This document shows positions 1 to 64,000 of a DNA stretch of 64,000 bases, piece after piece (the stretch's first letter is position 1; each line of letters starts with the position of its first letter). The notes under the pieces are model-generated. The model saw nothing but the letters and a program-made list of their open reading frames with translations, did no database searches and had not been told where the DNA came from. A program made the translations under genes and the position numbers. Source of the stretch: Macrocybe gigantea (lineage: Eukaryota > Basidiomycota > Agaricomycetes > Agaricales > Callistosporiaceae); the NCBI GenBank assembly GCA_011319805.1, contig SJRY01000312.1, positions 124,001 to 188,000 of the forward strand. Reading direction: 5' to 3'.

Positions 1-474
1 TGTCGCCCTTTCTGACGCCGTACGACTTGAGCATGTTCGCGATGCGGCAGACCTCACACTGCAGTTCCGCGTATGAGATCTTGCGCCCCTCGTCAGGCTT
101 GTCGGCTTCGTAGATGATGACAATCTGGGGAGGCGGTGGGTTCAGGTCATCGGCGGGCTACTGAAGTGGGAGAATGGCGGGGCGCGTACCTTGTCTGGAT
201 GTTTGTATGCCCAGTGGTCGACGCAGTTGTAGGATGCGTTCAGACCGCTTTCTGGGAACCACACAATGTCCCCCGTCTTGAAGCCACCAGATCAGACGTC
301 TTGAACAGTCAATCCCAGTGGAGTATGTCATGTGCCATCTAAGCAAGAGAGTAGGATGCGAGCTCCCATCTTGAGGGAGGAAGGGGGCTGGCTTACCTTG
401 CGCCACCTTTCGTCGGACTCGTGACCGACGGTCTCTGCGTGCGCGGTGCGATAAGCATCGTAATGTAACCTAAG
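1..474 (-). pseudogene. ACS1: acetyl-CoA synthetase N-terminal fragment (decayed)
   Basis: Reading the minus strand gives two pieces of acetyl-CoA synthetase, the AMP-forming enzyme that makes acetyl-CoA from acetate. One contains [20 protein letters not shown] at about 288-195. After a GT-AG intron (about 189-123) the next contains [20 protein letters not shown] and runs off the left window edge. Upstream residues resembling DILHWD are followed by an in-frame TGA where the family has Arg (CGA to TGA), and one base appears lost just after, so this copy is broken within the segment shown. It follows directly, in one orientation, on a cystathionine gamma-lyase fragment. The family call is confident. 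Whether more of the gene lies outside the window cannot be seen. Confidence 0.8.
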
Positions 475-1301
475 AGTGCCTGTTGACGTACTTTGTGAGG
501 CTGTGCAGCGCGATGTCGGCGCCTTGCTGGTGTGGCGAGGCGTAGAACGGGGACGCGAACGTGTTGTCGACAAGCACGAGCGGGTGGGACGGGTGAGAGT
601 GCACGAGCGCGTCGATGAGGCGTTCATCGGCGTCTTGATCCACACGAGCTTGGTGTTGTCGCGGAGGGCGGCGAGGACAGCCGCGTCCGAGGCGGCCTCC
701 AGGTCGAGGAACATCGTGGAGAGGCCCTGCGTCGTCTCGGCGACGCGCCACATGTAGCAGAAGGTGCCGCCGTAGACGTCGTTCACGCTCAGCACGTGCG
801 CGTGCGAGCCGAGCGACTGGAGCACCGTGGGAGTCATGGAGGAGCCAGAGGCGAACGCGATCGCGTGTGCGCCGCCAGCTTCGAGCGCGTTGCAGTTCGG
901 GTTGCCGGAGCGCGAGTATTCGAAGCCCTGTGGAGCGAAGTGTTAGAATGGGGGAACGGAATGCATAAAGTCCGAGGGCAGGCGATTCGTCCATTCAATC
1001 TCCATCCCAGCCACGAAGCAGGATCCGGAAAAGAAAAAGAAAAAAGAGGGCAGCGATACACCTTGTGCAAGCCGATCCTGTCCTGCTTATACGTCGTGCT
1101 GAGCGAGATGGGCGGTATGACGGCGCCCGTTTGTGTGTCCGGCTCAGACCTGACATGGATGGCGTGGGTGCCGAACCCGTCTAAGTGTGGTTTCTTCGGG
1201 CAGACGCCGTTGGTGCTCGAGGTCGAATGCGAGTGCACATGCCCATGCCCATGCGTGTGGTTGTGCGAGTGAGATTTGGTGTGGATGGCAGCGGGCGACA
1301 T
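475..1301 (-). pseudogene. CYS3: cystathionine gamma-lyase, N-terminal half, broken
   Basis: PLP-dependent Cys/Met metabolism enzyme of transsulfuration (cystathionine to cysteine). The start at 1301 gives a His-rich leader, then GFGTHAIHVRSEPDTQTGAV and PPISLSTTY. A GT-AG intron (about 1061-930) precedes GFEYSRSGNPNCNALEA. Motifs SVNDVYGGTF, LVLVDNTFASP and the PLP-lysine motif SLTKYVN are present. Damage: a helix after NALEA is shortened, VWIETPTN has become VWIKTPMN followed by a deletion that shifts frame, and homology stops right after the PLP lysine, so the C-terminal half is missing. Acetyl-CoA synthetase sequence follows within about 20-40 bases. It cannot encode a working enzyme. Confidence 0.85.
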
Positions 1302-1750
1302 GTTTCAATGTTTTTTTTTTCGAGCTGCCCCCTGTTCTTTGAGAGAGAGAAAAAAAAAAAGAGAAAAGGAACGTCTAGAAAGCCTTGTTCGCTTCGCTCG
1401 TCTGTGAGCAGAGATGAGTGGGGCAAGAAGAAGGGCGAGAAGGCGGGAGGGCCGTCGAGGTGAGGGAGACGTGCCAGGTGGGACGTCGCTGGTGGAGTGA
1501 AGAGGCTCCTCTGCTCCTGATTAAAGGGACCGCCCTGCTGCGGCGGAGGTATGCGGGTGGTAGGCGAGAGCCCGTTCAGATTGGAACCCGAGGTCGGGTA
1601 TATCATTCTGTTCCAAGCCTTGTCTTGATCCTGATGAGGCGGCATCATGTGGTGGTCTCAGTCGCAGGCATGCTGATGCTGAACATATTGCTGCTGCTGG
1701 AGATGCTGAGAATGCTGCATGTGAGGATGGTCGTACATTCCGTCATAGAT
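1302..1750 (-). pseudogene. Q/H- and Pro-rich coding-like fragment
   Basis: The minus strand reads HPHMQHSQHLQQQQYVQHQH, one in-frame TGA, then a Pro-rich stretch (PTTRIPPPQQGGPFNQEQR). Such Q/H runs are typical of low-complexity parts of fungal transcription regulators, but no fold-defining domain is visible. It lies just upstream of and co-oriented with the lyase fragment, with poly-T/poly-A tracts at 1307-1360 between them. It may be a third piece of the same mosaic or chance low-complexity sequence. Confidence 0.3.
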
Positions 1751-2820
1751 AACCGTCTCTCGCCACCTCTGACGGCCATCGTTGCCAGCGACCAACGTTT
1801 GGCCGCCACCTGCCCCCTGCGACCTTCCATCGTGGCTAGAGGCCCATTTCCCGCCCTAGGCCGCCACCTGGATGGCCCTGGTGGCCATACGCCAGTCTCC
1901 TGCCACCTGCGAAGGCCTTCGTTACCAGCTCCTTACGTCTCGCCACTTCCATCGTGACCGCACGCCCATCTCCCGCTTCGTCAGGCCTCCGCGCCGCTTC
2001 TCTGTCTTCCCTCGTCTTCCACGTTCGACGACTGGCGTGGCCAACGGCAGCGGTCAGGTTCCAGGTGAGCAAACATTTTTTTTCTTTCGTGTACCAGCGG
2101 CCACCGTACGCGTTTGGCTGCTGGCTGCTGCCTGCGACGGCTCTCGTTGCCAGCGGTGACCGTTTTGCTGCTTCCTGCAACCCTCGCCCCCCCGCTTCCC
2201 CAGTCCCGGATGCCGCCAGCGTCAAGCCACCCCCTGGGACATCCCTCATCGCCAAAGGCTACTGTTGGGCCGCTTGCCACCTACCAGCGCTGCAAGCGCT
2301 TACCATCGTCATCACAGGCCAGTCCAGCACTGCCAGCGGCTGGCGTTTTGCCGCCTGTGACTACGCTCGCCATCTTGCAACGTTCAGCGCCGCTTACGTC
2401 CCCCTCACGCACCCCTGCTGCCACCTTGGACGCTGGTGCAGGCAAGCGGCTTCCTCAACCGTCGACCGACCAACCTAACCTCCTGCTGCCGCCTGAGACC
2501 TCTGCCCCCATCCTCGTCGCCAGAGGCCAGTCCAACGCTGCCATCGGCCAGCATTTCGCCACCACCTGCCACCTGCGACCTTCCTAACCCGTCGTACATC
2601 CTGTCTCCCGCCGTTCACTGCCGCTTGACGCCTGTGACGCCTGCACCCGCCGTTTTGCGGCTGGCTGCTGCCTATGACCTCTGTCATCGCAAGCGGCCTC
2701 GCTCGCCCATCTTCCAACACCCAGCACTGCTTACGTCCCCCCCACGCAACCATGTTGTCCCTGCTCGTGCCAGCCATCCTGTTCCTTCTGATGCGGCATT
2801 CAGCGCCCGAGCGAAGTTTG
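1751..2820. repeat. degenerate GC-rich tandem-like repeats
   Basis: About 1 kb of diverged units sharing words such as CGTTGCCAGCG, TTTGCCGCC, CCACCTGCGACC and GCCAGAGGCC. Open frames exist on both strands but they are low-complexity products of the repeat. A splice-donor-like CAGGTGAGC plus T-run occurs at about 2060-2090. A related composition in opposite orientation occurs at 38.1-39.6 kb. No gene is supported here. Confidence 0.55.
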
Positions 2821-3271
2821 AAAAAAAATTCCGTTTCATGTGTGCTCCTTAGGCCTGTGCTCCATCGCCCCCAACCCTCTCCAACACGTTGTTCCATATG
2901 ATTGACGACTGGACTCCGTTGGACATGCAACATGTGATGCATGCATGCCAGGTCACATAGCCTGGGTATATTTCACACCAGCTGACATGGTTGACTATTT
3001 TCAATGTTAGCCGAGAAGACGACTCCTGACAGTCACGGAGCCCATTGTTGGCGGCAAATCTCTTGTCAAGCATTCCCAGAACCGACAAGGATGTAAGGAT
3101 GAGTTGCAGGAGTTCAAGTTACACAGGCTTCAGATTTAATAATGCGTCAATACTTGTATGTTACTTCCGTATTGTACCGCCCTGAAAGGAGGCTTGCAAA
3201 TGTGCATTGATGCAATAACGTGATTAGGTTACAGGTGACAAGAATCAGGAAAAAAGATTTGGGGGGGGAAT
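2821..3271. other. intergenic, nothing recognised
   Basis: No coding signal or recognisable element. It is the 3' flank of the JmjC-like gene, which ends at 3272. Confidence 0.6.
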
Positions 3272-6200
3272 CTAATCAATTCCTTCGCTGACGTTTGTTT
3301 GAGACTGAGATGGACAATGAGAGGCTCTTCGGCATGGATTCTTTTCGCAGGTCAATTGATAAGATATGCGAGTATAATGCCATTCAAACTTACCTAGAGC
3401 AGGCGCATCCTTCAGGTGGACCTCGAACTCTGGGCCTTGCCAAGCAAACGATTTACTTACACCAGCCTCATGGCCGTAGATATCCCTTATCATCTGCTTG
3501 AAAACTTTGACGCTCTTGAAGGGAAGCTCTTGTTTGGGAATGCCGGCGTCGATTGCAGCATCAAGGAGGGTTGCAAGGCCATCAAGCTGACGTTTGTGCC
3601 ATGGTATGAAGAAGCCATTCAAATAGTTGACGGGCTTTCCGTGGTGAAAAAGGGAGCATCTGTAGGAAAGCCAATGGGCAAGTTGAGCCGTTTGCTCAAT
3701 GCCAGACTCCATGTTCCAGTCTAACAAGCCCTGGTCCCAGTCTCCTTGGAATGAGGGGTAAATGAGTCGCAGAAGATTAAACAGAATGAGTAGCTGAGTC
3801 GCATCGAGAAGATCCTCCCAATCATCTAGCTTGAGCAAGTGTTGGCGTTGCTCCTCATCGCATTGGACGTTGCCCAGACAACTGTCATAGAAAAAGAGGA
3901 CCATCCTATTGAGGAGCCTCAGCGAGATTTTTTGACGCTCCTGGTTGGTTATGGTATAACCACCGGCGAACGCATTGAAGATGCCTGCCGCCGTATATCT
4001 CATCATCCACATATTGTATTCATACCCACCAAAGCATAAAGCATGATCGTCTGTCACGACGAAATGAAGCAGGCTCGGTGGCATCAGGCTACAAGGCAGT
4101 TTAGTGCAAAAGAATTGATTATTAGATGAGACTTACAGGGTATCACCGGCCTTAAGCCTTACGGCCTCCAAAATTAGGCGTGAATCGTTGGCTGCCCTTG
4201 AGTCGAGTTGATCGGACATAAAGAACGTCGTGTCCATTATATCGTTTCCTACCGTAGGCCTTCCCGAAAACCATATCTTCTCGCCGCAGATGATATCGAT
4301 TTGCGTCCCGAACCCAGAGCTATCGATGTGCCATGGGTGCCAAGCACCCTTGTTGGCGGCTAAGCCCCAGCGCATGGCATGAGTAGGGTAGGGCTCCGAG
4401 GCTTTAGTTGATACCACTGCGGTCTCCCAGGCCACTAGATCACCTGTGGCAGCTCGCTCAAGCAGTCGATCTGTCTGAAAGACGGGGAGATCAAGGGCGT
4501 TGAGGACTCGATCGCCTGTAGTAGCCGCAGTAATAAGCTCCGATGCCGATGCCTTGACATGGCGGTTATCGTTGTGCGTGCGGGTTGTAACAATAGAGTG
4601 GTCGATCATATCGCGCACTTGCTCAAGGCCACCCATGTGAATGCTCCTCCACGTCTCCGCATTAAATCCAGAGCCCGCCTCATGATGCCCCGGTATAACA
4701 ATGCATTTGTGTTTGCGAAGGATTTCTTTGACCAAGTCAATGCATATCTCCCCTGGCCTAACAATTTGGAAGACGGAGAGGTCGGGATTAGCGACATGGA
4801 GGGGTTGGCCGTCCAAATAGTTCTTGGCTACCGCTCTTTGTATTGTTTCATAGATTTCGAGCTGGCTCTTTTCCTATAAAAGGTTGATTTATCAAAAAAA
4901 ATTTTTTTTTTCTTTTTGACCATGAAAATTGCGCAACATACATAAAATGCGAGCGTCAACCTCGCCGCCTGTCCAAATATATCAAAGTTCGCGAATTCCT
5001 GGCTATAGAATTCGGGCTATGCAAGAGTATCAAATACCGCACAGACGACCGACGGCAATGTGACTCACAGGTGATGGAGTCGCAGACAAGGGAGGGTTGG
5101 TCAATTCTTCACGCTAAACAACAATGTTAATTTGTGAGTGAATTGCCCGAGCCTGAAAAATTACCTGGAATTGTTGTTTTATCAACCGTATTGTTTCATA
5201 CCGGTTGTTTTCCTCACGTTGACGCTTTCGGTAGCGGGCGGCCGGTGGCAAAGGAATGATTGAATGCGTCTGAGGCATTTTCTGCGCTGCTTTCCTCGGC
5301 CGTCGAGCGTTTTTGCAGTTCTGAACTTCATTGTGGACGGCCTGATCCTCATTCCGGTCCGTGCTAGTTCTTCGCTGCATCACAATCGACGTCTCTTCCT
5401 CACCTTCCTCCTCATTCTCTTCATCCTTTCCATTCCCACCATCCTCATGACTTGTGCTCGTATCCTCGCCCTCGCTCTCAACCTCCCGGCTCTCAAGGCC
5501 CACCTCATCATCGTTCTCTGGTGATAATGTTCCACTCCGTTCGCCACTCCCATCGTCCTGGTCTATCAGCATTTCATCCCGTCCATGTTGTCCTTTATCA
5601 TCATTTTTCGTCCGACATATGTCCCCACTCTCCACTTGAGGATGGATGAAAGTGAAGCTTTCCTGAAATGTTTCGCTGAAAGTCAGGCCATCACGAACGG
5701 CGGTTGGCGTCCAATTGAGCCTAGAACCGTCCCACTCGCAGCCATGTGTAGTGCTCCTGGCTTCTGCAAGATTCATCATTGGCGATGACCATGAATTCCC
5801 ACCGGTAAACGTTTTCGGTGACGGAGTGCCAAAGCTACCCACAGCGGTTGGAGAGGTGTCCATGGTCGGAGGCGTCGCGTATCGCGGGTAGTGATTTTCG
5901 CCGGGCTGCGGAGGTCGATGGCCTTGAAGGTCCATGTTGCAGCTATCATCGACCGACAAGGGCCGCTCTTCCATTTCAACGTCTTGGACGTTGCCAAGAG
6001 GTGAAGGCTGCCGATCTTGATGCCCTGGGTTAGTATCTCTATGTCTCCTGAGCTCGATCTCAAACACACCGCCTTGTAAATTTTCACCGTTTATCCCGGC
6101 CGCCTCTTTCTCACCCTCCTCTGCACCTTCCATGCTTCTCCTCAGCAACGCCTCGTCTTGACTGTCTTCTAAACCTGCGGAAACCACTGGAATGTCTGCG

Positions 6201-7627
6201 TCCATGCCCTCATGGTCACCTGGACCCATCACATTCAAAGCCCAGGCATCTCCGGTGACCGAAGGGGGAGTGACGGCATTGGCTTGCATGGGTTTCGGAA
6301 TGGGAGTTTGGGGGCTTCGCATCCGTTTCTCGGCCGCAATGATGGAGAAGTCGCATGGGGCTGGAGTTACCACACTCTCAGGTAGTGCTATTTAATTTAG
6401 TTCAGCCGTTACAAATCCAGGTAGTTAGCTTCTTACCAATGCGGAAGAAACTCGCATCCCCCGGTGAACACAAAACTCCAATGTTGCCCTCTAATTCCTT
6501 GGTCGTTGTAGCTTTTTGGGCATCAGCAAGCATGTCACAGTAAACCTTCATGGCCTCTCCTTCACGTCTGAAGGCGTAATTGAAAAAGCAGCGCCAGAGA
6601 ATGCGATCCATGTATTTGAGAAACTCCGTGAGTCCACCCCTTCGAATTCCGGCCTGCGAATGTGTCAGGATTAAGATATGATGTGCAAAAAAGGATAAAC
6701 TGACCGCCACGATGTCCTCTTTTGAAAAATTTCGTTTGCCTAAGAGGTCCACGTCGCTGAACCAGGCTAAACTGTGCAGGGATGCGGCGATATACAGCGG
6801 GTTCCGGTATTCTTGCGAAGGCTTTATGGAGTTTATGGCGACATCCTTGACAATTTCTGCCACATCAGGTGCATCTCTAAAAAAATTATTTAGTCAATTT
6901 GCTAGCGAGCAAATCGAAGCAGCTAACTTGAGGAGCAGTGGGATCAGTTTGCCGAAGTTGAGGGGTGAATTCACGTTCCCCTGTTGGATGTAAATCAGCC
7001 CTTACTTATTTATTATGGCAAGATCATTAGGCTTACAAGGCAAAGGTACCGCAGGTGTAATGCGGCACATGTAATTGCTTTCGTGCCTCGAGCGGCCATT
7101 AAAGCCCCATCCGCATGGGCAAGATCGTAAACTACTTCTCCAGGACAATTTGAGGGGCTTCTGTTCCTTTCTCTGTTCGCCTTTAGCCTCTTTTCTCTCA
7201 GCGCATGATTTCCATCAGCGCCGCTTTTCAGCAGCTTTTGCCAGTCATGGAGGAGGCTGCACAGCTACTTATGGTTGCTTTCTTATGAGCTCACACCAAG
7301 GAAGGCTCGTAGACTTACCTGACTAGATATGCAGAAGTCTTTAGAAGTTCCACCCTCCACCCTAAGCACATCGTTTTCACTCGTGTTTTCACCCATGTCA
7401 TAAGCTAAATGATATTTTTCGACCAAAACGTAGGAGATAAACCGTCCGACGGCACTTGCAGCATCCACGGGGCTGGCATCAGTGATTTTTCCCGTGTCAA
7501 TGAGCTGAAAAAAAGCGCGATCACGCCCGGATGCGTTGTTTGAATATATCTCAGCTTCTCTGAGGGCCTCAACGAGTTTCTGAAAGGCAGCCGTCACATG
7601 AATCTCAATAGGGCAAATCCCATCCAT
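3272..7627 (-). CDS. multi-exon JmjC-like (cupin, Fe(II)/2-oxoglutarate) protein
   Basis: Exons can be joined across short introns from ATG 7627. An N-terminal module of unknown function (EIHVTAAFQKLVEALREAEI; VYDLAHADGALMAARGTKAI at about 7130; FSKEDIVAV at about 6710) is followed by a long acidic, Ser/Glu-rich disordered stretch (about 6370-5110). The C-terminal part resembles the JmjC-like proteins expanded in Agaricomycetes: WGLAANKGAWHPWHIDSSGF gives an HxD iron motif at about 4320, and PPSLLHFVVTDDHALCFGG, after an intron near 4090-4130, supplies a candidate distal His. JmjC proteins demethylate histone lysines or hydroxylate proteins; the substrate here is unknown. All exons between 3272 and 7627 appear open. 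The upstream start is not certain and a further 5' exon is possible. The call rests on motifs. Confidence 0.7.
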
Positions 7628-7949
7628 AACTCGCCTGCATATCAGGGCCAGGCGAAACCAGTTCTTGGGCTCGAGCCCATTTCAGATTCCATGGCCAAAC
7701 CTTGAACAGAAAGGAATTGCGGACGCGGTCGCGAAATTCGCACATGCGGATGGGTCGATTATCGCCTCAGTCCAACTCGTAATGCAGAGTTTTCCCACGA
7801 GCTAGTCACAAGACCAAGTGCAAGTTTGCCTCTGGTCTCGTGACGATGGTCAACCGGCCCGTCCCTATTCCGGAAAATGACGATATATTCGGCTATATAT
7901 CTCACTGAAGTTGAAGTTACCGTACAGGCCCTAACGCCGTACGTTCTTC
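7628..7949. other. intergenic between JmjC-like gene and PRP22 pseudogene
   Basis: Candidate promoter region of the leftward JmjC-like gene. Nothing specific was recognised. No 5' exons of PRP22 (N-terminal domains, Walker A) are found here. Confidence 0.5.
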
Positions 7950-7954
7950 AGGGG

Positions 7955-9945
<1,991 letters not shown>

Positions 9946-10002
9946 GGCGGCCTTGAATCTGGCATAATCGGTATGCATCGAGTCGTTCCTTTGTGCGTTT
10001 GA

Positions 10003-10608
10003 GTTTCGGTGGCTCATAGCCTCCTTTCGGGGCAGTATTCAAGCATCGAATATTGGACGTGTGGCGAGACTACAAGGCAACTGGAAACTTGTTTGCCTGA
10101 ATCGTCGCGATCGGAAAACGCAGCAGGTGGTGCGCATGCTTATATATATGTATATAATACAACGATCCTGAGATACCTTGCAGTACCTTCTATCTCGGAT
10201 CGCAATGTCCGTGTTGCGAGTGATATCCCTGCGTACTATTCCGTCGAGGACAAGCAAGCAAGGCGGCTTTGAAGCATCTGCTGTTCTTGTCTGCTGGGTG
10301 CCCGTCCACTATCATCGCATTTATTATCAGAGCCATCCGCCGGACGGAAAGGATAGAAAGGCTACTCTAGCATTGCTCGTTCGAATCATTCGGTGCCATT
10401 TCGGAGATTTCACACTTGGGGAACTTGAACATTACGGATCAGTTTAGAGTCACCAGTCGAACAACACACTGCCATGGCCTTTCTAAATTTTCACTTCGAT
10501 GATCAGGAGCAACAATATTAATCATGATCATAAGCTCCGCGTTCGCACTGGAAGGATGTCGTTGTACATATCGACGTGGGTGCACGATCATGCAACCATA
10601 TCATGCCA
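10003..10608. other. intergenic, no gene recognised
   Basis: No coding similarity seen. At 10573-10598 there is one copy of the hairpin-like motif (GTGCACGATCATGCAACCAT) that clusters at 19.65-20.19 kb. Confidence 0.5.
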
Positions 10609-11556
10609 ATACCTGGCTTCTGTGATGTCCATATGAAGTACTTGGCATGTAAACCCAATAATATCCCAAACAAATGGTGGTCGTGCATATCTGTGTGACA
10701 GCCCAATGTGCGGCGCGCCCTCTGCCTACTATGCCCGGGGGGGTGTTTGAAAATTTTTGAAAAACCGCCTCGGAAATGTGCTTCCTGGCACCGTTGGACC
10801 TCCGGCTTGTTTCAGAACACAACTATGCTTCTTCTCTATAGTTCTACGTACTGAAACTGTAATTTTATGCAGATGGACACTAGCAATAGCGATGCCGGCG
10901 TGGACATGAAGAAAAAGGGAGTGTTTGAAAATTCTTCAGTCACATCAGTCACGATTCCTGGTCTGCCGATTCAATCCCCGCTCAGCACCGTCAGCACCCC
11001 AAGCGACGCGTTTATCATGGGCTGCCCGATATGTAGAGCAGGATCAAAACTCCGCTCAGCTCGTGCTCGCTCGACTGTCACACCGCTTTCAAACGCTCCG
11101 TGGACAATGCTACAATGCCCGTCATGACCTAAGAATTGACGTAGAGATCCATATGTACATGAGCTTCAATCATATCAACTTAGAATTGCAATTTCTAGTT
11201 GCATAAAAAGTACAGATGTCATTTAATGTGATTTGTTATGAGTTTCTACATATGAATGCCATTTTTTTAACAGGTCGTGGTCATCCTTCTTCCAAAAAAG
11301 TTGCTAGACCTGTTCAAATATGCCATATGTATATATCCCGAGAACCTGGAGTGCGAAAGCCCCCGCAAGGCATCGAAATTGTGAGTTTTCAAACACCCCC
11401 CCGTTTTCAAACCCAGCGCCAAGCATAGTATATTTGTCTTGGCCGCCCCAGCCGCCAGGCCGCTGTCGAATATCAGGTATACTATTCTCCCATTCTGTTT
11501 TCCATTGAATTTGTACATATGCTGCTTCCTGTACACACTGCAATGCCTACAGCCTA
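10609..11556 (+). repeat. ~240-bp interspersed repeat, left copy, split by a MITE
   Basis: 10609-10728 and 11429-11556 together match, inverted, the continuous copy at 19337-19575. Shared words include ACCTGGCTTCTGTGATGTCC, CAATGTGCGGCGCGCCCTCT and GTACATATGCTGCTTCCTGT. The left copy is interrupted exactly at a TA by the 700-bp element at 10729-11428. A partial second copy of the GCGGCGCGCCCT...TATATTTGTCTTGG segment follows at about 11557-11595. The facing orientation and outward hairpin motifs suggest these are inverted subterminal parts of one larger transposon. Confidence 0.8.
10729..11428. mobile_element. 700-bp TA-flanked TIR element (MITE)
   Basis: The element starts CTATGCCCGGGGGGGTGTTT and ends, reverse-complemented, CTATGCTTGGCGCTGGGTTT; both ends continue into TTTGAAAA. 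It is flanked by TA at 10727-10728 and 11429-11430. The uninterrupted repeat at 19337-19575 reads GCCTATATTTG (reverse complement) and shows the empty site with a single TA. Subterminal GGGNGTGTTTGAAAA recurs inside near 10918. TA duplication points to the Tc1/mariner (or pogo-like) superfamily. No transposase is encoded, so it depends on another element for movement. Confidence 0.85.
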
Positions 11557-11595
11557 ATGCGCGGCGCGCCCTCCGTCTATATTTGTCTTGGGTGC

Positions 11596-11968
11596 GCCGC
11601 CTGGCCAAATGTTTGATGTAAATGCAAGTGTAAACGTGGCAACACCATTTCCACTTCGAAGCCCATGACCATCCTCGGGCGTGGATTCGCATCCCTTCCG
11701 CATCATCGAGAATCTCCAGCTTCCAAAGCATAGTCCCTGTCTACTCTATAAGACCCCTCATTTCTCGTCCCAAGATGGGTAGCCAACCAGAACCTGAACA
11801 TGCAACGCTGTAGGATGTCGGAATTTGTTGAAGCGGTCACGGTAGCCTGTTGGGCTGCAACTGGGAATAGAATGCTCATCAGCGCTACGAATTCCTGACA
11901 TAGTGGGTGTACTGACCATGTGAAAAGTGAGTCGCTGATTTAAGGACTATTCACATGAGATTTCTTCA
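11596..11968. other. intergenic, nothing recognised
   Basis: 3' flank of the minus-strand Cys-rich ORF. No coding signal beyond short shadows. Confidence 0.5.
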
Positions 11969-12394
11969 CTAATTCATCCTCGGATGAAAAAGCTTACTTT
12001 TGGATGATTGAGCAGCAATGTCCCCTGTTAGAAGAAGGATTGAATGCAGGCGGTGTGACAATAATCTTTCGAGAGACATACCTTGAGCACAAGATCCACA
12101 TATTGCATTCTTGAGGAAAGGGAACACCACTGAGCAACTCTCGCATTGTGGCTTTTTCTGCGAAGACATGCTAAGCCTGAAAGAGTTTAAAGGACAAAAC
12201 AATGAATGGCTTGCTGTAATAGCTTCTTGCTCCTCTTCTGTGCCGGCGGCATGAAGCTTAATGCACTTCTGGCATTCAGTCCCAGTGAGCTTCGGGAAGA
12301 AAATGCCACAGCCATTGCACATAGCCATAGCTGTGAGGTGAACAATAAATTCTTCAAGCGAACGGTGGACTGGGTGAAATTTGGCAGCCTCCAA
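11969..12394 (-). CDS. small Cys-rich tandem zinc-finger-like protein
   Basis: The frame carries two similar units: CNGCGIFFPKLTGTECQKC, then CESCSVVFPFLKNAICGSC. The shared pattern is CxxC-x3-F-x2-L-x4-CxxC, as in small treble-clef or zinc-ribbon repeats. The length is about 140 residues if read through; the linker between units may contain an intron, because MSSQKKPQCESC also looks like a natural start (about 12168). It lies between the two inverted ~240-bp repeats, so it may be cargo of the same element as the TET/JBP-like gene. Function unknown; the family is recognised only as a Cys-rich Agaricomycete type. Confidence 0.5.
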   Translation of the reverse strand: MEAAKFHPVHRSLEEFIVHLTAMAMCNGCGIFFPKLTGTECQKCIKLHAAGTEEEQEAITASHSLFCPLNSFRLSMSSQKKPQCESCSVVFPFLKNAICGSCAQGMSLERLLSHRLHSILLLTGDIAAQSSKSKLFHPRMN

Positions 12395-12489
12395 ACTCTA
12401 TCGGTAAAACTGTAAAGTTGAAAACTTTTGTATCAGGTTCAGATTCATGATCAGGCTGTCCTTGGAGGCAAGCTCGCAATGAAGCGTCA

Positions 12490-12760
12490 TGCTACAATGC
12501 ATTTACACCCTTAAATATACATCCTAGGCGTCACAGATCAAGCCTAGAACAAAGCATATGAATGAGAACTGACCAACATGGGCATATGAATGAGAACTCA
12601 CGACATATCTTCCCAACCCCTCGTGCCCCATTGACTGTTCTACCTCTGCAACAAGGAGGCGCCGTGGTGTAACGCGTTAACGCCCATAAATACACACTTT
12701 AAGCGTCACGGATTAAGCCTAGAAACATGGCATATGAATGAGAACTCACCTACATGTCGT
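12490..12760 (+). repeat. two direct ~80-bp repeats
   Basis: 12498-12575 and 12676-12755 share GCGTCACRGATYAAGCCTAG and GCATATGAATGAGAACT, spaced about 175 bp apart. GGCATATGAATGAGAACTCA also occurs a third time near 12580. They immediately precede the DIRS-like element and could be its left terminal sequence or an older repeat. No matching copy was found by eye right of 17.3 kb. Confidence 0.55.
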
Positions 12761-13121
12761 ATGACTAAAAAATAACACATCGAGGAAGAGGAGAGATATC
12801 AGAGGAAGCGCCCGTGTCGTGAGCTCTGCGAGGAGAGATGCGGGGCTTCATAGCCACCGAGCGGTTCCTTGGGAACCCGAACGGCCTTCCAGCGGAGTCA
12901 GTTCCTGTGGAACCCGATTCCTCCGTGGGGAGGGAGACGAGAGTGCTACATGGCCAGGGATGAGACTTGGATGAGACTTGTGACAGGTCATGCAACGACT
13001 TATCTCTTTGTGAGCTAGTTCTACTCTTTAAATTAATTTTTTCTCGTCAATCTCGCCGCATCATTTCTTTATTTTCGCTCGACATTCGCTCGGCCCTTTG
13101 CCTTCGCCATCAAGAATCTTC

Positions 13122-14399
13122 ATGTCTGCCACCGAATCTACTCACGATGGGTCCCACGTTGCATCTGGAGAAATTCAGAGGCGGACTGAACTGGGGCATC
13201 AACTCGTTCAGCAGGCAGTGGCAGATGCGGTTGGTGGCGCAGTCTTCCTGGATCGACTCCGAGAGGCGGGTTTCTCGCCCGTCGAGGCGGAGGACTATGT
13301 CCAACAATATCAACAGCTGGTGGAGCGCTCAGTTGCCGAGCCAGTTAGGGGATCTGCACACGTGCGAGCACAGTCCGTCACCGGCGACCGCTTCGGGAGC
13401 CCCCCGGACAATGGCGGGGAGCGGGAGCGACAGGAGCAAGCCTGTGAGGTTGCCTGGGCCGTTCTCAGGAACCGACTCCAGCAGGGGCGAGCAGGTGAGG
13501 TCGGTGTGGGAGAACGTGATAGCGAGCTCGGCGCGCAACTGGCTGACCTTCTCGGAGGTGGGCCTTCTAGCACCGAGATTCCTACTTCAGTCCTTGCCGC
13601 TGCTCCTCACCTCGGGAGCCTCGCCGAAAGCGCTCAGGCCGACCCTCATATTCAGGCAACGCAACGTCTCCGCGCTGTTTACGCGCCTGAAAAAGTCCAA
13701 GATGCCATTCTTGCCCGCGTACAGCTATCCCCGGTTGACGAGCCTCTCCCAGCCTCCGTTTGGCGTCAGATTATTGCCGACAAATATGTCGACTTCGAAA
13801 AACTCTTCGCCTCTATGGCGCACGGATACGAGCACCTCGACGAGGGAAAGGACTTTGGTGCGGGCTATGTGCTCGTCAAGAAAGACCAGCATCATAAGAA
13901 ACGGCCAGTGCAGACCGAGGGTCATTGGAACTCAGTCTTCAGTGCGTGGCGGGCTGGAGTGCTACAACTCTACCCTCACCGGGAGGCCGAGTTGCGAGGG
14001 TACCTGCGGATCGTTAAGAACCTGTTCAAGGCAGCCGAGTCAAATCCCTCGGTCGCGATACAATTTGATGCGGATGCACGGGATCTGTACTCCAAGAGGC
14101 CTTACAGAATGGACGATCGAAACGAACTCGACTACCCCTTCATGTCCCAGCTCATTCACGTCGCTGAATCCCATGAAAGGACAACCCCGCGGGGAACCAA
14201 AAGGCCAGCGACCTCCTCCTTGTCGACCGCACCACCGGCCAGGCGATCAGACACACCGTGCCGGAAGTGGAGCTTCGGCACATGTACGGTGGATCCTTGT
14301 CCAAATAAGCGGCGGCATGGTGTTTGCTTCGTGTGCGGTGAGGCTCACCGAGCTCGAGACAATGCCAACTGTGCCTCAGGCCTGCCAGCCCGTGTCTGA
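13122..14399 (+). CDS. DIRS-like Gag with CCHC/CCCH-like finger
   Basis: 425 residues from ATG 13122 (MSATESTHDG). The N-terminal half is helical and Gln/Glu-rich. The middle has KVQDAILARVQLSPVDEPLP and FDADARDLYSKRPYRMDDRN, typical of capsid-like Gag of YR retroelements. The C-terminus has Cys/His pairs CRKWSFGTCTVDPCPNKRRH followed by CFVCGEAHRARDNANC, a nucleic-acid-binding finger pair. The stop at 14397-14399 overlaps the RT ORF start (ATG 14362) by 38 nt, so RT is probably made by reinitiation or frameshifting. The antisense-free +1 frame through this region is open but has no Gag similarity. Confidence 0.75.
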   Translation: MSATESTHDGSHVASGEIQRRTELGHQLVQQAVADAVGGAVFLDRLREAGFSPVEAEDYVQQYQQLVERSVAEPVRGSAHVRAQSVTGDRFGSPPDNGGERERQEQACEVAWAVLRNRLQQGRAGEVGVGERDSELGAQLADLLGGGPSSTEIPTSVLAAAPHLGSLAESAQADPHIQATQRLRAVYAPEKVQDAILARVQLSPVDEPLPASVWRQIIADKYVDFEKLFASMAHGYEHLDEGKDFGAGYVLVKKDQHHKKRPVQTEGHWNSVFSAWRAGVLQLYPHREAELRGYLRIVKNLFKAAESNPSVAIQFDADARDLYSKRPYRMDDRNELDYPFMSQLIHVAESHERTTPRGTKRPATSSLSTAPPARRSDTPCRKWSFGTCTVDPCPNKRRHGVCFVCGEAHRARDNANCASGLPARV

Positions 14400-16263
14400 G
14401 GCATCCACACGAACTCTAAAACGTAAACCAATAGTTGAGGCAATGGAGCTTCCTCGTTTCAGAAGGCGCCTTGCCTGGCCAGCCGACAGTCTTCCTCCAG
14501 GACTGTCACCTGCCGCGCTATCAACAGAAACTGCGACGCCACTACCATCAGTGCCGGATCACCTTCTGAAAGATCGACGACTGCAGGGGACGGTCGCAGC
14601 ATTGGGGGATGCCATCAAGGTCGAGACGCCCTTCGATGTCAATCGCTTGGAAACTCTGCTTGTCAGTCATCCGAACCAAGCTTTTGTTCAATCAGTCCTC
14701 AAGGGCCTTCGGGAGGGTTTTTGGCCCTTCGACCAAGGTGAATGGGAAGCTGAACAAAAAGAATCGAGTGATCGCGTCGCGAACTACAGCAGTGAAGCTC
14801 CAGATCTTGACGCGATTCACACGTTCTGTGACAAGGAGGTAGCTGCGGGCCGCTGGTCTGGTCCTCTGGCTTTTTCAGACCTGCCCCCGGGAACCAAGGT
14901 TTCTCCAATGTTCGTTGTGTGGCGGAACAAACCACGTGTGGTAACTGACCACTCGGCTTCCGGTCTCAATGACGGGATTCCGCGGAGCGATGCTAAGGTA
15001 CAATATGATGATATGCATCCCTTCGGACATGTCCTTCGCGAGGTCCGGCGACGATATCCCGGTCAACGCTTGGTTCTTTTCAAATCTGATGTCTCGTCGG
15101 CCTTCCTCAACCTGCCAGCTCACCCTTGGTGGCAGATCAGGCAACTCGTCAAGGTTAACGGATGTTACTACGTTGTTCGTCGGCTCGTCTTTGGTAATCG
15201 GGCATCCCCACGATGCTGGTGTGCAGTCTCTGGCCTCCTGTGCTGGATTGCGATAAGACGACTCGGTATTCATGGTCTGCACGTCTACATGGATGACTTC
15301 TTTGGCTGGGACTTCGCCGAACATCTCGTCTGGTTTCGCGGTGCGATGCGTCCCCAAAAGCAGGTCTTGCTCCTCATACTGTGGGAGCGCATAGCTTGCC
15401 CATTCGATGATAAGAAACAGGAACATGGGGAACAGCTAAAAATCATTGGATTCTGGGTCGACATTAACGCTGGCTCCATCTCCCTCACTCCACAGTCTGT
15501 CCGCGACATTATCGCGAAAATCGACCTCTTTCTCAGCAGAAAAGACCGAAGCCCAAGCCTGCGGGATTGGCAGCGCCTTGCTGGACATCTCAATTGGGTT
15601 TTAAATGTTCTCCCTTGGGGGCGGCCGGCTCTCACAGAGCTTTACCGTAAAACTAGTGGCAAGCAGCAACGTCTCGCTGCTATCCCAATCAATGCTGTCG
15701 TAAAGACAGATCTCACCTGGCTCAGAGACACCATTCCACAGGCCATCGGCATCCGTCTCGTTGATGCTGACATATGGAATGATGAAGACGCTGATTTCGT
15801 CATCTGGACAGATGCAAGCCTTGCATTCGCGCTTGCATTTTGCTACGCAGGCAATGGCTACATCTATCGCATCAAGCGACCTCAGAATCCCACGTTAAAG
15901 GTTGATATATTCTTCCTTGAACTCGTTGCCATTCTATCAGCTGTAGCTCATATTGGCTCATTCTCCTCGCCGCCTCGCCGAGTACTTCTATGGACCGACA
16001 GCCTTGATTCCGTCGCTGTCCTCAACTCTCTGCGAACGTCGGAGGCTATGCACAATGCGCCTCTGCTTGGGATTGCCCGCGTTATCCTGGAATCAGGCAT
16101 TAGTCTACAGACTCGACACATTGAAGGGAAGCACAACCTTCGTGCTGATATGTTGTCTCGCCTTCTCTTAAGTGAATATTCACGCAAATTTCCTGCTGAC
16201 CGCGTCCGCCTATTCTCGCCACCCAGAGATCTCCTGCCGGCGCGATGGAGAGAGTCCTTTTAG
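14362..16263 (+). CDS. reverse transcriptase-RNase H of DIRS-like element
   Basis: The frame is open from 12967, but coding evidence starts after ATG 14362 (633 residues). RT signatures: VVWRNKPRVVTDHSASGLND (palm entry), LVLFKSDVSSAFLNLPAHPW (Asp of motif A), FGNRASPRCW and HVYMDDFFGWD (catalytic YMDD). RNase H follows: VIWTDASLAFALAF, FLELVAILSAV, LLWTDSLDSVAVLN and HIEGKHNLRADMLSR, which supply the Asp/Glu/Asp/Asp set. No protease or integrase follows. The stop overlaps the recombinase start by 19 nt. No frameshift or premature stop is seen. Confidence 0.9.
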   Translation: MPTVPQACQPVSEASTRTLKRKPIVEAMELPRFRRRLAWPADSLPPGLSPAALSTETATPLPSVPDHLLKDRRLQGTVAALGDAIKVETPFDVNRLETLLVSHPNQAFVQSVLKGLREGFWPFDQGEWEAEQKESSDRVANYSSEAPDLDAIHTFCDKEVAAGRWSGPLAFSDLPPGTKVSPMFVVWRNKPRVVTDHSASGLNDGIPRSDAKVQYDDMHPFGHVLREVRRRYPGQRLVLFKSDVSSAFLNLPAHPWWQIRQLVKVNGCYYVVRRLVFGNRASPRCWCAVSGLLCWIAIRRLGIHGLHVYMDDFFGWDFAEHLVWFRGAMRPQKQVLLLILWERIACPFDDKKQEHGEQLKIIGFWVDINAGSISLTPQSVRDIIAKIDLFLSRKDRSPSLRDWQRLAGHLNWVLNVLPWGRPALTELYRKTSGKQQRLAAIPINAVVKTDLTWLRDTIPQAIGIRLVDADIWNDEDADFVIWTDASLAFALAFCYAGNGYIYRIKRPQNPTLKVDIFFLELVAILSAVAHIGSFSSPPRRVLLWTDSLDSVAVLNSLRTSEAMHNAPLLGIARVILESGISLQTRHIEGKHNLRADMLSRLLLSEYSRKFPADRVRLFSPPRDLLPARWRESF

Positions 16264-17324
16264 ACGCCCTCGGTGGATGGGATCTCACCTCCCATCCACC
16301 TCTCGACCTCAAGAGCCTTGATGATCGCGTCTCACTTTTAGTCTCCCATGCTGTCGGAAAATCAACTATGAAAGGCTACTCTACAGGAATTCGCAGCTAC
16401 ATTCGCTTCTGCATTATCCATCAGCTTCCCCTCCATCCAACGCCCCAGACGCTTGCTAGATACATTGCCTACATGTCCCAACATATCGCTTCCGGTCCGC
16501 ACTACCTTTCAGGCGTTCGTCATTTCTTGCAAGCTTCGTTTCCTGACTTTGACAAGAACCGATCTCATCCCCTTGTCCAAGCCACCATTCGAGGCTCCAG
16601 AAAACTCCGTGCTGACCCCATTCGACGCAAACTTCCTCTTCGCACAAGTCACCTTCATACCTTTCTCCAGCTCTCTCAAACCACTCGAGCTTATGATGAC
16701 CTTCTCTTCATTACCATTCTCTCCTGTGCCTTCTACGGCTGCCATCGCATGGGGGAGCTCATACAGAAGAATGACCGTGACCTCTTTGACTGGCGTAAGA
16801 TAGTTCTTCGTGCCTCACTCACTATCTCTGCCCATGTCGCACAGTATCGCCTTCCTTATCACAAAACTGATCCATTTTACCATGGAACGATCATCCTCTT
16901 CACGCCTCAACAGATCGCCAATCCTGTGCTTCTTCTTTCCCAATATGTCCAGCTCCGAGACTCTGTCCACAGCTGTCGTCCCGCGCTCTTTCTCCGTCTC
17001 GATGGGTCACATCCTACCCGATCATGGTTTGAGTGCAAGCTACATGCCCTCTTACCACGCACCTATGGTGCCCACTCCGCTCGAGCAGGGGGAGCCACCT
17101 TTTACGCATCTCTCGGTATCTCTGAATCCATCATCCAGTCTCTCGGCCGATGGACCTCTTCTGCATGGACCATCTATATCCGAGACAACCCTTCCATACG
17201 CGCTGCACAACAGCTCGCCCCACAACATCCTCATGGCTCCTCGCTCACATCTCCTCACACCTCCTCCACCCCCACACACACACATCAACACGCTCCTTTA
17301 CCCGTTCCGCTCCGTCGCCAATAA
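16245..17324 (+). CDS. tyrosine recombinase of DIRS-like element
   Basis: 359 residues from ATG 16245. An N-terminal SAM-like/core-binding part (STMKGYSTGIRSYIRFCIIH; LARYIAYMSQHIASGPHYLS) is followed by the catalytic domain: Arg168 in GCHRMGEL, His277 and Arg280 in HSARAGGATF, Trp303 in LGRWTSSAW and nucleophile Tyr311 in TIYIRDNP. This is the complete R-H-x-x-R-W-Y set of tyrosine recombinases. The C-terminal tail is Pro/His/Thr-rich and low-complexity. It integrates the circular DNA made by the upstream RT. Confidence 0.9.
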   Translation: MERVLLDALGGWDLTSHPPLDLKSLDDRVSLLVSHAVGKSTMKGYSTGIRSYIRFCIIHQLPLHPTPQTLARYIAYMSQHIASGPHYLSGVRHFLQASFPDFDKNRSHPLVQATIRGSRKLRADPIRRKLPLRTSHLHTFLQLSQTTRAYDDLLFITILSCAFYGCHRMGELIQKNDRDLFDWRKIVLRASLTISAHVAQYRLPYHKTDPFYHGTIILFTPQQIANPVLLLSQYVQLRDSVHSCRPALFLRLDGSHPTRSWFECKLHALLPRTYGAHSARAGGATFYASLGISESIIQSLGRWTSSAWTIYIRDNPSIRAAQQLAPQHPHGSSLTSPHTSSTPTHTHQHAPLPVPLRRQ

Positions 17325-17465
17325 AATGGGGGGTCAGGTGACCTCTGTTCTCGCTACTGCCTTGTCACAGGTGCAGAGGCAGGTCATCATAGAAATGCAC
17401 GTGATCATGCTCGCCTTCATGATAATCTGATTGATTTCTGTGCACTGCCGACTGTTGGACTGTGA

Positions 17466-19255
17466 TGGACGCCCCAACCTCTGACTCATTGCTGACTTGG
17501 TGGAAATGCTGGGACTGGGGGAAGACCTTGATGATGGCGGGATTGAGGACGGGGAGATCGAGGATGGCGAAATCCGGCCCAGGCTTCCTGAAGCAGGTTT
17601 ACCGAAGGGCAGTGAGAAGAAGGGTAAAAAAAGGGTAAGAATGTCGAATGTATTATGAAGTTGTTTGCCATGACGCAGCTTTTATAGACGCTTGCACGCA
17701 ACGCTCGCCGCGATGACAAGAGGCGGCTGGATAGACAAGATGATTTGGATCAGAAACTGAAAAACATGGAGGAGGTGTGCCAATCTTCTTTATAATACAA
17801 TTGCCCATGACTTAGTATGGCATCATGCCGTAGGCATTCAGACTGATTTACAATGACACCGTCTTTGTGCACGCCATAGCAAAGAAGGAGACATTGCTGC
17901 AGGACATACAACGTCTGGAGAATGAAGCAGGTGGACCGCTTGATGCAAGAGATGCCGCCGCCCATGACCTTCCTATCCTGTGGGTCCATAATGCTGGGAT
18001 CCATATCGGAGTTGACATTCAGGCAAATGAAATTGTGCTCGCATTTCGAATAACGTGAGTTTGCCTCTCAGGACAACTTGCACGATGACATTCTGTTTCT
18101 GTAGTCCTTGGCAACTCATGGCAGAGAAGCTACGCGAGCAAGTGCAAAGCAATCTGGGGGTGCTGATGGAGTGGACGAGGTATGGCGGCATGATAACAAC
18201 GAATTCTGTGTGTTTGTCTGGCAGTAATATGTTGCAGAGCTCATTGACGTTCTGGATAGTCACAGAACCTGAGGCACAAAAGAGGCTCTGCGAGCCTTGC
18301 TGCTCACTCTGAGCCCATGGCGCCAACGGTCATTCAGAACGGTGATCCAGGCCTGGTTGCTCCGCGCCACAGCATCCGTATGCTTCCTAAGAGTAAACGT
18401 CATGGCAAGATGTACGCTGTGGGTTGGCACCAGGCATTTGAGAAGGGTGTGACTGTCGCATACTATGCTATGCAACAGGGTGACCCGGTGAGGTACATAG
18501 ACCCCAGTGTTGCAGCGGAGCACAACTAAGTTCACGTTTATAGAGCCACTGAGTTGCTGAGTGCATTAAGTGGGGTAGCCGCACTATACCGTGAACTCTT
18601 CTTCAGTTTACTGCCTACCGCAGCGGAGCAAATGCGTGACTATTCACTGGAGTATGCCTGGTACAGTTACGTGGGCAATGTTGGCTGATGTGGTCTTGCC
18701 ACAGGAAAAATATTCCATCATTTGGAGAATTGACGTTGGATGGGACATCAACGGCAACGCCATTTGCCAATGCTCTGACCCTCACATTGGCGGACTTTGC
18801 CAACATACAACACCAAGATCTTGATGACAAGCCACTCGTATTTGGTTTATGGTGGACAGCAAAGCATAATCGCTTCCAGGACTTTACATTTGATGAGCAA
18901 CATGACCATGACAAGGTAAAAGGTGGCGGTTTTCTTTGGGGTGAGTATGGTATAGGAGTTGATTTTGAAAAGTAAGTTGGATCATGCTGTCAATTTTTAT
19001 CAACCTCACTCGCTCTCTTGCTCATTCCAGAACTCATGGGCTGGTCCAGATCTTTTGGAGAGGATCTTTGGACCACCATGCCACCTTGCATAGTGAAAGT
19101 CATCCTGACACAACCCGCTTCGGTACGTCCATCCAGCTGTCGAGGCGCGGTGTAGCCGCAATGTCTACGTACTGGCAACGCAAGAGAACTGGGGCCACAG
19201 TCAAGGCTATCACCGCCCTGGACAGAATCTTGAACCTGGAAGCAAAGGTAACGTG
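17466..19255 (+). pseudogene. TET/JBP-like 2OG-Fe(II) oxygenase, damaged
   Basis: Exons read in order: an acidic leader (EDLDDGGIEDGEIEDGEIRP, about 17500), a coiled-coil (DDKRRLDRQDDLDQKLKNME), RLENEAGGPLDARDAAAHDL (about 17915), PWQLMAEKLREQVQSNLGVL (about 18108), KRHGKMYAVGWHQAFEKGVT (about 18395), and the oxygenase core TLADFANIQHQDLDDKP, GGGFLWGEYGIGVDFE, FWRGSLDHHATLHSE and DTTRFGTSIQLSRRG. HxD (QHQD), the distal His (DHHATL) and the 2OG Arg (TTRFG) are all present, as in fungal TET/JBP proteins, which oxidise 5-methylcytosine. Breaks lie outside the core: a frame change near 18330-18370 and TAA at 18527 in VAAEHN. One or both might be an unrecognised intron. Family call confident from motifs; functional status uncertain. 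Confidence 0.7.
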
Positions 19256-19336
19256 TTTGGTTTTGCCTCTATATGGAGCACCACTGCAACTCAGGCAAAA
19301 CAGCGATTGAGGAAGGGACCGAAGGGTAGACAGACA

Positions 19337-19575
19337 TAGGCATTGCAGTGTGTACAGGAAGCAGCATATGTACAAATTCAATGGAAAACAGAATGGGAGA
19401 ATAGTATACCTGATATTCGACAGCGGCCTGGCGGCGGGGCGGCCAAGACAAATATAGGCAGAGGGCGCGCCGCACATTGGGCTGTCACACAGATATGCAC
19501 GACCACCATTTGTTTGGGATATTATTGGGTTTACATGCCAAGTACTTCATATGGACATCACAGAAGCCAGGTATT
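19337..19575 (-). repeat. ~240-bp interspersed repeat, right (uninterrupted) copy
   Basis: Reverse complement of the repeat at 10609-10728 plus 11429-11556. It preserves the unoccupied insertion site of the 700-bp MITE at about 19459. It starts just after the last exon of the TET/JBP-like gene and lies about 80 bp inside the first hairpin-like motif at 19655. Confidence 0.8.
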
Positions 19576-19649
19576 ATGTCAAAGAAGCCATGTCAGCGGC
19601 TTCTTTGAGAACGGATTGTCAAAAAATGAAGCTGATACAACTGGTGCAC

Positions 19650-20195
19650 CATAGGTTATGCATCCATACATGCCATCCTGTTTGGCCGTCATCTAATCAT
19701 TAGATGTTGGACTGCAGGTGCATCAACAGCACGTGACCTGTGATTCATTGCAAACGGTTCCCACGTTCCAAGACCTTGCCTCCTCACCCTGTACACGTCG
19801 CGCTAGGATCATGGATGCACGCCTATGCAGTCATGGTTTATAAACCCGGGTGCGCAAGGGCGTGATTTCTCCAGTGCCAGCCACCAGTCAATTGGCCGTT
19901 AACGTTGCGCCGTGTTCATGGACGCACTGTTATGCGACCATGATTCATCGGCACTAGCTATATACCGGCCTTTTTCACTTCGCGATCGTCAAGAACACCA
20001 TGACCCGCGTCTGTGCCGATTATGGATGCACGATAATGCAACCATGTCGTGCAATGTTCATGGATGCACGGTTATGCATCCATACGTGCCATCCTGTTTG
20101 GCCCTTTAAGCTGGCCAAGTAACGGGCGTTGTCGGGTCGAGAGTATAAGCACCTAGCGCACGTAGCCAGGGTTGCACGGTAATGCAGCCGTGGTT
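19650..20195. repeat. cluster of hairpin-like ATGGATGCAC..TATGCATCCAT motifs
   Basis: At least six degenerate copies: about 19655-19675, 19808-19836, 19915-19942, 20018-20045, 20056-20083 and 20169-20193. The best copy, ATGGATGCACGGTTATGCAT at 20059, is near-palindromic (ATGGATGCA / TATGCATCCAT). A further copy lies at 10573-10598 outside the left ~240-bp repeat. Spacing is irregular at 40-110 bp. The pattern resembles subterminal transposase-binding repeats. It also sits 400-900 bp upstream of the CACTA transposase start, so it could serve either element. Confidence 0.6.
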
Positions 20196-20588
20196 TTGTC
20201 TAAATTTGCGTCGCTGTCAGCGATGTCCGACATCAGTTCCGATGTCGCGTCGAACCTGCCGATCTGCGTCGTCGAAATTTCGACGTACAGTATACGAATT
20301 ATGCCGCGCCATATTTTGTTAGGATGGGCTCTTCCAGCATATATACCTTTCAGCTTGGGGAATTGTTCTTGTGAGTCTCGTGCTTTTTCGCATGAATCTA
20401 TATTCATCGCGTTACATAGCCAATGCACTAGCAACGGCCAGTCTAGATCTGGCATTGGCTTGTCATTATATAATCATGGATCTGTCCAACCAGTACTTGC
20501 GTCCGCACCGGGCCACGAGTGGGCGTACATACCTGATCAATCACGATCATGATCTTCCGGATCCCCTGTTGATAAATAACTTGCATCC

Positions 20589-23500
20589 ATGGTCACGAAC
20601 TCGAGCCACCGACGTTCACCACCGGCGCGATCCAGGATCTGCATCTGTCGATGCCGTAGCCACTGTACCAACTACAATCCATCGTCGGGAAAATATGATG
20701 GCGCCGGAATGATACAGTCGCGCAGCACACGAGATCGTCATAGCTCCGATGACAAGCTCCTCGCTTTGAAGGCAACGCTAACCTCGCAATACCGTCAGTG
20801 GATCTTAAGACGCTCGCCATCACCGAGAGCTTCGATGCGTCTTACTTCACCATCCCCGCCAGATGATCCACTCTATTCCAGCAAATCCCTTGAAACGGGA
20901 CCTTCAATCTGTCGCACTCAATCTTCTCACGAGCCTGCGGACCGTCTTCATGAGACGTTGACAGATTCATATTTGGATCTTGTCAGACCAGAACTCATCT
21001 ATTATGTCGAAATTCCTCTCAGCAGTCCGGACCATCCGCTTATTTTCGTAAAGGATCCAAGCGCTGCTGGCGATTTCCGAGAGGACTTGGCCTTTGACGA
21101 AACGTTTACGCCAAATGCAGGCCCGCATGCATTGAAAGTCGACCCTCGCACGAATGCATGCTTCCTGACTGTCGAAAACCGGGTATGCGAGATCGTACAA
21201 CATCTTTGCAAGATGGATGATTCCGATAAGCTCGATGTCGTACTGACTTTATTGGTGAACTTACTTGATCGCTTGGTTCGGGAGAAGGAGCTGCAATGGT
21301 ATCAACAGCGAACTGAAGATCGTAGCGACGTCGTCCTGGTGAATACTGGTAAGTATATGTTCTCTAGATCTTTTGATGTAGTTATGTGGACTGACCGTTC
21401 TTATTCTATAATCAGAGCATCACTTTCTCAAGCCTTTTCAAGTACAGAAGAATGCTTTCCAGCGGGCAGCATCCCTTTTTATCGTTATCATGCAAAACAT
21501 CTATTTTACTCCTAGGATGGTGCTCCGCGTCCAGCTAGCAGGACTTCGAGATATATTCCGAGCCGGTGGTGCACCCCCAGAGTCAATCGAATCGATACCC
21601 CTCGATCCTCGTCCGTTTTCGTCTCATTTTCGTCTCGACTCACCCCATAGTCAATTCATATTGTGTCCGGCATGTCACCAGAGTTATCCATATCTTCCGC
21701 CCGTTCCCGGCGAGCTACCTGCACCGTTCCACTGCTGTAATCGCAAAACACCAATGAGCGATGTATGCGGGACTCCCCTCTGGCGCTCGCAGACTGTCAA
21801 GAACAATGTTATGCGATATATACCGCAGAAGAAATATCTGGATTACGATCTCAAGTCTTGGTTGGGGCGTCTTATGGCGAGAAAAGATGTGGAGGATATC
21901 ATTGACAACTATCCCAGGGGGTCACCTACGGACCCGGACATGCCGATCCACGACATTTGGGCATCTAAGGTGTTTCGTGCCCTGCAGGATTCTTCAGGCC
22001 AACCATTCCTTCCTTCCCCTGCAAAAGAAGGGCGGCTGGTCTTTGGCCTTTCGGTTGACAGTTTCAACCCTTTTCATAACAAGACGGCGAAGCAGGTCGT
22101 TTCTTCCACCGGCATTTGGCTGTTTTTACTCAACTTCCCTCCTCACATGCGATATCTCGCTGAACATATTTTTCTGGTTGGTCTTATTCCTGGTTGGGAG
22201 AAACCCTCGTTAGACCAGATGAATCCTGTTCTGCAGTTGATCGTAGATGATCTTCTAAAACTCTGGGATCCTGGCATTACATTATCCCGCACGTACCGGC
22301 ATTTTCATGGTCGTTTGTTCCGAGGAATGCTCGTACCATTCATCGCTGATATGTTGGCCCTCCGACAAGTCCTTGGCCTCCCGGGAGCTCCAAGTGCACA
22401 TTATTTTTGCACGGTTTGTGATATAGATATCGATGACATCTATGTGTTGGACAAACGTACTTGGCCAGCGAAAGATGTCGACCATATTCGCCAGATTGCG
22501 ACACTCTGGCGGCGAGCCGAATCCGAGCAGGAGCAGAAGGAGATTTTTAAAGCTTTTGGTCTGCGCTGGTCGGCCTTACTCAATCTTCCCTACTGGAATC
22601 CCGTTCTTTATCCCGTGATAGACTCAATGCATACGCTCGATCTGAACCTGTTCCAACATCATTGCCGAACCTTTTTCAGGATTGATCTTGCTCATCCTGG
22701 CGGGGATGCGTCGGATGCTCTCGTGGAAATCGATCGCGAAGGAAATAAACGCGTGTCAACTACTGCAGATAGGCGATCAATGAAGTCATGTCTGAAGCTG
22801 GTCCGCGAAAATGACTTCGACATGCTCTATAAGATACTGGCTTATAATCGGAAAGTTCTGTATACTATCTGTGCGGATTATGACGTTGGGGTGGCGGAAC
22901 GGTCCTCGGAACGAAATGGGTACTCGCAAACAAGATTTTTGATTGGGTGAGTAAGTTATTTTATGTTTTATCGACAGCCTTACTTAATCGAACCACGATG
23001 CTAGCGCCAAACGAAGAATGACAATTTTTTCAAATCTGACCCAGGCATGGAAACCTCGGAGTCGGAAGATGCTCCTGATTCTGTTCCTGATTCCGAGTAT
23101 GAAGAGACATTGGACGGCGACGGCGATACGGTGCCTCGAGAGGGCGGCATTGATTTACCTAACAAGGACATCGAATCCAGTGTCACTCGGAGAATCATCC
23201 GTCATATCATCGCAGCTGCCGACGGCGACGAGCACAGCATAGATAAAGCTATATCTCAAGGAACTTTTGAGGTCTTCGAACAAATTAAGGACCGCTTTGG
23301 AATTAAGGGCGGGAATAAGGGCGGAAAACACACAAAACGGATGTTCGTCATGTCACTTCTGGATGCAGTAAGCTTTACTCTACGTCTCGTGCACTGCGGG
23401 CCTACTGACGAATCCTGGTCTCCTAGGTGACCGGCGATGACGCGCTGAGACGCAAATTGAACGAATACGCGGATGATAAACTGACTCATCGATTCGGCGC

Positions 23501-24857
23501 TGTTCTCGGGAAAGATGTCATGCAAGAGGTCTGGAGCGACATGGCGCGCATCCAACTGCCATCGTGGCTCTCTCCTGCGCCGTCGAACTGGGGGACTACA
23601 CAAAGAGGGAAGCTTACAGCGGATCAATGGCGCATCGTTTGTACAATCCATCTTCCCATCACACTGATTCGGTTATGGGCGAACGAAACGGGTCGAAAGC
23701 AGCAGTTATTGCACAATTTCATGGATCTTGTGTCAGCAGTTCGACTGGGCAATCTGCGAGCGATTTCCGCCAGTCGAATAGATGCCTACAACATCTTCAT
23801 TTTCCGATACATCTCTGGTCTGATCAAGTTGTACTCGCGCGAAAACCTCAAGCCCAGTCATCATGCAGCGCTGCATATTTGGGACATGCTGGAATTGTTT
23901 GGACCTGTCCATTCACACAGTTCTCCCTTTTTTGAACGCTACATCAATTTCCTCCACCACATGAACATGAATAATGCAGTGGGTGAGTCAGATCTTCCAG
24001 CGTTCACTATTGGTTTTCCCCGCCCGTTCAATGGCTCTGCAGGACAATTGGAATCTTCATTATCAATAACGGCTGCTCGAAGCTCCAATCTCCGTGCTCT
24101 CCTATCGGACGATAAAGATGCGCGCCGAATTGTGTCGGAATTGGTTTCACAAATGGAATCTATATCCTCGGAAGATGCGCGAGGTTTCCGACTAGCCGCC
24201 CTGATAAACCCTTTCCTAGAAGAGAACATTATCGAGTCGGAAGCAAAAATACTTCCCTTGACAGATTGGCAATATTCGATCCTGACCGAACGTATTTGGC
24301 GTCTTGTACTGTACATGTCCACCCCGCGTCTGAAATGCTACTCCCGCATGATGCCCTTTTCATCGACCAGATTTCTTTTCGGGATGTATGCTATGGGTCA
24401 TCGAATTCGTCCAAATTTCGCAACAGCGCTGTTATCTTCAAGGGGGATGATCCGGTAACTAGCGAGCAACAAGCGGGCATCATTCACAGCATCATCAAGT
24501 ATACCTACCCTGGCCGTGAAGGAGAACCGTTAGAAGAATACTTTTTTTTTATCGAAGAACTGCAGCCAATCACTAGTGACAATGACCCGTATGCGAAATT
24601 CGGCTTTACCGGCGGTTTTCTTTGCTATCCCGACCCTGTTCGCCGATGTGTTGTTGAAAAGGGCCAGATCGTTTCGCACTTCGCTCTCACAAAAATGACA
24701 GACCCAGATTTCGATGGTCTCGTCCATGTGCTGCCTATTGACAGAGTGAGTTGCAAGCTTTGAAGTCTTAAGAATGCACGCCTGTAGATTGACCATTCCC
24801 TTGTAGCTCATGCTTTCATTCAAACCAGATGTACCTGAAACTTCCGAAACTTCCTAG
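20589..24857 (+). pseudogene. CACTA/EnSpm (Tnp2-like) transposase, one frameshift
   Basis: Exon 1 (ATG 20589) has an N-terminal Cys cluster (ICICRCRSHC). An intron at about 21351-21416 leads to exon 2 with CPACHQSYPYLPPVPGELPA, the conserved core FGLSVDSFNPFHNKTAKQVV, FCTVCDIDIDD, YWNPVLYPVIDSMHTLDLNL (Asp of the catalytic region) and RFLIG, ending near 22947. Later exons carry the acidic PDSEYEETLDGDGD (about 23090), VTGDDALRRKLNEYADDKLT (23428) and the C-terminal SSKFRNSAVIFKGDDP, ending at TAG about 24857 after an intron near 24749-24807. Between about 24265 and 24300 the frame must change by one base (DWQYSILTE to YLASCTVHVHPAS), so this copy is probably inactive unless the shift is a sequence error. 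Terminal CACTA repeats were not found. Confidence 0.8.
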
Positions 24858-25972
24858 AATAAGCTGTGATGGGGATGAACAACGTCGCCGAGAAGTCATG
24901 CTATGCGACCTCGCTGAGGTAGCCGTGGTGGAGTACTAACGCGGCGGCGCCCTAATTTCGGTTGGATTGCGAGTAACAAGATATGAGCATGTACGTATAC
25001 CGGCTCAACGCGGTGCTCATCATGGAAGAAGTGCCGACGGACAGGCGGCGCCCGTGATCCTAGATCCCAGCACAAATTCATCGAAATCGAACTTCCGTCC
25101 AATTGGCATGCAGGTGGGGCTTGCATGGGTCCCCGCGCTCAGAAACACAGATTGGGTCATTGGCGTGGTCATTATAAGTACACAATTGAAGACATGAAGA
25201 TGGTTATATTATGAATGTGGGAGACATGGCAAGGAAGCGCTGTAAGGTCGAGATCTAGAAGGCAGACGTAAGTCCGGCACCCCCTTATGCCATGCTGAGA
25301 AATTCTAATACCTACACAGATTCCTAAATTCGATCCTGTTCACTATCATGGCTGTTGCAGGTGCTATCAACGTAGGTGGGAGAGCAGCGTCGCAATCGCG
25401 GATCCGGATCGACCTAACTTTGCCGCAACCCTGGTATCAATTACCAACTAGCATCAGCCCCCTTGTCGGACACTCCTACCACGATTCCGTATTAGAAATG
25501 TTGCAGAGACAACGTGACTGATGACCGCCATCCGACAATAGTCACGTTTGTCACCCTGATCGAATATCCTGTCGAATGGCAGAGCGCAAAGTGATCGCAA
25601 GATTGGGACCACAGCTTCTGCGGCCGTAGGCGGCACGGAGAGGTCGACAAGCAGCGCGAAGAGCGACTGGAAAAACTTGGCTACCAAGGTGGATGACATC
25701 AGTTCAAGGCTCACGAGGAGCGTGCAGCGAGGCTGAAAAAGGCGCTGCAAAGGTTAAGGGAGGCGATCACCTGAGTCCATGCCTGCACAAACCTGTGCGC
25801 CTTCCAGTGCACCCAGCGCTTCTCTATTCATGAATGCTTTTACCTCGTCGCCACTTATTTTCCCGAAAACCCATTCGCCACCAGTGTCATTCCCCCCCTG
25901 GGGCCCATGCTCCAGCACAACCTCTCTTCGTTCTCGTGTTGCGGAAGACTTGAGGAGCACAACCCCACCTAG
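24858..25972. other. intergenic, no supported gene
   Basis: Short open frames on both strands lack recognisable motifs. This is the probable 3' end and flank of the CACTA element. Confidence 0.5.
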
Positions 25973-27790
25973 TTAGTTGATGACGATGGTGACAGGAAGC
26001 GGGTCCTGGCTGCCGTACCTCAGGAGGTCGATGACGCCCTGTTCTGCGGCAAGGCACGCGACGGCGACCTTGGCGTCGTTCTGGGACTTGTACTCTGGCT
26101 CGACAGTGTAAGTTCGTACATTGGGGGTATCCGGCGAGTGCGACAGGTCGATCTTGAGCATACAACCAAATGCTGAGGGCAAAAAAAATTAAAGTCAGAT
26201 ACAACAAAGGAAATAAAAGGGGGCAAATTTGGGAAAGAGAATTCCAAGAAGGAACTTTACCATCTCTCTCACAAACGGGCTCGAACACTGGCTTGAGCTC
26301 CGGCCTGATCTTCTTGCACTCCGCGAGGAGGACCGGGTGAAGGTGCTGCGCAAAGAGTCGTTTGTGCGTAGGCGGGACTCTGCTCTCCGCGGCGGCAGCG
26401 AGGCCACGGATGTACCTCCTTACACCTTCGCTCATCGCGAGCAGACACACGGCTGACTTGGCGTCGACGCGCTTCGGGAAGCGTGCGTCGACGACGTAGG
26501 ACCGGCACTCCCCTGGGCGGTCCAACCGCAGCACGCAGCCATTCACTGTGGTCAGGAAAAGCATAGATAGAGGGTCAGGACAGGCTGGAAAGAGAAAAAA
26601 CATGCGCGGCGCATATACTCACGCCCGAGACGTCCATCCAGAAGAACGACTGCCGGAGCCTGGAACCCCTCGCTGACTGGATGACGAGGTTGAGCCACCC
26701 CGCAGCGCTGAATACCGAGATGCTCTTGCCTCCCAGGGACTCTGGGAAGGGCTGCGGGAGGCTCTCTAAGAAACTCTGGACCGTTGTTGGCTTCGTTGAC
26801 TCCTCTGGCGCTGCCAAGGACGGGGCGATGGGCGACACAGGGGAGAACGGGAGCTTGACGACGTCTTGATCGTTCTGGTCGGGCGGGGTGGAAGCGGTGG
26901 CGCCGGCAGATTTGACGTACTCCACGAGGCCTTCTTCGAGTGCCGTCTTGGCGCAGCCGTGCTTTGCGGTCTCTTCGTCGTCGTAGACGGCGTCGGTGGA
27001 ATACACGCGATATACGTGTGCCGATGATCTGATGCCCAGGGCAGCGCCGACTTCTACTCGTTCAGCGACATGCACATGAAGGATGATTAGCTGGAACTGG
27101 AGGTAGCAACAGTCGGGTACGCACTGTGTGACTTTGGGGCCTGGTAGACGAACCACTCGGACGCCACTCCGCCGCGCGGCGCTGCAGCACAGAGTGCATC
27201 AATCTTGGGTACGAGGAGGGCGTCGTCCACGCCTAGAAGCTTATCTGGATCCTCGAGATCGGCGGGCGACAACGCCGGGAGGGCCGAGGACGGTCCAGCG
27301 ACACTGCTATGCGTCGATGTGGCGCTGACGCCCGTTGCGGCACCCGATGTGATAAACTGGAGAGCGCCGAGCTCGAGCCCGTGCGATCGCTCCGCCGCGC
27401 GCCGTTCGGGCGGCCGACGGTGAGGATGCATTCGCGATCGTTACGGGAAGAGATGGATGAGCATTGGTCGAGGGAAAGGACTGGGGGTTACATTGCTTAC
27501 CGTCCTCCCTGAGATAGGTGAACTCAAAGTCCATGGCGTGTGCCCGCCCGAACGTGCGGCGGCATGCCTGGACGAGCGTCGTGAGCGCGGAGCCGTCTTC
27601 TTCAGGCTCCCGTCGTTCGTCCTCTTTCTCGCCCGTCGCGCCTTCCGCCAGCTCGTCCTCCTCCCCGAGGACGAAATGGATGTGTCCTCTCCCTCGCCCC
27701 CACTCCCGACATCCATTTTCGTCTCGATCTCCCTCTTCAAGTTGTCCTCGTCTTGCCCGTCAGCGGCCTGATCGAGCGCTGGCTGCGATG
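25973..27790 (-). CDS. protein with repeated dsRBD-like modules
   Basis: Minus-strand exons join cleanly to a stop at 25973: TLVQACRRTFGRAHAMDFEF (about 27570-27510); DPDKLLGVDDALLVPKIDAL (27250); VYRVYSTDAVYDDEETAKHG (27010); FPESLGGKSISVFSAAGWLN (26730); GCVLRLDRPGECRSYVVDAR (26530); FGCMLKIDLSHSPDTPNVRT and YKSQNDAKVAVACLAAEQGV (26170-26050). The last unit, HPVLLAECKKIRPELKPVFE...C.L.I...Y.VE..YKSQNDAKVAVACLA, fits the alpha-beta-beta-beta-alpha pattern of a double-stranded RNA-binding domain. The other units share the C-terminal beta-alpha half (DAKSAVCLLAMSEGV, EETAKHGCAKTALEEG). No break is seen. The start codon is not resolved (region 27700-27900). The dsRBD reading is inference from pattern only. 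Confidence 0.5.
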
Positions 27791-27949
27791 CTGGCAGGAG
27801 GAAGAATGAGTGGAAACAGTTGGTGTTCTTTGCAGCATTGGAATGGGCTTGGCCTATTCAAACGTGTTGCAAATAACGCTATACAACAGGTAACCTCTTC
27901 TCTCGCGGACTCCTCAAGTCTTAACACCATCGTACTTGCGAACGCCTGA

Positions 27950-28963
27950 CATATCTATGCAACGACTCGCCTTCTGCTTGAACAATACGCGCACCACCCG
28001 ACCATTAATATGCTTTAACTACGGCATATACATAGGTGAACCGGAAGCACACAAGTTACATTTCCATGGACTGCTGGGGACACGCGTAAGTTGTCATTTT
28101 CGTCATCTTCCTGTGCGATGCTCACCCGGAGACAGATCTACCAAAGTCCTAGGCTCAGCAATGTTCGCTCGTATGTGTCATTGCCAGGGGAAGGGTCAAC
28201 AGTCCAGGGAAAATGGCTGGAAGGGACACACCGAGTTACAGCAGACGCGTAAGGAGACGTCGTGGTGGCAGTAAGCACATTACTTTGTTGATCAACTACG
28301 TGGCATCTTGCTCAACGGTTTCAGCCCAACTGCGCCATGCCCAATTTGCCAGTCGGAACCCAACGAAAAACGAAGGCAAATTCAGATTCTACTTTCGTAT
28401 TTTTCGGTGCCTTGTCGAGTACATTCTCTATCTTGGTTTTCTTGACTAGCTGATTACTTTTGGGGCTTGAATCTCATCTATCTTTGCTATGCTCGTACAT
28501 TGTACTTATTCTCCCAAAATGTAATCATCGAAATGCTGCACTCTAGATAGATCTGTTCCTAGTCAACGTAGAAGGAAAAATGACATTCAAAGAGTGAATT
28601 TATTAATAATGATATGCAGAATATATCAAAACCTTCATTGCGGAATTGTCGTCAGCACAAATTTTGTCACAAATTGGAGAATAAGAATTTAATTTATTCA
28701 GGCTCAATCTGACGTATCTAAGGCAGACTTGAATTAAAATATATCCTGCGTTTATTCCTCAAATATAGGTCTGAATCTTGAAGCCACTGTCCACAGTGTG
28801 AAAACATGAACTTTCCGGTGTGTCTGGTAAAGTCGATTGAAAAAAAAGTAATAATCAGGCACAACCATCGAAATAAAAAAAAAAAGCAAAGGAATAAGAA
28901 GCTCCATATGCAGCAAGGAAATCGAGTGCACGGACGAATGAACGGACGCCAGACGATGCCTAC
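27950..28963. other. intergenic, AT-rich from about 28450
   Basis: 28450-28800 is conspicuously AT-rich. A short ORF near 28160-28270 contains CHCQGKGQQ but is unsupported. Convergent 3' flank of DSN1. Confidence 0.5.
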
Positions 28964-31057
28964 TCATCGATCCCAATCCCTTCTGGGTATTCTGGGCATC
29001 CCAGGCGGGCCTCTCGCTTTTCGCGGTTTTCCTGGCAGCTTCTTCGGCGTCAGGCCTGTGCTCGTGTTTGATGACGGGGGCGGCAAGCCGGTCAACCTGC
29101 GTTCACCGACTGCGCTCATTCCGCTTTTCTCGACCCTCTGAACTTCTCTCGCTGCCCTTCGCGCTGCATCTCCGACCATTGCAGGCGGACGACTACGATC
29201 CACCCTCGCCAGCGCACGCAGAAGATCCTGAGGGTCCGGTATACTGCAGCCCGGAGTAACACCGCGTTTCTGAATGTAGTGGGGAAGAATGTGCGTCCCT
29301 GTCCCGGATAACGACAAATCATGGCAGGCGGACATGGGATTTGTATGGGCGTCCAGGTATAACGACAATGCTTCGAAGCGTTGGTCTAGCACTTGCTCCA
29401 TGACGTTCGTACACGTTCGAACAGTGTTGACCAGCGAATAAAGGTGGTCAATCATGAATTCCACATCAGCGACCTCTTTTGCCACTTCCGCACGTCGGTC
29501 TTCATGAGAATGGTGTGAACTGGACCCTCCCACCAGCCGATCGTCCCGAATGCATAGCCGTGATTGGGCAAGCTCAACTCCACGCCGAGCACCTTCAGAG
29601 AGGAGAGACTCCTGGATGTCCCAGCCTGATTCATCGATAGCACGCTGCTTCCCCCGAGCTTTCTCTGATGGACCACCCGAAGCTTCTTCGTGACGTGCGT
29701 TCTTGCGTTTTGCCAGGTCCACCTTGACTTTCTTCGAATAAGCTCCGTAAGCGGAGAAGACTTTCATCCACGCGTCGTCTTCCCTGCTAGCCCTATCATG
29801 CCATCAAGTTATTGTCAACGACGAACCTCGACTGCACCTACTGTTCGATATGATTCGTGAGCACAACCTCCCGCTTCCGATTCGTCACGTTTTGCTGATT
29901 CTCCACCGTGACGCCTTGCATTTCCTCCTCACTCTGTTCGGATCTGGAGCCATAAAGACTGAGGTCCATTTTCCTTTCCGCCAATAGACGAACGGTGTCG
30001 TCCTGTACGCTTTTCAACAGTGAGGCCGCCTTGGATGAGAGCTTCAGAAGGTCTTGGCGAGGGGATGTCGATGTCGAGCTTGCTGCACGGGCAGAACACC
30101 ATATCAAGAGCTGTCGGACGCGCTCTGCATCAGGTAGCTCGCAATCAATATGCCTGTAAAAACCGTTCTCCGCTACCGAACTGTGAGGTAGTGCTAAGAA
30201 AGCAGTCATGAGTGCTCTGACCTTCCGGCACAGCATGTACAAACAGAATACTCACGTATGACACCGGTCTCCGCAAACGACGTGCTTATCCTCTTCCCAC
30301 GTGATAGCAAGCTTCGCCGACGATGACCTGTTGCACTGGATGATGCGCCATTTGCGCCCGCCATCTGACTACCACGTTCGCTCACGAGAGCCTTCATAGC
30401 TCCCTCTCGGAGCAGTTTGTTCCTCTGCATCTTTGGTGTATCCTCCAAAGGCAGGGGCACAAATGTATCCCTGATATTTTCCCTGCTTCTCATATGTGTG
30501 CGCGAAGTGGATCGTGGAGTGGATCGCGGCTGAAACTGGATCTCCAAACTAGACTGGGAAGACGAAAGGGCTGGATCGCTAGCCGTGGGAGCGTGCGAGT
30601 TTCGCCGCAAGTGATCAGCTTCGTTGTCCATGGCACAGACGTCGTTTTCGATATTAAAGTCGTCGTAGGGCGTAGGTGGGCCATCGGCGGTGGTGGGGCG
30701 TGACGGAAGGGATGGGGGATGTGGTTGGGGAAGGAGTTGGGGCGCTGCTCCTAACTTTTTCGGCGGTGGAGGTTGTGGGGGATGTTGAGGTAATGGGTGG
30801 TCGTTTGACCGGCTTCGAATGATGAGGAGCCCACCACGTTGTATTTCGGCATTCAATACTAGGCCAAAGTCAGCCAAGTCATTCAGCTCATAATGCAACG
30901 GTCGCTCACATTTACGTTTGCCAGTCGGATTGGCCTAATGGGAACCCGTCACAAACAACGTCCGAAATCCAGTATCCAAGCGACAACGCACCTGTTTCTT
31001 CGCTTTCTCCGCAGGGACTTTGCGTTTGTTGCCCGATTGCGTCTCGGATGGGAGCAT
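28964..31057 (-). CDS. DSN1: kinetochore MIND/Mis12-complex subunit Dsn1 (Mis13)
   Basis: Dsn1 is part of the Mis12/MIND complex linking inner kinetochore to Ndc80 and KNL1. Four exons from ATG 31057: a basic leader (TQSGNKRKVPAEKAKKQ); a disordered Ser/Pro region ending RRRSLLSRGKRISTSFAETG; then ALPHSSVAENGFYRHID and CELPDAERVRQLLIWCSARA, the diagnostic Mis13/Dsn1 block, with LKSVQDDTVRLLAERKMDLS (about 29990); and HIEQASREDDAWMKVFSAYG continuing into coiled-coil and a basic C-terminus, stop at 28964. Introns lie near 30992-30941, 30257-30191 and 29842-29791, all GT-AG. No frameshift is seen, so this is probably a functional host gene. A TIR element sits 270 bp upstream of the start. Confidence 0.88.
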
Positions 31058-31326
31058 TTGGATTTGGGTAGCTGACGGCAAGACGCTGGTCGTAATTATA
31101 AGAGGGCTTCAAGTGGTCCGGGTCGTAAACTCTTGAATTCTGCGTCCCTGCAGCAACGAAGGGGTGTCACTGAGACGGACAGATGAGCTCGCCATTGCCG
31201 ACGACGATGAGGATATGGTTGGGGCCTTGTCTCGTTCCCAGCCGCTCTGATGTCTCGCCAAATGCCGAAGAAATTGGCGGAGCTTAAAAAACTCGCCAAA
31301 TTTCCGACGCGGACTGGCCATCAGAA

Positions 31327-32367
31327 TGACTGAACGCTATTCACCCAGCACTTTTGTCAATCACATGATGTTCGGCACTTTCCGTGTGCCTGCCGAAGGC
31401 TTGCCAGTCCCTGGCCATCTCAGTTAATGGACGAGAAAAATGAGGAAGACGAGGGTGATGAAAAGAAAATTGTGCAGGGACAAACAACGCGCGTAGAGTA
31501 GAATAAACCAGATTGTCTTGCACATCAAGTGAAGCTGAAGGCCAGAACACATCTAAAGATGGATATCTCGGATGTCAACACCTGTGCAAGCACCTCGTAC
31601 ATGCTGTTGGGCGTCCTTCAACTGCATTTGTTCGATGGCACATGAAACCTATTTATATACATCCTGAGCTGGTGGAAGACACCTGCGGCTGACAGAAATG
31701 CAGCTGAAATTGCCGAAAATGTGTACATTGAGCCATATGAGGCTGGAGGCATCAGTGATGGAGATGACAGCATCTTTTCAGGTGATCTGCGCATGCTGAG
31801 AGGAGGCGGGGGATGGCGAGATAACTTACCAGAGCACCAAAAATGACTGAACACTGGCACTGCTCCTGAGGTTGTCGATCTAACGACAGATTCCTCAGAT
31901 GGGGAGACACAGAATGGTGTCTCTTTTCAGGGTTCATCACCTGGGTATGCAAGTGAGAGTGACGAAGAAGAGGTAAGATTGATTGACTTGAATAATAAGT
32001 ATGACCCAAGCTTACCTTTCATAGCTTGACCGCATTATCCATCATTTTGAACAGACAGGTCGAGTATGCGACAATACCTGGGCAGCAAGAGGAGATCACA
32101 TTGCCAGGAGGTGGATGCGGAATACAATGGACTATCAAGTGGCAGCCTCACATCAGATTCAGAAACAATGAAAGAAACGAGCACTTACTGTAGGCTAAGG
32201 ACTTGTAATCTCGCACCGCACCTGTGCAGCATGATATCATACTGAGTTTGCGCCTCGGTCGTCGCTGGCAGAAAGGCTTTGCCATTGATTTGACGAAAAT
32301 CGAGGCACAAGGAAAGCGCTGAACATCACGTGATTGACAAAAGTGCTGGGTGAATAGCGTTCAGTCA
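31327..32367. mobile_element. 1,041-bp TIR element with 6-bp direct flanks
   Basis: The left end TGACTGAACGCTATTCACCC and the reverse complement of the right end match for 47 bp with one mismatch, and with a few more for about 65 bp. TCAGAA directly flanks both sides (31321-31326 and 32368-32373) and is the likely target duplication. The inside contains no transposase-like ORF, so this is a non-autonomous DNA element. It lies between DSN1 (leftward) and the gene at 32.9 kb (rightward), in their shared upstream region. Confidence 0.85.
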
Positions 32368-32373
32368 TCAGAA

Positions 32374-32901
32374 TGTCTGGTGCATTCGACCCAGGAATTG
32401 AGCCAGCTACAGTCAGCTCCCTCTTACAGCTACCTTCATATCCTTAGGCCAGACCAGAAAAAACACACATAGTAGCCGACCATAGCCGAGCAGCTAAAAA
32501 TATTATATAATTTAGATTCCTCTTCAGGCAATCTACTTGTAAGTTATCGGGGCACGGTCAAGTGAACAACATCACGAACGCGTCGTCGCGTCGTTGCATC
32601 GTTGCATCGTCCTCACTGACCTGAGATTAGAATAACTTGAAGAACTAGTAAAAAAACAAACATATGTCTAGTACTTTATCTCCGACCTGACACGTCCGCA
32701 TCATGCCTTATCGTTTGCAAGCCCCAAAGGTCAAGAGATTGGGGCGATTGTCACCTATGATACTGGAACGATTTTTTTTTATGGATTATGGTCTGATACG
32801 ACTTGCAATTATCATGGAAATCTGCGTTCCCAATGCCTATATAAACAGTTCAGCGGAGGGCATCGTCCCAGTGCTACGTCATTGCTCACCTTGAATTCCT
32901 G
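32374..32901. other. intergenic, no gene recognised
   Basis: Upstream region of the gene at 32902, with short T/A runs only. Confidence 0.5.
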
Positions 32902-33939
32902 ATGGCAGACAGATACCATCCATATCCTCGTCGTCTCATGAATCATTCGTACCCAATGTCTGCTTCGTCGCCGCCTCCTCTCGCACTCCCGACACAGGAG
33001 TTTCCCCATAACTTTCATCTGAGTCCGCAATTCGCAACCACAGGCCCGATATTGGATCTCTACCAAGGACCTGCAGCACCGGGTTATGCATATCCGTTCA
33101 ACAACCTATACCTTGGTCATGGCGGGCTCATGCAGCTGGCACTGCATCAGCCACAGCTGCCTTTGCAACCAGTGCCGCATCAGCTGCAGCTGCCTCCGCA
33201 ATCAGTGCCACCTTCGTTACCACACCAGCGGCAGTCGCGCCGACAGCCGCCGCAGCCAGCAGGGCCTCCGAACGTATATCAAATGGATAGACAACGGCCG
33301 AATGCACAGCCTCGTGCAGGTGGTAAGTAACAAAGATTTTTCAGGTGCACTGTATGCTCACCTAGTGCTCAGTCTTTACTTTTCAGGTTGACGTCGTATC
33401 AGGCAGTGCCAAACGTGACTTCTCTGCGGATACAGATGTGACTTGGGACAACTTCCGAAACGAAGTCATCCGCTGTCTTGGAGTTACCGATAGCACCGTC
33501 GAGCTTGCTTGCAAGGTATCAGGTGATACCGGAAAGCCATCCCATCTAGAGCATGAGGGGGACTTCGACACTGTCATGGAGCGTCTGCTGCAGAAGATAC
33601 TCAGTGCACGTACTCGACCTGTATCTCTAGAAGTCAAAAATGTCGTAAGTTAACCAAAAATATGACTATAGCATACTCACGAGTCACGATTCATCGTTCA
33701 GGCAACACGACTACCAAACAGCAAGTCGAATAAGCAGAATCGCAATGAGGATGTGCCGCCAACGCCTGAGGAAGATGATTCTTCCACCCTGAAGGCATAC
33801 AGCACACTCCAAGCGGCGTTAGAATGTCAGATGCATCACGGGCATTGCTTTATCGATCGAAAGGCAGGAATGGATACGCACTACAGGCTCAATCACCAGG
33901 AAATGGGGTTATGGGCAAAGAAGATAGTACGTCTTCTAG
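32902..33939 (+). pseudogene. hypothetical fungal gene, interrupted at its 3' side
   Basis: Exon 1 starts at 32902 (MADRYHPYPRRLMNHSYPMS) and is Pro/Gln-rich with repeats like LPLQPVPHQLQLPPQSVPPS. An intron at about 33324-33386 leads to VDVVSGSAKRDFSADTDVTW and DNFRNEVIRCLGVTDSTVEL (small, possibly ubiquitin-like module). A second intron at about 33645-33701 leads to HHGHCFIDRKAGMDTHYRLN and HQEMGLWAKKI. The reading frame then runs into a 109-bp piece of the PRP22 gene starting at 33940, and no continuation is recognisable after it. The exons before the break are intact, so the disruption may be recent. Product unknown. Confidence 0.55.
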
Positions 33940-34048
33940 GGAATTATGGATCGGTACGTGCTATACAATAAATATACCCATAGATAGTTCACTTACCCCT
34001 TTATCACTAGGTATAAGCACGATATCATCTCCTCTGGCAGGGACTACA
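33940..34048 (+). pseudogene. PRP22: 109-bp PRP22 exon-intron-exon fragment
   Basis: Matches 9463-9571 over its whole length with about two differences. It contains the end of one PRP22 exon (GIMDR), the complete intron and the start of the next (YKHDIISSGRDY). It is inserted into or joined to an unrelated coding frame. Because the intron is retained, it was copied at DNA level. Confidence 0.9.
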
Positions 34049-34713
34049 TTCCCCCTTACAGCTCTTCCGCCAGTCCCCCAAACTGGGCCGGAATTACGTT
34101 CAGATGGCGATGGCTCGGGGAAGTCAGCGACAGGTGATCGCGGCCTATTGACAGACGTCACTGGACCCCAACAGTGCGGGCGTACGATCTCCGGCGACAA
34201 CTCAACCCTACTTCCACCTTCCGGTTGCCCTTCAGCGTCAAACAAGGAGTGGCGCCCTTGTGTCTCTGTAGAGTACGAAGTACTACAATACCGGGGTAGC
34301 TATATGCGGTCATCCCGACGTGCCGTATCTTGGGGTTCCGGACCTCGACTTATGCACTGGACTTCGTAGATTATCCTTCATCTTTCAGATCACCCACTTC
34401 CCTCGAGACGTTTTTCTTTTTTTTATCTATGCACTACATCGGTACTCATACCCAACGACGTTTGTAACGCTCTCGAGTCTAATCGAGCCCCATCTGTTGA
34501 ACACCGCGCGAACAACGCGCCTCGTCTTCAAGTTCTCGTTGATCGACTCTTGCGGGATTTTCTCACAAACCTTTCACTACAACCAAATTTACGGCCACGA
34601 GGTGGTTTTTCTCCCTTCGACACCAGCCTGACATACAGGCTTCAAGATAGGAGCGTGCGGGACTTTTTCTACTAGTTCATTGCTTTCATATTTAGGGTAA
34701 GCGACTATCATAC
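34049..34713. other. no gene recognised downstream of the PRP22 fragment
   Basis: Short frames only; some (QSPKLGRNYVQMAMARGS at about 34070) look coding-like but are interrupted by stops. This may be a further gene scrap. Confidence 0.4.
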
Positions 34714-35085
34714 CTACTGCGAACGAGACTGCCATTCAGAGCAATCTACGCGCTCAAGCAGCCTAGGCATGAATGTGACCAACGTCCCCTCGTCCTCCCT
34801 TTGCGGCCTGTCGGGGTCTGACTGTTCCGTCGTTTCCGTGGGGGCGGTTTGTAACTCGCCATCATCCAACTCGATGTTCAAAAAAAAGTGAGAGAAGTAC
34901 CCCAACACTCCGGACTGAACTAAATAGAGCAGGACAAGTGCGTGGATTGATAGGGAGCAAGTAAGAGATGTAAGTGAAAGCACGGAGGGGGAAAGAAGGG
35001 GGTGGAGATAAGGGAAGGCATGATCCAAGGGAACTCTCCTCAAGGCATCCATATATGCCATAACCGAACCCAAAACGCTATGCAT
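34714..35085 (-). CDS. uncertain ORF with a hydrophobic segment
   Basis: About 123 codons. A hydrophobic stretch (LSIHALVLLYLVQSGVLGYF) could be one membrane helix, followed by an acidic tail (DDGELQTAPTETTEQSDPDR) and a clean stop. It reads like the last exon of a fungal membrane protein, but no upstream exons or family motif were recognised. It ends about 140 bp from the stop of the H3-mimic gene, on the same strand. Confidence 0.3.
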   Translation of the reverse strand: MHSVLGSVMAYMDALRRVPLDHAFPYLHPLLSPSVLSLTSLTCSLSIHALVLLYLVQSGVLGYFSHFFLNIELDDGELQTAPTETTEQSDPDRPQREDEGTLVTFMPRLLERVDCSEWQSRSQ

Positions 35086-35226
35086 ACACCAACTGCTGCA
35101 ATTCGTCGAGCAGAGTCATGGTGCATGCAGCCCATGTTCGATTTTTAGCAGGCAATCGCACCTGCATGACGTTTTCTTGCTGTTCTAATGACTCTTTTGA
35201 ATAAATAGCTGCGTAAATCAACCAGA

Positions 35227-36908
35227 TCACTTACTGCCCTTGTCAACCCATCCTGAGAATGGTAACGCTTCCCATCCGCCCTTTCCGGCCACTTTGACCC
35301 ACTTATGACGCATTTCTGGTGGTGTAAGTCGAAATTCCGCGCAACAAAGAGGATTAGTGCATAGAAAGTGAATGTAATCATAGCAACCCTTGTTGTTCTT
35401 GGGCCATTTGTCCCTGAGCGATTCCATGGCGCAACAGACCAGGCATTGGCCCTTTGGGCAATCAAACCCAAAGGGTCGTTTGTCTGCATGGTGCCAGATG
35501 TATTCCGTCATCTTGACGCCATCCATGGAATTACCAGGATCGGAATGGAGAAGAACCACAGACGTCAGCGCTCCAAGGCCCGTATGCTCAGCGACGATAT
35601 TTTTGAAGCCACGTTCGAGGCTCATGCCTTGAAGAAAAATGCCCTGGACCACATCGACAAGGAAGGTGCCCATTGCAGCGCCAATCATTTGCGGCGTCGT
35701 GAATGCGATCAGATCATTTATGACGCCACTGCATAAATGAAAGGATTTGAGCATAAGGGAGCCTAATAATATGCAATAGCCCTACCTTGAGATGTATTCC
35801 TTTATTTTATCAAGTGAGTCACCATGCAAATATGGTCCTCCGCACACCGAAAGATACAGGAGTGTGCGCTTGGCTGTCAAAATAGAACACAACTGTTCGG
35901 GAAGTAGATGTTGGAGTAGCTAAAGAAAAATTCAGCTTTCAGTCTTTTCTGCTGCAAAGCATGTAGCTCACCATAAAAGCGTCATCTTGAGCACTAAGGT
36001 TAGGCGCATAATGCCACTCTGCAGCATGAGGATCGGAATGTGTCTGAATGACGAGCATAACACAGTCAAAACTAAGGTGATATATGAGCCAATGTATGGT
36101 ATTTCAATGCAGCACTGACCGGGTGAGGTCCTCACAGAGCTTATCAATATCTTGCGCGTATCTTTTCCTTCCTCGTGCCGTTCCAAAGTTGAAGGCAATA
36201 GTGCGTGCATACAAGCGATTGCTTATTGCATCCTCATGACGGTACCAGGATTTGACGCTGTGGTATAAGACATCCGATGCATCAGGATGGAGACCCTCGA
36301 GTACTATTGTGACCAAGGCCAAGGGAGTGCCCGTGATGTTGTCGAAAGAAGTGCGGCCGCGAGAGGTGAAACGGATGACGAAATTTGGATTGTAGGGTTC
36401 CAGAGATGCATCTTTGACCAAGGCCTATATTAACCTCGTCAGTCTAGGCCGTCCATGTTTGAGAATAACTTACCGGATAAGGCTTCCAAACATGATCAAC
36501 CTTTTGTTTTTTTGCCTCATCTCTCCTGCGCCTCATCCTGGTAACCCAGCAAGCCGGGCAAATGGCTTTGGCATCCTTGGCCACTGGGCGGGGAACAGGA
36601 ACGCAACTGGCGCACATGACTTTGGGGCAAAAATCGCACTCCAGTACATCTCCTCCATCACCGCAACCACCACACCACTAGAAAAGCATGGCATTAGCTG
36701 AGTTTTATTAAAAGTGATAAATACTTGCAATTCGAGGATTTTTCTCAGTGGCCTCTGGTAACTTAGCCTGAGACTGTGCGATTCTGGCTGATTTACGTGC
36801 TTTCTGAGCAGCTGGGACACCCGTGGTTACATCGGAAGGATCCCCTAGAGGCTTCTTGGGTGCAGTTGCTCCAGTGCTCTTCTTAGCGGTTTGACGAGTG
36901 CGGGCCAT
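35227..36908 (-). CDS. histone H3-tail mimic / PHD-like finger / caspase-CHAT-like protein
   Basis: Six exons give 474 residues from ATG 36908. Residues 2-19, ARTRQTAKKSTGATAPKK, match the H3 tail at 13 of 18 positions (K4 is R, R8 is K, K9-S10 kept); KARKSAR at 36-42 resembles the H3K27 context. A C8 finger, CGGCGDGGDVLECDFCPKVM onward (C62, C65, C74, C77, C82, C85, C100, C103), has PHD/ADD-like spacing with Cys replacing the usual His. Residues 130-360 fit a caspase/CHAT-like fold: VMLVIQTHSDPH (His241), TLLYLSVCGGPY (Cys289), then GAAMGTFLVDVVQGIFLQGM. The C-terminus adds CPKGQCLVCC and CTNPLCC. Intron 1 (36728-36678) is GC-AG (GCAAGT donor); the others are GT-AG. No break is seen. The domain calls for finger and protease are inference; the H3 likeness is read directly. 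Confidence 0.8.
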
Positions 36909-37999
36909 AGGGGAGCAGGTTATAAACGTTGGGTTGCAGTTGGATTCTCATTTGTTAAAGGGTTTTTATACGTGCTACTGGCCTACCATGACTTTTTGGG
37001 CACAAGAGGCCCAACGATATGTCGTCTATTTTACGTGTATCATAGCTAAAATCATCGCACCGAGCATGTCAGATCAAGAGCGAAGGTTGGCCCTTCCCTT
37101 GGCACAGTCTGACAGGTGGCCGGCATCAATCCGAAGCGCATAGCCATGCCTCATGCAACCACCCACTGGCGGTGCTGGGCCGAAGCATGCCACGCAACAA
37201 TGACGCAAAGGGTATGAACAGCCCTTCGCATCACGCCCATGGGTTGATGGTTGCAATGCAATGTAGCATGGGGGACATGGACCGTCCACCCTCACAGCAT
37301 CATTATTGACCAATGATGCTGGGCCACAAGATGCCCCGAAGGGATGCACGGAAAGCATGGGCGGCTTTCCCCACGGCGCTGCCATTGACAGACCACGCCG
37401 GGCATATGAAAATGGCACTGCAACACCACATAGAGAGCATGGACAACTCCCTTCAACGCGCCGCCATGGACAGACGGCGCGGGGTGATAGTTACAGCGCT
37501 ATGCGGCCGATCTGATGGAGATGAATTCAAGTGAGCTCGTAATCCCGACGTGATGCGTAGAGCCAGGGGTGACTCATTCACACCAGTCAAGGATCAGCAG
37601 GCACACTTGCCTCCAACATGCCTGCATGAGAAGCATGGGCAGCTTCCCTCATGGTGCTGTCATGGACCGACATCACCAGGCGGACAAAAACGGCACGCAA
37701 ACACCACGTGGAAAGCATTGACAACTCTCCGCACCACGCCGCAATGGACAAGCGGCGCAGGGTGATGGCTGCGGTGCAATGCGGCCGATCTGATAGACAT
37801 CAAACAAGTCAGCCCAGAATCCAACCCCTGATCCAATGCGTAGAGCCAGGGGTGACTCATTCACACTAGTCAAGGGTTGGAGTTCATGATCAAGTTAGTT
37901 GGAGGGCACGCCCACTCTGAAGAGGCTGGAAGGAGAAGCATGGTGAGCGTTGAATGCAAGCATGGATGACGTGGCACGGATGTCAGCTAGAAATTATCA
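36909..37999. repeat. upstream region with ~283-bp tandem repeat
   Basis: Two adjacent units of about 283 bp share GCGTAGAGCCAGGGGTGACT (at 37555 and 37838), ATGCGGCCGATCTGAT (about 37500 and 37783) and a CATGGACAGACGGCGC-like block (about 37464 and 37744). A weaker copy may start near 37150. The block lies upstream of the H3-mimic gene. No gene is supported in it. Confidence 0.7.
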
Positions 38000-39620
38000 A
38001 CATAGTCACATGCTTCAACCCTGCATCAATCTCGCTTATCTTGCCTGCGTACTGATGGCGCTTTCGAGGGGGACTTTTTTGATCTCTGCTAATCTAGGGG
38101 AAAAGATGGAGTATGAAGGCAAAGAAGAAGGAAAAACGCAAAGAAACATACCTTTGAATGTCGCCGCTGGACGACAACGATGACGACGCAGGCGATGCAT
38201 GGAGGGGGCGCTCAAGCTGACGTGGTGGGAAGGGTGTAGGCCGTGAGCATGGGGCACGGGAGTCTAAGCTGGAATGGCAATGCCAGCATTAAGAAAAGGT
38301 ATGAGGGAGAAACAGAAAAGGGGCTTACATTGATAGTAGAAGAAAGCGTGAATGCTGATGAGGCCGACATAATCTCCAGACGAGCACAGAAAACCGGACA
38401 GGGTTGTCCTTGCGATGAACGAAGAGCTGGCGTGAATGCGAGTCTCTCAGCTACCCGTCGCGTCGGACATGGCTTCCGGCGAGGAAGCAACGGATCCATG
38501 TCTGTGTTGAAAAGGCTAACTAATCGGGATGGGGGTGCAGGGGATGAGGAAATCTTGAGTCGACGAGAAAAATCGTGATAAAATCAGAAGAACTCACTGT
38601 TGAACACCGTTAGAGACGACACTAATGCTGACGTGAAGAGCTGCGTGTCACAACGCCGAATGCCTATGGCGACGTGAGGCGTTGGTGCATGGAGTGGTGA
38701 GTGTTGGAGGCGGCGGGTGAGGGGACGATGGACGGAGGGAGTGTTGGACGGGGTGAGGGGGCGGGGCGATGGGGGATGCTGTGACGCGATGAGAAGAAAG
38801 AAAAAAGAAGAACTCACTTTTGAAGGTCGCTGCTTGGACGACGCCGATGCCTACGTGAAGAGTGGGGAGGCGGGATTGGAGTCGGTGTAGCAAGGAGAGT
38901 CGAAGCTGTGACGCGGTGAGAAGACGAGAAAGAAAAAAAAAAAAAGAAAAAGAACATACCTTGGAAGAGTGAGTGCTGGAGGACACCGATGGCGATGTGG
39001 AAGGCGCTGCAGGGGAATGTTGGAACCAGCATGGCGGCAAGGGGAGGCATCTGACGCGACAATGCCAGCCGGAGGGCCTGGGACGGCGGGGCGTGGGTAG
39101 GGACTTGGGAAGACAATGACGGCGCGCCAGTCATCGTCGTTCGTCATCTCCGCTATCGGCTCGGCGGGGCTGGTGGGTGGCCTGGGCAGGGAGGGGAAAG
39201 GGGAGACGACAACGATGACGCACCGGTCATCGTCGTCTCCGTTGGGCATGGCTGGGGGAGTGGTCAGCGGAGGAAACAGTGAGAGATCAAAGAGATCATG
39301 CTGCCGATGACTCACCTTAGCTCTCCGAGATGACGAGAAAGTGAAGGGGAGAGAAAGAGATACGCTAGAAGTTGGAGGTCGACAAACAAGGGCCGTTATC
39401 TTCCCCGAGCTTGTCGTCGCCATCATCTCATCCCGCTCTCTGCCCACCACTGGCCCATCACGCCCGGCTGAGGGCAGTGGCGCGTCAACGATGAGGTTTC
39501 ACTGTCTCCCTCCGCCCCCACCAACTTCCCTCGCGTCACCGGCCAGACGACGATGACGGGCAGTCGTACCACCTCCCAGCCTCCAGCACTGCCTAGCTCC
39601 CAAGACGGGGAGACGACGAT
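38000..39620 (-). repeat. minisatellite-like GC-rich repeats with splice-donor-like words
   Basis: On the minus strand, units end in GTGAGTTCTTCT or GTATGTTCTTT followed by a T-rich tract (near 38145, 38600, 38815 and 38960), and the units in between are GC-rich (GTCGTCCAGCGGCGAC and variants). Long open frames here are repeat products. It resembles, in inverse orientation, the 1.75-2.8 kb block. Confidence 0.5.
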
Positions 39621-39935
39621 GCAAGCCGACAATGTTCGATGACGCCCATCATCTGCCAATGCTGCCACATAGCACTGAACTGCGGCGTGCATTCCATGTC
39701 CGATACATGACGCTCGAACAGACACACGAGCAAGTGCAGATCATGATCGCTCGTATTGACATGGCCGACCGTATTGCAACACCGAAAGCGGAAAACACGA
39801 CGACGAGTGACTGACGCGCCCTTGTTGCTTCGCACATTCAATCCTGATTCTAGTCATGTACATAATAACTCCTCACCTAATACAGAGCCTGCCCCTATCC
39901 AATTGAATCAAGCCGCGTCCCAAAACCCTAAGAAA

Positions 39936-40915
39936 CATGAACTCTGACGTGTCGATGGGAGCGAGCCCTGGCGCGACCAACTCAAACTCACCCCAGCTCA
40001 AGATTAAGGTCCAAACCGCAGATACAGGGGAGATCTTTACCATCAAGGCCCTTCTCGACTCTCGAGTGGCGGGCCTTATTCATGGACCCCGCCTTTTTAA
40101 AGAAACACCGCATCTCAACACGCCCCCTCACCCGACCGCAATGCAGACGGCACCCCCTGACGAGGACGGCATGATCTGTGGAGTCATCGATCTAGTAATG
40201 CGCTACCAAGACCACTCGGAACACGCTGTCTTTGCCGCCACAGGCTTCGGGCACCAGGAAATGATCTTGTGCTTCCCTTGGCTGAAACTACGCAAACCCG
40301 ACATCGATTGGAAGGAGGGAATGGTCAAGATCAACCGATGTGAACGCGCCTGCCACATCTGTGCACGAGAGGCCATGGAAGAGTGCACACAGGTGCCACC
40401 AGACCAAGGTAGCTACCTGCATGTGCCATGCAGGCCCTGCGCCACACCTAAGCACAGGCGAGGACAAGGACGAACAGCTGGCAATCGGCTGACCCCGAAG
40501 AACTGACTGATGAAATCATTGAGTTAGAGTGACTGGCCTGCTGAGTCCATCCATGCGACCGCCAACACCTCGCAACGGCTAGCAGTTGCACACGAGTAAG
40601 AAGTAGCATACGCGCCATTTGTGACGCCATCCCTGGCCATCCCTGACCACTTGGCACGAATTCGAGGATATATTCTCGAAGGTGGCATTCGATACTGATG
40701 TGATGGGACTACGTGATCGAACGAGTCGATCTTGCATGGCAGGGTATCTCGATGACACGACAGAATCACACACCTCATTCTGGATCGCTTCCAAGAGCAC
40801 AAGCTCTACCTCAAGTGGGAAAAATGCGAGTTCGAATGCACCGTCAACGTTCACGACAGACAGTTTGGGAATTCTGAGCCGAGGAGAGGAAAGGAAGGAG
40901 CTGAAGTAAGTACTT
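39936..40915 (+). pseudogene. Ty3/Gypsy pol remnant (protease and RT pieces)
   Basis: From ATG 39937, LKIKVQTADTGEIFTIKALL is followed by DSRVAGLIHGPRLF, matching the retropepsin region where the family has DSGA; the catalytic DSG is DSR here. RYQDHSEHAVFAATGFGHQE and MILCFPWLKLRKPDIDWKEG are typical of the protease-RT linker in fungal Gypsy elements. After stops, LDRFQEHKLYLKWEKCEFEC at about 40780-40845 is an RT fragment (palm, after YxDD). The parts between are missing. No LTR was found. Dead element. Confidence 0.75.
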
Positions 40916-42411
40916 TTTCTGCCAAACAAAAGGCTCAAATGAGGGACACCTATCGTAACGTAGACGTACAGGTCTTGAAATACTCCACAGAACTCAGAAA
41001 GGAGAGGGGTGGGAGTAGGAGATTGACCCTTTCACTTCGACCACCCCTAAAACGGTCACATGACCAAGTGAGTGCTCGCACTTGATCTTGTGACTTGCAA
41101 TGGAGGTCACAATTAGCCCGTGGTTCAAGTAAAACGTTCCATTCAGAGGCGCGTCACAGCCACACCGAAGCAGAAAATCCAATTCCCTTGGCCTCCTCCC
41201 ATATGATGTCATCCAAAAACTCGCCGCCGCTGTTCAACCTCCTGAAATACCACCGGCCGAAATTCCGTATAGCCGACGTTGCGCGGGGGAGCTTGGACAA
41301 CGCACCACCTTTGAGTGAGCAGTCGAAACGGTGGGCATCATCTTTCATCTCGCTTCGTCGCGTTTAGAGTCTAGCAGCTAATCACCCGATTCATTGCCCT
41401 CCCCCTGGCACAATCGCCTGATTCTGCGTCCTGGTTTGCAGCACCTCGCGGCGTACCGCCCGCCAGAGTCGCGTATAACCGCAAAGTGTACGAGAAGGCT
41501 AACAGCTTAGGGTTAGGGCGACAGACCTGTTCTCGGCGAATAAGCCGTGCATCCGAATCACGAATCTGGTCTGTGCGACACATCTCGATCATCAAGTCAT
41601 CACACGAGCGTTTTTCGTGCACTTGGGATCGAAGGTGTTTCTCCAAGTCGCGGTTAGTGATGTTCTGCGCGTAGCCACTCAACAGTCACACAAGAGCCTG
41701 ATCTTCACGTTGCTGACGAGAGCCCTGAGAGTCACTGGTTCGGCGCAAGGCCTGCGAAAAAAGTGTGACACGAAAAGTGGACTTTCCCGATTTAGATGTA
41801 GCTCCGCGTATCATCCATTTCCCTTATCTCATCAATCGATTCAACGTTCCGGAGGTCTACACTATATGGATTGTAAGGATAAATTATTAATGTCTTTTGT
41901 AAAGGAGAGCGGCGCTTGCCCATTCTGCCTGCTCTGCAGGCAGTTTGGAGATATTCACAATACGACGCGTCGACGCGACACGATAAATTGGATTAGTCAG
42001 CAGATTGATCGTATTCTGGCCGCCCTCGCTCTTCGTTCACTTAGATACTCATGCACAAGCATACAGAAAACGAAACTGAGTTTGATTATGAAGTATTAGC
42101 CCAATACCTTCAAATCCTTCGGAATGGATTTTCTCTCTTGGTCCTCAAACTCGAGATATCAGAGGATAAAGGTCTTCGGAACACAGTTTTGGGAGATTGA
42201 ACACCGATAACGAAAATCCATACCGAAAATTTTCTTCTACGGTACATTTAGAGTTATTTCGGTCACTCCAACATTTTACAAAAATGCCTGTATGATGCTG
42301 CGCAAACTCTGGGCAACTCGCCATGCATGCGTCGGAGTTTCAATTGGCGGTTGCGCCGCACCAGAGTCACGGATAATGGCCTCGAGCAACACGTGCACAT
42401 CAAAAGCGCCT
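40916..42411. other. intergenic, no supported gene
   Basis: Contains an imperfect hairpin near 41051-41095 (GGTCACATGACCAAGTGAGT facing ACTTGATCTTGTGA). At 42170-42260 there are TTTCGG/CCGAAA words like those at 52.3-52.6 kb. No recognisable protein. Confidence 0.45.
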
Positions 42412-42810
42412 TCAGACTGAGATTGTATCTCTCTGCTTCGATTCTAGAAAAGAACCATGACAACGAGTGGGAGGCGAATGATCTAGGAAGCAGCAGACTT
42501 TGAACGTCGGTCTGTTCTTGGGTATGTCTGGCAGAGCATCATGTACATATATGCGCATCATCGGGATCGCACGGGCCTCACCATCTCCATCATCTGCCTT
42601 GGGTTCGGCGTCAGTATCCTCTTGGGTCACTTGCTCGTCCAACTCGATAGAATCATCGTGAGAGATAATTTCTTCAACCGTCTGCATAATCTGATGAGCG
42701 TATTTGAGCAGGCGTTTATTGACGCTGGAATCTTCAAGCGTCGGCATGTGCTGGAGAGAGCGTGCAGCCTTTTTCAATAGAGCAAGCGCCTCATCGGACA
42801 TAGTGGTCAA
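42412..42810 (-). CDS. small acidic hypothetical protein
   Basis: The minus-strand frame begins TTMSDEALALLKKAARSLQH and HMPTLEDSSVNKRLLKYAHQ, then an acidic stretch (DSIELDEQVTQEDTDAEPKA). It looks helical at the N-terminus and disordered later. No family recognised. It begins just downstream of the stop of the outer HNH gene, same strand. The distal part near 42480 may be intron or UTR. Confidence 0.4.
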   Translation of the reverse strand: MTTMSDEALALLKKAARSLQHMPTLEDSSVNKRLLKYAHQIMQTVEEIISHDDSIELDEQVTQEDTDAEPKADDGDGEARAIPMMRIYVHDALPDIPKNRPTFKVCCFLDHSPPTRCHGSFLESKQRDTISV

Positions 42811-42883
42811 AGCAAAAGGTGATAACGTTTATTTGTGCTTCCAAAGAAAAACAAGAAACAGAGGACCAAACAATTGTGATATT

Positions 42884-44160
42884 TACTCGTCATCGTATTC
42901 ATCCGACAAGTCAGATTCGGCAGCCTCCTCGATCAAAACTGAACGAATCTCCTGACCGATAGGGGTTTTCCATATGTCGGTGGAAGGATTGGCCATTTCT
43001 TCGTAGGCTTCGTCAAGAGCGCCGAGGCCCTTGTCTGGATATTCCTCAAGGACACTCCCAAGATGTGGACGCGGAGACAGCGAATGAAATGAATACGCAG
43101 ATAGTCCACTTGCGCAGTGGAGGCAAAGGGAAGGCGTGATGGTAGCCTGATACCACCAGGTAGGTCTTGAAAGATAACAACACGAAGGTTGTCCTGCACG
43201 GTGTTCAGTTATTCAACCCCACTGATAGTGAGATAAACGCACGTCTACATCTACACCAAACGCGTTATCAGAAAAGAGATGCTCAAGCTTCTTGCTGATC
43301 GTGAGAGTGTTGTCCGGGTTCCTGAATGGCCTCATGGCAGATTCGAAAGGGGGTTGCCAGCACTGAGTTGCGTCAAGTAGGTGTTACAAACGTAATTGAA
43401 CAGACAACTACCTCTAGCGCCCAGACTGGAGGTGCAGTCCACGTCACCGTGGTCTTGGTAGCGCCAGTAAAGATACAACGGCCACGATCGCGCTGGTTAG
43501 CGGCAGATTGGATGGCATCATCAAGGACGTTCTAAAAACAGTCAGTTGGGCTAGGTACAGCAGACGGAACACTTACGATTACTTGGTAGGGCGCATAATA
43601 GGATCGAGGCGCCAGCTGTTTCAATTCTGTGTAGCTAGGAAATTCTCCCCGTCCGCAGTCAAAGTATACCAGTTTGCTGTCTAACGAACACATGGTGGGC
43701 ATGTGCATGAGTTCTGAATAGGAATGTACATACCTGCACAGACCATGTAATCGCCGGGTTTGACTAATTCATTTGATTGATTGGACAATGGTTGATCGAT
43801 AGAGCTGGCTTGGTACGTAAGAAGATTCCACCTTTGAACACGGATGGGACACAAGGCAATCGGCTTCTTTTTTTTGCATGTATCCATGAGACGCAGCCAC
43901 CGATAAAGTGTCGCCACATCAATCTGAAATCTCCTGGTGTCCAGCCCTATCAATGTCAATGAGCGGCTCGATTCAGGTCATGCAACAACCTGACCAACCT
44001 GCAACCAGCACAATCTCATCGCGGACTTGAATAAAAATAAAGACATTTCGATTTTGGAGTATGGATTTCTTGGACAACATATGACTATGATAACAATTAA
44101 TAGGTGTTCAATGCAGTATCAGTTGGGCATACCATGGGGACATGATGGTCGAGGAGAAAG
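42884..44160 (-). CDS. HNH-type nuclease-domain protein (outer copy, complete)
   Basis: Minus-strand exons: KSILQNRNVFIFIQVRDEIV; GLDTRRFQIDVATLYRWLRL; YFDCGRGEFPSYTELKQLAP; then NVLDDAIQSAANQRDRGRCI and FTGATKTTVTWTAPPVWALE, the C-x-(I/V)-T/F-G entry of fungal HNH_2-like domains; then DNAFGVDVDV; VVIFQDLPGGIRLPSRLPFA; ending EEAAESDLSDEYDDE at 42884. This architecture is common in Agaricomycete HNH proteins of unknown function. It shares an upstream region (44.0-44.2 kb) with the divergent HNH gene at 44213. The part above 43275 lies in the inverted repeat and is duplicated; the 3' part is unique. The exact start is unresolved. Confidence 0.65.
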
Positions 44161-44212
44161 CTACGCAATAGTCATGTGACATTTAGCTCACCACCTCGAA
44201 AGCTAGAGTCAA

Positions 44213-45450
44213 ATGCCTGGTAGAAATGTAAAAAGGGAGGGAGAAACGAGTCGTAACCTCTTTATCCCTCTTCCTGTCCATAACATTGCCATGGAGTGTT
44301 ATTTCAACAAAAGCGAGAGAAACGTACACATCTGGGCCAGCATGTTGGATAAAAAGGGCTTTGCATCGGTCATCGCAGGTCAGGTGCTCATATTCTGTTT
44401 GTATCTGGTTTAACGCCGAATGGCATGAATGAATCGCAGGTTGTTGGGTAGAGAGCACGACATGTAAAACGATCACCTGCAAAGCCATATATCAATGGCT
44501 GGAGCAGATCATCACCAATACCAAAAGTAAGCAAGGCTATAGAATGCGATGTCGTGCGCCAAGTGCCCCCGAGGTTTTGTTCTTTGTAGAATGGGGGCTG
44601 ATCCGACCGACCGACTTTCGCATAATACACGATGCGATCAATATGGAAAACGCATCACCATCTTCAATAGATATAATTAGACCGAGCGACGATCCAATGA
44701 AGGCCGGACATTATATGATATTTGAATGTGGGTGACATTTCATGGCAGGTCAGGAGATATTAACTATGGTATAGATAGGCACCACGTATTGCAGTGCTTT
44801 GTGCCACACTTGATTACACAGATTACGCACAGACCGAATAAGACCACAAAGAAGAAGCAAGTCAGGAGTCGAGTAGGTCGTCTGTTTTTTTTTTTTTTTT
44901 TAATTCAGAACTGACCTAGGATTCGGTGTACAAAGGACAGGACGGTCCGCAAGCAGGTCCGGTTGCGAGATATGAGGTGCCGGGTGACAGGCACAGTCGT
45001 ACCTCTGCGCGCAATCGACAATCCTAGAGGGCACAACCATACCGCTTTTCACGTGTGCCACATTTATCCTTTCGCTTTGCTCGACAAGGTGAGCGATGTC
45101 GAAAGCTTTGACCAAAATGAAAGCGTTCTGATAGGAAACAGGCTCCGGCATATCTAAAACCATATCTCGGGAAAAACAAGGGAGACTCGCCAAATAATGC
45201 AATTCTGATGAGAGCGGACGTCCATAGCTTGTTCGATAATTATCAATTTGGCTACTTCGAGACAAACGGAGATGGTTACCGTCTGGTAAAATGGGAAAAA
45301 AGCGCGGCATGTTGGCTTGACAACGGCACGGCGTTGTTGAATGCCCTGAATCCCATGGCAGAAAGTGATATCGAACCTGCGCTCATGGATTACCATTTCT
45401 TAATAGGACTATCATGGCATTTCATGGGCACAGGTTACAATACCGGATAG
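44213..45450 (+). CDS. HNH-type nuclease-domain protein (left-arm copy)
   Basis: Exons from ATG 44213: ECYFNKSERNVHIWASMLDK; CKTITCKAIYQWLEQIITNT (about 44463-44525); WGLIRPTDFRIIHDAINMEN; then RDMRCRVTGTVVPLRAID and TAFHVCHIYPFALLDKVSDV, where CRVTG and HVCHIYP give the Cys/His entry of an HNH domain; then RADVHSLFDNYQFGYFETNG and YHFLIGLSWHFMGTGYNTG with a stop at 45448-45450. It is divergent from the HNH gene at 42884-44160 and convergent with the small gene ending at 45468 (17 bp between stops). A poly-T tract (44885-44902) lies in a probable intron. Confidence 0.65.
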
Positions 45451-45467
45451 AGTACAATACAAACGAA

Positions 45468-46064
45468 TTACGAATCCCTCTCCTGCATCTCCTGATGTTT
45501 GTCTAACAAAAGGCGAATTAAAAGAGGTAAAACCGACGGTTTGTGAGACAGTTTAAACATGGCCACCGCATCTTCACCAGAGGCCCAAAGCATGGGCAAG
45601 AGGACAAACCGAAAATGACAATGGCTGGTGTCATCGTCGACAAATTCGTGCAAAAAAACGTTCTGACCAGTGGAATTGGTGTACGAAAGCTGGAAAACGG
45701 TAAAATCATACGCTTTTTTTTTAAAAAAAAAAAAGAAAAAAAAAAACAACAGACTGACTGTGAGGGGACAAGCACAACGCGGACAAAAGCCGGCTGGAAT
45801 ATCCACATTGTTTAACCAGCGGTTCCATTCTGCCTGTCGCCGGGTCATGTCAGGGCAACGGTCAAATGAGTGCTGGCGATAGCCAGGGCAACGTCTTAAC
45901 CAACAGAGTATACAGAGGTTGGAAAAATAGCCCAGCAGTCGATGGGCAGTGGCCAGTTCAGGGGAGCAAGGGAGCGGATCCAAGCGAGGATAGATAAGAC
46001 GTGAGTGAGAGGACGCAAGTGAAGCGCTGCAAGTCCATTCCAGAGTGCGTTGTGAAGGCGCCAT
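45468..46064 (-). CDS. small hypothetical gene in left arm
   Basis: Two exons: from ATG 46064, LEWTCSASLASSHSRLIYPR to NNVDIPAGFCPRCACPLT, then an intron with an unusually long poly-T/poly-A tract (about 45760-45690), then LSYTNSTGQNVFLHEFVDDD and LSHKPSVLPLLIRLLLDKHQ, stop at 45468. CPRC..C suggests a small metal site. Identical to the right-arm copy at 49475-50069. The ATG is only 20 bp inside the arm, so upstream exons, if any, would lie in unique sequence and differ between copies. Confidence 0.45.
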   Translation of the reverse strand: MAPSQRTLEWTCSASLASSHSRLIYPRLDPLPCSPELATAHRLLGYFSNLCILCWLRRCPGYRQHSFDRCPDMTRRQAEWNRWLNNVDIPAGFCPRCACPLTVSLLFFFFFFFFKKKAYDFTVFQLSYTNSTGQNVFLHEFVDDDTSHCHFRFVLLPMLWASGEDAVAMFKLSHKPSVLPLLIRLLLDKHQEMQERDS

Positions 46065-46145
46065 GTGGACAAGGCGTTCACAATCACTGTATTGTAAACC
46101 ACATCGGCATAGCAATTGTAGGTGCTCTGCGACCCGCCTACTGTC

Positions 46146-48626
46146 ATGTCACGATCCTCGAGTCCAGAGTCTATAATCGGCTTCACCCGTATCTTGTTCG
46201 ATGAGCCGCCCAAAGTCAGTTCCGCAGTAGCCCTTGGAAAAAGGAAGATCCGCTCTCTGTCACCCAAGCCGGATGCCATCCGCACACCACCCAACAGTCG
46301 GCGTGCAACTGTCGTTTCCATCTCTTCCAGGGAAAAGTCTCCTCTGCCATCACCACAAGACCCTCTTGTTCTCAGCGACAGCGATGATTTTCCGATGCAA
46401 GCATCTGGCCCCATAGATACATTTAGGACATTACTGAAGGAGGACCTTCTGGCCGAGTTTCTGCAATCAGCCGCACTTTGGCCCAACCCCGCTTTCATTC
46501 GTGACGCGCTGCAGCGTGAAGAGTTCAAACTAGGCAACTCCCACCCGTTCAAGGTAGTTTTCATTGAGGATCCTTATCGGAAAACAACGTCAGAAGCATG
46601 TGCTTTTGCCTCACATATGGTCCCGGTGATGTTTTCGGACAACGCAGAGAAGGAATTCTTTCTTAACTCCTTCGCCTCTGATGGCTACATGTACCCAAAG
46701 GGTGAAGAACCGGCTACGGAATATTACCTCTGGGAGATGTTGGCATTGGCAATGACGTTTCTACGCAGTCATAACTGGTCATTTGAGGTGGAGTTGATGC
46801 CCTGGAACAAATTCAAGTTTGCCATTGTCAGCCGGAAAGGGGAAAGCTGGAAAACACTGGTCGATCAGGATCTTGTCATGGGGGGGTCGATTTCTCGGTC
46901 GATTTTTTGTATGTACTTTATCACTTTCTTATGGTTCTTGGCCGAGTTGTACTACTCCAGGCATCCACGCACGTCCCTTGCACTCGATGCATCTCAGTTA
47001 GACGGGTACCTCTTTGGGCTCATAGAACTGACTCAACATGCAGCTGTTTGGCCCAACCCCGATCAACTCTCTCGCGCTGGTCAAAAATGCGCTATGGCTG
47101 GGATTCTAGAGCGGATTTATGAAGATACGCTACGAAAACCATATCCGCCATTTTTTACCGCCCTCAACGATCACATCCTGCATGCTGAACTGGAATGCAT
47201 GGTATTGAAGCGGGATTACAGCGATAACGGGTTGCATGTCATCTTTCCAGACATGATAGACCGCCGAGCAAAGCTTGAAGAGCTGCAAGGCGAAACAAAA
47301 AGCACCTACTTGGACCATCAGAACGCTTTCAAACCAAGATGGCTAGTCCAACCGATCAACAGACAATTCAGCCACATCGGTAAGCTACGAGTCTTGATGA
47401 TGGGTGGGATGGTGGTGCACGTCATCCAAACTCGGCCAAATACTAACAACACGTTGAGCGTCACGGAGCTGAAGTCGATCCCACCGTTGCGGAGGTTTTC
47501 TGAAATGAATGCCGCCCTGAATTCCTCAGATGAACGATTAAACATGTGGGAGGCAACTCAGGGAAAACAGGAACTCCACGACCACTGCACTGCTTTGCTC
47601 CGTGCCTTGGTGGAAGAAGAAGAGGCGATGCTACAGCCGGGGCAGTTTTCTGATCTTCGTCTGCTGTGCCGATTGGATATGGCCGTCTACTACGATAGCA
47701 GGGAAAAGGCGCACTCGTACTACTGCAACGAAATTACGCGCAATTACGGATGTGATATGTGGCTATCGCGCTGTTTAGACCGAGACCTGGCTCTTGATAC
47801 GCTCTGCGACATAATGGGCTCCGTCTGCGCCATGGTGCAATATAGTGCATCAGAGTTGCAAAAGGAAGAGGTTATCTTCAAGGCTCCATTTGGTCAGAGA
47901 TCCTTTCTCTCTGGTGGCCTGCCAATTGATGCATTAGCTAGTTTACGATCACCCCGTGCATGCTGAGGAACTGGCCCACACCGACATGCTTTGGAAAGTC
48001 CCAAGGATATACCATTTTGGCCGAGAAGCTATGCGAGAGCAAGATCTCCACACGCTGGCGCCTGGGCGGGAGTTGAATGACGAAGTAATCAACTGCTACC
48101 TCGAGCTGATCCAACAAGCATCCGATAGCTGCCATTCAGCGGCTATTGGCCTACGAAAGCCGCTCAACGTTTATTGCTTTAAGTCATTTTTTTATGAAAA
48201 ATTATCAATGCATGATTGGTTAGCGGTACACCGATGGAGCAAGGTCGATATCTTTTCGAAGGATGCCGTCTTCATTCCGATTCACCAAAGCAGCAACCAT
48301 TGGATTGGTGCTGCTATCCTCCCGCAAAAACAAACTATAATAGGGTATGACAGCCTTTCCGACATCAAGCCTGATATTTTTTCCGTAAGCATTTCGTCTT
48401 GTTGCGCCCTTTGATACAACTGAGCTGTTGCAGAATATACGACTGTACTTGACGAAGGAGCATAATGTGAAGAAAAAAGAAAAACTTGTGCTTGATGGGT
48501 GGGAGGATTTAGCACTAAAAGTAAGCATTCCTTTCAAGGGCATTCAATGCGTCCGATCACACTTCGCAGGGCCCTAAACAGACGGATGGCTTCAACTGCG
48601 GTGTATATATGTCGCAGTTCTTTTGA
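46146..48626 (+). CDS. Ulp1/C48-type SUMO-protease-domain protein between the arms
   Basis: A long first exon (from MSRSSSPESIIGFTRI, 46146; an ATG at 46122 is also in frame) has a disordered Ser/Pro leader and a large unknown region with two related pieces, AALWPNPAFIRDALQREEFK and AAVWPNPDQLSRAGQKCAM. The C-terminal peptidase: LNDEVINCYLELIQQ, VYCFKSFFYEKL, KDAVFIPIHQSSNHWIGAAI (catalytic His), IIGYDSLSDIKP (Asp), then across two introns (about 48386-48433 and 48521-48569) GPKQTDGFNCGVYMSQFF (Gln and Cys). The complete His-Asp-Gln-Cys set is present. A frame change is needed near 47940-47950 (DALAS to VYDHPVHAEEL), either a short intron missed by eye or a 1-nt lesion. Ulp1 enzymes remove SUMO; fungal transposons often carry them. 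Confidence 0.7.
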
Positions 48627-48821
48627 TGGGTATTTTGGGGGCTGGATGGGCCAGATTTCGTGTGCACAGAAATCCAGGATCGTCAGAAACAGATGATACT
48701 GGAGCTTTTGACTGGGAAACTATATAGACCTAGACACGAGCACACAAACGATTGAGAATTGAACATACAAAGTTTTGAAGAAGCTAGTGCATGTTGGCAC
48801 CGTCATTAACGTCGTACACTC

Positions 48822-49179
48822 TTAAGCCAAGGGCATCCTAGCCCGAAAGTCTCGGCTCATATCGTCCTGTGTTTCTCGCCTCCATCGGTCGATGGGTCCA
48901 AGAATAATGACTGAATGGTGCATCAATGGATGCTCATGCTCAAAAGCCAGGATACAGTTTGCTTCTTGCTTTGACTGTTGCGATGCGCATTTGCCGAGAG
49001 GGTCCTGGAGGCGCTGTCCAGGCTCGACTGGACATGCGTTAGGCGGTAATAGAGAATCATCAGGCAGGCTTACCACTCCGCATCAGCATCTTCTCCATCT
49101 TTTGACATTCTAGTATGGTTAGAACATAATAGTGGCCGAGAAGTAGACCAGACTAACCAAGTTGTCTTTTCTCAGCCAT
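48822..49179 (-). CDS. small three-exon hypothetical gene
   Basis: ATG 49179 (MAEKRQL), an intron, CQKMEKMLMRS, an intron (about 49065-49022), then VEPGQRLQDPLGKCASQQSK and HHSVIILGPIDRWRRETQDD, stop at 48822. About 90 residues, basic/polar, unrecognised. The exon joins are by eye and tentative. Confidence 0.35.
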
Positions 49180-49474
49180 TGCAGCAGCACAGCGACGGTC
49201 GAGGGCGAGTGAGAGGCGTGAGATCTCTAACCGCGTTATATAAGCAGCTCGGGCGTCAGAACCTGGCATCCTATTTCGCCTTTCTACACGCCTCGTTAGC
49301 TATAGATGTGCCCCCAAGACTGGACTTACAAACCTTATTCCACTGCTACTGCACGCATGGCAATGCTAGACCGAGTCGCCTTGTCTAACACTGGTATTTT
49401 GACAGCTGACATTAAGGTTCTCACAGATTTCATCCCTTTCACTGACCGTAAGTAATTGTGAACGCCTTGTCCAC

Positions 49475-50069
49475 ATGGCGCCTTCACAACGCACTCTGGA
49501 ATGGACTTGCAGCGCTTCACTTGCGTCCTCTCACTCACGTCTTATCTATCCTCGCTTGGATCCGCTCCCTTGCTCCCCTGAACTGGCCACTGCCCATCGA
49601 CTGCTGGGCTATTTTTCCAACCTCTGTATACTCTGTTGGTTAAGACGTTGCCCTGGCTATCGCCAGCACTCATTTGACCGTTGCCCTGACATGACCCGGC
49701 GACAGGCAGAATGGAACCGCTGGTTAAACAATGTGGATATTCCAGCCGGCTTTTGTCCGCGTTGTGCTTGTCCCCTCACAGTCAGTCTGTTGTTTTTTTT
49801 TTTTTTTTTTTTTTTAAAAAAAAGCGTATGATTTTACCGTTTTCCAGCTTTCGTACACCAATTCCACTGGTCAGAACGTTTTTTTGCACGAATTTGTCGA
49901 CGATGACACCAGCCATTGTCATTTTCGGTTTGTCCTCTTGCCCATGCTTTGGGCCTCTGGTGAAGATGCGGTGGCCATGTTTAAACTGTCTCACAAACCG
50001 TCGGTTTTACCTCTTTTAATTCGCCTTTTGTTAGACAAACATCAGGAGATGCAGGAGAGGGATTCGTAA
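49475..50069 (+). CDS. small hypothetical gene in right arm
   Basis: Same two-exon gene as at 45468-46064. Upstream of the arm, an open stretch MLDRVALSNTGILTADIKVL ending in TDR|GTAAGT (about 49350-49448) could be an additional 5' exon specific to this copy. It converges on the HNH gene that ends at 50087. Confidence 0.4.
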
Positions 50070-50086
50070 TTCGTTTGTATTGTACT

Positions 50087-51323
50087 CTATCCGGTATTGT
50101 AACCTGTGCCCATGAAATGCCATGATAGTCCTATTAAGAAATGGTAATCCATGAGCGCAGGTTCGATATCACTTTCTGCCATGGGATTCAGGGCATTCAA
50201 CAACGCCGTGCCGTTGTCAAGCCAACATGCCGCGCTTTTTTCCCATTTTACCAGACGGTAACCATCTCCGTTTGTCTCGAAGTAGCCAAATTGATAATTA
50301 TCGAACAAGCTATGGACGTCCGCTCTCATCAGAATTGCATTATTTGGCGAGTCTCCCTTGTTTTTCCCGAGATATGGTTTTAGATATGCCGGAGCCTGTT
50401 TCCTATCAGAACGCTTTCATTTTGGTCAAAGCTTTCGACATCGCTCACCTTGTCGAGCAAAGCGAAAGGATAAATGTGGCACACGTGAAAAGCGGTATGG
50501 TTGTGCCCTCTAGGATTGTCGATTGCGCGCAGAGGTACGACTGTGCCTGTCACCCGGCACCTCATATCTCGCAACCGGACCTGCTTGCGGACCGTCCTGT
50601 CCTTTGTACACCGAATCCTAGGTCAGTTCTGAATTAAAAAAAAAAAAAAAACAGACGACCTACTCGACTCCTGACTTGCTTCTTCTTTGTGGTCTTATTC
50701 GGTCTGTGCGTAATCTGTGTAATCAAGTGTGGCACAAAGCACTGCAATACGTGGTGCCTATCTATACCATAGTTAATATCTCCTGACCTGCCATGAAATG
50801 TCACCCACATTCAAATATCATATAATGTCCGGCCTTCATTGGATCGTCGCTCGGTCTAATTATATCTATTGAAGATGGTGATGCGTTTTCCATATTGATC
50901 GCATCGTGTATTATGCGAAAGTCGGTCGGTCGGATCAGCCCCCATTCTACAAAGAACAAAACCTCGGGGGCACTTGGCGCACGACATCGCATTCTATAGC
51001 CTTGCTTACTTTTGGTATTGGTGATGATCTGCTCCAGCCATTGATATATGGCTTTGCAGGTGATCGTTTTACATGTCGTGCTCTCTACCCAACAACCTGC
51101 GATTCATTCATGCCATTCGGCGTTAAACCAGATACAAACAGAATATGAGCACCTGACCTGCGATGACCGATGCAAAGCCCTTTTTATCCAACATGCTGGC
51201 CCAGATGTGTACGTTTCTCTCGCTTTTGTTGAAATAACACTCCATGGCAATGTTATGGACAGGAAGAGGGATAAAGAGGTTACGACTCGTTTCTCCCTCC
51301 CTTTTTACATTTCTACCAGGCAT
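50087..51323 (-). CDS. HNH-type nuclease-domain protein (right-arm copy)
   Basis: Mirror copy of 44213-45450 with the same exons and stop (50087). See that entry for motifs. No differences that change the protein were noticed. Confidence 0.6.
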
Positions 51324-51359
51324 TTGACTCTAGCTTTCGAGGTGGTGAGCTAAATGTCA

Positions 51360-52261
51360 CATGACTATTGCGTAGCTTTCTCCTCGACCATCATGTCCCC
51401 ATGGTATGCCCAACTGATACTGCATTGAACACCTATTAATTGTTATCATAGTCATATGTTGTCCAAGAAATCCATACTCCAAAATCGAAATGTCTTTATT
51501 TTTATTCAAGTCCGCGATGAGATTGTGCTGGTTGCAGGTTGGTCAGGTTGTTGCATGACCTGAATCGAGCCGCTCATTGACATTGATAGGGCTGGACACC
51601 AGGAGATTTCAGATTGATGTGGCGACACTTTATCGGTGGCTGCGTCTCATGGATACATGCAAAAAAAAGAAGCCGATTGCCTTGTGTCCCATCCGTGTTC
51701 AAAGGTGGAATCTTCTTACGTACCAAGCCAGCTCTATCGATCAACCATTGTCCAATCAATCAAATGAATTAGTCAAACCCGGCGATTACATGGTCTGTGC
51801 AGGTATGTACATTCCTATTCAGAACTCATGCACATGCCCACCATGTGTTCGTTAGACAGCAAACTGGTATACTTTGACTGCGGACGGGGAGAATTTCCTA
51901 GCTACACAGAATTGAAACAGCTGGCGCCTCGATCCTATTATGCGCCCTACCAAGTAATCGTAAGTGTTCCGTCTGCTGTACCTAGCCCAACTGACTGTTT
52001 TTAGAACGTCCTTGATGATGCCATCCAATCTGCCGCTAACCAGCGCGATCGTGGCCGTTGTATCTTTACTGGCGCTACCAAGACCACGGTGACGTGGACT
52101 GCACCTCCAGTCTGGGCGCTAGAGGTAGTTGTCTGTTCAATTACGTTTGTAACACCTACTTGACGCAACTCAGTGCTGGCAACCCCCTTTCGAATCTGCC
52201 ATGAGGCCATTCAGGAACCCGGACAACACTCTCACGATCAGCAAGAAGCTTGAGCATCTCT
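51360..52261 (+). pseudogene. HNH-domain gene truncated at the arm end
   Basis: 5' part of the outer HNH gene: GLDTRRFQIDVATLYRWLRL (51585), YFDCGRGEFPSYTELKQLAP, RGRCIFTGATKTTVTW and, in the last exon, FRNPDNTLTISKKLEHL. Homology ends abruptly at 52261, where the complete copy continues FSDNAFGVDVDV. The C-terminal third is missing and the following sequence is AT-rich and non-coding. Confidence 0.7.
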
Positions 52262-52664
52262 CACACCGGAAAGTTCACGTTTTCAGATGATCTGAAAACT
52301 TCACTTAATTATATAGTTTCCGGACACAAATTAGTTGAACTAATATTAATAATGAAATAGAAAATTTCGGATCCGCTGAAAAGTATGGCGAAATCTGTAA
52401 TATAAGAATTGTTTTCGGACTTCACGAAAATGAACCTTAAATACGAAAAATCAATGTTTCAGAAATCATTTGTTAATTTTTCCGATTAGACTCAGTTTTC
52501 GGTTCAGCTGAAAAGCATGAATTAAACTTGTTATAAATTCATACGAAATCTAATAAATACGGTAGAAATTTCGATTGGTAGGAAAACAAAAAAGTCGGAT
52601 TCCAATTTTGTCATACTGAAATGAAATACCGAAAATGATAGTTTCGGTAGAACTGAAATGGATC
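52262..52664. repeat. AT-rich cluster of TTTCGG...CTGAAAA palindromic words
   Basis: Repeated imperfect palindromes such as TTTCGGATCCGCTGAAAAG (52365), TTTTCGGTTCAGCTGAAAAG (52496), CAGATGATCTGAAAAC (52284) and TTTCGGTAGAACTGAAATGG (52642). The cluster starts exactly at the end of the inverted-repeat arm. No coding. Confidence 0.5.
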
Positions 52665-52697
52665 GTACGATGAGCGTACGATGAGCGTACGATGAGC
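52665..52697 (+). repeat. three tandem 11-bp repeats
   Basis: GTACGATGAGC occurs three times in perfect succession. Confidence 0.9.
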
Positions 52698-53899
52698 AGA
52701 TGCAAAGCGTCGACAGAGCGTCCACTGTCCAGTCTTCACCAGGGAAGACCATAAAATCAAGACAGCGAAAGAAAAACGGTGGGAGTAGATTTGGGAAGGG
52801 TGTAAATAGTCCTGCAGCATTCTTTGAGCGACCTGGATGAGTGACCTGTTTATCGACACCACAGGAGCTCATGAGTTCTCGCGGCAGCCCGTAACGTGTT
52901 GACGTGTTGTGTGCAACAACGTTCGCGCGTAAACTTCGACGCCGCTCGCAACAGCCTCTCACCTTCAATCCTGAGCTCCAGTATCCCATCCTCGTTTGTC
53001 AGATCCCAACTGTCGCACCTCGTTGTCCATCGCTCGCGTCGAAAAAATGTCGCCTTCAGTCCCATCGTCGCACCACTCCTTTATCTCGTTGAGTCGTCCC
53101 CAAAGAGCCAGGAACGCAGGCGCGCTGCGAACGCGTTCAGGGAGGCATTGGCAGCATTGGAACCAAAAACTTTGCGATGGTTAGGGAGATTCAAGTTTCA
53201 TTGGGTCTTGATGTGAGACGGCTTCATCTGCGCCGTATTCGTTTTCTTCTTTTTTTCTTTCGCTAATGCTGTTGGCAGGGGAGCACTTCACAAATCCTGG
53301 AAGGAACCGCTGAAACATTGGACTTGGAGGGGCTTTCGCAAGGGACATGCATTTATCACAATGCATGTCTTCGACGACGACGTGACGGATGCAATATGCT
53401 ACAGGAATGGAGGGCATTGGCAGGAAAAAAAGAGATTGAGCGTCCAGAAACGATGCCGCCGACTGGAGGCGATCTGAAGTTGGAGTTCGCCAGGCATTGC
53501 CTGTGGAAATGTAGCTTTTTCAAAGATGTATCAGAGAATCTACTGTTCACCGATGAGCGCATCAGACCATCAGTCTATATCTGAAGCCCGAAGAACTGGG
53601 AGTGAACCCACTATCATATACACCGAAACGGTAGTTGCACCGCCGCACTACCATCCCAGGCCACACTACGACGTGAAGGGCGTCTCACAGATGCGCCCTG
53701 GAGCATGTTATCACCTCAGCGTCGTGTTCGAAGCACACCCTCGTCCCCAATCCATACCGTTTCCGACGTTATCAAGGGAGGACGAAGAAAAGCGTCTGAC
53801 CGCGGATTTCGCACCGCCCCACCAGTGGCCTGAGACGGTCGCAACTCCGTGGTTAGGGGTTGCAGCCTAGGGACGACGTAGATGGGAAGGTCGACGAGG
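52698..53899 (+). other. coding-like but unresolved region
   Basis: Several plus-strand frames look partly coding, for instance FREALAALEPKTLRWLGRFK (about 53140-53200), LEGLSQGTCIYHNACLRRRR (53320) and AHPRPQSIPFPTLSREDEEK (53730). They shift frame and no family was recognised. Probably decayed gene pieces or chance frames. Confidence 0.3.
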
Positions 53900-53929
53900 A
53901 AGCGGAGAACCGCGAAGGGAACGCGGAGC

Positions 53930-54300
53930 GCGGAGATATGGTGTCGTCACATGGCGATCACTTTTGCAAGTTCCCTAATCACCGCGAGCTCCCTCAGGAT
54001 CCTCTCGAATGAAGGTCTGGTCGTCGGTTGCCTTTCCCAGCTGCACTGATCCTGGCGCCCAAACACGCACTGGCACACTCCATCCGCTCTCCGCGCGCCT
54101 CAACCCATCCACAAGACTCCCGTTAGGGAGGTAGGGCCCGACAATGAGCTAGGGCGGGTCGCTCGCGCCATACACCTCGAGCACGTTCGGATGCTTTGGG
54201 AGGGACTTCCGAACAGCTCGCAGAACGTCGACTCGGCGACCACCTTTGTTGCGCCGGAGCGGCCGTGCTACGTGCCCTTATACATATCTGAAAAGGACTC
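53930..54300 (-). pseudogene. protein kinase fragment
   Basis: The minus strand reads KHPNVLEVYGASDPP, a TAG stop, then LIVGPYLPNGSLVDGLRRAE. This is the HPNVL.YGAS...P.Y.PNGSL block of the N-lobe hinge of fungal tyrosine-kinase-like proteins. Frames differ upstream of KHPN, and the Walker-like glycine loop and the HRD and DFG motifs are not found. A scrap only. Confidence 0.6.
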
Positions 54301-54989
54301 GAACCCGATTTTTTTTTTTTGTCCATGAAAGTCCCTCAAGGGAACCCGATTTTATTCTCTCCGTCGATTTCATACCGTGAGAAAAGTGGGTCATGCAAAC
54401 GTAAAAGAGTAAAGGCACTACTTTGTGATTGTCCAGCTGGGCACCCCATCCAACGAAAGCGCGAACGGAACGTCGGGCTGGGGGACCCATCGTGCGCCCC
54501 GCCGAAGTAGTCGGTCCCCCTAAACAGGAATACAGATGTGGACGGGTAGCAGTCTACGCGTGGGTGACATTGGGCGGAGACAAACTCAGGTCGCTCGATG
54601 CGGACGAGATCACACAGCTGTCCGGCATCGTGAATGATTCCACCGCGAGGGGCAGGACAGGACGACACGCGAACGCCGCTGCTGCTTGTGCGCGGGGTGT
54701 GTTTTTTCGACGTGTCCCAGACGGAGTGTCGGGCGGGATAACGACTACCACGCGGCGTTAGAGCGACGGATGTCGTTGGCAGGGCATCGGAAGGACCGCC
54801 TTCCGCCGATGTGTCCACGGTAGGATGAGCAAATGTGATTTTGGGCGAGAGCATAGGAATCGAGTCGAATGCGCTCGCCGCCAAGGTGATACTAGCGAGC
54901 TCAGGACAGGCAGGGGGGGTGGAACATTGAGGGGCGGAGCCTGGAAGACATCCTTGACGCATTAGCGGCGCTGTTTGGGCACGGCGATT

Positions 54990-57602
54990 TACTGCCGCCA
55001 GAAGGCGAGGGCGATGGCGATGACGGCATGACTTGTAGCTAGAAATGTGCAGGTGAGGTCGCTCAGCCAACCCTTTTCGGGGAGAAGCGGACAACAAACA
55101 TTTGTACTCTTTGTGATCAGTCTGAACGAGGAAGAAAGACAATGTTTGGGGTACGTGAGAAGGGCCGGCGAAGATGAGAAAGAAGGAACTACGTACATAG
55201 ATGAAGACCATGGAGTTGAACTCTCTCAGACTTGAGGTTCTCTTCGAGCTCAGCAATGGCTTCTTTGGCCTTCTCCAGTTCCCGACAAGCAGATTAGCAT
55301 CCATGCACAGCACCGCAACAGTGGACTGCACCTCTTCAATGTCATATCGTATTTTGTTTCCTGTTCGCTCTGTTTCGGCTAGATTTCTAGCTTCTGCTTT
55401 TGCGGTCTGCGCACTCATTTTGTTCGTGGCGTCTCGCAGAGCAGAATTCTTGCCCATCAATCTCCCTTTCTCTTCCTCCCATTCTTTCCGCAGAGCTTCC
55501 AAATGAGCGTTCACATGTGTCAGATTAGCGCGCAAAGCATCAGCCGTTCTCGGTGGCGTCGGCGGCTCCGTTGGTATGCCATCCTTGAAAATAGTGGACG
55601 AGCTACACGAAATGGAATCAGACAACATACTTTCAACAGTGTGTAGAACACTGTACCTCTCGTCAAGACTGTTCAGACTACTCAAATCCCATCGAAGGTG
55701 ACATTTTTTGCAGCGCATGTGTTCAAGACGATGCATACGGCGCTCCTTCTTTCTCTGCAGCTTTGCAATGTCTTCTTCCAAGACTGAAATCTTGTAACGA
55801 GCATCTTCAAGCTGCCGTGTGAGTCCGACAACGCCCAAGCCAGCGTCCTCCAACTTCTCCAATTTGTCGTCGATGCATTCATTGGCTCCATCGAGCTCAC
55901 GCTGCAAACGAGAAATCTCGGCTACTAAAGGGGCCACTGATGGATCCGCAGCCATGCTGTTCAGCCATGACAGCTAGAAGAGTCAGTCGATAACTTCTTC
56001 GAAAATCAAGGGAGATGTTCGCTTACTTCTTTCAATGGTCCACCTGGTGTCCGTGGCGCCCTGACCGACAACGACAAAACATGACGACGAATGGGAGAAA
56101 TCCCGCTCGCGTTGACGAGTTTATTGGGAGTGTTGAACTCGTCGACAGTCATCCCCAAGGCTTTGTTGCGTTCCGGCAATTCCTCTTTCTCCCTTTCCAG
56201 CATCTCGATCTTGGCGTCTTGTTTCCCAATAGCCTTGTGGGCCGGGGATTGGTTCAGAATCACGTTCAATCTCGCAATCGCCTTGTTGGCGTCGTCTAGC
56301 TCGTCTTCCAAGGCTTCAAATTCGGCTTGGGCCGGTCCGCGCTCATTCGACGATTGATGAGCGGTGCGATCTGTGCTCTGTCGCTGGAGTTCCCTTTCCA
56401 AGAATGCCACCTTGTTCTTGAACTCCGTGATGACCTCTTCATCGCCCATCTTCTGCTCAGCGTCTTCCAGTGCGTCTTCCATCTGACGGGCTACTTGTCT
56501 GGCCTTCTCAGCTTCATCTTCCAACTCCGTCTCAGCGTCTGTCAGTGATGGGATCCTCTCTTTCACGGAAGCCAGCTCCTCTTCAAGTGTCTCGACACGC
56601 TCGATGGCGGAAGAAGCTCCATCTGCGAGCTCACTGACATACGCTTGATTGGCTCGTAGGTCGTCGTTCGCCTTGCGCAGGGCAGCCAACACCTCTGTCA
56701 TACGCCTCTTCTCTGCCTCACCTCTTTCGCCTTGCCGTTCAGCTCTTCCTCCATCTTGTTAATGACATCTCGATCGTCATGAAGGTCCTTCTCGAGGTCA
56801 TCAATCCTGGCCTCCTGGCGCATCACTTCTTCGAGCGCTTTGATCTGGGCGTTGGCTTTCCTGAGATCGCCCATCAGCTGTGTGATACGTTCATTGGACG
56901 ACTTGAGCTCTTCTCCAAGCTCTTTTCCGCTCGCAAGAGCTTGTTCGGCCTTGTCAGCTCTCTCGACAGCAAGCGCGCGCTCTTCCTCCAACGCCTCCAC
57001 CTGCCCTTCGACCTCCCTGATGCAGCGCGAGCTGTCGAGTCGGAGTCTTTCGCCTTCCTCTCCGCCGCCTCAGCCTTATTCTCCAACTCCTTAATGATCG
57101 CGCTGACACCCTGCTCGACCTCTGCCATGCGATCTTTCCACCGTTCCTTGTCTCTTGCCCTCTCGTCTTTCTCTTTCCGAAGGGCATCTTCTGCATCTTC
57201 TCTGTCCCGGGAACACTTGGCGAGTTCTTCCTTGACGTGGTCCAACATTTCCTCTAGGCTCGCCTTTTCTTCGACCCATTTTTCGCCTCCGACGTCCTCC
57301 CCCACATTACCTAGTGCCGTTCCTCCAACACTGACACACCTATTCGAGCCACCACTCAACCGCCTAACACTCTGATTGCTTGAAACCGAAGGCGTGCTGG
57401 CCATGGTATTAGCCTTCTTCTCCTCTTCTAGCTTGCGCAACCATTCCAACAGAATCTCATTCGCCTCTTGAAGTCGCCGGTTCAAGCCGTGCAGGTAATT
57501 GTTGAGCCTTCCAGCATTGAAGCGGCCCACGCCATGTCCGAGTGTCCCTGCACCAAACCCCATGGCGGGGTCGAGCGACGTGTTCACGCGGTGGTGAGTC
57601 AT
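54990..57602 (-). pseudogene. long coiled-coil protein, several frameshifts
   Basis: From 57602: GVGRFNAGRLNNYLHGLNRR, LQEANEILLEWLRKLEEEKK, then heptad-rich segments (EELAKCSRDREDAEDALRKE; ALEEERALAVERADKAEQAL; DLEKDLHDDRDVINKMEEEL; ALRKANDDLRANQAYVSELA) and DPSVAPLVAEISRLQRELDG, ending ELEKAKEAIAELEENLKSER near 55215. The continuous protein needs frame changes near 57030, 56715 and 55295, so this copy is broken unless the assembly has indel errors. Introns (for example about 56035-55965) are kept. It resembles fungal cytoskeletal or spindle-pole coiled-coil proteins in style only; not assigned to a family. The open frame continuing to 54336 is probably not coding. Confidence 0.6.
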
Positions 57603-58629
57603 CAGGTCGTGCGAGGACGCAGTGGAGACAAATGACGCGCGATCAGCGGCACCATCGTATGGCGAAAGATTGTTAGGCGTGGTTCACTGCATGCGTGTCT
57701 GTTGAGCAGCGTCCCCTGGATCTGGAGAAGATCCTGAATCTGACGTGCCAGGAGAAGGAACCATCGTTTGCGCCAATGGATGAGAAGCACGAGGCCTATT
57801 GGCTGCAATTCTTGGCCGCGGCGTGACGCCAGCAAAAGCTCACTAACATACATCGTCGTCGATGCCCTTGCCCTGTTTGACCGTCATAGTCGTCCGAGTT
57901 ATCATCGGCGGCCTCTCCTCCTGAACGATGGTATGACAGGAATTCGGACCTGTTTGTAGGAGTATGTCAGAAGGCACCACCATGCGTCGGACAGTCCGTA
58001 AGGAATAGAAACCTACGACATCCTCATTGTCAGGAATGACAACATTGTCATCACTCCTCATCATGTTCGGATCCCAGAATAGGGAATAGCTTCTATCGAG
58101 TTCAAATCGTCGTCGTAGGCAGGAAAAGACATGGTAACCAAGAGTGAAGACGTATAGTATCCCCTTCAGCAACGGGACGGACGATGTAGAAGCCGTCGGA
58201 TAAGAGGAGAATATGTAGTGAGGAGACACTGGACGGCGCAAAGCACTGGCCAGTGTCGAGCTGGCCACAAGCCGATGAGTACTATAGCAGACAAAGAGAC
58301 CACAATGCAACGTACAATAATTCTTCGCCGTCATCGCAACCAGACCAAGGACAGGATTCCGGTACCAGGATAAGCTACCGAAGAAAAGCACAGATATCTT
58401 CTGCACGACGCAAGCATCGTACAGTAGATGGATGTGGAAGTCAGTGCATGAACTGGCACTGACGATGTTTGCACTACGAGCTTGATGTTATTTGTTGGTG
58501 TTTGATTGGAACGTCGGCAAGCTGTGACGCTCTGTTCGTCGTTTACAGCACAATTTGCATCGTAATGCACACATAGGCAGCGTATATATCGAACAATGGT
58601 ACAAGGACTAGGGCGAGTGATGTTGTAAC
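57603..58629. other. intergenic, no supported gene
   Basis: A minus-strand open frame at 57843-58406 has no recognisable motif and unlikely composition. It is not accepted as a gene. Confidence 0.45.
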
Positions 58630-60648
58630 ATGTTGCGAAAATACTTCCAAGCCTCAAGATCAGGTGCAGCCTGGCCCGTCTTGATCGTGATAACTTCTTC
58701 GACGGTCTTCACTCGTTTATCATATTTCTGCAGCTGTCATGAAAAGGAGGACACTATGGAAAGGGATGGAACTCACACGTTGACGCCGGGATCGGGAGCT
58801 TACAGCTATTTGACGTTGAGTAGTGTACCCGACGATGCGCTTGGCAGCCTCGGCATTCGTTTCAACTCTCAGAGCTCCAGTCAAAAACTTAGGTTGAGCC
58901 CAAGCCCAAGCTTCTCGGGACCGCTCGAGCTGGAAAAATAACAGGCCTTGAAGATAGCCTTCCGAAACATCTGGAAGCCCCCAACCACCTTCATCATGGC
59001 GATCGTGGAGCATGTCATCGTAGATCCTTTGGATGATGATCTTGTTCCAGCGGCGACCTTGATAGCCGGCATGGAAATCAAGTTGAGAAGTCGCAGGTGG
59101 GACTTCAGCGCCCACTTCACAAGCTGTTACGGATTCTAATGGAGCTGGTATGTAATCGATGAAATCTTCAGCGGTAGGCTTATCGTGAATAGCACGCCAT
59201 CGTCGCCTAACGGTATCCTTAAGAATGTCACCTCAGATCTGAACTCAAAATTAGTGGATAAGGGTACATACTTTCCACTCCCTATCAACCACCGTTGGTA
59301 TAGTAGCTTGTTGTGCTTTGATTTGATTTCGCTTCGCAGCTATCCCGGTCGCAGCCCTCCTCCTCCGCAGACCGCCGGAAACTTCCACCTGTTGAACTGC
59401 AAGCTTCTTCAGGGCTTCCTGAAATGCTAACATGATGATCTCGGGTGAAAGTGTCTGTTCAGCACCCAAAGGCGGATGTGGCCGAGCAGCGTTAGGAGAT
59501 GCTGCAGCATTAGGTTGCAAGGGTACTGAAGTTGGCATAGAGTTTTCAGGAGCGCGGGGTGACTGGGGAGGTGTGGAAGAGGGCTGTAGAGGAACGATTC
59601 CAAGGGATGGTCCTGGATTCTGCAGGATGCCCAGAAGGCGAGATCAGCTCCCTGATATCCGGGAGTGAGATAGCTTTGTTGGGGTCTCCTGCCCCACTAT
59701 CGTTGTTGGAGCTGGGTGGGATGACCTCTATTGCTGATTTAAAATGTTGGCACATAGTAAAAAAAGTGACATACGGTCTCGAGGTGTTTCTGCAACAGAA
59801 GGATTTCATTATCCCGGTCAGACTAGATGCATGCATTAGCAACAACATTGCAATAGGCCAATAAAACTCACCATTGTACGCTCATGGTCAACACACAGCA
59901 TTTCTACTTCTTCCTGTAGCTCTATGAGGCAAAAATTGGGGATATTATAGTCACAGAGTACACACCAGAGCCTTCTTTGCTTGCGATTCCACTCATGCCC
60001 TGTCCTCCTCCTTAGACAGATGTTAGCATCATCATTTCGGACGAGAACATGAACCTTACTAGTGCCTGGTAAGCAGAGCGCAAGCGGTCAACCTCATTTT
60101 CTGACTGGTAGATGTGGTCAATCATTTGTTTCTCGGTATCAGTGTTTTGTTGGATAAATTCATTCTTGAGGTTCTGTATCTCCTGCTGATGGCAAGCCTC
60201 AGCAGCTTTCAAGCTTTCCGTCATCGCTTTGCATTCAGCCTTCTTCAACTCCAGCTCAGCATACAAGACATGTAGGCTCTGTTGTATGGTGCTCTTCTCG
60301 ACCCTTTGTTGCACAGAGTGTAGGACATGTTTTTCTTTGGAAATGCGCAAACTTTCGCATAGCTGGTAAAGAAATGTGACTAATTTAGTTGCATATGAAA
60401 AAAGGCACAAACACATGTTATCCATCTGAATGTGACTAGGGCCTGCTATAGCAACATGTTTTCAGAAGGTAAATTCCGTTTCCTGAGTGGAGATCAGATA
60501 TGTCGGCTGACGAATAAGTGCAACATACCTCAGGCACTTGCCCACGTTTATATAGTATAAGCTCTTGTCCAGCATGGCTATCAGAATGCGGTGGCATTCC
60601 TGCTGCCTCTTCCGGTATAAGTAGCTCGGAATCATTGGACTGTGACAT
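58630..60648 (-). CDS. multi-exon coiled-coil hypothetical protein
   Basis: From ATG 60648, SNDSELLIPEEAAGMPPHSD and ILYKRGQVPE; a second exon (about 60365-60050) with AELELKKAECKAMTESLKAA and MIDHIYQSENEVDRLRSAYQ (coiled-coil); a third with NKAISLPDIRELISPSGHPA and AFQEALKKLAVQQVEVSGGL then a basic RRRRAATGIAAKRNQ patch; and a last with IYDDMLHDRHDEGGWGLPDV and SEGYLQGLLFFQLERSREAW. Coiled-coil plus basic patch suggests a nucleic-acid or scaffold role, but no family is named. No definite break, although joins near 59170-59280 and 58750 were not resolved. Confidence 0.5.
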
Positions 60649-60782
60649 GGAATCGTGAAAGTCTTGAAAGGTTGAAGAAGTTCATCAGAAGTTGAAGTGT
60701 GAAGTGTAAGGAGTGTGGTTCTAGAATTAGAGAAAGCACAAAGTCAGAGCAAGGGTTTAAGTCAATGAAAGATGGCAATTGC

Positions 60783-62358
60783 AATGGCCACGTCTGAGGA
60801 GGAATGCAGCGCAAGGGCAAATATTATATTCCCCTCAATTGTTGTTTCTATTGTTTGGTATTCAGAGCCTGATGCAATCCAAGGAAGGGAACTGAATTAT
60901 TGTCCTTTTGTTCCAATCTTGGCATCATTTGATCTAAGGGTAGATGACACAGCGTAACCTTCTCCGTAAGGTCAGTATGTCCTTGGCATAGAAAGGAGAG
61001 GTACTTGGTAATGAGGGTATATCCACCACAAGGTTTAGCCAGAATGGAAAGAGACAATTGTGATATTGTAATGAAGATTATACAATCAGATTACTGATCC
61101 CTTAGTTCATACTGCCAGTTCCACAGGAAGAGGAGTACGATGTCGACCTTGAAAGCAACGAATCCATGGCATGATCCTGACATTGAGACTGTCAAAAAAT
61201 CATAATTTCTGATATTTGCAAATTTACCTTGGCAGTTTACTGTCAAGGAGTCGCACATCGGATGGTCTGAGATTGACAAGTGATCCCTGGTGCTGCACCG
61301 ATGCTCGCATTATGACTAGATCACCTTGTATACCAAGCAATCCATTATGAGGAAGTCTAACGTGTCGCTTGAAGAAAACACAAAAGAGAGAAGTGCATTG
61401 CCGAACAGTGATGCGAAGGAAGAAGTCATGAACATGACTCTGTATCGGTGTGTCATCTAGGACATCTTTGACATATGGATATCGTGAACCTGAAGGGCAA
61501 GAAACCAGTGAATGGGTGTGGACCAAAACGTTGATAGGATTGGTATTATGAGAAGAGTACAGACGACTCCTGAGAAAGATGCTGCGAGTGCGCTATTTGT
61601 TGCTGATGAGCACGCGCTGGCATATGTCAACAAGAAGAAGATGTACCTTAAGAGGAGAAAGGTATCAGCATCGATTTACCATGGTATGATGGAGAGAATG
61701 TGCGAAGAAGGCAGTTATATGGTTATATATGCATGTATAGATCTTCATGTTGACAGGCAATGCAACAGGGGCGTCCATCACAGACAAAGGCCATAACTAG
61801 CATAAGGGAGAAGCCAATTGTTCCTTGATGGATGTATTGGCTTCGTCGTAACCTCCTTCCATCAACTGATTATGAGCAATGAAGAACAGATAAGTCAAGA
61901 TCTACCCACTTGAATAACTCAGTGCTGGCACCATCGTCGCCCCATTCTGTCGAATTACAATGAGAAATGGAGTAGATGGATCAGGGTCAACCCAGTTAAT
62001 GACAAATAGCTCTTTTGTACCGAAAAAAGAACAATAGAGCAGCAGAAAGGCTGCAGTTGATGGGTAGGTCTTGCTTCGGAATTGCTTGAGCAGCTGAAGG
62101 GTATCTACACGGGTCGGTAGTGAGTCGGAAGTTGATTCAACCAAACAGCAAGCATCTGGTTGAGCCGATGCAAGTGGAGGGAGGGAGGAGCGTAAGGTAG
62201 AAGACACCCATATCCTGCAAACATCATGTGTCATTACTTGGCCATGACAGAATCAACCAAAACGGGTGTCCGGACACGAAGACGCTGCGATATGAAGAAC
62301 AAGTGCTTTATTGTGAAATCAGACACCCCTTTGTCCTCGAGTTGAGTTCCATGGCTTG
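60783..62358 (+). repeat. left arm of second palindrome
   Basis: Position x pairs with 124783 minus x throughout. The arms run 60783-62358 and 62425-64000 with no net length difference at either end, and all open frames are mirrored exactly. The spacer is 66 bp (62359-62424). The right arm reaches the window edge, so the true outer boundary is unknown. Confidence 0.95.
61226..62234 (-). CDS. hypothetical gene, left palindrome copy
   Basis: Mirror of 62549-63557. It begins at ATG 62234 near the palindrome centre and is transcribed outward. See the right copy for motifs. Confidence 0.45.
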
Positions 62359-62424
62359 AATATAAACAGTAATGATGAAATAACTAACAAAAAATCAGAC
62401 CGTTTCCTTATCCTCCTGGATCTG

Positions 62425-64000
62425 CAAGCCATGGAACTCAACTCGAGGACAAAGGGGTGTCTGATTTCACAATAAAGCACTTGTTCTTCATATCGCAGCG
62501 TCTTCGTGTCCGGACACCCGTTTTGGTTGATTCTGTCATGGCCAAGTAATGACACATGATGTTTGCAGGATATGGGTGTCTTCTACCTTACGCTCCTCCC
62601 TCCCTCCACTTGCATCGGCTCAACCAGATGCTTGCTGTTTGGTTGAATCAACTTCCGACTCACTACCGACCCGTGTAGATACCCTTCAGCTGCTCAAGCA
62701 ATTCCGAAGCAAGACCTACCCATCAACTGCAGCCTTTCTGCTGCTCTATTGTTCTTTTTTCGGTACAAAAGAGCTATTTGTCATTAACTGGGTTGACCCT
62801 GATCCATCTACTCCATTTCTCATTGTAATTCGACAGAATGGGGCGACGATGGTGCCAGCACTGAGTTATTCAAGTGGGTAGATCTTGACTTATCTGTTCT
62901 TCATTGCTCATAATCAGTTGATGGAAGGAGGTTACGACGAAGCCAATACATCCATCAAGGAACAATTGGCTTCTCCCTTATGCTAGTTATGGCCTTTGTC
63001 TGTGATGGACGCCCCTGTTGCATTGCCTGTCAACATGAAGATCTATACATGCATATATAACCATATAACTGCCTTCTTCGCACATTCTCTCCATCATACC
63101 ATGGTAAATCGATGCTGATACCTTTCTCCTCTTAAGGTACATCTTCTTCTTGTTGACATATGCCAGCGCGTGCTCATCAGCAACAAATAGCGCACTCGCA
63201 GCATCTTTCTCAGGAGTCGTCTGTACTCTTCTCATAATACCAATCCTATCAACGTTTTGGTCCACACCCATTCACTGGTTTCTTGCCCTTCAGGTTCACG
63301 ATATCCATATGTCAAAGATGTCCTAGATGACACACCGATACAGAGTCATGTTCATGACTTCTTCCTTCGCATCACTGTTCGGCAATGCACTTCTCTCTTT
63401 TGTGTTTTCTTCAAGCGACACGTTAGACTTCCTCATAATGGATTGCTTGGTATACAAGGTGATCTAGTCATAATGCGAGCATCGGTGCAGCACCAGGGAT
63501 CACTTGTCAATCTCAGACCATCCGATGTGCGACTCCTTGACAGTAAACTGCCAAGGTAAATTTGCAAATATCAGAAATTATGATTTTTTGACAGTCTCAA
63601 TGTCAGGATCATGCCATGGATTCGTTGCTTTCAAGGTCGACATCGTACTCCTCTTCCTGTGGAACTGGCAGTATGAACTAAGGGATCAGTAATCTGATTG
63701 TATAATCTTCATTACAATATCACAATTGTCTCTTTCCATTCTGGCTAAACCTTGTGGTGGATATACCCTCATTACCAAGTACCTCTCCTTTCTATGCCAA
63801 GGACATACTGACCTTACGGAGAAGGTTACGCTGTGTCATCTACCCTTAGATCAAATGATGCCAAGATTGGAACAAAAGGACAATAATTCAGTTCCCTTCC
63901 TTGGATTGCATCAGGCTCTGAATACCAAACAATAGAAACAACAATTGAGGGGAATATAATATTTGCCCTTGCGCTGCATTCCTCCTCAGACGTGGCCATT
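62425..64000 (-). repeat. right arm of second palindrome (continues past window)
   Basis: Inverted copy of 60783-62358. The innermost shared words are ATGGCTTG on the left and CAAGCCAT on the right. Confidence 0.95.
62549..63557 (+). CDS. hypothetical gene, right palindrome copy
   Basis: Exon 1 from ATG 62549: DVCRIWVSSTLRSSLPPLAS, LLKQFRSKTYPSTAAFLLLY and FVINWVDPDPSTPFLIVIRQ, ending near a GTAGAT donor at 62877. A later exon (about 63255-63557) has HSLVSCPSGSRYPYVKDVLD, DTPIQSHVHDFFLRITVRQC and DLVIMRASVQHQGSLVNLRP, a pattern (YPYV..VLDD.PI..H.HDFF...RQC......GDLV.MR....NLRP.D) seen in Agaricomycete proteins of unknown role. The exons between (62.9-63.25 kb) were not resolved. It is head-to-head with the identical left copy, so both would share a promoter-size gap of about 315 bp that includes the palindrome centre. 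Confidence 0.45.

Follow-up and report, generated by a model that had tools for sequence, protein, structure and literature searches.

Histone mimics and readers of the H3 tail

Intramolecular competition between a histone-like stretch and a histone reader has a precedent in BAZ2B, in which a histone-mimicking linker lowers H3 binding by the protein's own PHD. For the BAZ2B PHD with H3(1-21), a value of 5.78 uM has been measured, and the PHD alone binds H3(1-21) 9-fold tighter than PHD-BRD, a difference that the authors credit to the histone-mimicking linker (PMC5663869). The reader side of such a pair is represented by CHD4, BHC80 (PHF21A), TRIM24, and AIRE-PHD1, which are described as readers of H3 with unmethylated Lys4 (PMC3471955).

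The window, i.e., the whole stretch of 64,000 nucleotides of Macrocybe gigantea DNA that was analyzed, carries a predicted gene in which an H3-like stretch and a finger resembling H3 readers occur in one chain, about 40 residues apart at the sequence level. Among the matches listed in searches of the open PMC literature, no fungal H3-tail/PHD fusion was found. Our leading reading of this arrangement, to which we give a probability of about 0.45, is that the tail lies in the groove of the protein's own finger, so that the reader would be shut until nucleosomal H3 competes.

The predicted gene and its copies

The gene lies on the minus strand and is laid out as follows.

36908 to 35227, minus strand: whole predicted gene, six exons, five introns, 474 aa
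36729..36908, minus strand: exon 1, residues 1-60, H3-like tail and linker (open frame; GC donor GCAAGT)
36474..36677, minus strand: exon 2, residues 61-128, PHD-like finger and basic stretch (splice sites)
36120..36424, minus strand: exon 3, residue 129 to part of 230, where the downstream domain begins (open frame, splice sites)
35972..36071, minus strand: exon 4, remainder of residue 230 to 263, with His241 at 36038-36040
35786..35919, minus strand: exon 5, residues 264 to part of 308, with Cys289 at 35842-35844
35227..35728, minus strand: exon 6, remainder of residue 308 to 474 and the stop TGA

With splicing predicted from the sequence, the joined exons give an open frame of 474 codons that runs up to the stop TGA (35229-35227). 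The five introns measure 48-57 bases and all end in AG, the first being GC-AG and the other four GT-AG. The predicted start, the ATG at 36908, is preceded by an in-frame stop with no other in-frame ATG in between. The predicted protein begins MARTRQTAKKSTGATAPKK. Its exact C-terminal end is uncertain because GTAAGT, a possible donor, overlaps the final codons of exon 6.

A second full copy, located on contig C146, departs from this one at 7 points over 1682 bases. The window's own contig additionally carries two 5' fragments, one of which extends into exon 3, with the other stopping at the end of intron 2; the gene's own DNA has matches at 4 places in the genome only. The protein sequence of exon 2 is the same in all four copies. 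Between the full copies there are 6 coding differences, comprising 5 silent changes and one V469I, and the silent excess over 322 silent and 1100 replacement sites (P 0.003) corresponds to a dN/dS of about 0.06, a value that rests on 6 changes, ignores transition bias, and may compare alleles. A pseudogene was considered as well and rejected, on account of the uninterrupted frames in the two full copies and the predominance of silent changes (5 of 6) between them. The locus has the appearance of a real gene under constraint.

Relatives were sought in a protein database whose fungal content is unspecified, and no match was returned for the whole protein (E up to 0.001, 3986 candidates), for residues 225-474 (E up to 10, 439 candidates), or for the exon 6 frame (E up to 10, 11 candidates); because of that unspecified content, these negatives are no proof of an orphan gene. 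Additionally, a genome search with residues 129-474 at E up to 10 gave nothing past the known copies, and across the protein database and the 41 Mb assembly no relatives emerged beyond the two full copies and the two 5' fragments.

The H3-tail mimic and its origin

36852..36905, minus strand: H3-tail mimic, residues 2-19, 13/18 identical to H3

The first-pass annotation of this locus placed a mimic of the H3 tail at the very N-terminus of the protein, and this is borne out both by the 13 identities across residues 2-19 and by phmmer, which matched H3 peptides among solved structures with a best E of 0.017. The mimic differs from H3 at positions 4, 8, 13, 14, and 17 (K4R, R8K, G13A, K14T, and R17K), and the predicted free Ala start and R2 of H3 are kept. 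Given an assumed amino acid composition and an assumed 15,000 proteins, the chance of matching H3 at 13 of 18 positions is ~2e-12 per protein and 3e-8 over the 15,000. Behind the tail, a Pfam search with the full protein as query (E up to 1) gave no match to a histone fold.

In the 41 Mb assembly, a degenerate DNA pattern of the protein start matches exactly at 7 places, namely three ordinary H3 genes (a pair on C40 and a single one on C233) and the four copies of this gene; its backward control matches at 0. A longer start pattern, with as many as 3 mismatches allowed, matches at 15 places and its control at 1; of the 15, 7 are the exact ones and the remaining 8 all stand at 3 mismatches. One such 3-mismatch place, G000:C50:948357-948386, encodes M-A-N-S-D-Q-T-A-R-K, which is H3-like in part and likely reflects chance.

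Four of the five changes in the mimic fall at Lys/Arg positions, which make up 7 of the 18 tail residues (P 0.047, for a comparison chosen after looking), and there is a slight hint that modifiable H3 positions are the ones that may have been changed.

On balance, we favor an H3 gene of this genome as the ancestor of the tail over convergence, because the codons of the tail match those of the C233 gene above chance. Over codons 2-21, 14 residues are common to the mimic and the C233 gene, and 10 of these 14 codons are identical, compared with 3/14 for each of the two C40 genes. The matches expected by chance are 4.5 with the gene's own codon use (P 0.002) and 3.5 with CHAT-frame codon use (P 0.0002), with the qualification that C233 agrees best among the three H3 genes that were compared, which leaves a choice effect, and that at least 7 genome places match histone H3 protein. 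The codon agreement amounts to 9/10 ahead of the H3 intron position, a cut that was chosen afterwards.

The same codon identity with the C233 gene, which suggests fairly recent descent, would also suit an H3-like start that is a recent accident of capture and has no role of its own, such that only the remaining protein matters; 5 of the 18 tail residues have already changed. This account is quite improbable in our estimation, given that the sole tail difference between the full copies, at codon 16, is silent, and that the tail sits at the exact N-terminus, next to a finger that resembles H3 readers.

The PHD-like finger

36549..36674, minus strand: C8 PHD-like finger, residues 62-103 (Cys spacing, phmmer matches)

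The zinc ligands of PHD fingers are C4HC3, with His as the fifth. At this locus, the eight cysteines (Cys 62, 65, 74, 77, 82, 85, 100, and 103) follow the PHD zinc-ligand spacing Cx2C-x(8)-Cx2C-x4-C/H-x2-C-x-Cx2C, with Cys82 in the fifth ligand place, where the aligned CHD4 has His, and a D-G-G-acidic-hydrophobic run is kept within the aligned stretch. Against solved sequences, phmmer returned 39 matches at E up to 10, the best being CHD4 PHD2 (5.3e-5), PHF21A (5.7e-4), TRIM24 (0.0021), PHF12 (0.0027), and AIRE (0.0067), with further matches to ATRX (E 0.027) and ALFIN-LIKE 3 (E 0.091). The earlier description of a C8 finger with PHD/ADD-like character thus agrees with both the cysteine spacing and the PHD fingers that phmmer retrieved.

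When residues 1-128 were the only query, the Pfam PHD profile (PF00628) scored 14.2 bits (E 0.046), short of the cut-off of 24, and gave no PHD match when the whole protein was the query. The finger is named PHD-like because of this sub-threshold score and because Cys replaces the usual His ligand. Elsewhere in the genome, the PHD profile has 34 other matches, 18 of them above the cut-off, one of those only together with its neighbors; the finger as a genome query, at E up to 10, found its own four copies only. The ADD domain has a GATA-like finger ahead of its PHD-like part; in this protein, residues 1-61 hold no Cys, so no GATA-like finger stands in front of the PHD-like finger.

By analogy with its closest solved relatives, we infer that the finger prefers H3 with unmethylated Lys4. 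The ALFIN-LIKE family reads methylated Lys4, and therefore the ALFIN-LIKE 3 match counts against that specificity.

A reader proposed to be plugged in cis

We propose that the H3-tail mimic occupies its own PHD-like finger within one molecule and that nucleosomal H3 would outcompete this plug, upon which the reader would open. By virtue of Arg4, Lys8, Thr14, and Lys17, the mimic may behave as a permanently "unmodified" ligand, and it would evade Lys4 methylation and Lys14 acetylation because it has Arg at 4 and Thr at 14. A worm-like-chain estimate with 42-52 linker residues, which takes persistence length and distance as assumed and the linker as flexible, places 6-7.5 mM of tail near its own finger. 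The estimated occupancy of the finger by its own tail is accordingly high over a wide range of affinities (almost always at a Kd of ~5 uM, near the 5.78 uM of BAZ2B, 92-94% at 500 uM, and 54-60% at 5 mM), such that the closed state would prevail even if the Kd were 500 uM. It is this local-concentration estimate, along with the precedent of the BAZ2B linker, that led us to choose the self-plugged reader as the preferred explanation.

Several points weigh against it. Lys4 of H3 is Arg in the mimic, and no statement that readers of this class accept Arg4 was found among the matches listed in a search of the open PMC literature. Furthermore, the His ligand of the finger is replaced by Cys and its Pfam score is below the cut-off, and ALFIN-LIKE 3 (E 0.091) is among its matches. 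A structural model of the tail plus the finger, built with no alignment and with intron residues inside, reached a mean pLDDT of 50.9, with the finger mostly under 50.

Tail and finger could also have different partners. In the main rival explanation, the tail acts in trans as a lure that baits other H3 readers or modifiers, and anchoring of the protein on chromatin would be a separate task of the finger. A lure of this kind would suit the predicted free Ala start and the retained R2, and there are parallels: the Sgo1 N-terminus (Ala-Lys-Glu-Arg) is bound by Survivin through its H3 pocket in a like manner (PMC9253516), and another report lists G9a and SNAIL1 as additional mimics (PMC5663869). 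We nevertheless consider the lure rather unlikely, since the chain itself has, some 40 residues behind the tail, a finger that resembles readers of exactly that tail, and the estimated local concentration would favor self-binding.

If the cis-plugged reader is true, a near-literal H3 tail with an N-terminal Ala would constitute a built-in lock on a chromatin reader; to our knowledge, other histone mimics are a few residues long or are H3-like mainly in charge. Descent from an H3 gene would, in that case, show how a histone mimic arises, and the changes at H3-modified positions would reveal the marks that the plug must avoid.

The downstream region

The region behind the finger (residues 129-474) has no Pfam, NCBIfam, or PADLOC match, and a comparison with solved structures yielded one chain at E 0.7. 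Near its end lies the following stretch.

35341..35460, minus strand: Cys-rich C-terminal stretch (Cys 398, 403, 406, 407, 423, 431, 436, and 437), without family match

The motif HSDP occurs twice on the minus strand, at residues 241-244 (36040-36029) and 369-372 (35547-35536), each time behind a hydrophobic run, as either an internal repeat or a coincidence.

A caspase/CHAT-like domain had been proposed for this region on the basis of His241 and Cys289. The two residues do lie 48 apart at the positions given; as a sign of a caspase, however, the pair is little more than chance, because, when residues 128-474 were shuffled 2000 times, a comparable His/Cys pair turned up in 121 cases. Compared with a profile made from CHAT domains of this genome, for which 19 of 29 loci were used after 10 had been dropped before counting (near-duplicates, fragments, second readings, and one damaged His strand), residues 128-474 score 19.0, a value that 6/60 shuffles reach. 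A segment that was cut afterwards aligns locally to CHAT above 40/40 shuffles, with Cys289 set onto the catalytic Cys of the genome's CHAT domains, but in global alignment it is equaled by 10/40 shuffles. Ser comes directly after His241, a position taken by Gly or Ala in each of the 24 CHAT readings, and the His-Cys spacing of 48 compares with 41-42 in 21/24 readings and 46, 55, and 56 in the others, several of the 24 being derived from one gene. A model of exons 5-6, made with no alignment and with intron residues inside, has a pLDDT of 35.4, too low to speak for or against a caspase fold; His241, in exon 4, falls outside it. On the profile, shuffle, and motif results, the caspase/CHAT identity of the downstream domain is not supported, although it is not disproved either.

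The associated mechanism, in which a caspase/CHAT-like protease would be activated once the tail leaves the finger, as an alarm for chromatin state, accordingly appears very unlikely. It draws on the placement of Cys289 in the local alignment, on the 29 CHAT match rows in the genome (26 above the cut-off), and on the fungal CHAT proteases that are known to trigger gasdermins (PMC12881547), and is countered by the missing family match, the shuffle results, the Ser after His241, and the deviating spacing. Similarly far-fetched at present is a composite in which a captured H3-gene start, a histone reader, and a new effector would have been brought together, such that an unmodifiable tail shuts the reader, exposed unmodified H3 opens it, and a new, distantly caspase-like domain fires. 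For the self-plugged reader, our guess is that the downstream domain acts as a regulatory or enzymatic module that the protein delivers to chromatin.

Genomic neighborhood

Among the 20 of 110 frames of at least 110 codons that were scanned, frames for a tnp2-type transposase (21412-22947) and for a Ulp1-type protease (47938-48411) were recognized, and the neighborhood of the gene is read as carrying DNA transposons. Contig C146 shares 34309-43277 with the window, broken at 42256 by about 1.3 kb, and most of 9575-33939 is missing from it. Three near-identical pairs of PHD stretches, judged by eye, lie on different contigs; near-identical gene pairs on different contigs suggest that both haplotypes are present in the assembly, and the copy on C146 may be the other haplotype.

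Other features of the window were also observed. A direct repeat of ~112 bases (9463-9574 and 33940-34051) flanks the 24.4 kb missing from the related stretch of C146, where a single copy of the repeat is found, consistent with an insertion in the window or a deletion in C146. The 229 bases at 34089-34317 are inverted in C146, with 9-base overlaps at both ends, as in a small inversion or a short element. Upstream of the gene, 37345-37592 and 37623-37875 have about 75% mutual identity. Two pairs of facing frames, 61227-62252 (minus) with 62531-63556 (plus) and 44903-45382 (minus) with 50155-50634 (plus), start with the same residues within each pair, pointing to probable large inverted repeats.

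This setting raises the question of whether the gene is cargo or an accessory of a mobile element, its tail and finger steering the element into, or shielding it in, particular chromatin. The transposase and protease frames within the window would fit such a role, as would the second full copy and the two 5' fragments on shared blocks and the DNA at 39900-43300, which gives 31 genome match rows, its own place included. We judge the idea unlikely, as the DNA of the gene itself occurs at only 4 places, the shared blocks stop at differing points, and the C146 copy may be a haplotype counterpart.

Comparison with known systems

The resemblance to fungal CHAT proteases consists of a hydrophobic run ending in Cys that aligns with theirs; the present protein differs from them in having no profile match, no His-Gly/Ala, and another His-Cys spacing. 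With the ATRX ADD domain (E 0.027), the protein has in common an all-Cys finger of similar spacing, but it is without the GATA-like finger in front. The PHD readers of unmethylated Lys4 (CHD4 PHD2, PHF21A/BHC80, TRIM24, and AIRE PHD1) are closer, with both the Cys spacing and the D-G-G-acidic-hydrophobic run in common, whereas the finger described here has Cys for the His ligand and remains below the Pfam cut-off.

On the side of the mimic, Sgo1 likewise has an H3-like N-terminus outside the histones that is anchored by its first Ala; this comprises four residues and is bound in trans by the BIR domain of Survivin (PMC9253516), whereas the mimic in the present gene extends over about 18 residues and has a finger in the same chain. 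BAZ2B is comparable in combining a disordered, basic, H3-like stretch with an H3-reading PHD in one chain, for which intramolecular competition has been proposed, and its binding has been measured (PMC5663869); in the present protein, binding in cis is predicted from the sequence. The BAZ2B mimic lies behind the finger as an internal, lysine-rich linker and is H3-like in charge (PMC5663869), whereas the mimic of this gene is a near-literal H3 tail that is N-terminal and precedes the finger.
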